A DNA stretch of 64,000 nucleotides from Candidatus Methanoplasma termitum (GTDB taxonomy: Archaea; Thermoplasmatota; Thermoplasmata; Methanomassiliicoccales; Methanomethylophilaceae), in the NCBI RefSeq assembly GCF_000800805.1, contig NZ_CP010070.1, positions 1,240,001-1,304,000 on the forward strand, given 5' to 3'. Below are positions 1 through 64,000 of the stretch, one piece after another. The notes beneath the pieces are model-generated. The model made no database searches. It was not told the DNA's origin and worked only from the letters and a program-made list of their open reading frames with translations. Positions within the stretch are counted from its first letter, which is position 1. Each line of letters starts with the position of its first letter. A program made the translations under genes and the position numbers.

Positions 1-1132
1 CGTACAGCTGGTCCGAGACGGCTTTGTGGTCTTCCCTTGTTTTGCCTTTACCGACACCTGAGTTCATCAGACGGCTCAGGGAGGATGACACGTTGACCGG
101 CGGGTATATTCCGTTGCGGTGCAGCTCCCTTGAAAGCACGATCTGTCCTTCCGTTATGTATCCGGAGAGGTCGGGGATCGGGTGGGTGATATCATCGCTG
201 GGCATCGAGAGGATCGGGATCTGGGTAATGGAACCTTTCTTGTCCTTTATCCTTCCCGCACGCTCATACAACTGTGCAAGATCGGTGTACATGTAGCCGG
301 GGTATCCGCGTCTTCCGGGGACCTCTTCTCTCGCCGCACCGACCTGTCTCAGAGCCTCACAGTAGTTTGTGATATCCGTCATGATGACAAGCACCTGCAT
401 TCCGAGCTCAAAGGCCATGTATTCGGCCGTTGTGAGCCCTAGACGGGGAGTGACTATACGTTCGACGGCGGGGTCGTCGGCAAGGTTCAGGAAGACCACT
501 GCGTTCTTCAACGCACCTGTTCTCTCGAACTCTTTCATGAACATCTGTTTCTCTTCGTTCGTTATGCCCAGAGCGATGAACACCACGGCGAACTCTTCGT
601 TCTCTCCGAGAACTTTAGCCTGCCTTGCGATCTGCAATGCAATCTCGTTGTGGGGAAGTCCCGATCCCGAGAAGATAGGGAGCTTCTGACCCCTTACGAG
701 GGTGTTCATTCCGTCGATGGTGGAGATACCAGTCTGGATGAAATCCGCCGGACTGTCCCTAGCCCACGGGTTTATGGCCGCTCCGACTATGTCCAACTCC
801 TTATCGGGTACGATCCTTGCTCCTCCGTCAAGAGGTTCTCCTGCTCCGGTGAGCACTCTTCCGAGCATTTCCCTCGAGACCGGCATCTTCATGGTGTCGC
901 CCAGGAAGCGTACTGACGCCTGCCTGTCGATACCGGATGTGCCTTCGAATATCTGAACGACTACGATCTCATCGGATGTGTCGAGGACCTGGCCTCTCTT
1001 CATTGATCCGTCGGATAACCTGACCGAGACCATCTCTTGGTAACCGACCGGCTCCGTCTTCTGAACGAAGACAAGCGGCCCGGCGATCTGTGAGACTGTC
1101 TTGTACTCCTTGGATACTTTTGCTTTTGCCAT
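1..1132 (-). CDS. atpB: A-type ATP synthase subunit B, partial (C-terminus beyond window)
   Basis: Non-catalytic nucleotide-binding subunit of the A1 head of the archaeal ATP synthase. The ATG is at 1130-1132 on the minus strand and opens with [20 protein letters not shown], the usual B-subunit N-terminus; about 377 codons lie in the window before the frame runs off the left edge. Further motifs visible are [20 protein letters not shown], which is the degenerate P-loop region of B subunits, and [19 protein letters not shown]. The gene follows atpA with a 5-bp gap, the normal archaeal order. The last part and any atpD lie outside the window. No frameshift is seen in the visible part. Confidence 0.95.
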
Positions 1133-1137
1133 TGTTC

Positions 1138-2868
1138 TCACGCTCCCAGTCCTGCGAACTGCGTTTCCATGTCTTTCGCCACGGCTTCGAGTTCCGAGTC
1201 TATGTTCTCTTCGTATTTGGCCTGGATGAATCTTTGTCTGACCGGCAGGTATGCGATCTTATCCACCTGAGCACCGGATGCGAGCGCGTTGTTTGCCAGA
1301 TCGGAATATTTCTTGATCAGCGTCAACATCACGTACTGCCTCTTTATGGGGCAGTATGCATCGATGGGGTGGTATGCGTTCTGCTGCAGGAATATCTCGC
1401 GGATCATTCTCGCTATTTCGAGGGTAACCTTCTGCTCATCGGGCAGAGAGTCTGAACCGACCATCTGCACGACCTCTTCCAGCTCCGACTCCTTCTGAAG
1501 GATCTGCATGGCCCATGCTTTGAGGTCGGGGAAGTCTTCGGCGACGTTCTGCTTGTACCAGCCGCTTAACTGTTTATCATACATTGTATATGATGTCAGC
1601 CAGTTGATGCTGGGGAAGTGCCTTCTCTCCCTGAGCTTGGTGTCCAGCGCCCAGAAAACACGGACGATACGCAGAGTGTTCTGCGTGACCGGCTCCGACA
1701 GGTCTCCTCCGGGCGGGGATACCGCCCCGATGACCGAGATGGAACCTTCGGCTCCGCTCAGTGCCTGTGCCTTACATGCACGCTCGTAGAACTCGGACAG
1801 TCTCCCCGCGAGGTATGCCGGGAATCCTTCTTCTCCGGGCATTTCTTCCAGCCTTGACGATATCTCACGCATGGCCTCCGCCCACCTTGAGGTGGAGTCT
1901 GCCATCAGTGAAACATCATATCCCATGTCCCTGAAGTACTCTGCAATGGTGATGCCTGTGTAAACAGATGCCTCCCTTGCGGCCACGGGCATGTTGGATG
2001 TGTTCGCGATAAGGACTGTCCTGTTCATCAGCGACTCGCCGGTCGACGGGTCCAATAACTCAGGGAACTCAGTAAGAACCTCGGTCATCTCGTTTCCGCG
2101 CTCTCCGCATCCGATATATACCACGATCTTTGCGTTGGAGTACTTAGCGAGGGATTGCTGCGTAACGGTCTTTCCCGTACCGAATGCTCCGGGGATGGCC
2201 GCTGCTCCGCCTTTTGCGAGGGGGAACATTGTGTCCAGCACCCTGAGTCCTGTCACAAGCGGTTCGGCCGGCTGGTGCTTATCTTTGACCGGCCTCGACT
2301 CACGTACCGGCCACTTCTGCATAAGGGAAACTGCCTGTCCGTCGATCTTCGCTATGACATCCTCCACTTTGTATTTACCTGCGGATATGTCCTTTATCTT
2401 TCCTTTCTTGAAGTTCGGCGGAACCATGATCTTGTGGGTGATCGACCCTTCCATGACGGTACCTATTACCTGTCCTGCTTCGACTTCTTCTCCGTTCTTG
2501 ACTGTGGGCTTGAAATCCCACTTCTTCTCTCTGTCCAGTCCAGGTGCGGTCACGCCGCGGAAGATATAATCTCCCATTTTGTCTCTGAGCACGGGTAGAG
2601 GCCTCTGAATTCCGTCATAAACGGAGGTCAAAAGTCCCGGACCGAGTTCCACGACAAGAGGGAGCCCGGTGTTTGTTACCGGCTCTCCCGGCTTTACACC
2701 GGAAGTATCCTCATAAACCTGGATGATAGAATGGTCGCCTACGATCTTGATGACCTCGCCCATGAGACCTTCGTTCCCGACATATACGACATCGTACATT
2801 TTGGGACTGATCCCGACCGCGGTCACCACAGGTCCTGCGACCCTGTGAATTACACCTTTAGTGCTCAT
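1138..2868 (-). CDS. atpA: A-type ATP synthase catalytic subunit A
   Basis: Catalytic subunit of the A1 head; couples ion flow to ATP synthesis. At 576 aa it has the family's full length. The Walker A loop GAFGTGKT sits near residue 230 after a bulge region, and the block [20 protein letters not shown] follows around residue 320. The A-subunit-specific insertion around residues 115-180 ([16 protein letters not shown] onward) separates it from subunit B. The start ATG immediately follows the atpF stop, so the two are probably translationally coupled. There is no sign of an intein, which sometimes interrupts this gene in archaea. Confidence 0.97.
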
Positions 2869-3174
2869 TTACTCATCCTCTGTTTTGTATAAATCAACGC
2901 CAATTACTCTTCTTACCCTCTCGCGAAGGTCACTTTCGTCACCGCCCACAGGAACGATCACAGGCTGGATGGAATCCAGGACCTTTGATCTGACGTTCTG
3001 CGGGAGATAGTTCAGATCCTTTGCCGCGACGGCGAGAATGCCTATTTCGGCTTCCGACATCGCCTTTATGATCACACTCTGATAGTTGCTCTCATCGGCA
3101 ACGAAAACGCGTTTGAGCCCAGCCAATCTGAACCCAAGCACGAACTCCTCACTTCCTACGACTGCAATTTCCAT
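2869..3174 (-). CDS. atpF: A-type ATP synthase subunit F
   Basis: Small central-stalk subunit F (101 aa) that binds the rotor beside subunit D. It starts MEIAVVGSEEFVLGFRLAGL, the typical N-terminus of the family, and ends in a charged tail. The length is normal. It overlaps the atpC stop by one base and abuts atpA, so it is part of a tightly packed operon. Identification rests on the N-terminal motif, the size and its position between atpC and atpA. Confidence 0.93.
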   Translation of the reverse strand: MEIAVVGSEEFVLGFRLAGLKRVFVADESNYQSVIIKAMSEAEIGILAVAAKDLNYLPQNVRSKVLDSIQPVIVPVGGDESDLRERVRRVIGVDLYKTEDE

Positions 3175-4223
3175 CAGATCACCAAAAGTCCTTTGATTGT
3201 TTCTCTGTCCAATCCGCTCTCCGTTCCTCTGGCTATTGCCCTGATATTCTTTATCTCAAGCTCCTTGTGGATCATGAAGTCAACAACGGGAATGACTGAC
3301 AGCGGATACAGGTGCGAGAACTTTTTCGCTTTATTGAGTTCGAATCTCCGAAGGGACGATACGACGGCGGTAAGGTCCTTAGCCTCCAGTGCCTCCTTTA
3401 TGGCTTCGCTGAATTCCAACTGAGACACCTCAGACATCATGGTGTTCACATCCTCCGCGTTTGCTAGGGTTGTCAACAACCTGTCGTCTATCCTTCTCCC
3501 TCCGGAAATAATGTATTTCATCACCTGTTCGCCGTATATCCCTTCGGACTTCAATTTCAGGATGGTCTCAAAGTTCTTCATGTCCACTTCCTCTTTGATA
3601 TACTCCAAGAATAAGCGAGATGGCCTGGATGCGGGGTTGATGTTGTTGATCAACCTCACATAGTGCGTCTTCTCCAAGAAGTCCTCGATCTCCCCGAGAT
3701 TGCCGCTTGCTTTATATGCGGCAAGAACCTCCTGCGGGAAGCTCATGCGGGTCATTTTCCCAAAGTTCGATATGACATCATCATCTGTTTCAAGCGCGAT
3801 AAGCTTGTCCAAGGATTCTGCGCCGAGTATGCCTGCAGGGACAAGATCCTCCCTTATTCCGTCCGCATTCAGACCATATGACTTCCCGCGGAGTATGACC
3901 TTTAGGTTCCATATGTCCCATTTCTCGAGATATGCAGAGACCATGTCATAAAGCTCACCCGTCGACGAACGAAGAATGCTGCTGAAAACGTTTGCCATGT
4001 TGAGGTGTGTCGCATGTTCCAAGAGGTCCATGCCTGCCATTCTTCCAGCCAGGTCCGCCATCTCCTTGCCGTATCCGGTCTCGCTTATGTAGCGGGATAT
4101 CTCCGGTACGGTCATCATCAGCATCTTGTTGTAGTCCTCTTCGCCCAGCAGGAGGGATTTCTTGGCCTTTACTCTGGCCACAGTGTATGCATAGTTGCCC
4201 TTTTTTGCGCTGCGCCTGAACAT
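3174..4223 (-). CDS. atpC: A-type ATP synthase subunit C
   Basis: Subunit C (V-type d-like) is the socket joining the central stalk to the membrane c-ring. The 349-aa length and the all-helical repeated organisation fit; the N-terminus reads YAYTVARVKAKKSLLLGEED, a recognisable family feature. No membrane segments are seen, as expected for this peripheral subunit. It lies between atpE and atpF in the canonical archaeal order. Confidence 0.93.
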   Translation of the reverse strand: MFRRSAKKGNYAYTVARVKAKKSLLLGEEDYNKMLMMTVPEISRYISETGYGKEMADLAGRMAGMDLLEHATHLNMANVFSSILRSSTGELYDMVSAYLEKWDIWNLKVILRGKSYGLNADGIREDLVPAGILGAESLDKLIALETDDDVISNFGKMTRMSFPQEVLAAYKASGNLGEIEDFLEKTHYVRLINNINPASRPSRLFLEYIKEEVDMKNFETILKLKSEGIYGEQVMKYIISGGRRIDDRLLTTLANAEDVNTMMSEVSQLEFSEAIKEALEAKDLTAVVSSLRRFELNKAKKFSHLYPLSVIPVVDFMIHKELEIKNIRAIARGTESGLDRETIKGLLVI

Positions 4224-4227
4224 TATC

Positions 4228-4785
4228 TCACCCGAACAGGATGTCGGACAAGGCCTTTATCTCAGTATCCCAGATATTCCGAAGCAGGGTCTCATACTGC
4301 ATGTCGACCTCTTCAGTGTCATCCTCGCTCTGAAGTACAAGGCCCGCACGTATCTTCGGGTCCTTGGTGACGGACTTTACGCCTAATTCCTTGGCAGTAA
4401 AGTTGTCCTTGTCAGAGATCACCACCTTCGGTTTGCCGATGACCGTCTTCGCCGATTCTATCATCTCTTTATACTGCCCAAGCTTTACATCCCTGGGAGC
4501 GGACTCCAGATCGGCGAGGAGTGTCTCGAATACCTTGGCGAGGATCTCTCTCTTCCTTGAGAGAACGATCTTCTTGCTTTCCAGCTCTGCGCTTGAAAGT
4601 TCCTGGCGTTTGAGACGCTCAACTGCTTCTTTGAGCTTCTTGTCCTCTTTTGCTTTCATGTCGGATATCTGTGCGTCCGCCTCGGCTCGGATCGCCCTGA
4701 CCTCTGCTTTGGTCTGAGCCTCGATCTCGCTGACCCGTTTGTCGGCGGACGCCCTGATCTCCTTCGTGACGTTATCTAATGCCAT
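4228..4785 (-). CDS. atpE: A-type ATP synthase subunit E
   Basis: Peripheral-stalk subunit E (185 aa), partner of subunit H. The N-terminal half is a long charged coiled coil rich in Lys, Glu and Ala, followed by a globular C-terminal domain, as in the family. It starts MALDNVTKEIRASADKRVSE. The gene sits 19 bp after atpK and 4 bp before atpC. Confidence 0.92.
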   Translation of the reverse strand: MALDNVTKEIRASADKRVSEIEAQTKAEVRAIRAEADAQISDMKAKEDKKLKEAVERLKRQELSSAELESKKIVLSRKREILAKVFETLLADLESAPRDVKLGQYKEMIESAKTVIGKPKVVISDKDNFTAKELGVKSVTKDPKIRAGLVLQSEDDTEEVDMQYETLLRNIWDTEIKALSDILFG

Positions 4786-4804
4786 GAAAAGGCCTCAGAC
4801 TTGT

Positions 4805-5050
4805 TTATCCACCCATCACGAATATTGCCATGATTGCTATGACCAGACCAAAGATGACGATGGTTTCCGGAAGGACCATGAAGATCATTGCCTTACCGAA
4901 GATGCTCGGGTCCTCTGTTATCGCACCCACTGCCGCTGCACCTACATCTTTCTCTGCCATACCTGCTCCGAGACCGGTGAGCCCGACTGCAAGTCCGGCC
5001 CCTATCGCTATGAGTCCCATTCCAAATTGCGTATCTCCTGTCAATGCCAT
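4805..5050 (-). CDS. atpK: A-type ATP synthase proteolipid subunit K (c-ring)
   Basis: Membrane rotor subunit of 81 aa with two hydrophobic helices (about residues 10-31 and 53-79) joined by a polar loop containing AEKDVG. The ion-binding carboxylate is Glu62 in the motif VLPETIVIFG of helix 2. It is a simple single-hairpin c subunit, not one of the fused multi-hairpin forms known in some methanogens. Whether the ring carries H+ or Na+ cannot be decided by eye. It lies between atpI and atpE. Confidence 0.95.
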   Translation of the reverse strand: MALTGDTQFGMGLIAIGAGLAVGLTGLGAGMAEKDVGAAAVGAITEDPSIFGKAMIFMVLPETIVIFGLVIAIMAIFVMGG

Positions 5051-5052
5051 TT

Positions 5053-7116
5053 TTATACCTCTTTACTAGTTTCTTCTTTTGTTAAGATTGTTCTAAAGCG
5101 TTTTATCTTCAACGGCTCGTATTTTATTCCTCCGCCGACAAAGAATTTCGTCATCAGTTCCACGAACTGCAGCCTCAAGGCGTGCAGTCCGGCAGAAAGT
5201 ATGCCTAACGTCCATACAACCAGATGCAGGAATGCGCACAGCACCAGCCCGATTACAAGGGCGTATATCGGGACGGCTCCCCAGTCCACGACTTCTTTCA
5301 TCCCCATTATCATTCCGAATGCTATGTAGTTGAAGGCCATTGCCATCCCTGCCTTGGACATTCCGATGGCCGCCAAACGTGTGTATGATAATATGTTTCC
5401 GACAATACCCGGAAGTTCGAGTATCGCCATGATCTTTTCTGTTTTAAAGTTAATAGCCACTCCCGCTACCAGCATCACGACGGCGATGACGAGAATATAG
5501 AGTAACATCCCCTCGATCCCCGTTTTGTTGAACAGCATCTGAGTAAGCACGTAACAGAGCATCACCATTCCAATGAACGTGATAATCCATCCGCCCTTTT
5601 CCATGAAAGCGTGCTTGTTGTTGTGCTGCATTCTTATGTTGATGTAGCCGCAAATGTATCCGATCAACAGGTGTACGACACCTATATACACGGACAGCTT
5701 TAGCAATAAACTAACATCTCCCAGCTTCTCGACCCCGATTTCGTTGACCATCATTCCAGAGAACCAATCAGGCAAATGTATGCCCAACAGCCCTTCCCAT
5801 GTCATTTCCAGTGGCGGCGCCCAGTGGCCGACAAAGTGCATTCCGAGTGCTTCCCCGAAGAAGAAGAACCCGAATAAGAATGCCCATATGCCGCCGAAGA
5901 ACAGAACAGTAGCGATGGCACGCCAGTCCTTGTGGCGTGTGACCTTAAGACCGTACGCTCCGAGTATTATGAACGGTATCGCATATCCGCAGTCACCGAT
6001 CATGAAACCAAAGAGCAGCGGAAGGAAGAACATGATCAGGATCGACGGGTCGATCTCCTGATATTTGGGTGTCGAGACCAGGTTTGTGGCGTACTCGAAT
6101 TCCTTCGCGATTATTCCGTTGTTACCTTTTGTGGGTACTTTTTTGAATCTTTCCTCAATCTCTTCTTCCTCGTGCAGGTTCCTGCCGCGCGTCTCTTCGA
6201 ATTCGACGTGGACATCGTTGCCCATTCTTGATTCTAGTTCCGACTTCACGGCCTCTACCTTTTTGGTAGGGATCCAGGCATCCATTATGTAGGAATACTC
6301 ACTGACTGCGATCCTGAGCGGGACCTCTCCCTTCTCGATCTCGATCGCAAGTTCCTCTTCCGATGCACGGAGGAATGTCTTGTGTTTCATCTGAAGTGCT
6401 TCGATCTCTTTCTCTGCGGACTCCAGCTTGGCGTTGAGGTCAGCCAAGCTTTCATTGGTCAGTACAAGCGCCTCTGAGGCTGATCCTTTTCCTTCCGGGA
6501 CCGCTATCTCAACGAAACCGCAATCCGAAAGAATGGATGTTGCTTTGTCCTTTTCCGAGTTCTTCACAAACACCGCTGCGGTGCCGCCTTTTTTCTTGTC
6601 AAAAGAAACAAATGTCTCGGCCTCAGCGAGCGCCTTGAGGGGCTCGGTCGGATTCTCCTGTACTGTTCCTACGATCACCGTCAGGCTCTTGTACCCTGAA
6701 TAGAGTTCAAGATCCACCGGGATCGCCGAGAGAAGTTCTAAGCTCTTCTTCTTGGTGTTTAACTCAGTGATTCTCAGATTAAGATCATTTTTCTTATCAA
6801 GTGCCTTTAGAACTTCGGCCTCGATGTCCTCGACGCTGCCAGATGATATCTGGGATCTTATTTCCCCAACGGGTACCCGCGCTGTTTCGGTATTTTTACC
6901 TACTCCGAGCTCTTTTGCCATCGCCCTTATCTTGAGCAGCCTTTCGGCGGCTTTTGAATTCCTTGGTAATGTGGCCCCGATGGAAATGTTGTCAACGCCG
7001 GAAGTATGATCTATTATGTGAAGCGCCCTGACGCTGTAGAAAGCCTCTATTGCTTCCTCCATGCGGGTCTTGGTGCCCACAACCACGATCCTACTCATCG
7101 ACTCAGGAAGCGACAT
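5053..7116 (-). CDS. atpI: A-type ATP synthase subunit I (a subunit)
   Basis: Membrane stator subunit I (687 aa) that provides the ion half-channels. The N-terminal half (about 1-340) is soluble with coiled coils; the C-terminal half has roughly seven or eight transmembrane helices. The block LPGIVGNILSYTRLAAIGMS around residue 570 contains the conserved channel arginine region. The chosen ATG overlaps the atpH stop by 14 bp and has GAGAGG about nine bases upstream; a second ATG six codons downstream (MSRIVVVGTKTRM) is possible but has a weaker ribosome site. Confidence 0.95.
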   Translation of the reverse strand: MSLPESMSRIVVVGTKTRMEEAIEAFYSVRALHIIDHTSGVDNISIGATLPRNSKAAERLLKIRAMAKELGVGKNTETARVPVGEIRSQISSGSVEDIEAEVLKALDKKNDLNLRITELNTKKKSLELLSAIPVDLELYSGYKSLTVIVGTVQENPTEPLKALAEAETFVSFDKKKGGTAAVFVKNSEKDKATSILSDCGFVEIAVPEGKGSASEALVLTNESLADLNAKLESAEKEIEALQMKHKTFLRASEEELAIEIEKGEVPLRIAVSEYSYIMDAWIPTKKVEAVKSELESRMGNDVHVEFEETRGRNLHEEEEIEERFKKVPTKGNNGIIAKEFEYATNLVSTPKYQEIDPSILIMFFLPLLFGFMIGDCGYAIPFIILGAYGLKVTRHKDWRAIATVLFFGGIWAFLFGFFFFGEALGMHFVGHWAPPLEMTWEGLLGIHLPDWFSGMMVNEIGVEKLGDVSLLLKLSVYIGVVHLLIGYICGYINIRMQHNNKHAFMEKGGWIITFIGMVMLCYVLTQMLFNKTGIEGMLLYILVIAVVMLVAGVAINFKTEKIMAILELPGIVGNILSYTRLAAIGMSKAGMAMAFNYIAFGMIMGMKEVVDWGAVPIYALVIGLVLCAFLHLVVWTLGILSAGLHALRLQFVELMTKFFVGGGIKYEPLKIKRFRTILTKEETSKEV

Positions 7117-7435
7117 TTATGGTCCTCTCGAATTTTTCGATTAGGAAGTCGTTCGCTTTCTTGATTTTCTTTGCAGAAGATTTCTCGACGGCCGCGGCCT
7201 GTTTCTCGCCCTCGGCAAGAAGTTTGCCTCTTTCTTCGTCAAGAGCACTCTGCTCTGCTGCAATGGTAGACTCGTAGTTGCTGCGCATCTCTGCTTCAGC
7301 ATCCTGAATCCTCTTCACAGAATCTCTGCGGGCGTCTGCGATTGCTATTTTTTTCTCTGCCTCGGCCTTCTCGACCCTGGCATCTGCCTCCGCTTCAGCC
7401 TTCTTTATTTCCGAAAGTATGTCAGTTCGGCTCAA
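7103..7435 (-). CDS. atpH: A-type ATP synthase subunit H
   Basis: Peripheral-stalk subunit H (110 aa), an almost continuous Lys/Glu/Ala coiled coil that pairs with subunit E. It is the first gene of the atp operon. The start is TTG (MSRTDILSEIKKAEAEADAR) preceded by GGGGAG with six bases of spacing, which decides the start. The C-terminus overlaps atpI by 14 bp. Confidence 0.9.
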   Translation of the reverse strand: MSRTDILSEIKKAEAEADARVEKAEAEKKIAIADARRDSVKRIQDAEAEMRSNYESTIAAEQSALDEERGKLLAEGEKQAAAVEKSSAKKIKKANDFLIEKFERTINVAS

Positions 7436-7500
7436 TTTACACTCCCCGACTATTTGCCAAGCAATGGTATCAAGTTAGCGTACTTAATGGTAATTGTCCC

Positions 7501-7517
7501 TTTATAGAAAAAAATAA
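7501..7517 (-). promoter_or_regulatory. Probable promoter (TATA box) of the atp operon
   Basis: On the minus strand the segment reads TTTATTTTTTTCTATAAA, an AT-rich archaeal TATA-like element about 70 bp upstream of the atpH start. Transcription would begin roughly 25 bp downstream, leaving a leader of about 40 nt that holds the GGGGAG ribosome site. Assignment is by pattern only. Confidence 0.45.
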
Positions 7518-7536
7518 AGTGTTACTTATAACGAGG

Positions 7537-7992
7537 TTACTCTGTTCCTTCCGAGAAAACACGGACCTTTATGTTGGTCTCCGCTAACAATTCCTTTGAG
7601 AGATCATCTACATAGCCAGACTTGTAAACCACCTCTATTATTCCTGAATTTATCAGTATCTTTGTACACATCGAACACGGGAAGGTCGTAGTGTAGATTG
7701 TTGCGTCTTTTACGCTCACCCCGAAGTACGCCGCCTGCGCCACGGCGTTCTGTTCCGCGTGCACCCCCCTGCACAGCTCGTGCCTTGTCCCGGACGGTAT
7801 GTTCAGCTGTTCCCTGATGCATCCGAGTTCTTCACAGTGCTTCGTGCCTTTAGGAGAACCGTTGTACCCGGTAGAGAGTATGTGCTTATCCTTTACGATC
7901 ACCGCCCCCACTCTTCTCCTGACACATGTGGACCTTTGGGACGCTAGCTCGGCCATGCTCATGAAATATTCATCGTTGGAGGGCCTCTTCAT
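7537..7992 (-). CDS. Deoxycytidylate (dCMP) deaminase family protein
   Basis: Zinc-dependent deaminase that probably converts dCMP to dUMP for thymidylate synthesis. From the chosen ATG ([20 protein letters not shown]) it is 151 aa. Zinc ligands and the catalytic Glu are visible as His78-Ala-Glu80 and Cys106/Cys109 in PCSMC. The segment [12 protein letters not shown] around residues 42-53 is typical of dCMP deaminases rather than riboflavin or tRNA deaminases. An ATG seven codons upstream exists, but the TTATAA box at 8015-8020 places the transcript start at the chosen ATG, suggesting a leaderless mRNA. It stands alone and is divergent from the signal peptidase gene. Confidence 0.9.
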
Positions 7993-8014
7993 GCCCCCCT
8001 TATCGCATTGCATC

Positions 8015-8020
8015 TTATAA
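8015..8020. promoter_or_regulatory. Symmetric TATA box shared by two divergent genes
   Basis: TTATAA is its own reverse complement. It lies about 25 bp from the dCMP deaminase ATG at 7992 on the minus strand and about 33 bp from the signal peptidase ATG at 8051 on the plus strand. It is the only good TATA candidate in the 58-bp gap. Both transcripts would be leaderless or nearly so. Confidence 0.45.
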
Positions 8021-8050
8021 TTGTTTTAGAACATCACATTAATAATAAGA

Positions 8051-8926
8051 ATGTGTTTTCCAAACGTGGACAAAGACACAAAACGCACCCTGATCGGAGT
8101 TGCCGCAGTAGCCATAATGGTGGTCGCTGTTTTCGTAGGCATCAATGTTGCATCAGGCGTGAGTCCTCCATATACCGTAGTGGTGTCGCAAAGCATGCAG
8201 CACAGCCCGAACAACAATATGCACTCGCAGCTTGGCGTCATCGACACCGGGGACATGGTCCTCCTGAGAAGCAAAGGGGGCGAGGACAACATGGGCATAC
8301 AGTCCTTTGTGGATGGATATAAGAACGGGTACAGTAAGTTCGGAAGTTATGGAGATGTAATCATCTACGAAAGAGGAAGTGAAAACCCCATAATACATCG
8401 GGCGATATTGTGGCTCGAGAGTAATGATGACGGTACGTGGAGCGCCCCAAGCCTGGACGGATATCCTTCCGATCTTTGGTCGTGTAATAACGGCGGTGAG
8501 ATCATTACCGATTATAACCACCTGCAGGGAACACTTACTTTGAATAATATGGGATATAACCAAGATCACTCGTTTTCTATTTATCTCGGCACACTAAATA
8601 ACGGACCATCTGGCGGATTCCTTACAATGGGAGACCATAATATCGACGGCGGTTTCGATCAGGCTATCGGCATTTCCGCAGGATTGGTTTCCTATCAGAG
8701 AATAGAATCTGTGGCCTGGGTGGAAGTACCATGGTTGGGTTCATTGAAAATGATATTTTCAGGGGAAAAAGCCAGTCTCAACAATTTCGTTCCAAATACC
8801 ATACCCAGCCTTGCCGCGGCCGTTCTGTTGTTCGTTTTTGTATTGATCGGAATAAGCTTCCTTTTTGATTACAGATATTATTGGAAATACAGGAAAGAGA
8901 TGATAGAAGAAATCCGCCCTCATTAA
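8051..8926 (+). CDS. Archaeal signal peptidase I (S26B type), 3' end replaced by an insertion sequence
   Basis: Membrane serine protease that removes signal peptides from exported proteins. Residues 13-36 form an N-terminal transmembrane helix, followed by the catalytic Ser48 in SQSM, His116 in IIHRAI and acidic residues at 195, 199 and 203 in MGDHNIDGGFD, giving the Ser-His-Asp arrangement of archaeal and ER-type enzymes. A second helix lies near residues 245-270, then a basic cytoplasmic tail. The last codons (Ile-Arg-Pro-His-stop) are supplied by the left end of insertion sequence copy 1; the original tail continues at 10534-10585. The catalytic domain is intact, so the enzyme is probably active. 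The two giant exported proteins next door are plausible substrates. Confidence 0.85.
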   Translation: MCFPNVDKDTKRTLIGVAAVAIMVVAVFVGINVASGVSPPYTVVVSQSMQHSPNNNMHSQLGVIDTGDMVLLRSKGGEDNMGIQSFVDGYKNGYSKFGSYGDVIIYERGSENPIIHRAILWLESNDDGTWSAPSLDGYPSDLWSCNNGGEIITDYNHLQGTLTLNNMGYNQDHSFSIYLGTLNNGPSGGFLTMGDHNIDGGFDQAIGISAGLVSYQRIESVAWVEVPWLGSLKMIFSGEKASLNNFVPNTIPSLAAAVLLFVFVLIGISFLFDYRYYWKYRKEMIEEIRPH

Positions 8927-8938
8927 AAGTTGGTCTGT
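8921..8938 (+). repeat. Left subterminal inverted repeat of IS copy 1
   Basis: The 18 bases CATTAAAAGTTGGTCTGT match the reverse complement of 10508-10525 perfectly. The first bases contain the TAA that now ends the signal peptidase gene. Just inside, GGTCTGTG at 8932-8939 can also pair with CACAGACC at 8965-8972. Confidence 0.85.
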
Positions 8939-8993
8939 GATATTAGTTTACCACAACAGAAAACCACAGACCGTATGTATGATGGGCGGCAAG

Positions 8994-9004
8994 GTTATAA
9001 AATA
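8994..9004 (+). promoter_or_regulatory. Transposase promoter of IS copy 1
   Basis: GGTTATAAAAT is a good archaeal TATA element about 60 bp upstream of the transposase ATG. A strong ribosome site, GGAGGAGG, precedes the ATG by nine bases. The same elements occur in copy 2 at 22974-22984. Confidence 0.5.
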
Positions 9005-9059
9005 ACCGATTTCCGGTGCGTACGGAAGCGGTCCTCTGTTTTGGAGGAGGAACGCATAG

Positions 9060-10193
9060 ATGAAAATAGCGATCGGGATAGATGTGCATAAGGAAAAATG
9101 TGCGGCGTTTGCAGTGTACGCAGGCAAAGAAGAGCCGAGAAAGAAGAACCTGGATTTTTTGGAAAGATTCAACGCCGATTTCCGGAGGTTCCCTTCGGAC
9201 GCTGCGGGAATGGTAGGACTGACGAACCGTCTTCACGGTCAGGATGCGTATATTCTGATAGAGAATTCGACCAAGTCTCACGACGTCTATTGGATGCTGA
9301 CCAATCTCGGGTTCAGAGTGACGGTGGCCCATGCCGCCGACCTGTACAGGATAACCAGGTCCAAAACAAAGAACGATGATAACGACGCTGCTGAACTGGC
9401 GGGGTATATGCGCAGGCGGCTGATGGGGGAGATCGAGTTCGCCGTCGCCCATATGCCTTCGCGGGAGGTGCTGGTGCAGAGGGAATTGTGCAGGTTCGAT
9501 ATCAACGACAGGAACGATCTGACCGCTTTGAAAAAACAGATCAGATCCCATCTTCTGATAAGAGGAATGAAGCTGTCCCGCGATTACTCCGACATCACCT
9601 GTGTTCTTGCCCTCAGGGAGCTGAAGGCAACGGGGGACCACATTCTCATTCTGGATGCGGCGAAGGCCGAGAGTATCAAAGCGAGGAAGTCTCAGACGGA
9701 GAAGATGATCCGATACAGGATGGAAGGCAACAGGATGTTCGATATCGTTTGGTCGGTCCCCGGATTCGGTATCCTGTCTGCGGCGTATGTCACGTGCATG
9801 GCCGATGATATGACACGTTTCGTGGATGGGCGGGCATTCGCCGCATCTGCCGGTATAACTCCCAAACTTGACGAATCCGCCGACAGACCGAAGAACTGCG
9901 GGATCAGCCGCAGAGGGGACCCAGAACTCAGGAGGCTGTTGTGCCAGGCAACGTTCGTTCACATAAACCATGCGGACTCGTTCATATCCGAGAAATACAA
10001 ACGTCTGAAGGCCAACGGCAAACATCACAACGAGGCGTTGGTGGCATGTGCGAATTCCATGGCCCGTATGATCTGGGCCATGGTGACCCGGGACAGGAAG
10101 TATTCCGCAGACCCGACAGTGATGGCTGTGACAAGATATCTCGCCGATTCCGACGAGATAGAGGATGAGATGGAGGCAGCGCAGACAGAATGA
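9060..10193 (+). CDS. IS110-family DEDD transposase (copy 1)
   Basis: Recombinase of 377 aa that excises and inserts the element, in IS110 relatives guided by an element-encoded RNA. The N-terminal RuvC-like DEDD domain shows Asp8 (IGIDVH), Glu68 (ILIENS) and Asp106/Asp109 (KTKNDDNDAAELA). The C-terminal Transposase_20 domain shows VPGFGILSAAYVT and FAASAGITPKLDES, the region of the catalytic serine. Length and motif order are complete, so the enzyme is likely active. The ATG is preceded by GGAGGAGG. Both copies encode the same protein. Confidence 0.95.
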   Translation: MKIAIGIDVHKEKCAAFAVYAGKEEPRKKNLDFLERFNADFRRFPSDAAGMVGLTNRLHGQDAYILIENSTKSHDVYWMLTNLGFRVTVAHAADLYRITRSKTKNDDNDAAELAGYMRRRLMGEIEFAVAHMPSREVLVQRELCRFDINDRNDLTALKKQIRSHLLIRGMKLSRDYSDITCVLALRELKATGDHILILDAAKAESIKARKSQTEKMIRYRMEGNRMFDIVWSVPGFGILSAAYVTCMADDMTRFVDGRAFAASAGITPKLDESADRPKNCGISRRGDPELRRLLCQATFVHINHADSFISEKYKRLKANGKHHNEALVACANSMARMIWAMVTRDRKYSADPTVMAVTRYLADSDEIEDEMEAAQTE

Positions 10194-10261
10194 TCATGAA
10201 CGATCGGGATGCGGTGAAGCACAGCCGGACGGGAAAGGATGTCGGCTTCTTTTTGGCCTTC

Positions 10262-10507
10262 GTGGTCGCTTAGAAAATCGATACAGTATCGTCGGGCATA
10301 TCGGGAACGCGGAAATGGCCTTCGGGGCCGGGCAATAAATCGATGATGCGGAACTGCGGGGGACCCGACCGCATGGGTTAATGGATATCACAGACCGATG
10401 CCTCCACGGTCGGCATCGGAACATGGGGACGACCTTAGGTTGTTTTTATGGGTAGGATCAGCGGATGCGGTAACAACCTTTATCAAAAACGAGTGGCTAT
10501 AGTGGTG
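10262..10507 (+). ncRNA. Candidate bridge/seekRNA region of IS copy 1
   Basis: Noncoding right end of the element with several strong hairpins: GGCC/GGCC at 10317-10320 and 10326-10329, ATGCGG/CCGCAT at 10346-10351 and 10369-10374, CCGATGCC/GGCATCGG at 10395-10402 and 10412-10419, and AGGTTGTT/AACAACCT at 10437-10444 and 10472-10479. The 12 bases ATATCACAGACC at 10385-10396 are the exact reverse complement of 8932-8943 in the left end, as expected for a guide that recognises the element's own end. IS1111 relatives are known to encode such RNAs here. The RNA ends are not determined. Confidence 0.55.
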
Positions 10508-10525
10508 ACAGACCAACTTTTAATG
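10508..10525 (+). repeat. Right subterminal inverted repeat of IS copy 1
   Basis: ACAGACCAACTTTTAATG is the perfect inverted partner of 8921-8938. The identical block continues nine bases beyond it (to 10534). Confidence 0.85.
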
Positions 10526-10533
10526 GAATAAAT

Positions 10534-10585
10534 AAAGAAGACAAAGAAGGAGAAAGATCCCCTTTTGTTTGGAAAATGGTTATAA
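10534..10585 (+). pseudogene. Severed 3' end of the signal peptidase gene
   Basis: If the insertion sequence and one AAAT copy are removed, the signal peptidase frame continues straight across the junction: codon ATA formed from AT at 8912-8913 plus A at 10534, then lysine-rich codons reading KKTKKEKDPLLFGKWL and a TAA at 10583-10585. That makes a 304-aa ancestral protein with a 17-residue basic cytoplasmic tail instead of the present four residues. It ends 26 bp before the convergent end of the giant surface-protein gene. Confidence 0.7.
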
Positions 10586-10611
10586 TCCGTTTGAAACTGT
10601 CTGCGCGTCAT

Positions 10612-13600
10612 TTACTTAAGGACGATCTCCCTGTGCTCTCTCCTGTTCTCCATCGAGACCATCAGAGGCAGACCGACAGCTATGCGTCCGTCCTTGGCCG
10701 CCATGGTGATTGTGACCGTGGAGTCCTTCTTCGCGGGTATCCTGAGCTTTCCTCTGGAGTTCGAGGGCTTGATGCCGTTCTTTGTCTTGCCGTCATCGTT
10801 GTCCACTCTGAAGGTTATCGCCGCATCCTTCGTTGCTTCTCCTCCCATAGTTACCAGCAGGAACAGCCCTGATCTTACCCACAGCAGGAAGAACAGCAGC
10901 AACAGCAGGGCTATGATGATCAGCGGCACGATAATCCGCCAGTCGAAGTTATTGTGGCCGCCGATATCGCCGGGACCGCTGGTCGTGAAATACAGCTTCA
11001 GGTGCAGGGAGCTTCCGAGGTCGTTGAAGGTAAGCACGGAGCTTGTCTCAACATTCGGTGTCTCCCATTTGGCAAACTTATAGCCGTCTGCGGCGAACGC
11101 CCTTACCACAAGGTCGTCGCCTACCTGTAAGGTCACCGGTTCTGTGTATCTGATGAAGTTTCCGCCGTTCACGCTGTATTCTGCATATCCGTCACCCTGA
11201 ACGATATCGATCGTAAGAGTGATGTCGTTCTCTCCGGGACCTGACGCTACACTCTTCACCTGTATTGTGTGGTTGGACATCACGTTGGTAAAGGTGTATG
11301 AACCGTTGTTTATCTCAGTCTGCGTGAGACTGTAAAGGCCGTCTATCAGCACTTCGGTTATCTTATAGCCTTCCTTCGCCTTGAAGGTGAACGTCTGATT
11401 TTCGCCCTGTTGCACTTTGACCTTTCCGCTCGGAGTTATTGTGGAGCCTGAGTCGGCGGTAGCGGTGATGAAATAGAACTTCGGTCCGGTCTGGGTCTGT
11501 TCGAACACTGCCATTACGGTACCGGCGGAGCTAATCGTCACCGAGGGTGCGTTGCCTGTGATATCTCCCTGCCATCTTGTGAACTTATATCCAATGCCGG
11601 GGTTGGGCGTCAACGTGACCGTGGCGCCATCTGGGACATTTATCGTCTCGCTTGCGCCGACAGATCCGTCGCCGACCGTTCCCGTCACTATCTCATGTGT
11701 CACAGGATCTTCGTATGAGTACGTGACAGTGCCGCCCGGCCCTGTCTCGATAGTCAACTGATACGTTACGATCTCTTGCCTGAAATCAGCGGTGAGTGTA
11801 CCCCCTGAGCTCACTGACACAGATGAAGACCCTGTGGACAGAAGCCCCGACCAGAATACGAATGCATAACCTGCTGAGGCATCAGGTACGGCTGTGAGGT
11901 CGACCGTTTCGCCGTTGGGAATATTGAAGATTCCGTATCCGCCTGCACCCACCCATCCAGAAAGAGCCCTTATTCCCATTCCGTCATTGAATGAGTACGT
12001 CAGGTCCACACTTCCTCCGGAGGTGGCGTCGACCTCCAGCCTGTACGTATCGCTGAGCTTCATGAACAGCGCGGATATTTGTGTGTCATCCGTTACTGTC
12101 AGCGTCCATTCGCTGTTGATAATTCCATCCACAGCGGGATCGTTGCTGCCCCACGCAATGAATACATATCCTGAGTCGGGAGTAGCAAGTATTCTTACAT
12201 TATTGTCATTTGCCGGAACAACGACGTAGTCGCCGTCTGCATTGGCATCTGTTCCCTTCGGGTTGCCGTACTTATCATAGACTGGGAATGGAACGCCTAC
12301 GGAATCATAGACTGTAACACTTCCCATTCCACCATTCGGGAATGTGAAGGTCAGTCTGAGATCGCCTGTTATCACTATGCTGCCATTGACAGGAGTTATC
12401 ATTGTGATGTCTCCTGTTGTGTCGTCATATGTAAAGTCGGTTCCCAATGAAAGAACAGTGCCATTCATCATTATACTTACGCCCGTCGGCAGGTTGCCTG
12501 TTGAAGTAATGGTGAATGTGGGAGTGGTGTTCTCAATTGCAACATTGGGAATCACACTAAGAGAACCAACTGCTGTCACAGAATAATAGACGAGTGTCTT
12601 GTTGACAGGTGCTCCGTTTACAGTAACTGTAACACTTGTGTCGACACCATTTGCGTATATGCTGTAAGTGCCGTTGGGAAGTGCGGTGCCGTTGGCGAAG
12701 GTGCTGGAACCCGAGACCAGGGTGAACGTCGGTACCGTCCATGACGATCCGTCCAACGTCGCGGATACGGTGACGGCGTAGGTGTTCTCGGTCCAGGTTA
12801 GAGCGGCCGACGCGGAGGTCGTCGCGGATATAGTGAGCGTTATGGAATCCGTTGTCGCGGCGTTCGGGACGGGCGTCACGGTCCACGCCGTGGTGTGGCT
12901 GTAGTCGCCGCTGGGTGTGCCGGGCGTCACGGCTATTGTAACGTTATTGCCGTCGAGCACCGCCGCCGATCCCGTTCCCAGGGTTATGACCTTCGCTCCG
13001 TCCGCCGCCGGGTTAAGGGCTATGGTGGATGCGGAGGTCATCGTGACCCCGGATTCGGATACGGCGTAAGTGAGGGTGAAGTAATCCAGCGTTCTGTTGA
13101 CCGCCGCGCCGCTGACCGTTATTGTCTGTCCGGTGTCGAAGCCGTTCGCGTATATGCTGTAAGTGCCGTTGGGAAGTGCGGTGCCGTTGGCGAAGGTGCT
13201 GGAACCCGAGACCAGGGTGAACGTCGGTACCGTCCATGACGATCCGTCCAACGTCGCGGATACGGTGACGGCGTAGGTGTTCTCGGTCCAGGTGAGAGCG
13301 GCCGACGCGGAGGTCGTCGCGGATATAGTGAGCGTTATGGAATCCGTTGTCGCGGCGTTCGGGACGGGCGTCACGGTCCACGCCGTGGTGTGGCTGTAGT
13401 CGCCGCTGGGTGTGCCGGGCGTCACGGCTATTGTAACGTTATTTCCGTCGAGCACCGCCGCCGATCCGGTCCCCAGGGTTATGACCTTCGCTCCGTCCGC
13501 CGCCGGGTTAAGGGCTATGGTGGATGCGGAGGTCATCGTGACCCCGGATTCGGATACGGCGTAAGTGAGGGTGAAGTAATCCAGCGTTCTGTTGACCGCC

Positions 13601-16600
13601 GCGCCGCTGACCGTTATTGTCTGTCCGGTGTCGAAGCCGTTCGCGTATATGCTGTAAGTGCCGTTGGGAAGTGCGGTGCCGTTGGCGAAGGTGCTGGAAC
13701 CCGAGACCAGGGTGAACGTCGGTACCGTCCATGACGATCCGTCCAACGTCGCGGATACGGTGACGGCGTAGGTGTTCTCGGTCCAGGTGAGAGCGGCCGA
13801 CGCGGAGGTCGTCGCGGATATAGTGAGCGTTATGGAATCCGTTGTCGCGGCGTTCGGGACGGGCGTCACGGTCCACGCCGTGGTGTGGCTGTAGTCGCCG
13901 CTGGGTGTGCCGGGCGTCACGGCTATTGTAACGTTATTGCCGTCGAGCACCGCCGCCGATCCCGTTCCCAGGGTTATGACCTTCGCTCCGTCCGCCGCCG
14001 GGTTAAGGGCTATGGTGGATGCGGAGGTCATCGTGACCCCGGATTCGGATACGGCGTAAGTGAGGGTGAAGTAATCCAGCGTTCTGTTGACCGCCGCGCC
14101 GCTGACCGTTATTGTCTGTCCGGTGTCGAAGCCGTTCGCGTATATGCTGTAAGTGCCGTTGGGAAGTGCGGTGCCGTTGGCGAAGGTGCTGGAACCCGAG
14201 ACCAGGGTGAACGTCGGTACCGTCCATGACGATCCGTCGAGGGTCGCGGATACGGTGACGGCGTAGGTGTTCTCGGTCCAGGTTAGAGCGGCCGACGCGG
14301 AGGTCGTCGCGGATATAGTGAGCGTTATGGAATCCGTTGTCGCGGCGTTCGGGACGGGCGTCACGGTCCACGCCGTGGTGTGGCTGTAGTCGCCGCTGGG
14401 TGTGCCGGGCGTCACGGCTATTGTAACGTTATTGCCGTCGAGCACCGCCGCCGATCCGGTCCCCAGGGTTATGACCTTCGCTCCGTCCGCCGCCGGGTTA
14501 AGGGCTATGGTGGATGCGGAGGTCATCGTGACCCCGGATTCGGATACGGCGTAAGTGAGGGTGAAGTAATCCAGCGTTCTGTTGACCGCCGCGCCGCTGA
14601 CCGTTATTGTCTGTCCGGTGTCGAAGCCGTTCGCGTATATGCTGTAAGTGCCGTTGAGCAGTGCGGTGCCGTTGAGAAATGTATTCAAACCGTTCGAAGC
14701 GAAGACCAGCGTGAATATCGGTTCCGATCCGTCGTTCCATGCCATTCCATCGAGGGTCGCATCTATGTTGACCATATATGTGCCAGCTGTCCACGTCAGA
14801 TCGGCTGACACGTCTGTTACTTCGGTCACATTGGTGAGGGTCAGTGTATTACTAACCTCGCTGTCCGGGACGGTGTTGACCGTCCATGCGATGCGGTATC
14901 CATAGTCCCCGCCGGGGTCGCCGGGCGTCACTGTTATGACGACATCGCTTCCATATTGCACCGCAACTGTGCCGGCATCGATGATTATCACATCATTCCC
15001 TGTCGCACTGATGGTTGAATCAATGGTCATCGTAATGTTATCGGTGACCGAGAATGTCACCTCATAGAATGCTGCTATGACAACGTCACCATCAACGAGA
15101 ATGGAAATATCGACGTCTCCGGTTGAATTATCATACGTGAACTCACTGTTCAGAAGCTTTCTGCCTCCCATGATAACCGCAACGTTAACGGGCAGATCCG
15201 AACCATCCATTGTTGAAAGGACCATAGTCTGAGGGATCTCGCCATAGACCGCCTTATCGGGATCGACCGCGACTTCGCCCTCTCCGATAAATCCAGTGTC
15301 GACTTCCAGAGCCGCCGGCCCCAATACAGATACGGTCGCAAGCACATAAAGCGTGTTGGGATCTGACGTCACAGATCCGCTGAGTCCCGGTGCTGTCACT
15401 ACCGCATGATACATATTGCCGCTGTCTGTGCCGATCACCGGCGACAGAGTGAATCTTGCATCTACGGCGCCCGGAATGTTAGTCCATGATGACCCGCCGT
15501 CTGTGCTTACTTGCCATTGATATTGGGGCGTCTGCCCCAAGGTTGCCGGAGTCAGGGCCGAATCGACCCAGAATGTTACCTGCCCGCCCACGACCTGATA
15601 CTGAGCGTACTGCGGATCGATCTGATTATAGTAATTCGAGTTCGGGTCAATGGAGATATTCATATTCGTCGGACTGTCGGGATTTGTATCGAGAGAAACC
15701 GTTTGGACGAATGCTTGGAGAATAGGGTATCCATCATTCAATATGGGACCGCCGCCCGTGCCGTCCGTTATTGTCCATATACTGTTGAAATTCCATCCGC
15801 TTACTGTGCCTGCTCCGTTCGTAGCGCCTGTCCATGTCCCAGTAAAGTATATCGAGTTGCCGGGAATCGGAGCGAGTGCATTAACCAGGTACGGCCTCAT
15901 TTGAGTAGTGTTGTACCGAGCGGAAGTCTGAACATAAGTGGCATTCTTCGCCGGGTTGGGTGTTCCCGGATCCGGATGTATTGTGACACCGGCAACGTTT
16001 GTATACAATGTGGCAGAGGCCGTATCGAGGGAATAACAGCTGAAGAATGTCGTACCGTTATTGACTGTGGCGCTATTAAGTCCGATCATCCCGCCGCTCG
16101 ACGAACTCGGCCCGGTCGTGGTCAGCGTGCCGATGTTGTAGCAGTTAGACATTATAAGATTCGATGTCGAGCCTGTAGCTGTACCTACCATTCCTCCGGT
16201 CGCTCTTTCATTCGCTGCACTGGTACCGGTAGAGGTTATGTGGCCGGTATTGTAACAATCCATTATTCTGCAAGAGGTATAGTCCAATTCTCCGACAATA
16301 CCGCCAGCATAGATATTGAATTGCGAGTTCGCATAGATGTCTCCGGCATTGTAACACTGTTGGATCAACGGAGTCGGCCTGACGTTCTTACTCGTTGACG
16401 CTATCTCGCCGACTATGCCGCCTACTTGTGTCGAGCCGTTGTTGCCGCCCACCAAGAAAAATTGATTATCGAGATATCCTGAATTATAACATCTGTAGAT
16501 CGTTATTGATGCTGTCGCCGCCACACCATCCATTTCCATGAATCCTACTATGCCGCCGACACGCGTATCACGATACGTTGACTTGCCTGTAACAAAGCCT

Positions 16601-17742
16601 GTATTGAATGAATTATCTATTGTGAAAGGTGATACTCTTGGGTTTACGTAACCTGCGATCCCTCCGGTGTAGATCATATCCTGACCTGTGCCGGCAGCAT
16701 TCGATACGCAGAAGACATGACCGGAGTTGTTGCATCCGCTTATCGAAGAAAAACGCGTACACCCTATTATTCCGCCTCCGGCGACGTTTGTACCGTTGGC
16801 GGTCAAGGCAACGACCCTGCCGCCGTTCCAGTTGTCTGTGATGGTGGATGACGGTGTCGAGGCTGTGCCGGTACTGTCTGTTCCTATTATTCCTCCGGCA
16901 CATCCCATACCTGCACCGTTGTCCGCCATTGAAACGAAGATGGAGTTATGGCAGTTGGTTATCGTTGATCCGAGAGAAACACCGACTATGCCCCCCGAGT
17001 ACGCCAGCACCTGTGATGCCGCGAAGGACCAACCCTCTCCGTTCCTGTCCAGGACCGTCCCTACGTTCGATATCGTCGCAGTAGAACTTGCGTATGCAAA
17101 TAGGCCGCTGACCGCAAGCGTTGGATTATACACTGCGGCGTCCAGCCCGTATATTGAATGGCTGTCGCCGTCAAACTTACCGGAGAAAGGAGTAGAAGCC
17201 GTACCGATCGGTGTGAAGTTACCGTTACTGTTGAAGGTTAGATTCAGCACATTTCCGGCAACCCCCGCAGGAAAGGTCGTATATCTTGCGAGTGCGAATG
17301 GTTCTTGGGGGCCTCCTGTGTTCAGCATCCCCCCTATCATCAGAGTGTAATCTCCGGTCATGACAGTGTTTAGTGTCGCTGTGTTGCCAACGAAACTGCC
17401 CATTTGCGAGTTTACTCCGACACTTCCGCTTGCGACCGAGACGCCTGGATCGTGGAATGTGAGCGTAACTGTCAGATTGGTGCTTCCGTCGAAGTAAGCA
17501 ACTATGTCAACATCGTAACCTCCGTTCAGATCGTCCCCGGGGCCGAAGAATATGTCGTTGGCGAGATAGTACGTCCCGTTTAGATTACTTGAAATGTTCT
17601 GTAGATCCTGTGGCGTCTTTATCGGAGTACCGACCTGCGCTCCGTAGCTTGTACTTCCATGTCCGTTTAATTCAATGGGTATTATAGCTGCAATCAACAG
17701 GACCGATACAGCCAACAGCGCTAACCTGCTTCGCTCCATCAT
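10612..17742 (-). CDS. Giant repeat-containing cell-surface protein 1 (2376 aa)
   Basis: A secreted, membrane-anchored surface protein, probably an adhesin-like protein; its ligand is unknown. Residues 1-30 are a signal peptide (MMERSRLALLAVSVLLIAA). Residues about 230-560 hold many GLUG-like motifs of the form GGIVG...YNTG. An Ig-like segment with QYQWQVSTDGG follows near 760-830. Residues about 1037-1696 are four near-identical 165-aa repeats. Residues about 1914-2110 contain InlB B-repeat-like units ending in WxG and F. One transmembrane helix lies at about 2263-2290, followed by an 85-residue Lys/Arg-rich tail predicted to be inside the cell. GAGAGG precedes a tandem ATG-ATG start. It is a paralogue of the next gene. 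Confidence 0.85.
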   Translation of the reverse strand: MMERSRLALLAVSVLLIAAIIPIELNGHGSTSYGAQVGTPIKTPQDLQNISSNLNGTYYLANDIFFGPGDDLNGGYDVDIVAYFDGSTNLTVTLTFHDPGVSVASGSVGVNSQMGSFVGNTATLNTVMTGDYTLMIGGMLNTGGPQEPFALARYTTFPAGVAGNVLNLTFNSNGNFTPIGTASTPFSGKFDGDSHSIYGLDAAVYNPTLAVSGLFAYASSTATISNVGTVLDRNGEGWSFAASQVLAYSGGIVGVSLGSTITNCHNSIFVSMADNGAGMGCAGGIIGTDSTGTASTPSSTITDNWNGGRVVALTANGTNVAGGGIIGCTRFSSISGCNNSGHVFCVSNAAGTGQDMIYTGGIAGYVNPRVSPFTIDNSFNTGFVTGKSTYRDTRVGGIVGFMEMDGVAATASITIYRCYNSGYLDNQFFLVGGNNGSTQVGGIVGEIASTSKNVRPTPLIQQCYNAGDIYANSQFNIYAGGIVGELDYTSCRIMDCYNTGHITSTGTSAANERATGGMVGTATGSTSNLIMSNCYNIGTLTTTGPSSSSGGMIGLNSATVNNGTTFFSCYSLDTASATLYTNVAGVTIHPDPGTPNPAKNATYVQTSARYNTTQMRPYLVNALAPIPGNSIYFTGTWTGATNGAGTVSGWNFNSIWTITDGTGGGPILNDGYPILQAFVQTVSLDTNPDSPTNMNISIDPNSNYYNQIDPQYAQYQVVGGQVTFWVDSALTPATLGQTPQYQWQVSTDGGSSWTNIPGAVDARFTLSPVIGTDSGNMYHAVVTAPGLSGSVTSDPNTLYVLATVSVLGPAALEVDTGFIGEGEVAVDPDKAVYGEIPQTMVLSTMDGSDLPVNVAVIMGGRKLLNSEFTYDNSTGDVDISILVDGDVVIAAFYEVTFSVTDNITMTIDSTISATGNDVIIIDAGTVAVQYGSDVVITVTPGDPGGDYGYRIAWTVNTVPDSEVSNTLTLTNVTEVTDVSADLTWTAGTYMVNIDATLDGMAWNDGSEPIFTLVFASNGLNTFLNGTALLNGTYSIYANGFDTGQTITVSGAAVNRTLDYFTLTYAVSESGVTMTSASTIALNPAADGAKVITLGTGSAAVLDGNNVTIAVTPGTPSGDYSHTTAWTVTPVPNAATTDSITLTISATTSASAALTWTENTYAVTVSATLDGSSWTVPTFTLVSGSSTFANGTALPNGTYSIYANGFDTGQTITVSGAAVNRTLDYFTLTYAVSESGVTMTSASTIALNPAADGAKVITLGTGSAAVLDGNNVTIAVTPGTPSGDYSHTTAWTVTPVPNAATTDSITLTISATTSASAALTWTENTYAVTVSATLDGSSWTVPTFTLVSGSSTFANGTALPNGTYSIYANGFDTGQTITVSGAAVNRTLDYFTLTYAVSESGVTMTSASTIALNPAADGAKVITLGTGSAAVLDGNNVTIAVTPGTPSGDYSHTTAWTVTPVPNAATTDSITLTISATTSASAALTWTENTYAVTVSATLDGSSWTVPTFTLVSGSSTFANGTALPNGTYSIYANGFDTGQTITVSGAAVNRTLDYFTLTYAVSESGVTMTSASTIALNPAADGAKVITLGTGSAAVLDGNNVTIAVTPGTPSGDYSHTTAWTVTPVPNAATTDSITLTISATTSASAALTWTENTYAVTVSATLDGSSWTVPTFTLVSGSSTFANGTALPNGTYSIYANGVDTSVTVTVNGAPVNKTLVYYSVTAVGSLSVIPNVAIENTTPTFTITSTGNLPTGVSIMMNGTVLSLGTDFTYDDTTGDITMITPVNGSIVITGDLRLTFTFPNGGMGSVTVYDSVGVPFPVYDKYGNPKGTDANADGDYVVVPANDNNVRILATPDSGYVFIAWGSNDPAVDGIINSEWTLTVTDDTQISALFMKLSDTYRLEVDATSGGSVDLTYSFNDGMGIRALSGWVGAGGYGIFNIPNGETVDLTAVPDASAGYAFVFWSGLLSTGSSSVSVSSGGTLTADFRQEIVTYQLTIETGPGGTVTYSYEDPVTHEIVTGTVGDGSVGASETINVPDGATVTLTPNPGIGYKFTRWQGDITGNAPSVTISSAGTVMAVFEQTQTGPKFYFITATADSGSTITPSGKVKVQQGENQTFTFKAKEGYKITEVLIDGLYSLTQTEINNGSYTFTNVMSNHTIQVKSVASGPGENDITLTIDIVQGDGYAEYSVNGGNFIRYTEPVTLQVGDDLVVRAFAADGYKFAKWETPNVETSSVLTFNDLGSSLHLKLYFTTSGPGDIGGHNNFDWRIIVPLIIIALLLLLFFLLWVRSGLFLLVTMGGEATKDAAITFRVDNDDGKTKNGIKPSNSRGKLRIPAKKDSTVTITMAAKDGRIAVGLPLMVSMENRREHREIVLK
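12653..14632 (-). repeat. Four 495-bp tandem repeats inside surface protein gene 1
   Basis: Units span 12653-13147, 13148-13642, 13643-14137 and 14138-14632, each encoding 165 residues with no frame change; a diverged partial unit continues to about 14750. Only a few bases differ between units. One marker alternates along the array (CCCGTTCCC, CCGGTCCCC, CCCGTTCCC, CCGGTCCCC near 12971, 13467, 13962 and 14457), which suggests duplication of a two-unit block. This is a protein-coding satellite, not a CRISPR. Confidence 0.92.
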
Positions 17743-18098
17743 ATTAATCTGCCTCTCACGCTATTGAAAAAATTCTGCAGCGTACGCTTGATATATAGAA
17801 TAGATAATATTTATATTAGTATTATTAACCCAAATTTTTTTACTTAGAATAAATTAAATAATCCTGTACGCCGCCTGTAAAGAAAAAAATAGATCTGGGG
17901 CTATTCGAGAGCATCCATATATATGCTCACCTTGTGTCGGAATATTTAACTGGTTCTTCGACAGAATGAATTATGGCTGCATAGGAGGCAGAATGCTACG
18001 CAGAGAGACTTTTTTCCTAGTGAAGTTGCCGTAAAGGGTCGTGCATTGACTGTGCAACGCTGAGAAGATCATTCACGGTGAACGGACAATGATCGCCG
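17743..18098. other. Intergenic region between the two surface-protein genes
   Basis: This 356-bp AT-rich stretch holds the promoter of surface protein 1: minus-strand CTATATATCAAG around 17787-17799 is a good TATA element about 50 bp upstream of its start. Nothing larger is coding. A 13-codon plus-strand ORF with a strong ribosome site lies at 17993-18034, and a small hairpin GAGCAT/ATGCTC is at 17909-17914 and 17923-17928. Confidence 0.5.
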
Positions 18099-21000
18099 TT
18101 ATATAAAATTGATTTCTCTTTCCTCTCTCCTGTTTTCCATCACCACTACGAGCGGAACACCTGAAGCAATATTACCGTCCTTTTCGATCATCGAGATCGT
18201 CACGATCGAGTCCTTCTTTGCCGCAACCCTGAACCGGCCCTTGAAGTTGGTGCGCTTGACCCCGTTCTCGGTCTTTTTACCCTTGGCCAATGTGAATGTT
18301 ACATTTGCTCCCTTGACGGCTTCGCCGTTCATTCTGACCGTAATAATAAATCCGGGCACTCTCCAGAACAGGATGAACCATACAATCAGCCCTATGAAGA
18401 TCAGCAACACTAATACAGAAAGGCTTCCCCACAGCCATCCGGTGTCGACGTGAATATAAAGACTGCTGTCGCCGCTTTCTATGAAGTGTAGTTTCAGAGG
18501 CACAGACAAATCTGCGCCGTTGAAGGAGACCGATTGTTGGGTGATGATCGTATCTCCCTTCGTCCACATATCGAACTCGTATGCGTCATCGGGCACAGCG
18601 GTCACGATTACATTGTCGCCGCTCTCGAAGGTCACAGGCGATACATACTCCATGGGCGGAGAGCCGTTCACGCTGTATACAACGTGGCCGTTCCCTCCCT
18701 CAATATTGATCGTCATGGTTATCGGTTCATGTGAACCCCTGCTGCTACTCACTCCAATAGTGTGGTTCGTATTCACGCTGTAAAAAGTGTAAGAGCCGGC
18801 GTCGATCTGTGCCTGAGTAAGCGGCGTTCCGTCCACGGTGACCGATGCGATGATATAGCCATCCGCAGCCGAGAATGCGAACGTTCGGTCGTTTCCCGCC
18901 TGGACGGCGATATTTCCTTTCGGAGCGATGCTGGAATTGGGGTCGCTGTTAGATGTTATGTAGTATGTCTTAGGTACAGCATTGAACGCCGCCGTGAACG
19001 TTACCTGCATATCGTTTTTGTACGGCGTAAGGTCTACACCCGTCATGTTCGGAGCGGCCGATACGACCATTCCGTCGTCATCGGACCATTTAATGAAGCC
19101 ATACCCTACCACCGCCGCTGCGCCGACATCCAGCGTTTCGTTTATGCCGACCTTGAAAGGTGCTGTATAAACAAATGGACCCAGTATCATTCCTCCGGGT
19201 GTGGTTATTGTGTATGTCAGGTCAGACAATGCGATAGTTAAATGGTTGACCGCCAGCGTCACTGTGAATATCTGAGAGCCACCCGAGCCGCCCTGAGCTT
19301 GGTAGCCGGCTGTGAACGTCACCGCTCCGGCCGTAAGGTAGGCCGATGAGTCGGACAAGGTGTAATCGACGGCGCCTGTCAATATCGTCGGAATATCATC
19401 AGACCATCTGGTAAAATCATATCCTGCCGGCGAGGCCGACGGGTCCGCCGCCGATATCTTCAGCACATCATCGGCACCGACCTCGAATGGCACTGTGTAT
19501 ATTGTGGGGCCGAGCGTCGCCCCTGCCGAAGTGGTTATGGTGTACGAAAGGTTCGACACCGAGACCGCCGCCGGGTCTGCGGCAAGCCTTACTGTATATA
19601 TGGGCTTTACCACAATGTTGCCTGGTGTGGCCACGGTGAACGTGACCGTTCCGTTGGCACTGCTGTATGTGAAGTCGGCAGACGTCATTACGGTGCCGCC
19701 CGCAGTGATCTTTACATGCGCAGGCAGGGCGGCGGTTCCCACGGCGTATATTGTCCCAGAGTATGCATCACCAAACATCGATGTATCCGGCATTATGCCG
19801 AATCCACTTCCTTCCAATGTCACTGTGTATACTGCGGTGGCCGTTATGTTACCAACTGCGGTTCCTGAGATCGTTATTGTTCCAGGCGTCGCGGGATCGT
19901 AAGTGTATTGTCCAGAGGCAACAAGGACCGAGCCTCCCATCACGACCAGGAAGCCTGTCGGTACATCGGCGGTGCCGATGCTGAATGTTATCGCTCCCAC
20001 CATATCACCGTAGAGCAGAGTCATAGGCACCCATGAGGCCGCCCCCGCCGCATTCACTGTCACGGCGTATATTGCGGTGATGGTCATGTCGCCGTCGACA
20101 GCCTTGTGCATCACTAATATTCCTGTATTTTTATAATATGTGAAATCAACGCCGTATGATAGTATAGCACCATTCATAACGACCTGCACTCTTTCCGGCA
20201 CATCGGCGCCGGATGCGGTTGTAAGGGCAATAATGGGCTTATCGCCATAGACCGCTCTCTCCGGATCGGGTATCGTACTGCCATCCGGAATAAAACCGGT
20301 ATCAGCCGTGAACCCCGTTCCCTTCGCCGTCACGAGAGTTATCACATAGATCGTAACGGGATCCGAATACACTGTCCCGCCGTATCCCGGCGATGTTACG
20401 GCACACCTGTACATCGTACCGTTGTCCGCTCCTTCTATTGGGGAAAGAGTGAAGCTCGAGCCGTTCGCTCCGACCACCGGGTTGACAGGTATATTTGACC
20501 ATACAGGACTTGATCCAGCGGCAGGTACGCTTGCCGTCTGCCATTGATATTGAACCGTTTGACCTGTGTTGTTTGGATCCAATACGGACGAAACAGAGAA
20601 TGTTGCCGCATCGCCAACCAGATAATACTGGTCGTATTGGGGATGGGTCTGTCCGTAATATTCGGGAGATATTGTTATCGTCTTTCCGGTCGTAACATCG
20701 GGCGTAAGCGAAACATCCTGAACGAATGCCCGGAGTACCGGATAACCGCTGTTCATCACACCGTCTATAGTCCAAATGCCTGTGTTGTCTGTGAAATCCC
20801 AGCCAGGGACAATGCTCTGAACCGTTCCTGCGCCCACTGTGGTCGTTCCTGTGAAGAATATCGAACCTCCGGCCTGAGCTACCGCAAGCGTCGGCCGCAT
20901 GTCCGAGCTGCTCTTTGACGCGTTCGTTGTTTGGTTAGGAGAAGCAGTCGATCTTACGGGATTTGCGGTCGTCCCGCTGCTTGCGGGGGTGTTTGCATTT

Positions 21001-22781
21001 ACTTCGTCCCTGAACTGAACGGTCGTCTGACCTCCGCTGATGAAATTGGTAACAGCGGTGTTCGTGAGGAAATAGCTGTTGATTATCCTGGTGGCCGCAG
21101 TGTTCCAAGCACCTTGGCTGCTTCCGAGAATGCCTCCGGGACTTAGTATATTGGTAAGTGTCAGTGTGCCCGCGTTATAACAGTTGAAAATATGGATGCC
21201 TGTTGCGGTAGCTGTCGCCGCACCCATTATGCCTCCGGCATTCTTGTTGACCCCATCTGTTGTGGATGTTGCGATTATACTGCCGACATTGTAACAATCG
21301 GTGATGCTTGCCGATGCTCTGTCGACCTCCCCGAGGATGCCGCCCGCAAATACATTCCATTGTGTATTGGCGTTGATCTCTCCTGTGTTGTAACATTGCG
21401 TTATGTTCAAAGTAACATTCGTTGCCGCGGTCCCGGCCCCGGAGAATGCCGCTATTTCTCCGACTATACCTCCGACCTGCGTCGCGGCGTTGTTCGTACC
21501 TATTCTATAGAACACATCCTGAAGTTTGCCGGTGTTGTAGCACCTCGTCACAGATATCTGCGTTGATACAGGCAGGTTGGTGGTGTCGATGAAACCTATT
21601 ATCCCCCCTATCCTGGCGTCACGGTATGTCGCTTCGCCCGAAATAAGTCCGGTGTTGTATGAGTTTGTTGTATTGAATGCTGCCAGGGATTTTACGTAAC
21701 CAGCTATGCCGCCTGCGGACACTGTATCATCGGTGCCGCCGCCCTCAATGTTAGAGATTGATGATATTTTGCCTGAATTGTTACATCCTTCGATAGAAGT
21801 ATAGTTGGTGGCGCCGATTATTCCGCCTGCGGAGATCCTTTTTCCGCTTGCCGTCAGAGCTGTGACCGCACCTCCGTTCCGGCAGTTCAATATTACATTG
21901 GCGGCATTCGTTCCGATATCGGAACCGACTATTCCTCCCGCACACCCCATATCGGCCGGATCATTGCTGAATACCGCCACTTTGTTCGAGTTGTAACAGT
22001 CGGTTATCTGCGAACCTTTGGAAACGCCCGTTATGCCTCCCGCATAAGACTGTGTCATCGATATTGCGAATACCGATCCTCTGCCGTACCTGTCAGGTTC
22101 GACACCGAGGTTCTTTATTACCGCTGTTGGGCCAGTGCAAGCGAACAGACCCGCGTATGCGGCTCCGGCGGGGTTGTAAACGGCTACATTCAGCCCATAT
22201 ATGGCGTATCCGTTGCCGTCAAAGGTTCCTGCGAAGGGGGTACTGTAGGAACCGATCGGCGTAAAGTTACCATTGCTGTTAATATCCACATCAAGAACGG
22301 TCCCTGATGTGCCTGTTGTGAGGGTAACGGTCTGAGAGAATGCGAATGTATCTTCGGACAGGAGCGTTCCACCGACCATCTTTCCCCCGGCCGTGATCGT
22401 ATATTCTCCCTGCCCGACGACCGAGATATTGATCACATTGGTTGTAACGGAAACCATATTGGAGTTTATGGCTGCCCTGAATTCGGTTACTGCAATTGTC
22501 GGATCGGCGGGCGTGACCGCTATTGTCAGCGTATTTGTTCCGTTGAAAACAGCGGATACGTTCATATATGCTCCGCCGTTCGTATCGGCTTCTTGGCCGA
22601 TGAAGAAAATATTATTATCCAGATAATAATCTCCGCCGAGATCGTTTGCTACATTCATCAGATCGTCGACGGTCTTTATAGCTGTTCCGGACGGACCTCC
22701 TGAGACGGAATTAAAGTTTCCTATCGCATCGATGCTGACAGGCACTACGGCCGCCATCAGCAACACAGAGAATGCCAGCAA
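18099..22781 (-). CDS. Giant cell-surface protein 2 (about 1560 aa), paralogue of protein 1
   Basis: Same plan as the neighbouring 2376-aa protein but without the 495-bp repeats: hydrophobic signal segment, GLUG-like motifs around residues 250-540, an Ig-like segment with VQYQWQTASVPA, several repeated beta modules, a transmembrane helix near 1448-1475 and the same conserved basic tail ending in MENRREEREI. The stated start is a TTG inside the hydrophobic core. The open frame continues upstream and encodes RNGRNKLAFL, which would complete a normal signal peptide, but no ATG, GTG or TTG is present there despite a strong GGGGGAG site. The true start is therefore uncertain and may have been lost by mutation. 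Surface location and adhesion role are inference. Confidence 0.8.
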   Translation of the reverse strand: MLAFSVLLMAAVVPVSIDAIGNFNSVSGGPSGTAIKTVDDLMNVANDLGGDYYLDNNIFFIGQEADTNGGAYMNVSAVFNGTNTLTIAVTPADPTIAVTEFRAAINSNMVSVTTNVINISVVGQGEYTITAGGKMVGGTLLSEDTFAFSQTVTLTTGTSGTVLDVDINSNGNFTPIGSYSTPFAGTFDGNGYAIYGLNVAVYNPAGAAYAGLFACTGPTAVIKNLGVEPDRYGRGSVFAISMTQSYAGGITGVSKGSQITDCYNSNKVAVFSNDPADMGCAGGIVGSDIGTNAANVILNCRNGGAVTALTASGKRISAGGIIGATNYTSIEGCNNSGKISSISNIEGGGTDDTVSAGGIAGYVKSLAAFNTTNSYNTGLISGEATYRDARIGGIIGFIDTTNLPVSTQISVTRCYNTGKLQDVFYRIGTNNAATQVGGIVGEIAAFSGAGTAATNVTLNITQCYNTGEINANTQWNVFAGGILGEVDRASASITDCYNVGSIIATSTTDGVNKNAGGIMGAATATATGIHIFNCYNAGTLTLTNILSPGGILGSSQGAWNTAATRIINSYFLTNTAVTNFISGGQTTVQFRDEVNANTPASSGTTANPVRSTASPNQTTNASKSSSDMRPTLAVAQAGGSIFFTGTTTVGAGTVQSIVPGWDFTDNTGIWTIDGVMNSGYPVLRAFVQDVSLTPDVTTGKTITISPEYYGQTHPQYDQYYLVGDAATFSVSSVLDPNNTGQTVQYQWQTASVPAAGSSPVWSNIPVNPVVGANGSSFTLSPIEGADNGTMYRCAVTSPGYGGTVYSDPVTIYVITLVTAKGTGFTADTGFIPDGSTIPDPERAVYGDKPIIALTTASGADVPERVQVVMNGAILSYGVDFTYYKNTGILVMHKAVDGDMTITAIYAVTVNAAGAASWVPMTLLYGDMVGAITFSIGTADVPTGFLVVMGGSVLVASGQYTYDPATPGTITISGTAVGNITATAVYTVTLEGSGFGIMPDTSMFGDAYSGTIYAVGTAALPAHVKITAGGTVMTSADFTYSSANGTVTFTVATPGNIVVKPIYTVRLAADPAAVSVSNLSYTITTSAGATLGPTIYTVPFEVGADDVLKISAADPSASPAGYDFTRWSDDIPTILTGAVDYTLSDSSAYLTAGAVTFTAGYQAQGGSGGSQIFTVTLAVNHLTIALSDLTYTITTPGGMILGPFVYTAPFKVGINETLDVGAAAVVGYGFIKWSDDDGMVVSAAPNMTGVDLTPYKNDMQVTFTAAFNAVPKTYYITSNSDPNSSIAPKGNIAVQAGNDRTFAFSAADGYIIASVTVDGTPLTQAQIDAGSYTFYSVNTNHTIGVSSSRGSHEPITMTINIEGGNGHVVYSVNGSPPMEYVSPVTFESGDNVIVTAVPDDAYEFDMWTKGDTIITQQSVSFNGADLSVPLKLHFIESGDSSLYIHVDTGWLWGSLSVLVLLIFIGLIVWFILFWRVPGFIITVRMNGEAVKGANVTFTLAKGKKTENGVKRTNFKGRFRVAAKKDSIVTISMIEKDGNIASGVPLVVVMENRREEREINFI

Positions 22782-22871
22782 GAATGCCAGCTTGTTGCGT
22801 CCGTTCCTATTTACTCCCCCTCTGGCCCAAAGGCCATTATTGTGAAATACACTAAGAGCTATTAATAATAG

Positions 22872-22889
22872 ATGGGAAATTTTTAAGTA
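22872..22889 (-). promoter_or_regulatory. Promoter of surface protein gene 2, abutting IS copy 2
   Basis: On the minus strand the sequence TACTTAAAAATTTCCC gives a TATA-like element about 30 bp upstream of a plausible start site. IS copy 2 begins at 22890, so its left end now supplies the bases directly upstream of the TATA element, where the BRE would lie. The insertion may change expression of the gene. Confidence 0.4.
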
Positions 22890-22900
22890 AAATCCGCCCT

Positions 22901-22918
22901 CATTAAAAGTTGGTCTGT
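22901..22918 (+). repeat. Left subterminal inverted repeat of IS copy 2
   Basis: Identical to 8921-8938 and perfectly inverted relative to 24488-24505. Confidence 0.85.
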
Positions 22919-23039
22919 GATATTAGTTTACCACAACAGAAAACCACAGACCGTATGTATGATGGGCGGCAAGGTTATAAAATAACCGATTTCCGGTGCG
23001 TACGGAAGCGGTCCTCTGTTTTGGAGGAGGAACGCATAG

Positions 23040-24173
23040 ATGAAAATAGCGATCGGGATAGATGTGCATAAGGAAAAATGTGCGGCGTTTGCAGTGTACG
23101 CAGGCAAAGAAGAGCCGAGAAAGAAGAACCTGGATTTTTTGGAAAGATTCAACGCCGATTTCCGGAGGTTCCCTTCGGACGCTGCGGGAATGGTAGGACT
23201 GACGAACCGTCTTCACGGTCAGGATGCGTATATTCTGATAGAGAATTCGACCAAGTCTCACGACGTCTATTGGATGCTGACCAATCTCGGGTTCAGAGTG
23301 ACGGTGGCCCATGCCGCCGACCTGTACAGGATAACCAGGTCCAAAACAAAGAACGATGATAACGACGCTGCTGAACTGGCGGGGTATATGCGCAGGCGGC
23401 TGATGGGGGAGATCGAGTTCGCCGTCGCCCATATGCCTTCGCGGGAGGTGCTGGTGCAGAGGGAATTGTGCAGGTTCGATATCAACGACAGGAACGATCT
23501 GACCGCTTTGAAAAAACAGATCAGATCCCATCTTCTGATAAGAGGAATGAAGCTGTCCCGCGATTACTCCGACATCACCTGTGTTCTTGCCCTCAGGGAG
23601 CTGAAGGCAACGGGGGACCACATTCTCATTCTGGATGCGGCGAAGGCCGAGAGTATCAAAGCGAGGAAGTCTCAGACGGAGAAGATGATCCGATACAGGA
23701 TGGAAGGCAACAGGATGTTCGATATCGTTTGGTCGGTCCCCGGATTCGGTATCCTGTCTGCGGCGTATGTCACGTGCATGGCCGATGATATGACACGTTT
23801 CGTGGATGGGCGGGCATTCGCCGCATCTGCCGGTATAACTCCCAAACTTGACGAATCCGCCGACAGACCGAAGAACTGCGGGATCAGCCGCAGAGGGGAC
23901 CCAGAACTCAGGAGGCTGTTGTGCCAGGCAACGTTCGTTCACATAAACCATGCGGACTCGTTCATATCCGAGAAATACAAACGTCTGAAGGCCAACGGCA
24001 AACATCACAACGAGGCGTTGGTGGCATGTGCGAATTCCATGGCCCGTATGATCTGGGCCATGGTGACCCGGGACAGGAAGTATTCCGCAGACCCGACAGT
24101 GATGGCTGTGACAAGATATCTCGCCGATTCCGACGAGATAGAGGATGAGATGGAGGCAGCGCAGACAGAATGA
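23040..24173 (+). CDS. IS110-family DEDD transposase (copy 2)
   Basis: The same 377-aa recombinase as at 9060-10193: Asp8, Glu68, Asp106/Asp109 in the RuvC-like domain and the serine-containing FAASAGITPKLDES block in the C-terminal domain. It is intact with the same GGAGGAGG ribosome site and TATA element, so either copy could mobilise the other. Confidence 0.95.
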   Translation: MKIAIGIDVHKEKCAAFAVYAGKEEPRKKNLDFLERFNADFRRFPSDAAGMVGLTNRLHGQDAYILIENSTKSHDVYWMLTNLGFRVTVAHAADLYRITRSKTKNDDNDAAELAGYMRRRLMGEIEFAVAHMPSREVLVQRELCRFDINDRNDLTALKKQIRSHLLIRGMKLSRDYSDITCVLALRELKATGDHILILDAAKAESIKARKSQTEKMIRYRMEGNRMFDIVWSVPGFGILSAAYVTCMADDMTRFVDGRAFAASAGITPKLDESADRPKNCGISRRGDPELRRLLCQATFVHINHADSFISEKYKRLKANGKHHNEALVACANSMARMIWAMVTRDRKYSADPTVMAVTRYLADSDEIEDEMEAAQTE

Positions 24174-24241
24174 TCATGAACGATCGGGATGCGGTGAAGC
24201 ACAGCCGGACGGGAAAGGATGTCGGCTTCTTTTTGGCCTTC

Positions 24242-24487
24242 GTGGTCGCTTAGAAAATCGATACAGTATCGTCGGGCATATCGGGAACGCGGAAATGGCC
24301 TTCGGGGCCGGGCAATAAATCGATGATGCGGAACTGCGGGGGACCCGACCGCATGGGTTAATGGATATCACAGACCGATGCCTCCACGGTCGGCATCGGA
24401 ACATGGGGACGACCTTAGGTTGTTTTTATGGGTAGGATCAGCGGATGCGGTAACAACCTTTATCAAAAACGAGTGGCTATAGTGGTG
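24242..24487 (+). ncRNA. Candidate bridge/seekRNA region of IS copy 2
   Basis: Same sequence and hairpins as in copy 1. The 12-base match to the left end (22912-22923) is at 24365-24376. Because both copies carry the same RNA, their insertion sites should share whatever the target guides read; the only clear shared bases at the two sites are AAATA. Confidence 0.55.
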
Positions 24488-24505
24488 ACAGACCAACTTT
24501 TAATG
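24488..24505 (+). repeat. Right subterminal inverted repeat of IS copy 2
   Basis: Identical to 10508-10525; perfect inverted partner of 22901-22918. Confidence 0.85.
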
Positions 24506-24609
24506 GAATAAATATATTGACGGCGGCACGTCATAAATGGAGGGTGGCCTTTCCGGCTGCGATCGGAAGTTCCCTGAACAAACCTCATCTTTTCCGTTCG
24601 GATGCGGGA

Positions 24610-25122
24610 TCACCGTTCATTCCCGATGTTCTTTGCCTGAGACTCTATCCACTTCTTGATATCCTCTTTCCTGGTGCTGCCGATGCCGAAATACTCCGAG
24701 AATTTCTTCGTGGTCGTCAGTTCTTTGGTCTGACCCACTCTTTTCGCAGACACAAAACCCATCTCCACCAGCGCACGTACGTCGTCATACGTCCTTACGC
24801 CGCGGGCGTTGAACAATTCGGACTGCAGGACCGGCTGATTATACGCAATGGTGCTGAGCGTGCGCATCATGCCGCCCGTCAGCTCCGCTTTTGCGAATTT
24901 CCCGGTGACCTCCGAGTACTCCGGTTTGAGCATCATTTTGTATTCGTTGCCGATCTTGGCGATCATTATCGCCGACTCGCGTTCGTCGTATTCCTTTTTA
25001 AGATCCCTTAAAGCGACCTTGACGTCATCCACGGGTATCCCCGTTCTTTCCGCGATCTGCTCGACGTTCACCTTTTCGGGGCTGGAGAAGAGTGCCGCCT
25101 CGACCGCGCCCCTCCCGTCCAC
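24610..25122 (-). CDS. scpB: Segregation and condensation protein ScpB
   Basis: Winged-helix kleisin partner of the SMC-ScpA condensin, involved in chromosome compaction and segregation. The protein is 170 aa with tandem winged-helix pattern; typical motifs are LSTIAYNQPVLQSELFNARG near residue 88 and VRTYDDVRALVEMGFV after it. It begins directly after scpA (one-base gap), forming an smc-scpA-scpB operon. The 3' end is 96 bp from IS copy 2 and undamaged. Confidence 0.92.
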   Translation of the reverse strand: MDGRGAVEAALFSSPEKVNVEQIAERTGIPVDDVKVALRDLKKEYDERESAIMIAKIGNEYKMMLKPEYSEVTGKFAKAELTGGMMRTLSTIAYNQPVLQSELFNARGVRTYDDVRALVEMGFVSAKRVGQTKELTTTKKFSEYFGIGSTRKEDIKKWIESQAKNIGNER

Positions 25123-25123
25123 C

Positions 25124-26023
25124 TCAGTTCACCGCCTCGATCTGTTCCTGCTCTTCTCTGGACTCTATCGTAGTGGGTATCCCCGGGACCTTCATCTCGA
25201 TTATTATCTCCCCTCTGGGTAATGAAGCTTGATAGATATCCAGCCTGCCGTCCCTCACCAAATGCAACACAGCGACGAACGCTCTGAGCGTCTCCATTAT
25301 GTCGCCGATGTACAACTCGTCCAAAGGTATCGGTCCTGAACCAAGCCTCACGATCCTTTCCCAGATGCGCTCCACATCATGCTTGTCGTCCTCGTCGTGG
25401 GCCTTGTTGTCGAATTTCTTCGGGACCTTCTCCTCAAGCTCGACCCTTACTCTTTCCCTCTCGCGCTGGACCTCCATCTCGATCCTCGCTTCTTCGAAAG
25501 CGTCGAGAAGTTCGTACATCGTCACCGGGCGTATCGAATCCCTGGTGTACGCTTCCCTGAATGCCACTTCCGGAACGACCATTGCGGGGTCCTCATCCTC
25601 CAGGTCGAAATCGAAGAACTCCTCTTCGAGCGGCTCGTCCGATCTCGAACAGGTCACTTCCGACTGCATCCTGAGGACCTTCCATGCCATGAGCAGGAGC
25701 TTTCCCGCCACGATCATATCGAACCTGTTCTCGGCCACTTTCCTCGAATACAGTTTGACGAACTCCCTGAGATCTATCTCCCATGGGTCGATCCCGTTCT
25801 CGATCACAAGGCTGAACGCCGATCTTATTGATTCATCCACCGGGTCGTTGAGCTTCTCTCCCGAGCCTGCTTTGTTCAGAATATCCATGTATCCGTTGAT
25901 CCTGTCGAATGATTCCTCATCATCCGACAGGGCCTTATGGAACAGTAAATGCTGCTCCATGTCTTCTTTCTTCATTGTTTCTTCCATTCCCATCCCATCC
26001 ATCCTTTTTAATTTTCCCTTCAC
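25124..26023 (-). CDS. scpA: Segregation and condensation protein ScpA (kleisin)
   Basis: Kleisin subunit that bridges the SMC heads. The 299-aa protein carries the family motif IDPWEIDLREFVKLY near residue 77, an acidic middle region, and a C-terminal winged-helix segment (DELYIGDIMETLRAFVAVLH). The GTG start overlaps the smc TGA as GTGA, indicating translational coupling; internal ATG codons at residues 8 and 12 are less favoured for that reason. It is followed at once by scpB. Confidence 0.9.
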   Translation of the reverse strand: MKGKLKRMDGMGMEETMKKEDMEQHLLFHKALSDDEESFDRINGYMDILNKAGSGEKLNDPVDESIRSAFSLVIENGIDPWEIDLREFVKLYSRKVAENRFDMIVAGKLLLMAWKVLRMQSEVTCSRSDEPLEEEFFDFDLEDEDPAMVVPEVAFREAYTRDSIRPVTMYELLDAFEEARIEMEVQRERERVRVELEEKVPKKFDNKAHDEDDKHDVERIWERIVRLGSGPIPLDELYIGDIMETLRAFVAVLHLVRDGRLDIYQASLPRGEIIIEMKVPGIPTTIESREEQEQIEAVN

Positions 26024-29000
26024 TCTTTCTTTGTCTTATCCTCTTTTTGTTCCAGCTGTTCCTTCAAAGCCTCTTCTTCGTATTTCGATACCTCTGCCAG
26101 GTCCGGCTGCATTATCACTTTGCTGATGCCGGACGGCGGCCTGGTCACCCCGATAAGGTGGTCGGCCATCGCTAATGTTACCTTCCTGAGTGATACTTGT
26201 ATGAACTGAGCTTTCCTCGAGCTCTCCTTTACCCTCTTCGCCACCATTTCGGCGTTGACCGAGTCCAAGAACATATCCACTTCGTCCAACACATAGAACG
26301 GTGACGGCTGATACTCCTGGATGGCGAATATGAACGCTAACGCGGTGAGCGACTTCTCTCCCCCGGACAGCGCTTCCAGCCTCAGGAGTTTTCCGTTCTT
26401 CGGTTTGGCGTTGATCGTCAGACCGCCGAGGAACGGATCCTTCTCGTCCTCCAGTCCCATGAATGCCTCTCCTCCGCCGGAGAGCTGAGCATATATCACT
26501 TTGAAATTCGTGTTAACCGCGTCGTAGGACTGCATGAACAGCCCCTTCTTCTGCGAGTTGAGGGACTCCGTGAGATCGCTGAGTTCCTTGATCTGGGTCT
26601 TAAGCTTTCCGACATCAGCCATCAGAGAATCGAACCTTGCTTTGCGCTCTTCGTAATCCTCTATCGCCCTGAGATTGACGTTGCCTATCCTTGCGAGTAC
26701 ATTCTCGCAGGACTTGATGGTGCGTCTTATCTCCTCTTCCGAGGGGATGGGCTGCCGGACCTCCACTTTGATCTCCGCTATCTCGATCTTAAGCTGGCCG
26801 AGGCTCTCGTTGACGATGAGGATCTGAGCTTCGTTGGAGGATCTCATTCCGGTCTTGACCTCCAGCTTATCCTGTACGGAGTCCTTCTCTCCGGAGAGTT
26901 TGAATCCTTTTTCGACCAGAGCGTCCCTTTGATCCCTCAGATCCTTGATGCCCGATTCCATCTCGGTCTCGATCTTCCTGAGAGCCGAGAGTTCGACGGT
27001 TATCCTTTCCATCTCCTTTCCGTATCTTTCAATATCCTCTTTGCAGTCGGATATCTTCTTGAGGACGGTCCTCATCTGACCTTCCAGATTCTCGCGGTGC
27101 TTGTTCAGCCCGGATATCTCCGTTTCAAGGGAGTTCTTCTGCGAACGCAGTTCTGATACATCGTTCGTGAAATTATAGACGTTGTCCCTTATCTTCTGTA
27201 TCCTTTCCTGCATCTCCGCGGGAGCTATCTCCGCAATCTTTTCTCTTAATTCCGTTCTCTCCGATCTCATCGAGTCAAGCAGAGCGGATACCTCTTCCAA
27301 AGCCTTCTTCGAATCTTTGTGCCGCTTCTCGGCTTCGGCGTGCTCTCTGCTCTTGGTGTTGAATTCATCGGACACAAGCTGCCTGGATCTCTTCAGTTCG
27401 GATATCTTCGCCGTTAATTGGCCGATCTTCGCCTGGGCGCCCATGTTCGCGCCGGAGACCTTCCTCATCTCATCGTCCATCAGGCGGATGCCGTCCCTGA
27501 TCTCTTTGAGCTTTGCCCTGAGACCATCCAGAGAATCGTTGGCCGCCCTCAGTTTCGCGCTCACTTCATCCAGCTTGGATTCGGATGCCGCGCCGAACTT
27601 CATTATATTCTGGGTATTGAGGGTCCCTCCCGTCATCGCTCCGGATGCTTCGAGAAGTTCTCCTCCCTTGGTGACTATCCTTATCCCGCCCATGATCGCT
27701 CTCGCGTCGGACATCGTGTTTACAACGAGTGTGTCCTGGAAAACATACCAGAACACGTTCGCATACTTCTGATCGTAATCTATGAGATCGGTGGCGTACC
27801 CCTCCGTCTGCTTGACGGTCATGATCGCCTTTGCCCGAGGCTTGCCCGGGACCATCTTGCTTAACGGCAGGAAGGTCACCCTGCCGAGCTTCTCCTTCTT
27901 CAGGTATGCGATGCAGTCTGCGGCGACCTGGTCGTCGTTGACGACGACGGATCTCATCTTCCCGCCCGCGGCGACCGATAATGCCGTCTCGTACCCGGGC
28001 TGAACGGTCGCCAGTTCCTGGACGGTCCCGTGTATACCGGATGCGGCGCCTTTGTTCCTGAGTTCGATGATGGCGTCGACCGCCTCGTCGCCCTTGTTGA
28101 ACTTGTTGGTGATCTTCTTTTCGGCCATGAGCTCGCTGTACTGCGTCTCCAGTCTCCTGACGGCTTCCTTGAGCTCGTTCTCCTGCTTTTCCAGCTCGGC
28201 CTCTTTCCTCTTGGACTCCATTATCTTCTTTGAGATGTCCTCTGCGCCGCCGCCGGTCTCCTGTTTGATCTCCTTGAGATTCCATTCCGCATCTTTTATT
28301 TCGAAGTCCGAGGCCTTGAGCCTCTCGTCCAGGGCCGCCTTGGACCTTCCCGCTTCTTCCGCAAGTGCGGATGCCTTCGCCGCAGAGACCTCGGCTTCCT
28401 GCTCGGCAACCTCTTTTTGATCGATCTGGGCTTCCAGATCATTAAGTCTGTTCTGTAATTTTGTGTGTTCGCCGCCGTGCTTCAGCATCTCTTCGTTGAT
28501 CTTGGCATCCTCGGCCTTCGCGTCGTTCAGCTTCTTCTCGCTGACCTTCAGCTTGTCGGAGACCTCCTTAAGAGTGACCGATAGACCGTCGCGCTCTGCC
28601 AGATTTGCGTTGACGGCGTCCTCGAGCCCGTGTTTTACGACCTCGTGCTCTCCGATGTCGTCGTTCGCTCTTTCGGCACGGTCCTTCTGCATTGCCATGT
28701 CGATCTTGGCCTTCTCGATCTTATCCTTGATCTCCCTGTACTCCGGCCCGACGCGGTCCTCGATCTCTTTCTCTTTGGCCTTGATGGCGATGTCGTTCGC
28801 GGCGTACTCCGCCTTTATCGCCTCTTTGCGTTGGTTGAGAACCTGTATGTCCTTGTCGATGGCGATTATCTGCGCGTTGAGCCCCTCGAGCTTGGCCTCT
28901 TCTATCTGCATCTGCCTGTGCACGGATTGGGCTTTGGCCACTTCGAGAAGGTTCTGCGTTTCGATGTACTTCTTGGCGTCTTCCTTGTCCTTTTCAAGCT

Positions 29001-29625
29001 TCTCGATCTGTTTATCGAGTTCTTCGACGACTATGTTTATCCTTTCCAGGTTGGTCTCGGCCTCGGTGCGTTCTCCTTTCGCCTTTTCGATGTCGGCGTC
29101 GTAACTCGATATCCCGGAGATCGAGTCGAGGACCCTCCTTCTGTCCATGTTGCCCATCTGAACTATGCGGGTGACGTCGCCCTGCTGCACCATGTTGTAT
29201 CCATCGGCGGATATCCTTGCCTTTGTGAGAAGGCTGTCGAACTCGGTCAATGAGGATTTTCTGTCGTTGACGTAGAAATATGAGCTGTAATCTGTTCCGT
29301 TATCCGATATTTTGACGTATCTCGTCAAGCGGACGATGTCGTCATCCCACGGCATCATCCTGTCGGCGTTATCGAAAACAAGGGATACTTTAGTGAATCC
29401 CGCTTTGCTTTTTGCTTTCCCGCCGTCGAATATGAGGTCTGTGAGTTTTCCGGCCCTTACGGCCTTGGAGCTCTTCGGGCCCAGAACGAACAGGATCGCA
29501 TCGGTGATGTTGGATTTACCGGAACCGTTCGGTCCCGTGACTGCCATATAACCTTCCATCAGGGGTATCGTAAGTTTCCCCCCGAAGGATTTGAAGTTCT
29601 CTAACTCTATTTGCTTCAAGTACAC
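26020..29625 (-). CDS. smc: Chromosome segregation ATPase SMC
   Basis: Condensin ATPase of about 1201 aa. The N-terminal head has Walker A GPNGSGKSNITDAI near residue 31; two long coiled coils flank a hinge around residues 490-660; the C-terminal head has the ABC signature LSGGEKSLTALAF and Walker B FYVLDEVDMFLD. The start chosen is GTG at 29623-29625 giving M-YLKQIELENFKSFGGK, the normal SMC N-terminus, preceded by GATGGGG; an in-frame TTG eight codons upstream (29649) is possible. First gene of the smc-scpA-scpB operon. Confidence 0.95.
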   Translation of the reverse strand: MYLKQIELENFKSFGGKLTIPLMEGYMAVTGPNGSGKSNITDAILFVLGPKSSKAVRAGKLTDLIFDGGKAKSKAGFTKVSLVFDNADRMMPWDDDIVRLTRYVKISDNGTDYSSYFYVNDRKSSLTEFDSLLTKARISADGYNMVQQGDVTRIVQMGNMDRRRVLDSISGISSYDADIEKAKGERTEAETNLERINIVVEELDKQIEKLEKDKEDAKKYIETQNLLEVAKAQSVHRQMQIEEAKLEGLNAQIIAIDKDIQVLNQRKEAIKAEYAANDIAIKAKEKEIEDRVGPEYREIKDKIEKAKIDMAMQKDRAERANDDIGEHEVVKHGLEDAVNANLAERDGLSVTLKEVSDKLKVSEKKLNDAKAEDAKINEEMLKHGGEHTKLQNRLNDLEAQIDQKEVAEQEAEVSAAKASALAEEAGRSKAALDERLKASDFEIKDAEWNLKEIKQETGGGAEDISKKIMESKRKEAELEKQENELKEAVRRLETQYSELMAEKKITNKFNKGDEAVDAIIELRNKGAASGIHGTVQELATVQPGYETALSVAAGGKMRSVVVNDDQVAADCIAYLKKEKLGRVTFLPLSKMVPGKPRAKAIMTVKQTEGYATDLIDYDQKYANVFWYVFQDTLVVNTMSDARAIMGGIRIVTKGGELLEASGAMTGGTLNTQNIMKFGAASESKLDEVSAKLRAANDSLDGLRAKLKEIRDGIRLMDDEMRKVSGANMGAQAKIGQLTAKISELKRSRQLVSDEFNTKSREHAEAEKRHKDSKKALEEVSALLDSMRSERTELREKIAEIAPAEMQERIQKIRDNVYNFTNDVSELRSQKNSLETEISGLNKHRENLEGQMRTVLKKISDCKEDIERYGKEMERITVELSALRKIETEMESGIKDLRDQRDALVEKGFKLSGEKDSVQDKLEVKTGMRSSNEAQILIVNESLGQLKIEIAEIKVEVRQPIPSEEEIRRTIKSCENVLARIGNVNLRAIEDYEERKARFDSLMADVGKLKTQIKELSDLTESLNSQKKGLFMQSYDAVNTNFKVIYAQLSGGGEAFMGLEDEKDPFLGGLTINAKPKNGKLLRLEALSGGEKSLTALAFIFAIQEYQPSPFYVLDEVDMFLDSVNAEMVAKRVKESSRKAQFIQVSLRKVTLAMADHLIGVTRPPSGISKVIMQPDLAEVSKYEEEALKEQLEQKEDKTKKE

Positions 29626-29712
29626 GTTCTTTACCCCATCCCCGGGCAAACGTAATCCTTCGATCCGAATGCATCCCTTTATCCGCGTGCGGATGGTTCC
29701 TTATATTGTACG

Positions 29713-29726
29713 CATGTTATTTAAAT
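29713..29726 (-). promoter_or_regulatory. Promoter of the smc-scpA-scpB operon
   Basis: Minus-strand GTATTTAAATAAC is a near-ideal archaeal TATA box about 95 bp upstream of the smc start. The rest of 29650-29846 shows nothing coding. Confidence 0.5.
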
Positions 29727-29846
29727 ACAATCCCAAAAAATGGCGTTTTTGGAGTTCATTACAGAAAAGACCACAGTTATACAATGTCGTATTTTGCTGA
29801 AAGAACGGTGCTGGTTCTTGGACCCAAGTAGAATAAGATGCTTTGT

Positions 29847-30653
29847 TCAGAGTCCCTCCAAGATATCCTCATCCTTAGTTTCCAATTTTATAAAGGTGAA
29901 CCTCTTCTTTCCGAGGTCTTTCAGCGATGAGCCAAAGATATAGACCGTGTGATCGATGATAAGGTACCTATCATGAAACTTATCTGACACGCGTACTATC
30001 GCCGGCTCGAATTGTTTATTGTGTTTATTAATATCCAGTCTTAACTGGGGCGAAATATCTCTTGTGAATATTTCCGCCGGAACGCCGGAAGATCTTTTTG
30101 ATAATAACAACAGAACAGATTCATCGACATAATTATCCAAAAGCACAATCGATTCCTTTGCTGACTTTATCAGATCCGCAACGAAAGCGTATGCGTCGAA
30201 AAACTGTCCTTCATAGAAAACTCTCTCAACCGGCGGCAGCGAAGAACTTACGAAGAAATCTATCTTCTTATCGTGCTCGGCAAGACGATATTCAACACGT
30301 TCGAATCGTTGATTTATGGCATAGCCTTTCAGAATGTATTCCTTCAGGGTCTTTGTGGCCCATCTGCGAAAGATCGTGCCTCTGAGCGATTTTACTCTGT
30401 ATCCGACCGATATGATCACATCCAGATTATAGTATCTTGTACGGTAACTCTTACCATTTGGGGCAGTAGTAAAGGATTCCTTTACAACTGAGTCATTTTC
30501 CAATTCACCTTCTTTGAATGCGTTGTTTATGTGTATGCCAATGTTTTGTTTCGTCGTTTGAAACAGGTCCGCCATCTGTGCCTGTGTTAGCCAAACGGTC
30601 TCATCGTCGACCAGTACCTCTAATTTCAGAGAACTGTCAGGATGATACAACAC
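29847..30653 (-). CDS. RhuM-family protein with C-terminal PLD-like domain
   Basis: 268 aa. The N-terminal half carries the RhuM/KilA-like pattern: TVWLTQAQMADLFQTTKQNI at about residues 19-38, YYNLDVIISVGYRVKSLRG and FRRWATKTLKEYILKGY. The C-terminal half resembles a phospholipase-D-like fold, with FHDRYLIID followed by YIFGSSLKDLGKK, an HKD-like site in which the usual Lys is replaced. The family is common in mobile and defence islands, but its function is unclear. The GTG start has AAAGGAG six bases upstream, lying inside the end of the preceding DinD-like gene, so the two are probably co-transcribed and coupled. Confidence 0.82.
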   Translation of the reverse strand: MLYHPDSSLKLEVLVDDETVWLTQAQMADLFQTTKQNIGIHINNAFKEGELENDSVVKESFTTAPNGKSYRTRYYNLDVIISVGYRVKSLRGTIFRRWATKTLKEYILKGYAINQRFERVEYRLAEHDKKIDFFVSSSLPPVERVFYEGQFFDAYAFVADLIKSAKESIVLLDNYVDESVLLLLSKRSSGVPAEIFTRDISPQLRLDINKHNKQFEPAIVRVSDKFHDRYLIIDHTVYIFGSSLKDLGKKRFTFIKLETKDEDILEGL

Positions 30654-31041
30654 TATTTCTCCTTTTTTTCTCTTTGTGTTGCGTCTTTTGTATATGTTTT
30701 GAAAAGTAGGTTTGGCCCAATGCGATGATCTCTTTGCGGGGGTCTCCGTTCTGAACTATCAGATAACAAGCGTATCTGGAAAGCTTGTAGTCTTTCACTT
30801 TTCGAATGCCGCCGTTTGGCACTTCTAAAGATTTGCTGACCTCAGCAAATTGTTCCGCCGCTTCGAACCCACTGTTCCTGCAGGCAAGCATTGCACGGTC
30901 GATCGCCTTCGAAAAATTTCTCCACTCTTTGTACTCAAGAACATCTGCGAGCTCTCTTGCGAACCAATACTCTTCGCCGTTCTCGTCTTTGTGTTTTATG
31001 TCTTCGAATCCTTTGTATTCCTTCTCGTTAAGATCGGTCAT
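30637..31041 (-). CDS. Truncated DinD/BRO-N-like protein
   Basis: 134 aa. Residues about 8-105 match the N-terminal BRO-like domain of DNA-damage-inducible protein D (EYWFARELADVLEYKEWRNF, then SRYACYLIVQNGDPRKEIIA and ALGQTYF). DinD proteins are about twice as long; here the match stops after GQTYF and a short basic tail runs into a seven-A tract and the start of the RhuM gene. The C-terminal half has been lost, apparently replaced by the RhuM gene. The ATG follows directly on a perfect 16-bp palindrome with a TATA box behind it, indicating a leaderless, repressor-controlled transcript. Confidence 0.75.
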   Translation of the reverse strand: MTDLNEKEYKGFEDIKHKDENGEEYWFARELADVLEYKEWRNFSKAIDRAMLACRNSGFEAAEQFAEVSKSLEVPNGGIRKVKDYKLSRYACYLIVQNGDPRKEIIALGQTYFSKHIQKTQHKEKKRRNSVVSS

Positions 31042-31056
31042 GAACCTATAGGTTCA
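31041..31056. promoter_or_regulatory. Perfect palindromic operator at the DinD-like/RhuM promoter
   Basis: TGAACCTATAGGTTCA is its own reverse complement over all 16 bases. It fills the space between the TATA element (minus-strand CTTTATATTTC at 31061-31071) and the ATG at 31039-31041, exactly where a repressor would block initiation. No ribosome site is present, in keeping with a leaderless start. Confidence 0.6.
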
Positions 31057-31060
31057 GGAA

Positions 31061-31071
31061 TGAAATATAAA
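31061..31071 (-). promoter_or_regulatory. TATA box of the DinD-like/RhuM operon
   Basis: Minus-strand CTTTATATTTC is centred about 26 bp before the ATG of the DinD-like gene, placing the transcript start at the ATG itself. Confidence 0.5.
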
Positions 31072-31155
31072 GGGCGGCGGCTACAGCTATACTAACTTTT
31101 CATTTCGCCGCAAAGGATCGGAAGTGAACACAATGAATCTTTTATGACTTAGACC

Positions 31156-31419
31156 TCAGGTCTTTCGCGACTTCGCCTCGTTGTTCTTGAACCTTATCTG
31201 CAGATTCCGTTTCATTGTGTGCCTTCCATCGGGGGTCTTTTAGACGCTACCATAACCATATCTTGTGGTGCTGCGTTTGTCCATGTAAGTGTTCTTCAAA
31301 AGATACTCTTCGAAGTAGTCGCTGTTATAGAGATTATAACAGACAACATAGGTCTCTTTGCCCACTATTTGAAAACCCAACGCCACAATAATCAATGAGC
31401 TGAAGTCCTGATGATTCAA
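31156..31419 (-). pseudogene. Relic of an HpaII-like type II restriction endonuclease (C-terminal part)
   Basis: An open minus-strand segment encodes LNHQDFSSLIIVALGFQIVG followed by ETYVVCYNLYNSDYFEEYLL and KNTYMDKRSTTRYGYGSV, then an in-frame TAA at 31240-31242, then KTPDGRHTMKRNLQIRFKNN and a final TGA at 31156-31158. From memory, HpaII-type enzymes end with the same kind of NT...STSR.G.G ... LNLQIRF pattern. A stop also bounds it upstream at 31420-31422, and no larger upstream part remains. No methyltransferase gene is nearby. The coding signal is clear; the family name is moderate confidence. Confidence 0.6.
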
Positions 31420-31496
31420 TCAATAGAAGATGCAATTGTAATTCCCAAATTTCATAATGTCTGTGGACGATGCTTTTTAGAGGTCCGGTCACACTG

Positions 31497-32279
31497 TTAA
31501 GATTTCTTCAAAATATCCGATAATTTGGCGATAGAACCTATGATGTAACTCGGTTCCACATCGCTTCCCTCGAGATCGGACATCTTCGCCTCTCCGCTTA
31601 ATACCAATATCGAACCTATTCCCGCATTTGATGCCATTTTCATATCCGTGTACAACCGGTCGCCGATCATTACCGCACCGTTCTTATCGACTCCCATCTC
31701 TCCGGCCGCCATCTCAAGCATCAGTCCGCTCGGTTTGCCGACTATTATCGGTGAAGTTCCAGTTAAATACGAAAGCAGATGAATGAACTGTCCGATATCA
31801 ACATCGTACCCTTCTTCCATCGGACAAAGGTCATCGGGGTGCGTGGCGATCAACTCCGCGCCTTTCATAATGTAGTGATAAGCTTTGTTGATCTTGTCGA
31901 AAGTTATCGTTCTGTCGAATGTCAGCAGAACGATGTCCGGATCGTCCTCGCGGCTCTTTATTCCGAGCTCCTCGATCTCCTTTGTCACATCCGGATCCGC
32001 AATAACATAAACCTTCTTCCCCACCCTTCTTTCTTTGATGAATCTCGCCGTTGCGATCGTTGACGTCAATATCCTTTCCTTACCGACCCTGAACCCCATC
32101 TTCTTCAACTTCTCCGAATAATATTCCCTTGTGTGTGACGAATTGTTAGTCAGAAAAACAAAGGGAATCTTTTCTTTGATGAGAAGATCGATCGCTTCAA
32201 CGGCGCCTGGGATCACGTTACTCCCTTTGTAAATGGTGCCGTCCATGTCTATCATAAATCCGGACGGTCTCATCCTCAT
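31497..32279 (-). CDS. HAD-superfamily phosphatase (NagD-like, subclass IIA)
   Basis: Soluble phosphatase of 260 aa; natural substrate unknown, relatives act on phosphoglycolate, nucleotides or sugar phosphates. The nucleophile motif is DMDGT with Asp11 and Asp13, followed by FLTNNSS near residue 43, KPSG near 187 and MIGDRLYTDM near 208, the four HAD motifs in order. The cap region between motifs II and III matches subclass IIA. It overlaps the preceding glycosylase gene by 4 bp (ATGA) and ends the carS-pyrE-udg operon. Confidence 0.9.
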   Translation of the reverse strand: MRMRPSGFMIDMDGTIYKGSNVIPGAVEAIDLLIKEKIPFVFLTNNSSHTREYYSEKLKKMGFRVGKERILTSTIATARFIKERRVGKKVYVIADPDVTKEIEELGIKSREDDPDIVLLTFDRTITFDKINKAYHYIMKGAELIATHPDDLCPMEEGYDVDIGQFIHLLSYLTGTSPIIVGKPSGLMLEMAAGEMGVDKNGAVMIGDRLYTDMKMASNAGIGSILVLSGEAKMSDLEGSDVEPSYIIGSIAKLSDILKKS

Positions 32280-32812
32280 TCCTCCAGGTACTCGTCCTTA
32301 AGGATCCTCATTGTCGTTCTTAGAGCATCCCTCGATTCGCGGCTGTAGATGCATGCCGCGGGATGATATGTGGGGATGAACAGAACGTCCTTGCCGTTGA
32401 CCTTTATGGATATCTTCGTATTTGCGACAGAGGACATCTTTCCCTCATAACCCAGCAGATCCCTGCAGGCCGATTTCCCGAGACCGATGATGACCTTCCT
32501 TCCTTCCAATTCGCTGTCCAAAAAGGGTCTGCACGCCGCCATCTCTTCCGCGGTCGGGTCCCTGTTCTCCGGGGGCCTGCATTTTACCGTGTTCGTTATC
32601 ATGACCTTAGAACGGTCCACTCCTTCCTCTTCCATTATCGCCATCAGAAGCTTTCCCGACCTTCCCACGAAGGGTTTGCCGGAAAGGTCCTCTTTCTCCC
32701 CCGGAGCCTCTCCCACGAATACCACCGAGGATCTCAGATCCCCGCTCGGCATTACCAACTGCGTCCTGCCTTCGCATAATCCGCATAACCTGCAATCGGG
32801 GTCGGGGATCAT
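32276..32812 (-). CDS. Family 4 uracil-DNA glycosylase (4Fe-4S)
   Basis: Removes uracil from DNA at the start of base-excision repair. In the 178-aa protein the iron-sulphur ligands are Cys7, Cys10, Cys78 and Cys94, the family 4 spacing. Motif 1 is GEAPGEKED at 35-43 and motif 2 is YHPAA near residue 155. NTVKCRPPENRDP is a further signature. It overlaps pyrE upstream and the phosphatase downstream by 4 bp each. Confidence 0.93.
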   Translation of the reverse strand: MIPDPDCRLCGLCEGRTQLVMPSGDLRSSVVFVGEAPGEKEDLSGKPFVGRSGKLLMAIMEEEGVDRSKVMITNTVKCRPPENRDPTAEEMAACRPFLDSELEGRKVIIGLGKSACRDLLGYEGKMSSVANTKISIKVNGKDVLFIPTYHPAACIYSRESRDALRTTMRILKDEYLEE

Positions 32813-33342
32813 CTCTTCCCCTTCACTATCTCGGAACCGGTTATAAGCGCAGAAAGTTTCACGCCTATCTTCGCCAGATTCTCCTTTCCGCCGCCTTCCC
32901 TGTCGACCACGGACATTATATCGGTCACGACGGCGCCGTTCTCTCTCAGGAGAGCGATCGCCTTCGCGCTGGAACCCGCAGAAGTTACGACGTCTTCTAT
33001 GACAAGCACATTCTCTCCCCTGTCGAGGTCTCCCTCGATCAACTGCTGGGTGCCGTGGTCCTTCTGTTCCTTCCTTACCATCACAAACGGTATCCCCGTT
33101 GCCATCGACAATGCGGCCGCCAGCGGTATGGACCCGAGAACGATCCCGGCGATACGGTCGGGCCTGATGTTCTCCTTCTGCATCTTCTCCGCCATCAGCT
33201 GAGATATTAAGTAAAGGACTCTCGGGTTCGTGCTTGCTTTCTTTATGTTAATGTAATAATCACTCTTCGCACCGGATGCCAGCGTAAAGGTCCCGAACTG
33301 AAGCGCCCCGCATTCTTCCAGTGCATTAGAAATCTCGCTCAT
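32809..33342 (-). CDS. pyrE: Orotate phosphoribosyltransferase
   Basis: Transfers phosphoribose from PRPP to orotate, making OMP in pyrimidine synthesis. 177 aa, normal length. The PRPP-binding loop VLVIEDVVTSAGSSAKAI lies around residues 111-128, and FGTFTLASGAKSDYYINIKK near the N-terminus is the orotate-side motif. Tightly coupled with the glycosylase gene downstream (4-bp overlap) and 4 bp after carS. Confidence 0.95.
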   Translation of the reverse strand: MSEISNALEECGALQFGTFTLASGAKSDYYINIKKASTNPRVLYLISQLMAEKMQKENIRPDRIAGIVLGSIPLAAALSMATGIPFVMVRKEQKDHGTQQLIEGDLDRGENVLVIEDVVTSAGSSAKAIALLRENGAVVTDIMSVVDREGGGKENLAKIGVKLSALITGSEIVKGKR

Positions 33343-33346
33343 CTGC

Positions 33347-33919
33347 TCACCATGGCTCTTTTTTGATACCGAGTTTGTAACCTATTATATTAACTCCTCT
33401 GTGGATGACGAACATCAGCACCAGGATGAATATCAGTGCCGCTATGTGCCATCCCTCTATGAACACGGAGTAGACCCAATCGGGGAAGAATATCGCCGTT
33501 ATCACGAACGCCCCGAACACGAAGTCATACTGGTCCAATATCGGCGCTTTCGTTCCTCTTGCCATCCCCAATCTTCTCTTGATGAACGCCCCCATAAGAT
33601 CTCCCAGAACGGCTCCGAAAGAAAGACAGAACAATATCCCGATGTTCCTCATGAACGGTCCGTAACCCCCGAAGTTCTCGGAGTCCCAGACGGCCGAAAT
33701 ACCAATCAGAATCAATCCTATGAGGACGCCTGCGAGGCCTCCTCCGAACAGTCCTCTCCACGATTTGCCGTCGCCGAATATCCTCTTGCCTCTCCAGGAC
33801 CTTCCGAAATCGATCTTTGTGCCGCCGCCCACCATTGCCGCCGCCGAATTGGGCAGCATTGCCGGAATGAACAACCATAGTCCGTTGAACATTATGACGA
33901 TGATATCGACTGCATCCAT
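33347..33919 (-). CDS. carS: CDP-archaeol synthase
   Basis: Integral membrane enzyme that activates unsaturated archaetidic acid with CTP for phospholipid synthesis. 190 aa with about five hydrophobic helices. The family block runs LPNSAAAMVGGGTKIDFGRS and then GKRIFGDGKSWRGLFGGGLA near residues 22-65. The C-terminal DQYDFVFGAF motif is also typical. The minus-strand element GCTTATACGG about 30 bp upstream of the ATG is a likely TATA box; this is the first gene of the carS-pyrE-udg-HAD operon. Confidence 0.93.
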   Translation of the reverse strand: MDAVDIIVIMFNGLWLFIPAMLPNSAAAMVGGGTKIDFGRSWRGKRIFGDGKSWRGLFGGGLAGVLIGLILIGISAVWDSENFGGYGPFMRNIGILFCLSFGAVLGDLMGAFIKRRLGMARGTKAPILDQYDFVFGAFVITAIFFPDWVYSVFIEGWHIAALIFILVLMFVIHRGVNIIGYKLGIKKEPW

Positions 33920-33974
33920 CTGTACCCAGAGATGTATACCGACCGTATAAGCTTTCGGAGAAAATGCGGCGGGA

Positions 33975-34509
33975 TCATATTATTGCGACCATTTGGTTAA
34001 GCTGTTTGTCGCTGTTCTTCCTGATAAAAGAGAATCCGCAGGATTCGTAATACTCAATCATGCTGTCCTTGCAGTCCAAACGAACGACCCTGCATCCGAA
34101 CATCTCTTTGCCGATAGAGAATGTTGAAAGAGCCTGTTTGATCATTATTTTTCCGAATCCTTTCTCGACACCGTCTGCTTTTGCTAGTTGTCCGAGCAGA
34201 TATGCCTGTGCTACGTCGTGATCGACATTCATCTGCTCGAATATATCTTTTGGAATTGAGTAGTGTTCTTCCACATAGAGACACTTTATTGCCAGTGTGA
34301 AGAATCCTTTGACTTTATCCAAGCCGGACACGTTCCGTTCCAGAATGAGATATGTTCTTGAGATGCTCTCTCGGTCGTGTCTGATCGCAACATTCTTCAG
34401 AAAATGTTCGGCGGCAGGTTCTGCCGAACATTTAAAAGCGGATAGGAGTGCACGAAGATCCTCTTATCTCTGCCGTCAGTTTATCGAGTCTTTTTACAAT
34501 GAGGCTCAT
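33975..34509 (-). pseudogene. Frameshifted GNAT acetyltransferase (toxin-like)
   Basis: The ATG at 34507-34509 opens MSLIVKRLDKLTAEIRG, then the frame ends at 34432. The other frame, from just after a TAA at 34464-34466, continues EDLRALLSAFKCSAEPAAEH, FLKNVAIRHDRESISRTYLI and on to the stop at 33975, with the acetyl-CoA region GQLAKADGVEKGFGKIMIKQ and the C-terminal YYESCGF motif. Restoring two bases (an AG in the run ATAAGAGGAT) would rejoin the frames into 178 aa. The C-terminal part could still be made from GTG at 34331. The ATG overlaps the upstream small gene by 4 bp (ATGA), the arrangement of GNAT toxin-antitoxin pairs. Confidence 0.7.
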
Positions 34510-34730
34510 TCGGGGGCACTCTCCCCTCTGAGTTCCATCTCGGCTCTTCTTTTTTCCAGTCTCTTTTTGAGCTCCGGAATGTCTTTTTCGCCTTCCTCGA
34601 GCACTTTCAACATATCGAACTCCGGCACATAGGGGCCTCTTTTTTCCGCGGCTCTCCACGCCGCGACAAAATTCTCCGCTGCTTCTTTGGTGTCTATCAC
34701 CATCATCTCATAGAACGATTCTATCGGCAT
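34506..34730 (-). CDS. Small antitoxin-like protein upstream of the GNAT gene
   Basis: 74 aa, acidic and helical (MPIESFYEMMVIDTKEAAEN at the start, ELKKRLEKRRAEMELRG near the end). The ribosome site GAGGTG precedes the ATG, and GCTAAATATC about 40 bp upstream can serve as TATA box. Its stop overlaps the GNAT start by ATGA. No DNA-binding motif is recognised, so the antitoxin role is inferred from size and position only. Confidence 0.65.
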   Translation of the reverse strand: MPIESFYEMMVIDTKEAAENFVAAWRAAEKRGPYVPEFDMLKVLEEGEKDIPELKKRLEKRRAEMELRGESAPE

Positions 34731-34848
34731 TTCTTTTTCACCTCTTTCACAATTTACGTCCTTGATATTTAGCGGAAGTACCGTACAGTTATACTACGTT
34801 TGCATTTATAACAGTAACTTATTTTTTACTTCATACTTTGTAGAACAA

Positions 34849-35151
34849 TTAACCTGAGTGTTTTTGCCGTTTGCAACCTGCATTTTGTACAGATACGGGT
34901 CTTTCATGAAATTTTATGGGCACTTCGAATACAAACTTCTCTATCCGCAGACGAGTCATCGGGTCGGGAGAATCCTTGAAGACATCAATGAAGAAGTTCA
35001 CGACATCTAATGCTGTTGCCATATCGCCATAAACCACACATTTCACACTTAAAGCTTTACTGCCGTTAACACTTTCGGAACAACATGTTTCTGATGATGC
35101 CACCGGTATGAACTCCGTGGGAAAGAAAACAATATGGCGGCACATCCTCAT
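34849..35151 (-). CDS. Doubtful hypothetical protein (100 aa)
   Basis: Open frame starting MRMCRHIVFFPTEFIPVASS and ending in a basic tail. No family is recognised and no ribosome site precedes it. The frame is open a further 19 codons upstream, into the nob1 promoter region. It could be a real small gene read from the minus side of the symmetric AT-rich promoter at 35200-35210, or chance. Apart from it, 34731-35232 holds only promoter-like AT-rich sequence. Confidence 0.3.
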   Translation of the reverse strand: MRMCRHIVFFPTEFIPVASSETCCSESVNGSKALSVKCVVYGDMATALDVVNFFIDVFKDSPDPMTRLRIEKFVFEVPIKFHERPVSVQNAGCKRQKHSG

Positions 35152-35199
35152 CGTGAAGTTGCTTTGGAGCAGCTCAAGGAAGCACAGGGCAATTTCAGA

Positions 35200-35210
35200 A
35201 AACTAAATAA
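35200..35210 (+). promoter_or_regulatory. nob1 promoter (TATA box)
   Basis: AACTAAATAAC is centred 28 bp before the nob1 ATG at 35233, which implies a leaderless transcript and argues against the longer in-frame start at 35134. Confidence 0.45.
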
Positions 35211-35232
35211 CCCTTTGACATATGCTCAAAGT

Positions 35233-35691
35233 ATGCTCATCTTAGACAGTTCCGCGCTTTTCTCAATGGAGGGGTTACCGGATGAGGATTTTCTATGCCC
35301 CCCCGGCGTCATTGATGAGCTTGCCAAGTACAACGACAAGAGGCTCGACCTTTGGGGTGATCTTTTGAGGGTTTCCGACTGCACCAAGGCTTCGATCGAT
35401 AAAGTCACCGAAGCAGCGAGAAAAAGCGGCGACCTCGGAAAGCTTTCTCCCGTGGACATTACCGTGCTGGCACTTGCGGTCGACACGGGCGGAACGATCC
35501 TCACCGATGACTACTCGATACAGAACGTCTCCCGTATCATGGGCATCCCTTTCAGGCCTGTCGGGATGTCCGGGATCAAAAAAGTTGAGAAGTGGAACTA
35601 CCAATGCATAGGGTGCGGGAAATGGTTCAAAGAGAAACAGGATGAATGTCCTATTTGCGGTTCCGGGATGAAAGCGTGCAGAAAGAGATGA
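35233..35691 (+). CDS. nob1: rRNA maturation endonuclease Nob1
   Basis: Endonuclease that trims the 3' end of 16S rRNA in the pre-30S particle. The 152-aa form starts MLILDSSALFSMEGLPDEDF, the usual Nob1 N-terminus with the PIN-domain Asp5; further acidic residues occur in SPVDITVLALA and ILTDDYSIQN. The C-terminal zinc ribbon has Cys125, Cys128, Cys139 and Cys142 (CIGC...CPIC). An upstream in-frame ATG would add 33 residues without family support. It is convergent with the geranylgeranyl reductase gene, their ends abutting. Confidence 0.92.
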   Translation: MLILDSSALFSMEGLPDEDFLCPPGVIDELAKYNDKRLDLWGDLLRVSDCTKASIDKVTEAARKSGDLGKLSPVDITVLALAVDTGGTILTDDYSIQNVSRIMGIPFRPVGMSGIKKVEKWNYQCIGCGKWFKEKQDECPICGSGMKACRKR

Positions 35692-36780
35692 TCAGGGGAA
35701 GATGCGTTTGCATCTGATGAGATCGCCCATGCGTCTTTCTCCGAGAATGCTCATACAGATGCTTGTTCTTCTGTCGGAACCGAAAGCTAGAACATCGGCA
35801 AGTTTTTTGTTGGATGCGGCTGTCCTCAACGGCTTGCGGAAGATCTTTTCGCATTCTGCCTGATAGTCCGTAAGGCTCCTGCCGTTCATGCAACGGTCAC
35901 CTGCGACCTCGCCGCAGACCCTCCCAGCTATAAGCGCCAAAGGCAGCCCTCCGCCGTTGACCGATATCACTTGGCCAGCTGCGTCGCCGACCACCATTCC
36001 ATTATCGGAAACGATCCTTGAGATCATCCCTTCGCTCGGGACGTATTTTCCTTCAAGCTTTGTCGTCACATCGAGATCGTGTTTCGTTCTGAACTTCTCG
36101 AAGTATTCGCTCAATGTGCCGTCGGCGAACTTCGGGGAAAACCCCACGCCGACGTTCGCCTGTCCTTTCTTCGGGATTATCCAGCTGTATGCGCCCGGAG
36201 CTATTCCGCCGAAGAACATTTGAACATATGGCTCAAAATCTCCTTTCGCCTGTGCGGTCACGGCCGGATACAGATCATTATTTTTCGGAATACCCAGCGA
36301 TCTTGCTACTCTCGATCCGGGGCCGTCGGCGCCGATTATCACCTTGTACTCGATATCTCCCAATGATGTCTCCGCCTTCCCGTCCTTTGTTTTAATGAAG
36401 AGACATCCCTTCACCAACTGAGCGCCTTCCTTCTCCGCCTCAGACACTATGTGCTTGTCGAATCTGTCGCGGTCTGTGGTGTAACCTGTGAAATCAAGCA
36501 GCCTCTCTTTCCCTTTCGGATCTATGAGTTTTATCCCTTCGATGTCCCTGAGTTTCAATTCCTTAGGAATATCAAACAACGAAGATATATCCCCGGCGTT
36601 GGGGAACATACCGATTATCTCATCGTTCGAAGGTATCAATTCGCCGCACCTTACCGGGACGCCGACCTCCGGCCTTCTTTCGATGATGATGACGTTCGCT
36701 CCTTTTGTTGCGGCATATTTGGCGGCGGTCCCGCCGGCCGGCCCAGCACCGACAATGAGGACATCGGCTTTCATTGACAT
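35692..36780 (-). CDS. Geranylgeranyl reductase family flavoprotein 1
   Basis: FAD-dependent reductase that saturates the isoprenoid chains of archaeal lipids, probably digeranylgeranylglycerophospholipid reductase. 362 aa. The dinucleotide-binding motif GAGPAGGTAAKYAA is at residues 11-24, followed by ERRPEVGVPVRCGEL with the family cysteine, and VGDAAGQVISVNGGGLPLAL near residue 265. It lies 6 bp after the prenyl synthase gene, so the two form a lipid operon. A second family member is at 61719-62876; which acts on lipids and which on other prenyl chains cannot be told here. Confidence 0.88.
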   Translation of the reverse strand: MSMKADVLIVGAGPAGGTAAKYAATKGANVIIIERRPEVGVPVRCGELIPSNDEIIGMFPNAGDISSLFDIPKELKLRDIEGIKLIDPKGKERLLDFTGYTTDRDRFDKHIVSEAEKEGAQLVKGCLFIKTKDGKAETSLGDIEYKVIIGADGPGSRVARSLGIPKNNDLYPAVTAQAKGDFEPYVQMFFGGIAPGAYSWIIPKKGQANVGVGFSPKFADGTLSEYFEKFRTKHDLDVTTKLEGKYVPSEGMISRIVSDNGMVVGDAAGQVISVNGGGLPLALIAGRVCGEVAGDRCMNGRSLTDYQAECEKIFRKPLRTAASNKKLADVLAFGSDRRTSICMSILGERRMGDLIRCKRIFP

Positions 36781-36786
36781 TCTGCG

Positions 36787-37752
36787 TCACCTGTTACGGG
36801 CAACTATGAATTTAGAAAGATCGATCAGCGATCGCTTATAGACGGAATCGTCGATAACATCGAGCATACCCATCGATGCTTCCGCTATCTCCTTTGCCTT
36901 TTCCATGCATCTGGGTATAGCGTCTGTCTTCTTGATCAGGGCGATGACCTCCGACACTTCCGCCCAGCTGATCTCTTTGTTCCTGAAGAAATCCTTTATC
37001 TTTTTACCGTAGACCGGGTCCTGCATCGCATATATCGCGGGGAGTGTCGGTTTCCCCTCGACCATATCGCTGCCGATCCTTTTTCCCGTCGTTCCCTCGT
37101 CGCCGTTCACATCCAGAACGTCATCGACGATCTGGAATGCCAGCCCGGTTTGGAATGCGAACTCCCCCACTTTTGCTATCGAATCGATATCTGCACCGGC
37201 AAGGAACGCTCCGATCTTTGCGCCGCACTCTATGAGTCTTGCGGTCTTCCCTTCGATTATTTTCAGGTAGTCCCCTTCCGTTACCGATATGTTATGTTCG
37301 AACTCTTTCTGAATGAACTCGCCCGCCGCCATCGCAGCTGACGCATCGACGATAAAATCCACTATCTCTGGAGATGCGGAGCCGATAAGTCTGAACCCCT
37401 GGGCGAACATGAAGTCCCCGGCGACGATGGATTTGCCGATCGAGTACTTTCTGTATGCCGCCTGCGCCCCTCTTCTCAGATCCCCTTCGTCGTTGATGTC
37501 ATCGTGTACAAGCGTGGCGTTGTGAATGATCTCTATCGCGGTGGCGACATCCAGCGTCTTTTTTACGTTCTTCCCCCCGCATGCGCGGAATGACAGTATG
37601 CACATGGCAGGCCTTATTCTTTTACCGTTCGAATTGAGAACATAATTGCATATCTCGGTGAGCTCGCGGTTTTTTGACCTTACCGTATTCATCATAAGTT
37701 TCTCTACTTTATCCAGATCACCGGATATAGAAGAATACCAAGGCTCGTCCAT
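36787..37752 (-). CDS. idsA: Trans-prenyl diphosphate synthase (geranylgeranyl/farnesyl type)
   Basis: Builds the C15-C20 prenyl diphosphate for ether lipids by adding isopentenyl units. 321 aa. The first aspartate-rich motif is DDIND at residues 84-88 within LVHDDINDEGDLRRG; the second is DDVLD in FQIVDDVLDVNG near residue 215. NSNGKRIRPAMCILSF near the N-terminus is the substrate-binding region. The chain length of the product is not assigned from sequence. First gene of the two-gene lipid operon. Confidence 0.92.
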   Translation of the reverse strand: MDEPWYSSISGDLDKVEKLMMNTVRSKNRELTEICNYVLNSNGKRIRPAMCILSFRACGGKNVKKTLDVATAIEIIHNATLVHDDINDEGDLRRGAQAAYRKYSIGKSIVAGDFMFAQGFRLIGSASPEIVDFIVDASAAMAAGEFIQKEFEHNISVTEGDYLKIIEGKTARLIECGAKIGAFLAGADIDSIAKVGEFAFQTGLAFQIVDDVLDVNGDEGTTGKRIGSDMVEGKPTLPAIYAMQDPVYGKKIKDFFRNKEISWAEVSEVIALIKKTDAIPRCMEKAKEIAEASMGMLDVIDDSVYKRSLIDLSKFIVARNR

Positions 37753-37819
37753 TGACTGTGGGATGTTCGGAATCTACTTAACTGTTTTCAGTAGAGAGCA
37801 TTCTGTTCATTTGTTGATA

Positions 37820-37832
37820 AATAAGAAAAATT
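37820..37832 (-). terminator. Probable terminator after fpoN
   Basis: The minus strand shows a T-rich run (AATTTTTCTTAT) about 30 bp past the fpoN stop, with no GC-rich stem, the usual form of archaeal terminators. The rest of 37753-37858 shows nothing coding. Confidence 0.35.
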
Positions 37833-37858
37833 GGATTTGGAAGAGGTTTCTTTCTTGT

Positions 37859-39388
37859 TCAACCGAGCAGTGCCGATGCTGCGCTTGTGCAGAAGTCCAT
37901 AAGGAGCTGAGGATACACACCGAGTATGATCACGAACGCCAAACATATCACGATCGCTGCGGTGAAGGGCTTCGGGATCTTTACCTTGTCGGTGGTCGCT
38001 CCTTTCTCGATGAACATCACTTTGATTACCCTGACATAATAGTACAGCGAGATCGCAGAGTTCAGAACCGCTATGAAAGCCAGCCATACCCATTGAGCCA
38101 TCTGACCGTCGACGAATATCGCAGAGGAGAACAGGAAGAACTTTCCCGTGAAACCCGCAAGCGGCGGTATACCTGCCAATGAGAACAGGAACAGCATCAT
38201 CGCTATTGCGAGGAACGGCGCCCTCTTTGCAAGACCCTGATAGTCCGAGATCTTCTCGCCTATTCCGGCGGAGATCAATCCGCCGACGATAAGGAATGCT
38301 CCTCCCTTCATGAACACGTGCACAAACATATAGAACAGACCCGATGACAGAGCATACTCAGATGCGACCGCCATTACGATCAGAATATAACCTGCGTTGG
38401 CGATGCTTGAATACGCGAGCATTCTCTTGATGTTGTTCTGAGATATCGCGATGATGTTTCCGACGGTCATCGTTATTGCGGCAATGATCGCAAAGACATA
38501 CCTCACCTCCATCATGTTAAATGCTTCTGAGGCCGATGCCACAACGAAGATCATGAGGAATATCTTGAACAATGCAACAAATCCTACTTTCTTTGAACCT
38601 GTTGCCAGGAACATCGTGACGGGTGTAGGCGCTCCTTCGTATACATCAGGTGCCCACGCGTGGAATGGGGCTGCTGCAACCTTGAAGCCAAGGCCTGCAA
38701 TCAAAGTGATCATTGCGATACCGAATGCCCAGCTGAAGCCTGAGCCCGCTAACGTTGCTGCTATTTCTGAGATATTGGTGTTCCCCGTTACGCCATACAG
38801 CATCGAGAGACCATAAAGCGTCAACGCCGTGGACAATCCGCCGATGATGACGTATTTCACTGCGGCTTCCGCAGACCTCGGGTCCTTCCTCTTCATTGAA
38901 ACCAGAACATACGAGGTTATACTCGCAAGTTCGACTCCCAGGAAGATCGTTATGAGGTCGTTGGCGGTTGCCACGAACATCATACCGACGGCCGCCGCAA
39001 GCAGCAGAGAATTGAACGCACCGAAGTGGTGCCTCGTTGTCTCTGTGCTCGACGACGATACCAATGCGGCAAGCAATACCACCGTCTGGAACAGCAGTAT
39101 CATTACGCCTGCGAACGCATCATAGGTGAACAGATATAGGTTTTCGCCAAGAGCGTTCACACCCGTGACCCCATACCCATCTGTGTATTTGCCGAGCATC
39201 ATGATGATGTTTATTATCATCGAGATCGCAACTATCGCAAGCGTTATGCCTGTGACCACGTTCCTTCTCTTTGTACCGAAGTATACCGCAGGCATTATCA
39301 GCGCACCTATTATCATGATGATCATCGGTGCCAGCGGGGTGAAATCCCCGAATATCGTCGTTATTGCTGATGGATCAACGTACATCAT
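37859..39388 (-). CDS. fpoN: Fpo complex subunit N (NuoN-like)
   Basis: Antiporter-like proton-pumping membrane subunit, 509 aa, about 14 helices. Typical blocks are FLGVELASITSYVLVSMKRK near residue 150 with the conserved Glu in helix 5, and GFKVAAAPFHAWAPDVYEGA near 235 with the pumping Lys/His residues. Last gene of the fpoABCDHIJJKLMN run; it starts directly after the fpoM stop. Complete. Confidence 0.95.
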   Translation of the reverse strand: MMYVDPSAITTIFGDFTPLAPMIIMIIGALIMPAVYFGTKRRNVVTGITLAIVAISMIINIIMMLGKYTDGYGVTGVNALGENLYLFTYDAFAGVMILLFQTVVLLAALVSSSSTETTRHHFGAFNSLLLAAAVGMMFVATANDLITIFLGVELASITSYVLVSMKRKDPRSAEAAVKYVIIGGLSTALTLYGLSMLYGVTGNTNISEIAATLAGSGFSWAFGIAMITLIAGLGFKVAAAPFHAWAPDVYEGAPTPVTMFLATGSKKVGFVALFKIFLMIFVVASASEAFNMMEVRYVFAIIAAITMTVGNIIAISQNNIKRMLAYSSIANAGYILIVMAVASEYALSSGLFYMFVHVFMKGGAFLIVGGLISAGIGEKISDYQGLAKRAPFLAIAMMLFLFSLAGIPPLAGFTGKFFLFSSAIFVDGQMAQWVWLAFIAVLNSAISLYYYVRVIKVMFIEKGATTDKVKIPKPFTAAIVICLAFVIILGVYPQLLMDFCTSAASALLG

Positions 39389-40891
39389 TTAAATCACCCC
39401 CGGTAATGCCGCCGTGAATTCCCTTACGAATCCGAGTGCCAGGTCCGGCCAGAGACCGAACAGCGCTATCAGTGCGCATGTCGCACTGAGAGCGATGACC
39501 TCCGGTCTGCTCAGGTCGTGTATGTGTGAGAGATCTATCTTCTTGGTAAGCCTTCCGAACATGCTTCTCTGCATTGCCCACAGGTAATATCCCGCGGTCA
39601 GCAGCAAGGAGAGCAGACAGAACGCCACCAGCCACAGCATGTTGATATCCGATGCATAGTTGAAGAACGAGAATATTATCCCGAACTCCGCCCAGAATCC
39701 TACCAATCCGGGAAGTCCCAGGGATGCCAAGAATCCAAACATCATGAATCCCGCGAGGAGAGGCAGCTTTCCGGCCAATCCCCCCAGCAGAGGTATCTCT
39801 CTTGTTCCGATGCTGTGCCCCGCTGCTCCGCAGGTCATGAAGAGCACTGCGGATATCAATCCGTGTGCGAACATCTGGAACACGGCGAACTGTATTCCCA
39901 TGCCGGACAGTGTGGCCATTGCGATCATGACCATACCCATGTGACTGACAGACGAGAACGCCACCATCTTCTTGAGATCCCTCTGTGCGATACAGGCGTA
40001 TGCGCCGTATATCATCGCCAGCAATCCTATGAACACCATTATCGGCTGCCATACGACCGCCGCGTCATGGAACAGGTTGAGATCGAGACACACTCTTATG
40101 ATACCGTACGAACCCATCTTCAGCATGACTCCCGCCAGCAGGACCGAACCCGCCGTAGGCGCTTCGGTGTGTGCATCCGGAAGCCATGTATGGAACGGTA
40201 CGATCGGCATCTTGACCGCAAATCCGAAGAAAAGCAGTCCGAACACCAATGTCTGGAATGTAGCGCTTAACGCCGTACCCGCGGCCACTGCCTCGAACGA
40301 GAAGTTCCCGCCCGTCGTTGCGAACACCAGTGCGAATATACCGATCAGCATGACCAGACTCGCTACGTGTGTATAGATGAAGAACTTGATAGCGGCGTAG
40401 TGCCTCCTCGGACCTCCGAACCACGATATCATGAAGAACATCGGGATCAGGGTCACCTCCCACATTATGTAGAAGAGGAAGTAATCTCCCGCCATGTACA
40501 CGCCCATCAGACCGACCTCCATTGCAAGCAGCAATGCGAAGAAGTAGTTGGGCCTGTCCTTCTCGCCTGCGGAGAATACGGTCGACAGGAACACGAGCAC
40601 TCCGGTTAGGAATACCATAAGGATGCTCAGTCCGTCCACGGTCAGGATATATGAAACTACGATATTGCCGAAGTTTATCCAACTGTGGCTTTCATTGTAT
40701 ACCGAAAGGTCCGGAGTGAACAGCAGGATAATGGACAATACCATTGTTATGCCGGAGAACACTCCCGCGACCCATTTCGCGTACTTTGCTCTCTTACCTC
40801 CCATCGCCAGCGTTGCTATCGCACCGACCAGCGGGAAGACCAGCAGCAGGGTCAGCAGATAAGGCATCTCAAAACCTATGTCGAAGAACAC
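39389..40891 (-). CDS. fpoM: Fpo complex subunit M (NuoM-like)
   Basis: Antiporter-like membrane subunit of 500 aa with about 14 helices. The blocks YIMWEVTLIPMFFMISWFGG near residue 145 and KMPIVPFHTWLPDAHTEAPT near 230 are family signatures. GTG at 40891 is chosen because GGAGG sits eight bases upstream; a GTG at 40900 and an ATG at 40867 are alternatives. It overlaps the end of fpoL only if the upstream GTG is used. Confidence 0.95.
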   Translation of the reverse strand: MFFDIGFEMPYLLTLLLVFPLVGAIATLAMGGKRAKYAKWVAGVFSGITMVLSIILLFTPDLSVYNESHSWINFGNIVVSYILTVDGLSILMVFLTGVLVFLSTVFSAGEKDRPNYFFALLLAMEVGLMGVYMAGDYFLFYIMWEVTLIPMFFMISWFGGPRRHYAAIKFFIYTHVASLVMLIGIFALVFATTGGNFSFEAVAAGTALSATFQTLVFGLLFFGFAVKMPIVPFHTWLPDAHTEAPTAGSVLLAGVMLKMGSYGIIRVCLDLNLFHDAAVVWQPIMVFIGLLAMIYGAYACIAQRDLKKMVAFSSVSHMGMVMIAMATLSGMGIQFAVFQMFAHGLISAVLFMTCGAAGHSIGTREIPLLGGLAGKLPLLAGFMMFGFLASLGLPGLVGFWAEFGIIFSFFNYASDINMLWLVAFCLLSLLLTAGYYLWAMQRSMFGRLTKKIDLSHIHDLSRPEVIALSATCALIALFGLWPDLALGFVREFTAALPGVI

Positions 40892-40892
40892 C

Positions 40893-42968
40893 TTAAACAC
40901 CTCCCATGTAATAGAAGAGAGCTATTATGAAGACACACAGCAGGACCACTCCGAACAATACTATTCCGGAGTAGTCGCGCACATCTCCCGTTTGGGCTTT
41001 GCTTGCGGCCTCTCCGCCGCCGACGACCGACGACGCCAATGCGTTGACCGTACCGTCCACGATCTGCGTGTCCACGAAATCCACTCCTTTGGCGACACCG
41101 TACCCAAGCTTCCATCCGATCTGGTCGTAAAGCTGCGGGAAGTACCACCTCTTTGTAAGTGCCGTATACAGCCGAGACTTGCCGTTCTTGTTGAGTTTGC
41201 CCGGATCGAACGATCCTCTGGCATACATGACATATGCAACGGCTATCGCTATCAGTACCAGTGCTACCGTGATGTAAGTGTATATGCTTCCGAATATCTC
41301 GGTAAGCCACTCTACAAGTCCCTTCGATTCACCGGACCCTACCATGAAATGCCATAACGTACTTCCTGCCGCATTGTTTCCAACATCATGTGGCATGATC
41401 GATACATACCCATCGAAGCCGAACAATAATATCAATCCTATCAGAGCTGCAAACACAGACAGTATGATCAACGGGATCGTCATGCTCTTTGGGGACTCCC
41501 CGTGGCAGTGGTGCGCCGTCTTCTTGCCCTTGAATGTCATGAACCACATCCTGAACATGTAGAATGCGGTCATGAACGCTGTAACGATGGCCAATATCCA
41601 CATTATTGTGAACACCCATCCGTCCAGCCCGTGGTTGCCGGCGTGCATCGCCGTTTCCAGCACTATTTCTTTTGACCAGAATCCGCTGAAGAACGGGAAT
41701 CCCGCAATGGACAGCGAACCGATCAGCATGGTGATCGAGGTGATCTTCATCTTACGATGCAGATTGCCCATCTCCCGCATGTCCTCCGTGCCTGTGGAAT
41801 GTATCACCGAACCGGAGCCCAGGAAGAGCAGTGCTTTGAAGAACGCATGGTTGACCATATGCAGAACTCCTGCAACGTAACCGACGGCTCCCGCCGCGAT
41901 CAATGCTTCGTTGTCGGTCTGCATTCCCAGCGCCATCATATATCCTCCCGCACCGAGTGCGAGGAACATGTATCCCAGCTGGGACAGCGTTGAGTAAGCA
42001 AGCACTTTCTTTATATTCATGTTGTTGAGAGCCATCGTTGCCGCGAAGAACGCCGTTATTCCTCCGATGAGGCCGACGAACAGCATCACCTCGGGGTTCT
42101 GTGTGAACAGCGGGAAACATCTCGCAACGAGGAACACACCGGCCTTGACCATTGTCGCTGCGTGTATCAACGCAGAAACGGTCGTGGGGCCCGCCATCGC
42201 ATCCGGAAGCCAGTCCAGAAGCGGGAACTGTGCGCTCTTTCCTATCACACCGCCGAATATCAGGAGGGAACCGAGCATTATCATGTTCGGGTCCACCTTC
42301 GCTATCAGATCGGCGCTGAACACCGTAGCATAGTCTAGGCTGCCGAACGAATACAATATCACAAACAACCCTCCCATGAGACAGACGTCCCCCAGCCTTG
42401 TGACCAGGAAAGCTTTCTTCGCTGCCGATGCGGCATTATCCGAAGCATCGTCCCCATTGGGGTGATCGAAGCTCCAGAATCCGATCAGGAGATATGAGCA
42501 AAGACCCATTATCTCCCAGAATACGAACATCTGAAGGAAGTTGCTAGATAATGCGAGTCCCAGCATTCCCGTCAGGAACAGTGAGACCTCGGCGTAGTAT
42601 CTTCTCTTTTTCTTACCTTCCTCGTGCATGTATCCTATCGAGTAGATGAATATCAGCGTCGAAATGAACGAAGCGAACAATATCATCACACAAGACAGGC
42701 TGTCGATGTATATTCCAAGCCTGAGATGGAAATCGCCGATGGAGAACCATGCAATGTCCGACATGAAGAACCCTTGCGTATGTTCTCCGTAATAATACCC
42801 TGATGTAAAGAACTCGTATGAGACGAGGACCGACATAACGAATGCGAACGCCGCACCGAATATTACGACCGGACCGCCTCCTTCGGGCATCTTCTTTCCG
42901 AAGAATCCCACTATCACAAAGCAAAGCACCGGGACCAGCGGGATCAGCCAAGCATATTCTAAGAACAT
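40893..42968 (-). CDS. fpoL: Fpo complex subunit L (NuoL-like)
   Basis: Largest membrane subunit, 691 aa, with about 16 helices and the long C-terminal lateral helix expected for NuoL. Signatures are FVFWEIMGLCSYLLIGFWSF near residue 150, AQFPLLDWLPDAMAGPTTVS near 250, and AATMVKAGVFLVAR just after. The acidic and lysine residues of the proton path are therefore present. ATG follows the fpoK stop after one base. Confidence 0.96.
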   Translation of the reverse strand: MFLEYAWLIPLVPVLCFVIVGFFGKKMPEGGGPVVIFGAAFAFVMSVLVSYEFFTSGYYYGEHTQGFFMSDIAWFSIGDFHLRLGIYIDSLSCVMILFASFISTLIFIYSIGYMHEEGKKKRRYYAEVSLFLTGMLGLALSSNFLQMFVFWEIMGLCSYLLIGFWSFDHPNGDDASDNAASAAKKAFLVTRLGDVCLMGGLFVILYSFGSLDYATVFSADLIAKVDPNMIMLGSLLIFGGVIGKSAQFPLLDWLPDAMAGPTTVSALIHAATMVKAGVFLVARCFPLFTQNPEVMLFVGLIGGITAFFAATMALNNMNIKKVLAYSTLSQLGYMFLALGAGGYMMALGMQTDNEALIAAGAVGYVAGVLHMVNHAFFKALLFLGSGSVIHSTGTEDMREMGNLHRKMKITSITMLIGSLSIAGFPFFSGFWSKEIVLETAMHAGNHGLDGWVFTIMWILAIVTAFMTAFYMFRMWFMTFKGKKTAHHCHGESPKSMTIPLIILSVFAALIGLILLFGFDGYVSIMPHDVGNNAAGSTLWHFMVGSGESKGLVEWLTEIFGSIYTYITVALVLIAIAVAYVMYARGSFDPGKLNKNGKSRLYTALTKRWYFPQLYDQIGWKLGYGVAKGVDFVDTQIVDGTVNALASSVVGGGEAASKAQTGDVRDYSGIVLFGVVLLCVFIIALFYYMGGV

Positions 42969-42969
42969 C

Positions 42970-43272
42970 TTACCACCTCATGGATGCGAGGCTGTCGGCC
43001 TCGATGGTGCCCTTCACCTTGTATGCGTTCAACAATATCGCGATTCCCACCGCGACCTCCGCCGCCGCCACCGATATGGACATCACTACGAACACTTCTC
43101 CGAGGACGTTTGTCGTGAATGCCGAGAATACGATGAAGTTTATGTTCGCCGCATTCAGCATCAGCTCGATGCACATCAGAACGACGATTGTGTTCTTCTT
43201 TGTCATGACCCCGTATGCTCCTATGGCGAAGAGCACCGCGGCGAACAGCAGGAAGACCTCAATCGGTATCAT
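42970..43272 (-). CDS. fpoK: Fpo complex subunit K (NuoK-like)
   Basis: Three-helix membrane subunit of 100 aa, the normal length from the ATG chosen (MIPIEVFLLFAAVLFAIGAY). CIELMLNAANINFIVFSAFT around residues 32-51 contains the conserved helix Glu and is the family signature. A GTG three codons upstream is less likely because its spacing to GGAG is too short. Overlaps the end of fpoJ2. Confidence 0.94.
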   Translation of the reverse strand: MIPIEVFLLFAAVLFAIGAYGVMTKKNTIVVLMCIELMLNAANINFIVFSAFTTNVLGEVFVVMSISVAAAEVAVGIAILLNAYKVKGTIEADSLASMRW

Positions 43273-43585
43273 CGTGCTCACTCTCCTCTCTCGCTATACA
43301 AACACCGCCGATCATGGCGCCGAACATAAGCAGCGCCAGGATCAGAAGCAACGGACCGTATTGCTCGAACAATGCATAGTTGAGCGAGTTGTGATCTATT
43401 GTCACGGTGGTCTCGCCCGTGTTCTCGTCGGTGATCTCGACCGTCCCGCCCGTGAAGTCGACACTTCCGGGAGTGTCTTTGATCCCGGGATTGACCTCTT
43501 TCCAGTCCGTAGCCATCACTGCCAGCGCAAATACCGCAAGCAGGGCCGCTGCCACACCAAGGCCTATAAGGACCTTCTTATTCAT
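43259..43585 (-). CDS. fpoJ2: Fpo complex subunit J, C-terminal half
   Basis: NuoJ is split into two genes here, as known for Fpo complexes. This 108-aa part has a helix at about 6-25, an outside loop rich in Asp, Thr and Val (TPGSVDFTGGTVEITDENTG), and a second helix near 76-96 (GPLLLILALLMFGAMIGGVC). ATG at 43585 overlaps the fpoJ1 stop and has AAGGTGA six bases upstream. The loop is the least conserved-looking part of the complex in this window. Confidence 0.85.
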   Translation of the reverse strand: MNKKVLIGLGVAAALLAVFALAVMATDWKEVNPGIKDTPGSVDFTGGTVEITDENTGETTVTIDHNSLNYALFEQYGPLLLILALLMFGAMIGGVCIAREESEHDDTD

Positions 43586-43907
43586 CCGAATCACCTTCAC
43601 TGCGCATTATATACCTTCTAGTCAACATAATGCTGAATGCGAACAGGATCGTGATCGCACCAACATACACCAGCATCTGGATAACACCGACGAACTCAGC
43701 CTCCAGGAAGAAGTAAGTGACCGCCACGCAAACGAATACGAGGGCGAGGTAGAATGCACTGTGCACCACCTCTTTCGCAGTCACCACGTACAACGCAGCG
43801 GCTATGGCTATCGCGGCCAATACGACAAAGGCCACGAGATCCGAGTTAGTCCAGAGGTACCCCATCACGTTGCAGAATCCGTTCCATATATCTAACATGA
43901 GTCCCAT
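43578..43907 (-). CDS. fpoJ1: Fpo complex subunit J, N-terminal half
   Basis: 109 aa with three helices; FVVLAAIAIAAALYVVTAKE then VVHSAFYLALVFVCVAVTYF and VGVIQMLVYVGAITILFAFS are the NuoJ N-terminal signatures, including the conserved helix-3 Gly/Tyr segment. The ATG overlaps the fpoI stop by one base (TAATG). The remaining part of NuoJ is the next gene. Confidence 0.92.
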   Translation of the reverse strand: MGLMLDIWNGFCNVMGYLWTNSDLVAFVVLAAIAIAAALYVVTAKEVVHSAFYLALVFVCVAVTYFFLEAEFVGVIQMLVYVGAITILFAFSIMLTRRYIMRSEGDSDE

Positions 43908-44647
43908 TATAGCACCTCATATATGTGGAGCGCGTCCTTCGGACAATCCTCCACGCAATTCTGACAGCATATACAGGTGGCCTGGTTGAACTCGGGGTAG
44001 AGTATCGGTCTCCCCTTTTCGTTCACGCCGTGTTCGACCATCTTAACGGCCTTCACGGGGCACACCTTTTCGCATTTCTTACAGCTTATGCACTTTTTCT
44101 GATCCAATACAGGCCTGTCGGTCATGAACGGCGATATCCTCTTTTCCGAGTTCCCGTTCTTTACGTCCGACATCAGGGTCATTTCCAAATGAACCTCCAT
44201 CTTCTCGGTCGCATTGTACGCGAGCCTCTTCGGACCGTATATCAGATCCTCTCTCGTGTACTCGGCGAGCTCGAATTCGGGAGTGACCGTCATCGCGTTC
44301 ACCGGGCAGTATTCAGCACAGTATCCGCACATGGCGCATCTTCCGAGGTTGACCTGAGGCCTCATGACCTTCTCTCCGGCGCTGTTGTCGGTCTCCACCA
44401 GCTTGATGCAGGCGGTGGGGCACATCTTTACGCACATACCGCATGCGACACACCTTTCGAGCCTGAGCCCGGGGCGTCCGCGGTAGTTCTCCGGCACCCA
44501 CATCTTCTCGTATGGGTAAAGGATTGTTACCGGTCTGTGTATGATGGTCTTTCCGAACAGCCTGAGAACTTTCACAATGGGCTTCATGACCCAGAGGACC
44601 CTTGCGGGGTTCCTCGGATACTTCTCCAAGTATTTCTTCTCGGCCAT
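43907..44647 (-). CDS. fpoI: Fpo complex subunit I, extended form with four 4Fe-4S motifs
   Basis: Iron-sulphur subunit linking soluble and membrane arms. At 246 aa it is about 100 residues longer than ordinary NuoI/FpoI. The first pair of motifs, CVACGMCVKMCP and CAMCGYCAEYCP, is the normal one; a second pair, CISCKKCEKVCP and CICCQNCVEDCP, follows in a ferredoxin-like C-terminal extension, giving 16 cluster cysteines. The ATG at 44647 lies in TGATG with the fpoH stop and has GGAGG nine bases upstream. The extension may carry electrons from ferredoxin in place of the missing FpoF; that is inference. Confidence 0.92.
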   Translation of the reverse strand: MAEKKYLEKYPRNPARVLWVMKPIVKVLRLFGKTIIHRPVTILYPYEKMWVPENYRGRPGLRLERCVACGMCVKMCPTACIKLVETDNSAGEKVMRPQVNLGRCAMCGYCAEYCPVNAMTVTPEFELAEYTREDLIYGPKRLAYNATEKMEVHLEMTLMSDVKNGNSEKRISPFMTDRPVLDQKKCISCKKCEKVCPVKAVKMVEHGVNEKGRPILYPEFNQATCICCQNCVEDCPKDALHIYEVL

Positions 44648-45819
44648 CAGAACCAACCTCCGAGTTTAAGCACAATCACGATCATAAGATTCACCACTGC
44701 CAACGGCATGAATATCTTCCACCCTATGTTCACGATCTGATCCGTCCTTACTCTTGCGAGGGCTCCTCTCAGGATTATCATTCCCAGGAACACCAGCCAG
44801 ATCTTCGCCAGCATGACTATCTCGGGCATTATGCCCTGCCAGCCGTCGGGTGCGAAGGGTATGAGCCATCCTCCGAGGAACAATATGACGATCATGGCGC
44901 ACGAGACATATCCTCTCATGTAATCCGCCAGCATGATCAGGCCCCATTTCATTCCCGCGTACTCTGTCTGCCATCCCTCCACAAGTTCGGCCTCTGCCTC
45001 GGCGATATCGAACGGTACACGTTCCGCCTCGGCCGTCGCACAATAGAAGAATGTTATGAAACCGATGATCTGCGGGAACAGGAACCACATTCCGTGCTGC
45101 GCATTGACGATGTCGCCTATGTTGAAACTGCCTGCCATCAAAGCGGCCGTGGCGATCATTATGAGCATCGGAACTTCGTATGATATCATCAGTTCCGCCG
45201 CTCTCATTCCTCCGATCAACGAATACTTGTTGTTCTGAGCCCAGCCCGACACCAATATAAAGAAGGGTGCCAGTGCGAACAGGGCCATTATTATCAGGAG
45301 TCCCGTTCCGTAATTGACTACGAACCATCTCCCCGAAAGAGGGATCATACATGCGATGAGCGCCGATGTCCCTATGATCAGTGCCGCAGTCCAGAGATAC
45401 ATCTTCTTGTCGACGTTCCTTGAAACGGTGTCTTCCTTCAGGAAGGTCTTGAAACCGTCTGCCAGACACTGCATGAATCCTTTCAGGCCGATCATGGTCC
45501 CTCTTCTGTCCATGACCCTTCCCAGGACCTTACGCTCCATCCACAACGATAACAATGTGACAATGAACGCCACCAGGAATATCAGTATCATGAATATCAG
45601 CAGGGCGAAGATATTCGTTATCTCCGGGGATATCAGCCATGTCGACAGCCCGTTACCGGGGAAGATAAGGTTGATTATCCACGAGATGAAGCCGCCGATC
45701 AGCTGCCATAGTTTGTAAGATATGTCGAATGGGAGGTTGTAGATATCTCCGAACGGATAGAACGGGTTGTCCATGACGTTGGAGAAATGTATCCAGTCTG
45801 TAATGTTGCTGTACGGCAT
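44647..45819 (-). CDS. fpoH: Fpo complex subunit H (NuoH-like)
   Basis: Membrane subunit joining the two arms and forming the quinone-type (here methanophenazine-like or unknown) access site. 390 aa, about eight to nine helices. VTLLSLWMERKVLGRVMDRR and EAERVPFDIAEAEAELVEGW are the two family signatures, the second carrying the conserved Glu residues. The N-terminus has an extra amphipathic segment of about 40 residues. It begins 4 bp after fpoD ends. Confidence 0.95.
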   Translation of the reverse strand: MPYSNITDWIHFSNVMDNPFYPFGDIYNLPFDISYKLWQLIGGFISWIINLIFPGNGLSTWLISPEITNIFALLIFMILIFLVAFIVTLLSLWMERKVLGRVMDRRGTMIGLKGFMQCLADGFKTFLKEDTVSRNVDKKMYLWTAALIIGTSALIACMIPLSGRWFVVNYGTGLLIIMALFALAPFFILVSGWAQNNKYSLIGGMRAAELMISYEVPMLIMIATAALMAGSFNIGDIVNAQHGMWFLFPQIIGFITFFYCATAEAERVPFDIAEAEAELVEGWQTEYAGMKWGLIMLADYMRGYVSCAMIVILFLGGWLIPFAPDGWQGIMPEIVMLAKIWLVFLGMIILRGALARVRTDQIVNIGWKIFMPLAVVNLMIVIVLKLGGWF

Positions 45820-45823
45820 TTTA

Positions 45824-46969
45824 TCACCTGTCGGTCTCTCCCAGACACATATCTATCATTGCCATTATCACGGGCACGTCGGCGATCCTGGATCCCTGCA
45901 CCAGCGGCTTTGCCGCAGATACGTTGACGAAGATCGGACTGCGCACTTTGAGCCTGTACGGTTTGTCAGAACCGTCGGAGACGAGATACATCATCGACTC
46001 TCCGCGGGGATCCTCCAATCTCATGAACGATCTCCCCGCCGGCACCTTCGACGGCACCTTGAGTCTGTACGGCGCATTCTTCCCGAGGGCCTTCACCTTA
46101 TCCAGCGCCTGCAATATTATTTTGCATGACTGGAACATTTCCTCGATCCTGACCATGTAACGGGCGTACGAGTCCCCCGCCTTTAGGACGGGTACTTCGA
46201 AGTCTATTTTGTCGTAATTGTCATATGGGTCGTCACGGCGTATATCGAAATCGACGCCCGTGCCTCTCATGGCCGGTCCCGTGATGCCTAAGTTGGCGCA
46301 GTGCTCCCTTGTTAGGACCCCTGTGCCTTTCATCCTTGAAACGAATACTGATGAATCATCTATTAATCCGATGATGTCCCACATCGCTTTCTCGAAGCGC
46401 TTTATGCATCTTCTGGAATACATGTCGAACTCTTCGTCCGCATCGTTCCTTACTCCGCCTATGCGCGGGAAGTTCGTTGTCATCCTCGCACCGCAGAGTC
46501 TCATGTTGAGGTCCATGAAGAACTCTCTTTCTCTCATGGCCCACAGGAATACTGTGAGGTTCCCCAGGTCGGTACCTACTGCGGCCAGCCACATAAGGTG
46601 GGACTGGATGCGGCAGATCTCGTCGCCTATTATCCTGATGTATTTGGCTTTCTCGGGTATGTCGATGCCGAGCGCCTTTTCTACGGTCATACAGTACAGG
46701 TGGGTATACGTCATTGAAGCGGCGTAGCAGAGACGGTCCGCCATTGGTATGATCTTCGGATACGTCCTGTTCTCGCACTCTTTCTCCCATCCTCTGTGCA
46801 GGTAGCCTATTATCGGTTCTGCGTCTGCCACTATCTCTCCGTCCAGCTGGGCCTTAAGTGTCCATAGCCCATGAGAGAAGGGGTGCTGCGGACCCATGAT
46901 GACCCACATCTTGTCTGTGTGCATCGAGGATCTCTCGCACTTTCCGCCGATATAATCGTTCTCCATCAT
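45824..46969 (-). CDS. fpoD: Fpo complex subunit D (NuoD-like)
   Basis: 49-kDa-type soluble-arm subunit, 381 aa. MGPQHPFSHGLWTLKAQLDG near residue 25 is the diagnostic motif (usually MGPQHPSTHG), and RIIGDEICRIQSHLMWLAAV near 110 is the second. The ATG-ATG start overlaps the fpoC stop (ATGA) with GGGGGCAGGA just upstream. No hydrogenase cysteines are present, so it is not an Ech-type large subunit. Confidence 0.95.
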   Translation of the reverse strand: MMENDYIGGKCERSSMHTDKMWVIMGPQHPFSHGLWTLKAQLDGEIVADAEPIIGYLHRGWEKECENRTYPKIIPMADRLCYAASMTYTHLYCMTVEKALGIDIPEKAKYIRIIGDEICRIQSHLMWLAAVGTDLGNLTVFLWAMREREFFMDLNMRLCGARMTTNFPRIGGVRNDADEEFDMYSRRCIKRFEKAMWDIIGLIDDSSVFVSRMKGTGVLTREHCANLGITGPAMRGTGVDFDIRRDDPYDNYDKIDFEVPVLKAGDSYARYMVRIEEMFQSCKIILQALDKVKALGKNAPYRLKVPSKVPAGRSFMRLEDPRGESMMYLVSDGSDKPYRLKVRSPIFVNVSAAKPLVQGSRIADVPVIMAMIDMCLGETDR

Positions 46970-47433
46970 TCCTGCCCCCTTAATTTGTATGATTTTCTGA
47001 ACGGATAGAATTCATAGGAATCCGGCGTGAGGAGCCTCTCGAGTTTCGGGTGTCCGTCGAAGACTATTCCAAAAAGCTCATGCGTCTCCCTCTCGTGCCA
47101 GTTGCCTCCGCCCCATATGTCCGATACAGACCTTACGTGAAGGTCGTCCAAAGGCAGGTCGGTCGTAAGTTCTATTATTACGCCGCTGTAATAGTTGGAC
47201 AGGTGGTAAATGACCTCCATGTGATCCTTCATGTCGTTCCCCATGATCGAAGTTGCATGTTCGAACGAGAGGATGTTGTGAATATATTCACAAACGGGAT
47301 GGATCGCATCCTTCTCCACTTTTACAAATACTCTCCTTGTTGCGGTGCCGGTGACCTTTAACTTGTCTGAGAATTTGTTTCTGAGGAGCGTGGATATCTC
47401 TTCGACTGTCGGCTTTTCGCTTATTTCCGCCAT
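46966..47433 (-). CDS. fpoC: Fpo complex subunit C (NuoC-like)
   Basis: 30-kDa-type soluble-arm subunit, 155 aa, starting MAEISEKPTVEEISTLLRNK after GGAGGACTGAGC. The signature is SDIWGGGNWHERETHELFGI near residue 107, followed by DGHPKLERLLTPD. The frame is open further upstream inside fpoB, but that part is a shadow of fpoB. Separate from fpoD, as in methanogens and unlike fused NuoCD. Confidence 0.95.
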   Translation of the reverse strand: MAEISEKPTVEEISTLLRNKFSDKLKVTGTATRRVFVKVEKDAIHPVCEYIHNILSFEHATSIMGNDMKDHMEVIYHLSNYYSGVIIELTTDLPLDDLHVRSVSDIWGGGNWHERETHELFGIVFDGHPKLERLLTPDSYEFYPFRKSYKLRGQE

Positions 47434-47435
47434 GC

Positions 47436-47999
47436 TCAGTCCTCCATGAATATTCCTCTCGTGAAGTAGTCGTCTATCTTTTTCTGAAGAAGCATGAAAC
47501 CGTCTATCATCGCATCGGGTCTTGCGGGGCATCCGGGTATGTAGATATCTACCGGAACTATCTGATCCAGACCCTGAACTGTGTTGTACGAATCGTACCA
47601 GGGCCCGCCCGATATGGCGCATTCGCCCATTGCCACGACCCACTTGGGGTTCGGTATCTGCTCATAGAGACGCCTCAGGTCCGGGCGGATCTTTTTTGAT
47701 ATCCACCCGTTGACCAGCAAGATGTCGGTCTGTCTCGGCGATGATCTGTAGATCATACCGTAACGCTCGGCATCGAATCTCGGTGCGGAAGCGGCCGCCA
47801 TCTCAAGGGCGCAGCATGCCAGTCCCCAGTGCAGAGGGTGCATAGAATTTCTCATAGCCCAAGACCATATCGGTCCCGTGAGCTTATCCACAGTTTTTTT
47901 CGTACCTGCGCTAAGCAGATCGTTGATCATGGCTGATGACCATGTCATGAACTCTTCCTTGCTCATGGCAACAGCGTGGGGATACAGGCTCATATCCAT
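47436..47999 (-). CDS. fpoB: Fpo complex subunit B (NuoB-like)
   Basis: Carries the terminal 4Fe-4S cluster N2 next to the membrane. 187 aa from ATG at 47999, which overlaps the fpoA end by 10 bp and has AAGGAGG upstream. Cluster ligands are visible in LHWGLACCALEMAAA (paired cysteines), VVAMGECAISGGPWYD and YIPGCPARPDAMIDGF. Complete. Confidence 0.96.
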   Translation of the reverse strand: MDMSLYPHAVAMSKEEFMTWSSAMINDLLSAGTKKTVDKLTGPIWSWAMRNSMHPLHWGLACCALEMAAASAPRFDAERYGMIYRSSPRQTDILLVNGWISKKIRPDLRRLYEQIPNPKWVVAMGECAISGGPWYDSYNTVQGLDQIVPVDIYIPGCPARPDAMIDGFMLLQKKIDDYFTRGIFMED

Positions 48000-48352
48000 A
48001 GCGTTTCCTCCTTTTTGAGTGAGTACGCTACACCGAGGATCATTATTCCCAGCAGCAGGAGCATCCATACGGTCGCCATGGTCGAAAGACCGGAGAAGGC
48101 AACGGCCCAGATCATCAGGAATGTGGCGATCAGGTCAAACACAACAAAAATGATTGCAAAAGCATAGTATTGGAATTTGAACTGAACGTGGGCATCCCCT
48201 ATCGGTTCCGAACCGCACTCGTATGTATTTTCCATCCACTGAGTAGGTCTCTTCGGTCTTATGAACCTGGATGTCAACCACGCCAAGGGTGCAAAGCCCA
48301 TAGTCATGATGCCGACGACAACCAATGGTATGTAGGACACTACTAGTGACAT
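47990..48352 (-). CDS. fpoA: Fpo complex subunit A (NuoA-like)
   Basis: Three-helix membrane subunit of 120 aa and first gene of the operon. TYECGSEPIGDAHVQFKFQY around residues 43-62 is the NuoA signature, followed by YYAFAIIFVVFDLIATFLMI with the conserved acidic residue. The ATG lies in a TAATG that closes a three-codon upstream mini-ORF (ATG CGA GCC TAA) which itself has AGGAGG just ahead. Confidence 0.95.
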   Translation of the reverse strand: MSLVVSYIPLVVVGIMTMGFAPLAWLTSRFIRPKRPTQWMENTYECGSEPIGDAHVQFKFQYYAFAIIFVVFDLIATFLMIWAVAFSGLSTMATVWMLLLLGIMILGVAYSLKKEETLWI

Positions 48353-48407
48353 TAGGCTCGCATGGCCTCCTTAATATATAACTGTTCAGACGCGCGATTT
48401 CAGGCCT

Positions 48408-48416
48408 TTATAAATG
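48408..48416. promoter_or_regulatory. Symmetric TATA box for the fpo operon and a divergent transcript
   Basis: TTTATAAAT contains the palindrome TTTATAAA. On the minus strand it lies about 58 bp before the fpoA ATG, giving a leader of about 35 nt with AGGAGG. On the plus strand it lies about 35 bp before a 46-codon ORF at 48448. Confidence 0.45.
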
Positions 48417-48447
48417 GGTAATCGGCTTTTCGCTGTTTTCGGTGCAA

Positions 48448-48588
48448 ATGAGGCGTACACACATGTCTGGAGAGCTGCTGTGTGGCTCTACGAATATGGC
48501 GCCGAGGGCGGCGGCTGGCCCCGGTTCAGATGGAAAAAATATGGCCTCAGATACCATGAAACCCCATGTGCCAGATGATAAAAACTGA
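48448..48588 (+). CDS. Possible small protein (46 aa)
   Basis: Starts MRRTHMSGELLCGSTNMAPR and ends in VPDDKN. It occupies most of the otherwise empty gap between fpoA and proC, follows a TATA box at the right distance, and is followed by GCCTTTTTGAGGC. No family recognised and no ribosome site; it could equally be part of a noncoding RNA. Low confidence. Confidence 0.3.
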   Translation: MRRTHMSGELLCGSTNMAPRAAAGPGSDGKNMASDTMKPHVPDDKN

Positions 48589-48639
48589 TCTGTTGAAAAG
48601 AATAAAATCGCCTTTTTGAGGCTCGTTTATGAAAAAAGC

Positions 48640-49446
48640 TCACTTTTTGCCCATTTCCGCTGATTTCAACGCGGCCGCTTCGACTGCGTTTATCAGAGCG
48701 GACCTTAGGCCAAGGTCCTCGAGGACCTTTACCGCCTCGATCGTTGTCCCGCCGGGGGAGCAGACGATGTCTTTCATCTTTCCGGGGTGCTCTCCCGTCT
48801 CCAATATCGTCTTCGCCGCACCCAGCAGCGTCTGCGCCGCCAGTTTCGTTGCCACATCTCTCGAAAGTCCCATAAGGACCCCGCCGTCAGATAATGCCTC
48901 GATCATCATATATGCGTAAGCGGGTCCGCTGCCGCTGACCCCGGTGACCGCATCAAGCAGACTCTCTTTGACCTCGTAGCATATGCCTACCGCTTTCAGG
49001 ACATTCTCCACCGTCGAACAGTCTTCTGAAGTTGCCTTTGTTCCGCGGGAGAACGCCGATGCGCTCGCAAGCACCATGCAGGGTTGGTTGGGCATCACGC
49101 GTATTATCTTGCATAACGGTGCGTATGATTCCAGCGTTGCCAGCGTAACGCCTGCCGCAATGGACATTATAAGGTGGTCCTTTTTCAGATGCCCTTTGAT
49201 GCCGGCAAGAACCTCTTCTATCTGCTGCGGCTTGACCGACAGAACGATGAACTTCGTGCTCTTTGCCAGGACCTCGTTGCCCTCGTGGACCTCGATCCCG
49301 AGCTTCTCGGCGATATACTTCCTTCTGGGGGCATACACTTCGCTGGCGATTATCTCGTCTGAGGTGTACAGTCCTGTGTCGATGATGCCCTTTATCATAG
49401 CTTCGGCCATGTTGCCGGCACCGATGAAACCGATCTTTTTGGTCAT
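48640..49446 (-). CDS. proC: Pyrroline-5-carboxylate reductase
   Basis: Last step of proline synthesis, reducing pyrroline-5-carboxylate with NAD(P)H. 268 aa from MTKKIGFIGAGNMAEAMIKG, which holds the Rossmann motif GAGNMA. The C-terminal family signature appears as GVSGSGPAYAYMMIEALSDG near residue 160 and DIVCSPGGTTIEAVKVLEDL near 222. The frame is open 25 codons further upstream without family support, and a TATA-like GTTTATTAATG lies about 30 bp before the chosen ATG. Monocistronic. Confidence 0.94.
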   Translation of the reverse strand: MTKKIGFIGAGNMAEAMIKGIIDTGLYTSDEIIASEVYAPRRKYIAEKLGIEVHEGNEVLAKSTKFIVLSVKPQQIEEVLAGIKGHLKKDHLIMSIAAGVTLATLESYAPLCKIIRVMPNQPCMVLASASAFSRGTKATSEDCSTVENVLKAVGICYEVKESLLDAVTGVSGSGPAYAYMMIEALSDGGVLMGLSRDVATKLAAQTLLGAAKTILETGEHPGKMKDIVCSPGGTTIEAVKVLEDLGLRSALINAVEAAALKSAEMGKK

Positions 49447-49517
49447 TTCCGCACCGGTCGTGCGATGACTGTGGACATTAATAAACCTACTCCAAAAGCA
49501 TCGGGGCGGGCCTTTGA

Positions 49518-51245
49518 TCAACCGTTCCGCCTGTTACGTGAGCGGATAAGCCCGAGAACGATGCGCGGGGAGTTTCTCCAGACCGATCCCGCCTCCCAGT
49601 AAAGATCGTTCTTGTCGCAGACTATGGACCTCATATCAAGTTCCTCTTTCATTTCCAGCAGTCTGCCTTCTCTTTTTTGTTTGTCGGGATATGCGGTGAC
49701 CTCGTCCACTTCGTGCATGAGTCTGCGCGCCGCCTCTATCGTCTCTTTCCTTTCCTCGAAGGTTTCCGCGGATGTTCTGGAGCACTCGAACGCCATAGCC
49801 GCAAGCTCTATCGCCGCATCGTACGACGTTTCTGCGATCGTGTTCCTGTCCATCCACTTCGTCTCGTAGGAAAGGACCTGCTTCCAAGACGGATTCTCAA
49901 GCAGGGCCTTATGTTCGGCCAGGGTCCTTGCGAAGAACTTGTAACCCCATTTCTCGGGCTCTTCGAACGCCTTGCTTCCGGGATCGACGAAGGGTGCGAA
50001 CGGTGCATTGTAAATGAAAAGATCGTCCTCCTTTTTTACAAGTTCCCAAAGCTTCTTCGACGCTTTCGCGCTGTCGATCGCAGACTCCCTGGTCTGGAAC
50101 GGGAGCCCCGTCATATAGAAAAGGTCCATTCTTTTACACCCTTTTTCAAATGCGGCCTCGATCGTCCTTTCTATACAAGAATTAGAATACTTCTTTCCCA
50201 GAGCCGACCTTACCGCCTCATCGTGGGAGTCCGGCGAGAACTCTATGCTCCAGCCTCCGTCGAAGGCTTTGTCCAGTTTCGAGAAGTATTCACGGCCGGC
50301 ACCGCCGAACAATTCTATCACGGCATGATTCTTTATTCCTCTCTCTTTGACCGCTTTCAGGAATCTTTCGGCATAACCGTCGCTGTGCTGCCTCAGGTCG
50401 CCCACAATGAATATCGGCGTGTCGAGATAACTCTGGATCATCCCCATATCCTCGGCGAGCTTCTCCGGGCTCCTGTATGCCGGAGCATTTCTGCATACGA
50501 CCTTGCCGTTCGCATATCCGGAACCGCCGCATTCCGCACAATTCATGGAGCAGCCTCTCACCGAGAACACGGATGTCAGTGGGAGTTTGTCCCATCCGGC
50601 CCAAGGAAGCGCCCCTTTGACATCCATATACCTGATGGTGTTCTTTATCATCGTACCGTAATCGAATCGGATGTCATCCAGATCGTCCGCGGAATACGTC
50701 ACGCCGTTATTTCTGACCTTTCCGCCGGCGTCCTTCCACACGAGGTTCGGTACCTCGGAGAGATCCTTGCCGTCCTGCAGTGCCCTCATCATTCTGACGG
50801 TGGGCTCCTCGGTGGTGTCGCCTCTCATTATGAGATCGATCTCCGGCATTTGTATGAGTTCTTCCCAGAAATATGATGATGTTAACCCTCCGAATTCGAT
50901 CTTCGAATCGGGGTGGTGCTTCTTTACTATCTTAGCTATCTCCGTCGCCCCGTGCACATGGGGCATCCAGTGCAGATCTATCGCAAAAACATCGGCTTCC
51001 AGCGTCCTTATTCTTTCTTCGACGTCGAACCTTTTGCTTTGAAGCATCTGCACCGCGAGATTGACGATCCTCGTCCTGAACCCCGCCGCTTCCAAGTGGG
51101 AAGATATGGTCATGAACCCGATGGGGTACATCTCAAAGACCGGAGAAGACGGTATGACATCGCTGACCGGCCCGTACAGTATTGTCTTTTTTCTGAAATC
51201 ATACACGCTCGGGGCGTGAAGAAAGACAATGTCGGAACGTACCAT
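49518..51245 (-). CDS. B12-binding radical SAM protein (TIGR04190-like)
   Basis: 575 aa. Residues about 40-180 form a cobalamin-binding-type domain; the radical SAM cluster motif is CSMNCAEC near residue 241, a CX3CX2C spacing. The rest is the SAM barrel plus a helical C-terminus of about 130 residues. The architecture matches an archaeal B12/radical SAM family of unknown function (TIGR04190, from memory); methyl transfer to an unreactive carbon is possible. GGGGAATGAG precedes the ATG, and it is 1 bp from the end of uppS, so it is the last gene of the folD-kptA-marker-uppS run. Confidence 0.8.
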   Translation of the reverse strand: MVRSDIVFLHAPSVYDFRKKTILYGPVSDVIPSSPVFEMYPIGFMTISSHLEAAGFRTRIVNLAVQMLQSKRFDVEERIRTLEADVFAIDLHWMPHVHGATEIAKIVKKHHPDSKIEFGGLTSSYFWEELIQMPEIDLIMRGDTTEEPTVRMMRALQDGKDLSEVPNLVWKDAGGKVRNNGVTYSADDLDDIRFDYGTMIKNTIRYMDVKGALPWAGWDKLPLTSVFSVRGCSMNCAECGGSGYANGKVVCRNAPAYRSPEKLAEDMGMIQSYLDTPIFIVGDLRQHSDGYAERFLKAVKERGIKNHAVIELFGGAGREYFSKLDKAFDGGWSIEFSPDSHDEAVRSALGKKYSNSCIERTIEAAFEKGCKRMDLFYMTGLPFQTRESAIDSAKASKKLWELVKKEDDLFIYNAPFAPFVDPGSKAFEEPEKWGYKFFARTLAEHKALLENPSWKQVLSYETKWMDRNTIAETSYDAAIELAAMAFECSRTSAETFEERKETIEAARRLMHEVDEVTAYPDKQKREGRLLEMKEELDMRSIVCDKNDLYWEAGSVWRNSPRIVLGLIRSRNRRNG

Positions 51246-51246
51246 C

Positions 51247-52026
51247 TCATTCCCCGTAGCGTCTTACCCTCTGCTGGTACGACCTTATCGCCCTGAGGAA
51301 ATCTATGAATCTGAAACCCGGCCAATACACATCCGTGAAGTACAGTTCCGAATAGGCAAGCTGCCAAAGCAGGAAGTTGGATATCCTGACCTCCCCGGAT
51401 GTCCTGAGTATCAGGTCGGGATCCGGTATATCTGATGTGTACAGATGCTCGGAGAACAATTCTTCGGATATGTCGTCGATCTCTATCTCGCGGTTCGCCA
51501 CCTTTCTGGCAATGTCTTTGACGGCGCAGATTATCTCCTGTCTGCTGCCGTACGCCATGGCCACATTGAAATTGAAATCCGAATGATGTGCCGTTTTTTC
51601 TTCAGCATATTTTATGGCCTCTTTTACGCTGTCCGGCAATGTAGAACGATCTCCGAAGACCCTTATCCTGACCTTCAGATCGTGGATCTTCTTGTTATCG
51701 GCCATACGGTACAGGGCTGCTTCGGAAAGATTCATGATGAAGTCTATCTCGTCCGTGTCCCTTTTGAAGTTCTCCGTGGAAAGCGCATAGACCGTGACAT
51801 ACTGTATCTTCAGATCCAGACACCACTCGAGCATCTCCTCTATCTTTTCTTCTCCTTTGCGGTGGCCCTCGTTGTTATCGCCGTCCAGCAGCTCGGCGGC
51901 ATATCTTCTGTTGCCGTCCATTATGACCGCAATGTGCTTTGGGAGGGGGCCCTCGTGTATCTCTTTGATCAGGTCCTTTTGGTATTTCGAGTAGGCTTTC
52001 TTTGAAACTACCTCAGGCAGCTTCAT
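51247..52026 (-). CDS. uppS: Cis-prenyltransferase (ditrans,polycis-polyprenyl diphosphate synthase)
   Basis: Makes the long-chain polyprenyl diphosphate used as lipid carrier for glycans. 259 aa from MKLPEVVSKKAYSKYQKDLI with AGGTGA upstream. The catalytic motif IAVIMDGNRRYA has Asp37; YVTVYALSTENFKR, FNVAMAYGSRQEI and DPDLILRTSGEVRISNFLLW are the remaining conserved regions. An in-frame ATG 23 codons upstream lies inside the neighbouring gene and is unlikely. Confidence 0.95.
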   Translation of the reverse strand: MKLPEVVSKKAYSKYQKDLIKEIHEGPLPKHIAVIMDGNRRYAAELLDGDNNEGHRKGEEKIEEMLEWCLDLKIQYVTVYALSTENFKRDTDEIDFIMNLSEAALYRMADNKKIHDLKVRIRVFGDRSTLPDSVKEAIKYAEEKTAHHSDFNFNVAMAYGSRQEIICAVKDIARKVANREIEIDDISEELFSEHLYTSDIPDPDLILRTSGEVRISNFLLWQLAYSELYFTDVYWPGFRFIDFLRAIRSYQQRVRRYGE

Positions 52027-52030
52027 GTAT

Positions 52031-52981
52031 TCACCTGAAATCCTCCGGTATTCCCGCGGCCTCGTAGCCCATGTCGAAACATCCCACTGCGGCAACGGCG
52101 CCGATGCTGCCTTCCAGACCCGTCACGCTGATGATCGTTACGCCGTTCTCTTCGGCGGCCTTGACGGCGTCATCTATGGTCAGGATCTCCGTCTTCGCTC
52201 TGATCCCGTATTCCTTCAGCCCGTCGGGGATGCTAAGTCCTTTGAACACCGTGACCACGGAGTCGCCTGAGAACGATTCTTTTTTGATGAATTCCGTGCA
52301 GTATTCGATCAATGCCGGTATCTCTTCCTCTTTAACGGCAAAGGAGACCGCGGACGAACAGCAGTTCGTTGTCTTTGTGGGGACCTTAGGATTCAGCTGT
52401 ATTATCTTGTGTTCGATGAAATTGCCTATCGGGCTCAGACTCCCCATCTTAAGGGCCGCGACCCATGTTGCGCCTCTCTCTTTGGTGTCGGTGTTGTCCA
52501 CACCTACGATTACCCTTACTTTTTTCGGCGTGATTATGTCGGCATTAGCGACGTGTGCTCCGCCGATCTTGAAATTATCCGGATATTCGGTCCGTATGAC
52601 ATCCTCACACTGCGGGATGCATGCTCCGATACCGACGGCCGCTCCCGCTATTCCGTACCATTTTGTCCTGACCGTGTCGCCTTCTACAAGGAAGGCCGCA
52701 AGCCCCTGACCGCCGACATGTTCGGAGACCGGCCCGAATTTGAGCTTCTTTTCCCCTATGACCACATCCATTATCAATGTCTGGCCGTCGACCCTGATGA
52801 CGTCTATCACGCCGCCGGATCTTTTTCGGTTAACGACATCCCATTCACCGGGACCCTTTGAAATGCACTTTTCGACTATCTGCCCGACGCCCCTTTCCTC
52901 GTCCACCATCGTAATGAACCCTTTGCAGAACAGCGGACCGTACTTCTTCTTGACCTCGTCAGGCCGTAGGATCTGCACCAT
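52031..52981 (-). CDS. Methanogenesis marker protein 11-like protein
   Basis: 316 aa soluble protein. The motif VRVIVGVDNTDTKERGATWV near residue 160 resembles the DDTD motif of TiaS-type proteins, and the overall length and the TNCCSSAVSFAVKEEE segment fit what I remember of methanogenesis marker 11; this is recall, not a search. Biochemical role unknown. It overlaps or abuts kptA (ATG at 52981, alternative TTG at 52987) and precedes uppS by 4 bp. Confidence 0.6.
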   Translation of the reverse strand: MVQILRPDEVKKKYGPLFCKGFITMVDEERGVGQIVEKCISKGPGEWDVVNRKRSGGVIDVIRVDGQTLIMDVVIGEKKLKFGPVSEHVGGQGLAAFLVEGDTVRTKWYGIAGAAVGIGACIPQCEDVIRTEYPDNFKIGGAHVANADIITPKKVRVIVGVDNTDTKERGATWVAALKMGSLSPIGNFIEHKIIQLNPKVPTKTTNCCSSAVSFAVKEEEIPALIEYCTEFIKKESFSGDSVVTVFKGLSIPDGLKEYGIRAKTEILTIDDAVKAAEENGVTIISVTGLEGSIGAVAAVGCFDMGYEAAGIPEDFR

Positions 52982-52983
52982 GT

Positions 52984-53661
52984 TCAATCCTCTTCCTCTT
53001 CCTCAGAGTCTTCTTCATCGTAAGCTTCCTCTTCTTTGTCTGCGATGTAAATGAATTCTGACGGTACCTGATCGCAGAGGAACACTGTTTTTGCGGCCCT
53101 TCCTATCTCGATGCCTGCGTCGATGCATCCCACCGTATCTATGGCCAATATGATCGGCTCCTCTTCTCGGACGGATCCCGCCCTCGCCGCATCCTGGTAT
53201 GAGCGCGAAAGGTGGACCATCGCCCTGTCCGTCGGGAATAACCCCTCATTCAGGATCTTCTCGCATTCTTCTTCGTTCGCAGGGTAGTAGAGTATCTCCG
53301 GAATGTCGTCGACGGGGTGCCTGAGGCTCAGCTCTATAGTGTGGCCGTACGTCGCCCTTACATCCGATCCCGATATCTGGTATCTTCCTTTCGGGTCCGT
53401 CTCCACCATAGCTTCTATGTGGTGGGTCCTTAACCACTTCATCCTGGGGTATTTCGTCTTTATCACCGCGACGATGTCCCTCATATCAACGAACCCCTGG
53501 TCGTCCATCTCTAACTCGTATTTCCCGTGCCTGAGTATGCCTGCCATCGTCCTTCCTATCTTTTCGACCTCGAAGTCACTCATCAGGAACTTTCCTTCCT
53601 CACCGCATATCGGACAGTATTCATCACGGAAGTATCCGTGTTCCTCGCATTCTCTCATCAA
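52984..53661 (-). CDS. kptA: RNA 2'-phosphotransferase (Tpt1/KptA family)
   Basis: Removes a 2'-phosphate from RNA using NAD+. 225 aa. An N-terminal zinc-finger-like segment (CEEHGYFRDEYCPICG) is followed by GRTMAGILRHGKYELEMDDQ near residue 37, GFVDMRDIV, and RYQISGSDVRATYGHT near 93-108 with the conserved Arg and His. The C-terminus is a highly acidic tail. The gene sits 6 bp after folD. Confidence 0.85.
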   Translation of the reverse strand: MMRECEEHGYFRDEYCPICGEEGKFLMSDFEVEKIGRTMAGILRHGKYELEMDDQGFVDMRDIVAVIKTKYPRMKWLRTHHIEAMVETDPKGRYQISGSDVRATYGHTIELSLRHPVDDIPEILYYPANEEECEKILNEGLFPTDRAMVHLSRSYQDAARAGSVREEEPIILAIDTVGCIDAGIEIGRAAKTVFLCDQVPSEFIYIADKEEEAYDEEDSEEEEED

Positions 53662-53667
53662 TTTGAA

Positions 53668-54552
53668 TCACCTTGAAACATTAGCTTTTTCGGCCGCGGC
53701 CACTGTGTTGGCCATGAGCATACATATCGTCATCGGCCCGACGCCCCCGGGTACCGGGGTTATTTTGGATGCTTTGTTCTTCACACCCTCGAACTCAACA
53801 TCCCCGACCAGTTTGGTTCCTTTAGGAGAACTCGGATCTTCTATCCTGTTCGTACCCACGTCGATAACGACCACTCCTTTTTTTACCATATCTGCCGTGA
53901 TGAAATTGGCCTTGCCGATCGCAACTATCAATATATCCGCCTGCCTGGTTATCGACGGCAGGTCTTTTGTCCTTGAATGAACGACCGTGACCGTCGAGTC
54001 CGCTCCGTCACCCTTCTGCACCATCATCGCCATCATAGGTTTTCCGACGATGTTGCTCCTCCCTACTACGACCACGTGCTTCCCTTTCGTGTCCACTCCG
54101 GACCTTACCAGCATCTGCTGGACCCCCGCCGGGGTAGCCGGAAGGAAATCGGGTTCGCCGATGAGCATTTTACCTACGTTGACCGGATGGAAACAATCCA
54201 CATCTTTCTTCGGGTCTATTGCGTTTATGACCTTCTTCTCATCGATGTGGGACGGAAGAGGCAGCTGTACCAGGAAACCGTGTATGGAACTGTCTTTATT
54301 CAACTCCGAGACCTTCTTCAGAAGATCGGCCTCGGATGTGTTCTCCGGCATTACCACCGTAACAGAATGCATGCCCAGCTCTTCGCACTTCTTCCCTTTC
54401 ATCCTAACGTATACTTCGGATGCCGGATCGGTCCCCACAAGTACGACTGCCAGACCCGGCGTCGTCCCTTTTGATTTGAGTGCCTCTATCCTTACTCTGA
54501 GTTCTGAGTATATGCTTTCGGATACCGTCTTTCCAAGTATCAGTTCGGACAA
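53668..54552 (-). CDS. folD: Methylene-tetrahydrofolate dehydrogenase/cyclohydrolase
   Basis: Bifunctional folate C1 enzyme interconverting methylene- and formyl-tetrahydrofolate. 294 aa, family length. Signatures: VLVGTDPASEVYVRMKGKKC near residue 37 with the catalytic Lys, GFLVQLPLPSHIDEKKVINA near 95, VVGRSNIVGKPMM near 160 and TPVPGGVGPMTICMLMANTV near the C-terminus. Unusual in methanogens that use tetrahydromethanopterin, but expected where THF serves biosynthesis. Confidence 0.95.
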   Translation of the reverse strand: MSELILGKTVSESIYSELRVRIEALKSKGTTPGLAVVLVGTDPASEVYVRMKGKKCEELGMHSVTVVMPENTSEADLLKKVSELNKDSSIHGFLVQLPLPSHIDEKKVINAIDPKKDVDCFHPVNVGKMLIGEPDFLPATPAGVQQMLVRSGVDTKGKHVVVVGRSNIVGKPMMAMMVQKGDGADSTVTVVHSRTKDLPSITRQADILIVAIGKANFITADMVKKGVVVIDVGTNRIEDPSSPKGTKLVGDVEFEGVKNKASKITPVPGGVGPMTICMLMANTVAAAEKANVSR

Positions 54553-54592
54553 AACTTCACCATCCCTTTGAAGGCCCCTCTATTATATTATT

Positions 54593-55399
54593 TTAGCGTG
54601 GGTTCGCTTCCATCCTCTTCCTTACATCTGCCATGGTCAGAGGTCTCATCCCCATGTCGATCGTCTCTTCCAACACCTTTCTTAAGTTGTCCGTGTTCTT
54701 TCCGATCTCGTCAGCGGACATCATTCCTCTTTCTCTGGATTCCACCATGTGCCAGGTGTGCGTCGAGAGAACGAATGCTCCCTCATCCATGACCGATGCA
54801 AGCCGAAGATAATCTTCAGGTTCTCTCTTTGACTCGTGCATTGGCCACAGATATGCGGTTATTTTCTTACCGTGTTCATCCTTCCCTTCCGGGACGGGGA
54901 CCTCCCACAATCCGCTGCCGATCCTTTTCGGCATCATCGATCCGGAGACGGCGGCGTAACGGGACGAATCGGTCTTGATCCCGACTTCCGGAAGGAGGCC
55001 GACGGTCTCTTCGTCTATTCTCATGTACGGTGCTCTGAAGCTTTCCGGCTTCGTTCCCACTGTGTCTTTGATGACCGCCGAAGCATCTTCGATTATCCTT
55101 CTTTTACTGTCCATTCCTTTTATCAGTGTCAGGTCCTCGTGGTCCATTCCGTGTATACCGACCTCATGGCCCGATAGCGTCTCCGCATCCACATTCCTCA
55201 GCGTCGAGGCCTCAGCGAAGAATGTCGCTTTCATCCCAATCTCATCCAAAAGATCGACCAGTATCGATAACCCTCTCAATGATGAGGAGAATCTCGGTCC
55301 GGTACCGCTTCCTCTGTCAATGGATCCCGCGGCACGGCCGCCTTCTATCTGAATGTTCACATCCCTGTCGAGATCGACCGTGAAGCACAGCGCCCGCAT
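54593..55399 (-). CDS. Polysaccharide deacetylase-family protein
   Basis: 268 aa NodB-fold hydrolase. CFTVDLDRDV near residue 5 supplies the catalytic and metal Asp residues, KATFFAEAST follows near 53, and SGHEVGIHGMDHEDLTLIKG near 75 holds the metal histidines. RAPYMRIDEETVGLLPEVGI is motif 3. No signal peptide, so it acts inside the cell or on precursors; the substrate is unknown. It follows AMP phosphorylase by one base, so it is transcribed with the RuBisCO pathway genes. Confidence 0.88.
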   Translation of the reverse strand: MRALCFTVDLDRDVNIQIEGGRAAGSIDRGSGTGPRFSSSLRGLSILVDLLDEIGMKATFFAEASTLRNVDAETLSGHEVGIHGMDHEDLTLIKGMDSKRRIIEDASAVIKDTVGTKPESFRAPYMRIDEETVGLLPEVGIKTDSSRYAAVSGSMMPKRIGSGLWEVPVPEGKDEHGKKITAYLWPMHESKREPEDYLRLASVMDEGAFVLSTHTWHMVESRERGMMSADEIGKNTDNLRKVLEETIDMGMRPLTMADVRKRMEANPR

Positions 55400-55400
55400 C

Positions 55401-56906
55401 TTACCTTGTCCTCGGAGGAGCTATCTTCTTCAGAAGCATTCCTTCGATATCGAACGGTTTGTACTTGGTCGCCAACTCCTTGGCCCTGTCTACCTTCGCT
55501 TTGCTGTCCCCGTATATCTGGAACAGTAACTCTCCCCTCTCCACCCTCTGGCCTTTCTTCTTCATTATGAGCAGGCCGGCGCCTTTGTCGGACGGGGAAC
55601 CCGCTGCGATCGCTATAGATACCAGATCTTTGTTGGAGATCGAGTGGACATATCCGGCAGACGGAGATATCACGTCCTCTACGAACTCTCCGGGGACCAG
55701 GTCTTCGGACCTGATGTCGTAGTTCCCGTTCTGCGCGGCAACTATCTCTCTGAACTTCTTCATCGCGGCACCTGAATCCAATATCTCTCTTGCTTTCTCG
55801 GAGCCGTTGGCGAATCCGCCCATTTCCAAAATCATCCCCGCAAGGTCGCAGGCCTTCTCGATAACACTGGAAGGATGTTTTTGTCCTTCCAGTATGCGTA
55901 TGCACTCTCTGGCCTCGAGTTTCGGGCCTATCGCGCTTCCGACCGGCTGATCGGCATAGGTTATCGCGCATTCGATATGTATGTTCAGTTTCTCTCCGAG
56001 GTCCATGAAATCCCTGGCGTATGCTTTTGCCACTTCTATCGTCGGGACCTTGGTACCCGCACCTGTGGGGATATCCATGACCAGATGCGTCGCACCGATC
56101 GCCAGTTTCTTACTGATTATGGATGCGAGCATCTGCGCACGCGGGTTGATCCCGAGCGGATGTTCCACCTTTATCACCATGTCATCCACCGGCGCGAGGT
56201 TCATAGAACCTCCCCATGCGAATACCCCGCCGACCTTTTCCGATATTCTTTTCAGATTCGCGGCATCCAGTTCGATATCGCAGAAGGTCTCTACGAAATC
56301 TGATGTCCCGCAGGCGCTGCTTATCGCTCTGGACGACGTTTTCGGAAGCATCAGCCCCGCAGCGGCAACGATGGATACCACTATGGGAGTTATTTTGTTG
56401 CCTGGAACTCCTCCCATGCTGTGGAAATCATACACCGGAGTGCGGTCGAATTCGACTTTATCGCCGGTGTCGGCCATCGCCCGGGCGAACGCCGCTATCT
56501 CTTCTATATCCATGCCGTTTATGTACAATGCGGTCAGCCAGGCCGATATCTCGATCTTGGAGAGCCTGTTCTCAAGGATATCCACCACTATATCGTGGAT
56601 CTCTTCCTTGGTGAGTTTCTTGTTATCCATCTTCTTCCGGATGCTTCTGACGGACTCCGGTCCGCTGGCATAAATGATGCGGAGATCGTCGCCGTCCGAA
56701 GCGACTATTTTGCTCTGAAGGTTCGCGGAAAGTATCGCCTCTCCGGGTTCGGCAAAGTCGGAGACGTTCAGAAGCGCGATCGCCGATCTCTTTCCGTCTA
56801 TTTTCACACGGTCGTTGTCCTTGCCGCCGATCTGAGCGGCATCTCCCGGGTTTATCAGTATCAACGGTTCTGTGCTTATATCCAGGAACCTTGCCTTGAG
56901 ATTCAT
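55401..56906 (-). CDS. deoA: AMP phosphorylase
   Basis: Splits AMP with phosphate to adenine and ribose-1,5-bisphosphate, the first step of the archaeal AMP pathway. 501 aa, longer than thymidine phosphorylase because of the N-terminal domain typical of the archaeal enzyme (MNLKARFLDISTEPLILINP). HSMGGVPGNKITPIVVSIVA near residue 165 and KTSSRAISSACGTSDFVE near 188 are phosphorylase motifs. The start is fixed by GGGGAG five bases upstream and a 4-bp overlap (ATGA) with rbcL. Confidence 0.93.
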   Translation of the reverse strand: MNLKARFLDISTEPLILINPGDAAQIGGKDNDRVKIDGKRSAIALLNVSDFAEPGEAILSANLQSKIVASDGDDLRIIYASGPESVRSIRKKMDNKKLTKEEIHDIVVDILENRLSKIEISAWLTALYINGMDIEEIAAFARAMADTGDKVEFDRTPVYDFHSMGGVPGNKITPIVVSIVAAAGLMLPKTSSRAISSACGTSDFVETFCDIELDAANLKRISEKVGGVFAWGGSMNLAPVDDMVIKVEHPLGINPRAQMLASIISKKLAIGATHLVMDIPTGAGTKVPTIEVAKAYARDFMDLGEKLNIHIECAITYADQPVGSAIGPKLEARECIRILEGQKHPSSVIEKACDLAGMILEMGGFANGSEKAREILDSGAAMKKFREIVAAQNGNYDIRSEDLVPGEFVEDVISPSAGYVHSISNKDLVSIAIAAGSPSDKGAGLLIMKKKGQRVERGELLFQIYGDSKAKVDRAKELATKYKPFDIEGMLLKKIAPPRTR

Positions 56907-58144
56907 TTTACTCCCCATAGGTCAAGCGCTGTCTGCAGCTCCGGGTGGGTCTTCGCATATGTGGCGACGTCTATGCCCTTGAATGCGGCATCCACTGCCT
57001 GGCACATACCCATGGCACCCATCTTTACCCCTCCGGGATGCCCAGCCACTCCCCCGCCGGCCTGTACCTGTACATTGAACCCGGAGGCTTTGATCATTGT
57101 GCCGATCATCCCTGGATATACTCCGCCGGAACAGATCGGCATCATCGTCTTGTATCTTTTGTCCTTTCTCAGGCATTCGTCCAGGCATTCGCGGTCGCCC
57201 TCCAATGTGCCTGCCATCTTACCTACTCCGAATGTCCCTATATGGGTGGCATCCCCTCCGCACATCCTTACCAATTTTGTGATCGGAAGCATGGATATGC
57301 CATGAAGGGGGTCTCTCGAGAAAGCACCGTGCATTGTGCGGTGAATGTGGATCGGGACCTTGATCTTGGGGTTCTCCGCAACGGCTTTGACGGCTTCGAA
57401 CCCTGTTGTGACAACATCTATCATAAGTATCGTCGCACCCCACGACTGAGCGTCCTCGGCCAGCTCCACTATCTTGTCCCCTCTCGTACTGATGTTTATG
57501 GAGTGGATCATCTTGTGGCCTTCCTCTTTCAGTATATCAAGCTTTTCTGCGATCAGTTTCGTCCTCGTCTCTATCGGACAGAACTTCTGGTCCACAAGGG
57601 TCTCGTCGTCTTTGCTGTTGGTCAGCCCTCCGGTCCCCCCTTCATAGATGTATTTTGCGGTGTCTTTCGGGGAAAGACCGATCTTCGGCTTCACAATCGT
57701 TCCGACAAGGGGCTTCTCCGGGCGGGCCACAAGCTTCCTGATGCCGTCGGCCCCGAATTTCGGTCCCTTGAATTTTTTCAGTATTCCGGATGGGAATTCC
57801 ACATCCTCCAGCCTTACTTTTTGCAGAGCCTCCAGGCCGAAGAGGTTCCCCGAGATGATGCTGAGTGCCTGCGGGATCCCACCCAACTCTATATCGAAAT
57901 CCTCTTCCGGGAATGCTACCGTCACCATGTTGCCGGTAATGTCTATTACCTTCCCGCTGCACATTTTGAATTCCTTATCGTGCAGTGTTGTTATCCCCGT
58001 CCATGTTCCTGTGGACTGCTCCGCGGCAATCGCATTGGCCGCTTCTTCTATCGGCAGATCGGTCGTCACACGATATTTGCAGACGACGTGCGCGTCAAGG
58101 TCGATCTTCTCCCCCAAATGCAGATATGAATATGTTTTAACCAT
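56903..58144 (-). CDS. rbcL: Form III RuBisCO large subunit
   Basis: Carboxylates ribulose-1,5-bisphosphate to two 3-phosphoglycerates. 413 aa. Active-site residues are all visible: Lys152/Lys154 in KPKIGL, Lys178 for carbamylation followed by Asp-Asp-Glu in NSKDDE, His266/His268/His272 in HIHRTMHG, loop-6 Lys309 in FGVGKMAG, and the phosphate-binding SGGVYPGM and AGGGVAGHPGG. TGTW near residue 46 supplies the N-terminal part of the site. It is therefore a true RuBisCO, not a form IV homologue. Its neighbours are the two enzymes that make its substrate from AMP. Confidence 0.96.
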   Translation of the reverse strand: MVKTYSYLHLGEKIDLDAHVVCKYRVTTDLPIEEAANAIAAEQSTGTWTGITTLHDKEFKMCSGKVIDITGNMVTVAFPEEDFDIELGGIPQALSIISGNLFGLEALQKVRLEDVEFPSGILKKFKGPKFGADGIRKLVARPEKPLVGTIVKPKIGLSPKDTAKYIYEGGTGGLTNSKDDETLVDQKFCPIETRTKLIAEKLDILKEEGHKMIHSINISTRGDKIVELAEDAQSWGATILMIDVVTTGFEAVKAVAENPKIKVPIHIHRTMHGAFSRDPLHGISMLPITKLVRMCGGDATHIGTFGVGKMAGTLEGDRECLDECLRKDKRYKTMMPICSGGVYPGMIGTMIKASGFNVQVQAGGGVAGHPGGVKMGAMGMCQAVDAAFKGIDVATYAKTHPELQTALDLWGVK

Positions 58145-58153
58145 TTTTATCCC

Positions 58154-59077
58154 TCATTTAAATATGTCATTCCCAAGTTGTTTTACCATAACATCATAGA
58201 CGGATCCTGGAGATATGACTCCGAGTTCCGTTATGTATGCATCGATATATTTTGCCGGAGTTGTGTCAAATACAGGGTTGTAGATCTTTACTCCCTTCGA
58301 TATCTCGTCCGCTTTTACTACCTCTCCGCAGTCCCTTTCCTCTATCTCCACCATGTCCCCGAATATTGTCATGGGAGAGAACTTGTACGTCTCGGTGCAG
58401 ACGCTGAATGGAACGCGTGCCTCGTTCGCGGCAAGTGCCAGCTGCGATGTTCCGACCTTATTTATCAGCGCACCGTTCGATGTGACCGTGTCTGCGCCGA
58501 CGAACACTTTGTCTATATCCTTCATCACAGCACGGACGGCGCTGTCGATGATAAGTGTGACATCGACCCCTGCGTCGGAAAGCTCTTTGACCGTTAACAA
58601 TCCCTGCCTCCACGGACGGGATTCCGTGGCATACACTTTTATGTCCTTGCCTTGCAAATGGGCCTCCTTTATGATGCCCAATGCAGCACTGCTGTTGCAG
58701 TGTGTGAGAAGCGTGTCTCCTTTCTCTACCCTCTTTGCACCGATCTTGGCGATTGTCTCCACTGCGCTCGACGACATCTTGACAAAAGATGCTGCGTTGC
58801 GCACGACCGATGCTTTTGCTTCGCCGAGCGATGCGGCGCTGCCGACGTCCTTGACACTTGCCTGCACCCCATTCCATAAAGAAACGGCTGTCGGCCTGGA
58901 GTCGAGAATGATCTTTTTTGCTTTGTCGATATCTTTTTTGAAGTCTTCAAGCGAACCGCCGTTGTAATCCTCGGCGAACTTCCCCATCGCAGATGCTCCC
59001 GCACGCGCTATCCTGCCGGCCCCTCTGATCTTCATTTCTTTTATGTCCGAGGCCGTTGCTTTGACTGTGTCTGTCAC
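58154..59077 (-). CDS. e2b2: Ribose-1,5-bisphosphate isomerase
   Basis: Converts ribose-1,5-bisphosphate into ribulose-1,5-bisphosphate, the RuBisCO substrate. 307 aa of the eIF2B-alpha-like family. KIRGAGRIARAGASAMG near residue 16 and TLLTHCNSSAALG near 133 distinguish it from methylthioribose isomerase and eIF2B. The GTG start is 27 bp from the centre of a minus-strand ACTTATTAAATC TATA box (59098-59109), suggesting a leaderless mRNA for the whole RuBisCO operon. Confidence 0.92.
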   Translation of the reverse strand: MTDTVKATASDIKEMKIRGAGRIARAGASAMGKFAEDYNGGSLEDFKKDIDKAKKIILDSRPTAVSLWNGVQASVKDVGSAASLGEAKASVVRNAASFVKMSSSAVETIAKIGAKRVEKGDTLLTHCNSSAALGIIKEAHLQGKDIKVYATESRPWRQGLLTVKELSDAGVDVTLIIDSAVRAVMKDIDKVFVGADTVTSNGALINKVGTSQLALAANEARVPFSVCTETYKFSPMTIFGDMVEIEERDCGEVVKADEISKGVKIYNPVFDTTPAKYIDAYITELGVISPGSVYDVMVKQLGNDIFK

Positions 59078-59097
59078 AAATCCAAGAGTGTTTTTTG

Positions 59098-59109
59098 AGA
59101 TTTAATAAG
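59098..59109 (-). promoter_or_regulatory. Promoter of the RuBisCO/AMP pathway operon
   Basis: Minus-strand ACTTATTAAATC is placed so that transcription would start on the GTG of the isomerase gene. Confidence 0.5.
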
Positions 59110-59164
59110 TATCTACAATATTGTGCTGGGTATCGCTCAAAGGCAGAACATTGTTTTTTCATCA

Positions 59165-59175
59165 CCTATTTAAGA
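59165..59175 (+). promoter_or_regulatory. Promoter of the Cys-rich protein gene
   Basis: CCTATTTAAGA is centred about 27 bp before the ATG at 59198, which selects that ATG over the TTG four codons upstream and implies a leaderless transcript. Confidence 0.5.
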
Positions 59176-59197
59176 ATGAACATTATTGGGTAATGAT

Positions 59198-60703
59198 ATG
59201 GCAGAGAAGAAACGTCTTAGGATGAGAGGCGTCAAACAGGCACCGAAAAGACTCGAGAGCGAGATCCTTGAGCGTTCCAGAAAGATCGCCAACGACCCGG
59301 CTTTGCTCAGGCCGATGTGCGCCGGGAACTGCCGAAAGTGTCTTTTCGATAGGACCTTCAAGACTATAGACGATATTTCCAGATACAGAGGCGATGCTGA
59401 GACGCTTCTTAAATTCGCATCCAAGGGATCTGATGACATGGCCAAAGCATATGCCGGGACCATCTCCCTGAGTGCGGCGGGCAAGATACCTTTGCTTGCT
59501 ACCGCCACGGTCGGAGGGGAAAAAGTATCGTTCGTTGTCAGGGGTTCGGTGGGCAACGATAAACTTATCGGATGCCAATACTACGACGATCCGAAGATAA
59601 GACTTCTTTATTACAATCAGTTCATAAAAAGAGAGAAACTTCATCTTTACTCTTTCCGCGACGGGTTGGTATGCGCCAACTTCCCGAACATGCCGGAAGA
59701 TTACCTTTACGAAGCATTTTGGGAGACCCCCTATGAATTCAAGGATGACGGGCTGGACTGCGGACACAAAGACGCCCTGATACTCGACATTAAGATCAAA
59801 TCTGCGAACGAACACATCAGGATCTGCGAGAACTGCGCAAAAGAGGTCTCCACCGTCCAATATCTGATATCCCAGATCTGTGCGGTCGAACCGCTGGATG
59901 ACATCGAGATCAGCATTTTACATCCTTATCACTCCGCAAAAGAATCCGGCAGCGAGAAGGTCGAAGGGGATACTCTGAAAAAATACCTTCGCGGCGAGCT
60001 TAACGACAGAACATTGTTGAGCACGATAAAGAGAGAGAAATTAGGCAGCCTCAAGAAGGGCGGGAATTCCACATACGTCATAGGAACAGAGAACTACGGT
60101 TCCGATCTGGATGCTTTTGTCAACGCCCTTTCCGGGCCGCCGGAAGAGAAGGCCACGATCAAATCGTTCCTGACCGCAGTGCCTGAGTCCGTTGTCATAA
60201 GGAGCGGCAAGACCTCCGAGGTGCTTGTTCATCTTTGGGACGAGCACTGGAGAGATTTGGTAGTTCATCATACCTCAAAGTCTCACGCAGACAGGATAAC
60301 CGAGAAGCCGAAGAACGCCCCGTCCCAGGTGCTTTGCGACACCCGCAAGACGTTCGTCTCCGCAGATGTTGTGGCAAGCCTTCCCGAATTCAAAAAACCG
60401 GGGCCGATGACGAAACTCGCAGACAATCTGGCGAAAGCGGCGAAGGTGGGAGGATGCGGGATGGTGAATACGGCATTTGCTTCCGAAACGATGAAAGGCT
60501 CAAACTACAGATCGGTCTCGGCTGCGTTCATACTTGCTGCGGACCCTGCAGCCAAACTGCCTCTGAACCTCACTCCGGATGAGAAAAGTTTTACGGACTT
60601 CCTTGTGCCGTTTGCAAAGGCCGTCATCGATGCTAACGGCGAGAAGTACCGTGATGCGATGAACACGCTGCTGACAGCCAGCAGCTCCGGAGAATCCGTT
60701 TAA
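59198..60703 (+). CDS. Unrecognised archaeal protein with two cysteine clusters
   Basis: 501 aa, soluble, no signal peptide or membrane helix. Near residue 42 there is CAGNCRKCLFD and near residues 185-210 LDCGHKD followed by CENCAKE, so two metal-binding sites (zinc or iron-sulphur) are plausible. The N-terminus is strongly basic (MAEKKRLRMRGVKQAPKRLE), as in RNA- or DNA-binding proteins. It has SFLTAVPESVVIRSGKT and a C-terminal AVIDANGEKYRDAMNTLL. I do not recognise the family. Convergent with the TYW2-like gene, overlapping it by 4 bp. Codon use looks like that of its neighbours, so it is probably a core archaeal gene. Confidence 0.85.
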   Translation: MAEKKRLRMRGVKQAPKRLESEILERSRKIANDPALLRPMCAGNCRKCLFDRTFKTIDDISRYRGDAETLLKFASKGSDDMAKAYAGTISLSAAGKIPLLATATVGGEKVSFVVRGSVGNDKLIGCQYYDDPKIRLLYYNQFIKREKLHLYSFRDGLVCANFPNMPEDYLYEAFWETPYEFKDDGLDCGHKDALILDIKIKSANEHIRICENCAKEVSTVQYLISQICAVEPLDDIEISILHPYHSAKESGSEKVEGDTLKKYLRGELNDRTLLSTIKREKLGSLKKGGNSTYVIGTENYGSDLDAFVNALSGPPEEKATIKSFLTAVPESVVIRSGKTSEVLVHLWDEHWRDLVVHHTSKSHADRITEKPKNAPSQVLCDTRKTFVSADVVASLPEFKKPGPMTKLADNLAKAAKVGGCGMVNTAFASETMKGSNYRSVSAAFILAADPAAKLPLNLTPDEKSFTDFLVPFAKAVIDANGEKYRDAMNTLLTASSSGESV

Positions 60704-61722
60704 AGTATCCTCACATCTGCAACGTAATGGGATACCGAGGGAGCAAATGATTTTACTTCTTTTATCCTCTCTATCTCGAACTTATCCCCGGCCGCCTTTG
60801 TGAATATCTCTTCTATCTTTTCTTTATATTCATTCACATAGAATGTATCATGATAATGGATCGTACCGCCGTGCTTGACGATCTCCAACGCTTTGGGAAT
60901 GAAAGCGGAGGTTGTCTGCACATACCCCAAAAGAACTCTGTCCGCAAATCTTTTTCCGGGTATGTTCCTGTTGTCTCCCAGCATCGGTATGACCTTTTCG
61001 GAGACACCGTTCCGTTCTGCGTTCTTTACCAAATACAGATAAGAGTCCTTGTTCTTTTCACACGCGAACACTTTCCTCGCTCCGGTGAACTTAGCTATCG
61101 GGAGTGTGAAGTATCCTATCCCCGCAAACATATCGACGATCGTCTCATCTTTGCAGTCGAGCTCCCCCATACGGTGCCTCTCCTCCACATTCCCCGAAGC
61201 GAACATTATCTTACTGACATCGAACTCATAAAGAATGCCGTTCTCGAGTCTTACCGATTCGGTCCTGCTTCCATAGATAATTTCTGTGCTGGGTCTTCGC
61301 AATTCCCCTGCTATTCCGTTCAGATCTGCACATACGGTCCTTGCTCCGAGGATGTTCGCATATGCCTTTCCGATCCTTTCTTTGTATGGAAGGCACACAT
61401 TATCCATCTTCAATATCACAACATCGCCGACATACTCCCATTTCATCGGCAAGGAAGATGTGACCTCTTTCGGAAGGTCGGAAAGCTCATTGAGAATGCG
61501 TTCCTGAGGCTTTCTTCTTTCCATTGTGTAAGCCGGCCCTTCCGTTATCTCATATCCCATTTTGGCGATCTCGTCCTCCATTCCGGGAGTAATGGGGACC
61601 AGTCTGCTGTCTCCGTCTTTGGATATCTTTGCCGAACGTTCGATAAGTCCCATCTCCATAAGGTACGGTATCACATCGGATGCCTCCGATGACATTATGC
61701 GGGCCTGCTTCATTATTCTCAT
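60700..61722 (-). CDS. TYW2/Trm5-family tRNA methyl- or aminocarboxypropyl-transferase
   Basis: 340 aa. The SAM-binding motif is IVDMFAGIGYFTLPIAKFTG near residue 195. MFASGNVEERHRM just before it resembles the FSxGNxxER motif of TYW2 (aminocarboxypropyl transfer in wyosine synthesis) rather than the Trm5 form. LLGYVQTTSAFIPKAL takes the place of the catalytic NPPY-like loop. An N-terminal winged-helix-like part (residues 1-55) precedes the D1-type domain. Trm5 (m1G37) cannot be excluded. It overlaps the reductase gene by 4 bp. Confidence 0.82.
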   Translation of the reverse strand: MRIMKQARIMSSEASDVIPYLMEMGLIERSAKISKDGDSRLVPITPGMEDEIAKMGYEITEGPAYTMERRKPQERILNELSDLPKEVTSSLPMKWEYVGDVVILKMDNVCLPYKERIGKAYANILGARTVCADLNGIAGELRRPSTEIIYGSRTESVRLENGILYEFDVSKIMFASGNVEERHRMGELDCKDETIVDMFAGIGYFTLPIAKFTGARKVFACEKNKDSYLYLVKNAERNGVSEKVIPMLGDNRNIPGKRFADRVLLGYVQTTSAFIPKALEIVKHGGTIHYHDTFYVNEYKEKIEEIFTKAAGDKFEIERIKEVKSFAPSVSHYVADVRIL

Positions 61723-62876
61723 AGCAGCCCCCGCATGATCATCGGGAGCAGCCTTATGCCGACCCCGGGATGTTTCAGCATAGGCCGCGCAACGCCGCTG
61801 GGGTTGTCAAGATCGATGCCGTTCAATATCGATCGGATATCTTCTCTGTCGATGATCCCGAACACCTTATCGAACTTCTCGTCGGATAAGCTGTTGTAGA
61901 TCTTCCTTATCCTGTAACCGTTCGACAGTTCGCGGCCGAGCTCTTTTTTCCACTCTTTTTCGTATCCGGAAAGGAATTCCGACGATGTTCTGTCCTCGGC
62001 GATACTCTCTTTTGCGATCCTTCCCAGGATGGGCGCCGCTTTGCATATCGGCTGCAGGCCGCCGCCGGATACCGGTTTAACCTGTCCTGCGGCATCGCCT
62101 ATAAGAAGCGTCCTTTCGCCGAATGATCTGGGTCTTCCGCCGAGAGGTATCTTTCCGGCATATTTTGATGTTATCTCATCGGTTCCGATGTTCAGTTCCT
62201 TCATCAGTTTTTTTAGGTACTCGATGGGTATGCCTTTTTCCGGATTGACGCACAGCCCTATTCTGGTCATATCTCCGAACGGTATCTCCCAGCTGAAAAA
62301 CCCGGGTGCAAATTCGGAGCCTATCCTCAAGACCATGATGTCGTCGTATACAGATGTGTGTTTTACATCGACTTCGATCCCGCTGACATATTCTTTTGGC
62401 AGATTGTTGCCCAAGGACATCGCCACTGCCGAGCCTTGTCCGTCGGCACCTATTATCAGTTTCGAAATTATCTCTTTCCCGTCCGCTTCGATAAGGACGC
62501 CATCTTCGGTCGTCTTGTGCGCAGAGTACTTTGTTCCGTATCTGATCTCGGCGCCTTTATCCGATGCCTTGTCTGCCAGTTTTCTATCCAGATCGGTACG
62601 GTCGATCAGCAGCGCCTTTGTTTCTTTCGATCTCACTTCGATCCTTCCGCCGCCCGGAAAAACAACATCCGCGCCTTTGATCCTGTTCAATATCTCCGGG
62701 ACGACCTCGCACATATCCAGAACGCCTTGCGTGACCAGACCCGCGCACTGCATAGGCAACCCCGACGATGAATGTTCCTCAAAAACGACCACCTCGTAAT
62801 CCTCTGCCAAAATGCCGGCCGTTATCGTTCCGGCGGGTCCGCCGCCGATCACCGCGGCATCATATTTTCCGATCAT
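61719..62876 (-). CDS. Geranylgeranyl reductase family flavoprotein 2
   Basis: 385 aa. FAD motif [16 protein letters not shown] at residues 11-26, [20 protein letters not shown] with the family cysteine, and [20 protein letters not shown] near residue 272. It is a paralogue of the 35692-36780 protein with only moderate similarity. It sits in a run with transaldolase and transketolase, overlapping both neighbours by 4 bp. Substrate unassigned: membrane lipids, polyprenols or a respiratory isoprenoid are all possible. Confidence 0.87.
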
Positions 62877-63520
62877 TTCTTCTTGGACTTCTCATAGTCC
62901 TTGATGAAGTTCTGTATACCCTCGTCGGTTTTGGGGTGGGAGACCATCTGCAGCAGCACATTGTATGGAATGGTGGCAATATCGCAGCCGAGCGTCGCCG
63001 CTTCCAAGACGTGAATGGGCCCCCTGATGCTTGCCGCGATGACCTCTGCCCGGAACCCATAGTTGGAGAACACGGTAACGATCTGACCCAGCAGGTCCGT
63101 TCCGTACGCCCCTATATCATCCAGGCGTCCGACGAACGGTGAAACATACCTTGCCCCGGCCTTTGCCGCAAGCAAAGCCTGCTGAGCGGAGAAGATGAGC
63201 GTCATGTTGACGTCTATTCCCTCGCTTGACAGTACTTTTGTCGCCTTCAGGGAGTCGATGCACATCGGAAGTTTGACATTTATGTTGGGGTGGATCGCCG
63301 CAAGCTCTCTCCCTTCTTTGATCATGTCTTCCGCTTTGAGAGACATCGCTTCCGCAGATATCGGAACGTCCACGATCGCGGCTATCTCTTTCACTCTGGT
63401 GGGGGTGTCGGTGCCTTCCTTCGCTATTAAGCTCGGGTTGGTCGTCACGCCATCCAATATTCCCCAGCTGTTGATCTCTTTTATCATGTCAAGGTTTGCC
63501 GTGTCAATGAAAATCTTCAT
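62873..63520 (-). CDS. tal: Transaldolase (small, Fsa/TalC type)
   Basis: 215 aa, short transaldolase subfamily. [20 protein letters not shown] at the start, [14 protein letters not shown] near residue 23, and the Schiff-base Lys83 in [27 protein letters not shown] follows near residue 130. It transfers dihydroxyacetone units between sugar phosphates in pentose synthesis, together with the transketolase gene that overlaps it by 4 bp. Confidence 0.94.
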
Positions 63521-64000
63521 CCTATCAACTCCATCTTCTTTCCTAACGACCTCTTTGCCGCATCAGCGATATCTTTCGAGGTGAGCCCGTATTTGATGAG
63601 CAGCTGTTCGGCGGCACCCGATTCTCCGAATGTATCCTTTGTGCCTACCATTTCGAACGGTACCGGCATCTCTTTGGAAAGGAACTCTGCGACCGCCGAC
63701 CCCATCCCTCCCATGACGCTGTGTTCTTCGGCGGTGATGGCGCACCCCGTCTTTCGCAGCGATGCCGCCAACGTGTCTTTGTCCAGCGGTTTTATCGTGG
63801 ACATGTTTATGACCTCGGCGTCGATGAACTCCCCTTTTAGGATGTCCGACGCTTCCATGCAAAGCGCGACCATCTGCCCCGTGCCGATGAGAGTGACGTC
63901 GCTTCCCTCTCTGAGGACCGATGCTTTACCGATCTTGAACTCCGCACCTTCCTCGGTGATCGTGGGGAACTCTGCGCGGCCCATCCTCATATAGACCGGG
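63517..64000 (-). CDS. Transketolase C-terminal subunit, partial (N-terminus beyond window)
   Basis: About 161 codons of the C-terminal half-transketolase; the frame is open to the right edge ([18 protein letters not shown]). [20 protein letters not shown] and [20 protein letters not shown] are typical of the transketolase C-terminal domain. In archaea transketolase is usually split in two genes, so the N-terminal subunit gene is expected beyond 64000. It overlaps the transaldolase gene by 4 bp. Confidence 0.92.

Follow-up and report, generated by a model that had tools for sequence, protein, structure and literature searches.

A second ferredoxin-like domain in the I subunit of headless complex I from Methanomassiliicoccales and related Thermoplasmatota: a candidate electron entry site

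Introduction

Complex I of the full bacterial type (Nuo) comprises 14 subunits. The 11-subunit form has no NuoEFG, and although ferredoxin has been proposed as its donor, the direct electron donor is described as an open question, no common donor protein having been found in bacteria (PMC11238625). In photosynthetic NDH-1, which also has no NuoEFG, delivery from ferredoxin relies on additional subunits (PMC11238625). The Fpo complex of Methanothrix also functions without FpoF: in Methanothrix membranes reduced ferredoxin drives heterodisulfide reduction, and either FpoB or FpoI has been proposed as the entry point (PMC10470525). That the headless Methanosaeta and Methanomassiliicoccales complexes oxidise ferredoxin is reported, on biochemical data, in PMC7886697 (citing others) and PMC7374477. 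For Methanomassiliicoccales, the lack of FpoF and FpoO and the proposal of ferredoxin as the donor have been published already (PMC4153887, PMC7374477), and the ferredoxin proposal also appears in PMC9478090, PMC6147122 and PMC6019823.

Here we describe the complex I operon in a window of 64,000 nucleotides from Candidatus Methanoplasma termitum. Subunit I has a C-terminal tail, of which no description was found in the open-access literature searched (one library). On balance we think that the tail gives this headless complex I (A–D, H–N) an input wire that is built into subunit I by covalent attachment, with ferredoxin as the most likely donor. A fused entry domain of this kind would provide a concrete, deletable site in archaea.

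Results

All the genes of the complex lie on the reverse strand of the window in one operon, at 1,277.9–1,288.4 kb of the genome, which encodes the headless set of 11 subunit types, with J split in two. The genes are fpoA/nuoA (47990..48352; PF00507), fpoB/nuoB (47436..48068; PF01058), whose product exceeds the cut-off of the NuoB model NF005012 and is by homology the carrier of cluster N2, fpoC/nuoC (46966..47433; PF00329; start picked by eye), fpoD/nuoD (45824..46969; PF00346), fpoH/nuoH (44647..45819; PF00146), fpoI/nuoI (43907..44647), the N-part (43578..43907; PF00499) and C-part (43259..43600; PF00499 at 20 bits, below the 33.2-bit cut-off) of fpoJ, fpoK/nuoK (42970..43281; PF00420), fpoL/nuoL (40893..42968; PF00361 and PF00662), and fpoM/nuoM (39389..40900) and fpoN/nuoN (37859..39388), both PF00361 and told apart by gene order. 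The gene for subunit I overlaps fpoH by one base on one side and fpoJ by one base on the other.

The sequence-only reading of this DNA had noted that neither FpoF nor FpoO is encoded in or beside the operon, and had proposed a search of the whole genome for fpoF. The genome is a single contig of 1,488,669 bases with a listed completeness of 99.96%, and profile searches of it gave no match to PF04432 (FpoF/FrhB; 3 of 14 control genomes positive), PF10621 (FpoO; one of 14 controls, M. acetivorans) or PF01512 (NuoF; nine of 14 controls), so that the absence of both Fpo proteins extends genome-wide and the difference from full bacterial-type complex I includes the absence of NuoF. A hidden FpoF was rejected: PF04432 was matched in 16 of 147 genomes of the order (PF01512 in six) and not in this one. 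Ten PF04432 loci of the order were fetched; in seven of them, read by eye from the translations, the protein either belonged to an HdrA/MvhD/GltB-like cluster (L234, L235, L236 and L238) or had other neighbours, with complex I genes not close by (L239, L240 and L243). At the first four loci, from families f3 and f6 of the order, an FpoF-like PF04432 protein with N-terminal cluster motifs stands apart from complex I genes and adjoins HdrA/MvhD-like and GltB-like frames (by eye).

Subunit I is a NuoI-type protein (TIGR01971) of 246 aa. As the sequence-only reading had recognised, its translation contains four [4Fe-4S] motifs of the form CxxCxxCxxxCP, starting at residues 66, 104, 186 and 225. 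The N-terminal part (residues 1–125; 44273..44647) consists of an N-terminal helix and the NuoI two-cluster domain, with motif 1 CVACGMCVKMCP (residues 66–77; 44417..44452) and motif 2 CAMCGYCAEYCP (residues 104–115; 44303..44338), and would hold the equivalents of clusters N6a and N6b by homology. It is followed by a linker (residues 126–175; 44123..44272), which was less conserved than the other three regions measured, and by the C-terminal tail (residues 176–246; 43910..44122), an extra 2[4Fe-4S] ferredoxin-like domain with motif 3 CISCKKCEKVCP (residues 186–197; 44057..44092) and motif 4 CICCQNCVEDCP (residues 225–236; 43940..43975). The Fer4 family was matched far above the Pfam cut-off, and three stretches of the protein passed individually.

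The closest relatives of the protein, at 86% identity, are encoded in Candidatus Methanoplasma MAGs. The window sequence was aligned with 68 of its 71 close orthologs, full or partial (L001–L071, among 79 loci kept; three, L035, L044 and L052, with 3, 3 and 4 motifs, were excluded as cut at a contig end). Membership of these loci in the order is partly inferred, as they are labelled either Methanomassiliicoccales or at a broader level. All 16 cluster cysteines were invariant in the 69 sequences and every row had exactly four motifs, which argues that the motifs are not a product of chance; the mean share of the commonest letter was 0.72 in the tail versus 0.63 in the linker. The tail is thus an additional domain, with a predicted two-[4Fe-4S] ferredoxin fold and eight cluster cysteines that are invariant in the 69 aligned proteins. 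Across the order, 145 of 147 genomes matched subunit I at E ≤ 0.001 and 128 at E < 1e-60; in 124 of these 128, counted by hand, a match in one piece reached query position 243 or later. Of the remaining 19 genomes, all drafts of at least 50 contigs, 17 gave a weak match and two gave no match.

Two AF2 models of subunit I were of moderate quality only (mean pLDDT 76.5 and 78.6, pTM 0.62 and 0.66). The best PDB matches found with Foldseek were NuoI chains of complex I, and FwdF chains appeared among the matches from rank 12. In a VIA alignment of the first model, residues 49–153 could be placed on the NuoI of a solved complex I (7a23_D; Z 12.2, rmsd 3.4, 105 residues aligned). In this comparison, where regions outside 49–153 were barely tested, the tail aligned with ferredoxin domains of oxalate oxidoreductase (model residues 173–246 on 5c4i_B; Z 10.2, rmsd 1.6, 64 aligned) and of the formate dehydrogenase-Hdr-Fwd complex (model residues 171–245 on 7bkb_A, a chain that we take to be HdrA; Z 10.1, rmsd 2.8, 68 aligned). 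Both enzymes exchange electrons with soluble ferredoxin. The 8Fe ferredoxin domains of 2-oxoacid oxidoreductases, HdrA, FwdF and MvhB share the fold and the paired motifs of the tail, but belong to soluble enzymes, whereas here the domain is fused to subunit I of complex I. In a sequence search of the PDB, the best stretch of every NuoI-type chain listed ended by profile position 161. The NdhI of photosynthetic NDH-1 (6hum, 6l7o and 6khi; 196 aa) is related to the present protein over profile positions 19–152, and a second ferredoxin domain is missing from the match. The tail domain and the loop between its motifs each have a net charge near zero, so that a basic patch suited to ferredoxin docking was not seen at this level of analysis and was rejected.

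The sequence-only reading had framed the extension in terms of methanogens, and this framing was not supported by a wider survey, because other families of the phylum encode the same tail in their complex I operons. In 389 Thermoplasmatota genomes, a profile search gave 161 matches at E values up to 1e-20. Among 39 loci read outside the order, subunit I had the tail at 17 and two motifs at 22. Loci with four motifs came from families f7 (five), f24 (five), f13 (two), f18, f20 and f40. Two f11 loci encode a subunit I with five and six motifs in 302 aa (L144, 4487-5392; L145, 4462-5367), the maximum found. Nine of the 22 two-motif loci showed no complete J–M set in view (eight had no J–M match and L175 had L only) and may be hydrogenase-like; the other 13, with a complex-I-type operon, served as the comparison set. 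The tail-bearing set comprised 37 genomes, the 17 read directly and 20 in which a profile match extended to at least position 240 (18 of f7 and two of f24).

In these 50 genomes outside the order, the haem-copper oxidase family PF00115 was matched in 30 of the 37 tail-bearers and 11 of the 13 two-motif genomes; PF00115 also covers NO reductases. With the tail found alongside COX1-family genes in relatives outside the order, its being specific to methanogens or to heterodisulfide docking was rejected. PF04432 was matched in none of the 50. PF01512 (NuoF type), a family that is not specific to complex I, was matched in three of the 37 tail-bearers versus nine of the 13 two-motif genomes; striking as it is, this association amounts to a single phylogenetic contrast (one independent pair; sign test p 1), so that a statistical link between the tail and NuoF was rejected and the tie between the tail and loss of the input module stands as one evolutionary contrast. 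Two-cluster complexes also occur in genomes without a NuoF match (G187, G206, G322 and G246), which indicates that a headless complex does not require the tail.

For the phylum of Methanosarcina, 294 genomes were sampled, giving 113 matches at E values up to 1e-18, of which 76 were examined. Subunit I had two motifs in 71, four motifs in four (G668, G733, G523 and G693) and a broken frame in one (G530), from a sample biased towards four motifs in that some loci were picked for their long reading frames. Within this set, the best frame held two motifs at each of 40 loci, which came from 39 genomes plus an additional copy in G671. The one named Methanosarcina FpoI that was read (G480, via L077, strain DH2) has two motifs. 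The extension is therefore not universal in Fpo.

Three of the four-motif loci in this phylum (L219, L220 and L221, from G733, G523 and G693) matched B, C, D, H and I with no J–M in view, and their operons perhaps encode energy-converting hydrogenases. At L207 (G530) the FpoI stretch contains an internal TGA and a single motif in frame; the stop may reflect a pseudogene, an error or readthrough. A plasmid search returned only distant matches of less than 60% identity, and the three listed were of the NuoI/formate-hydrogenlyase type or unannotated.

The descent of the tail was followed on a tree of the concatenated core subunits D, H and B (50 rows, 877 columns). Presence of the tail required two changes on this tree, compared with 16.6 in shuffles. 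A branch (77/86, not starred) separated the 27 tail-bearing rows of the window's phylum from the rest of the tree; joined by the tail-less L148 (f25) they were set off by a starred branch (100/98), as they were when L222, which also has a tail, was added (100/97). A clade of the tail-bearing rows and L222 that left out L148 was rejected (p-AU 0.0116). On a tree of single ferredoxin domains (73 columns), tails from the window's phylum grouped with one another (84/67, not starred) and not with the heads, while a second group (100/99) held the L219, L220 and L222 tails. This grouping, taken with the rejected clade, makes a separate gain in L222 likely. L148 itself (4665-5273, G162), which branches beside the tail-bearing rows, encodes a two-motif subunit I with a repetitive Lys/Ala/Pro/Glu-rich extension where the tail would be.

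The window's tail shared 33–43% identity with the tails of the phylum outside the order and 28–36% with their heads, and for f18 and f20 it was no closer to their tail than to their head. As these ranges overlap, the case that the tails share an ancestor depends on the spacing, the loops of the motifs and the trees, and it is not strongly resolved. The simplest account, though not proven, has one origin in the window's phylum and an independent gain in L222.

Although the complex is called Fpo-like in the literature, the NCBIfam scores of subunits I and D place it nearer to the Nuo type. Subunit I scored 163 bits against the NuoI model TIGR01971 over residues 33–145 (cut-off 113.05) and 111.9 bits against the FpoI exception model NF040612, where it fell short of the cut-off of 180; a 131-aa stretch of Methanosarcina FpoI scored 246.3 bits against the latter. 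Subunit D likewise passed the NuoD model NF004739 (424.2 bits, cut-off 360) and failed the FpoD exception model NF040602 (362.4 bits, cut-off 600), with 385.5 bits against a second NuoD model, TIGR01962, below that model's own cut-off of 459. On the core-subunit tree, a clade uniting the order with seven rows taken as Methanosarcina-type Fpo was rejected (p-AU 7.6e-38), the seven-row group having been defined, after inspection of the tree, from the Methanosarcina-phylum sample. Methanosarcina Fpo and the present complex thus have homologous core subunits and, placed between H and J, a subunit I of the NuoI type (L159), but differ in FpoF and FpoO, absent here, in the number of motifs in subunit I (two versus four here), in the model cut-offs and in their position on the tree. 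The scores and the tree together led us to reject the view that the Methanomassiliicoccales complex is a truncated Methanosarcina Fpo.

Discussion

From the predicted fold, the invariance of the cysteines and the absence of an input module, we infer that the tail is an electron entry site. The sequence-only reading had proposed the extension as a docking and electron-entry module for reduced ferredoxin or a heterodisulfide reductase partner; electron entry remains a fair reading, whereas the heterodisulfide reductase part was not supported, given the tail in relatives with oxidase-family genes and the distance of the organism's own Hdr genes.

In the mechanism that we propose, reduced ferredoxin made by MvhADG/HdrABC bifurcation, which is published, would dock on the tail. 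Electrons would then pass from one tail cluster to the other, on to the NuoI clusters N6a and N6b and so to N2 in subunit B, and this flow would drive proton pumping via the membrane arm. The tail would in this way stand in for the detachable FpoF or NuoEFG part, and the acceptor beyond N2 could be a quinone-like carrier or HdrD. Ferredoxin use in itself probably does not depend on the tail, since the Methanothrix Fpo uses ferredoxin without FpoF.

An alternative that we regard as unlikely is that the tail admits another donor, such as flavodoxin or a transiently docking soluble dehydrogenase or hydrogenase subunit, with ferredoxin as one of several. The lifestyles of tail-bearers vary, seven of the 37 outside the order having no COX1-family gene; the five and six motifs of the f11 loci suggest an adapted donor side; the basic patch typical of ferredoxin docking is not seen on the tail; and several donors have been proposed for headless complexes (PMC11238625). 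Against this stand the published ferredoxin activity for methanogens (PMC7374477, PMC7886697) and, weakly, the lack of any other redox gene in the operon stretches, where the scan covered complex I subunits only.

Less probable again is a mainly structural tail, whose clusters would stand where the lost head was and would shield N6a while electrons enter elsewhere. Two-cluster complexes whose genomes match neither NuoF nor FpoF are compatible with it, as is ferredoxin use by the Methanothrix Fpo, in which entry may not need a tail (PMC10470525). Mere filling of space would not, however, demand eight invariant cysteines or a tail better conserved than the linker.

Docking of a heterodisulfide reductase (HdrD or HdrABC) on the tail is quite improbable, and a heterodisulfide-specific role unlikely: the order lacks HdrE, and Fpo and HdrD have been proposed to form a direct complex (PMC7374477, also PMC6019823), but the idea is weakened by relatives with oxygen-reductase genes that carry the same tail, in families where most genomes bear a COX1-family gene, and the organism's own HdrB/HdrD-type genes lie near 43, 318, 911 and 1,434 kb, far from the operon. 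The 4Fe-4S passage in PMC4153887 concerns HdrA. Two long CCG-domain (HdrD-type) frames of 589 and 792 aa, at 1434124-1434759 and 43274-43885 of the genome, are unlinked to the operon.

The fused domain would also mark a clade of complexes in which methanogens are tied to relatives that have genes for oxygen reductases. We would tentatively suggest, at a little short of an even chance, that a Thermoplasmatota complex I clade, one that includes the seventh-order methanogens along with relatives bearing oxygen-reductase genes, swapped the input module for a ferredoxin domain with two to four extra clusters in subunit I; this would be a separate line of evolution of the complex I head, and these methanogens would have inherited a respiratory Nuo as their complex I, not a truncated Fpo. 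The argument that the Fpo-like complex of Methanomassiliicoccales is Nuo-type, and not a stripped Methanosarcina Fpo, bears in turn on how the order acquired its energy metabolism.

Directly 3' of fpoN and on the same strand, the window encodes a geranylgeranyl-reductase-like flavoprotein and a polyprenyl synthetase (35692-36780 and 36787-37752, reverse strand), a pair that possibly has a role in the synthesis of a prenylated membrane carrier or of lipids.
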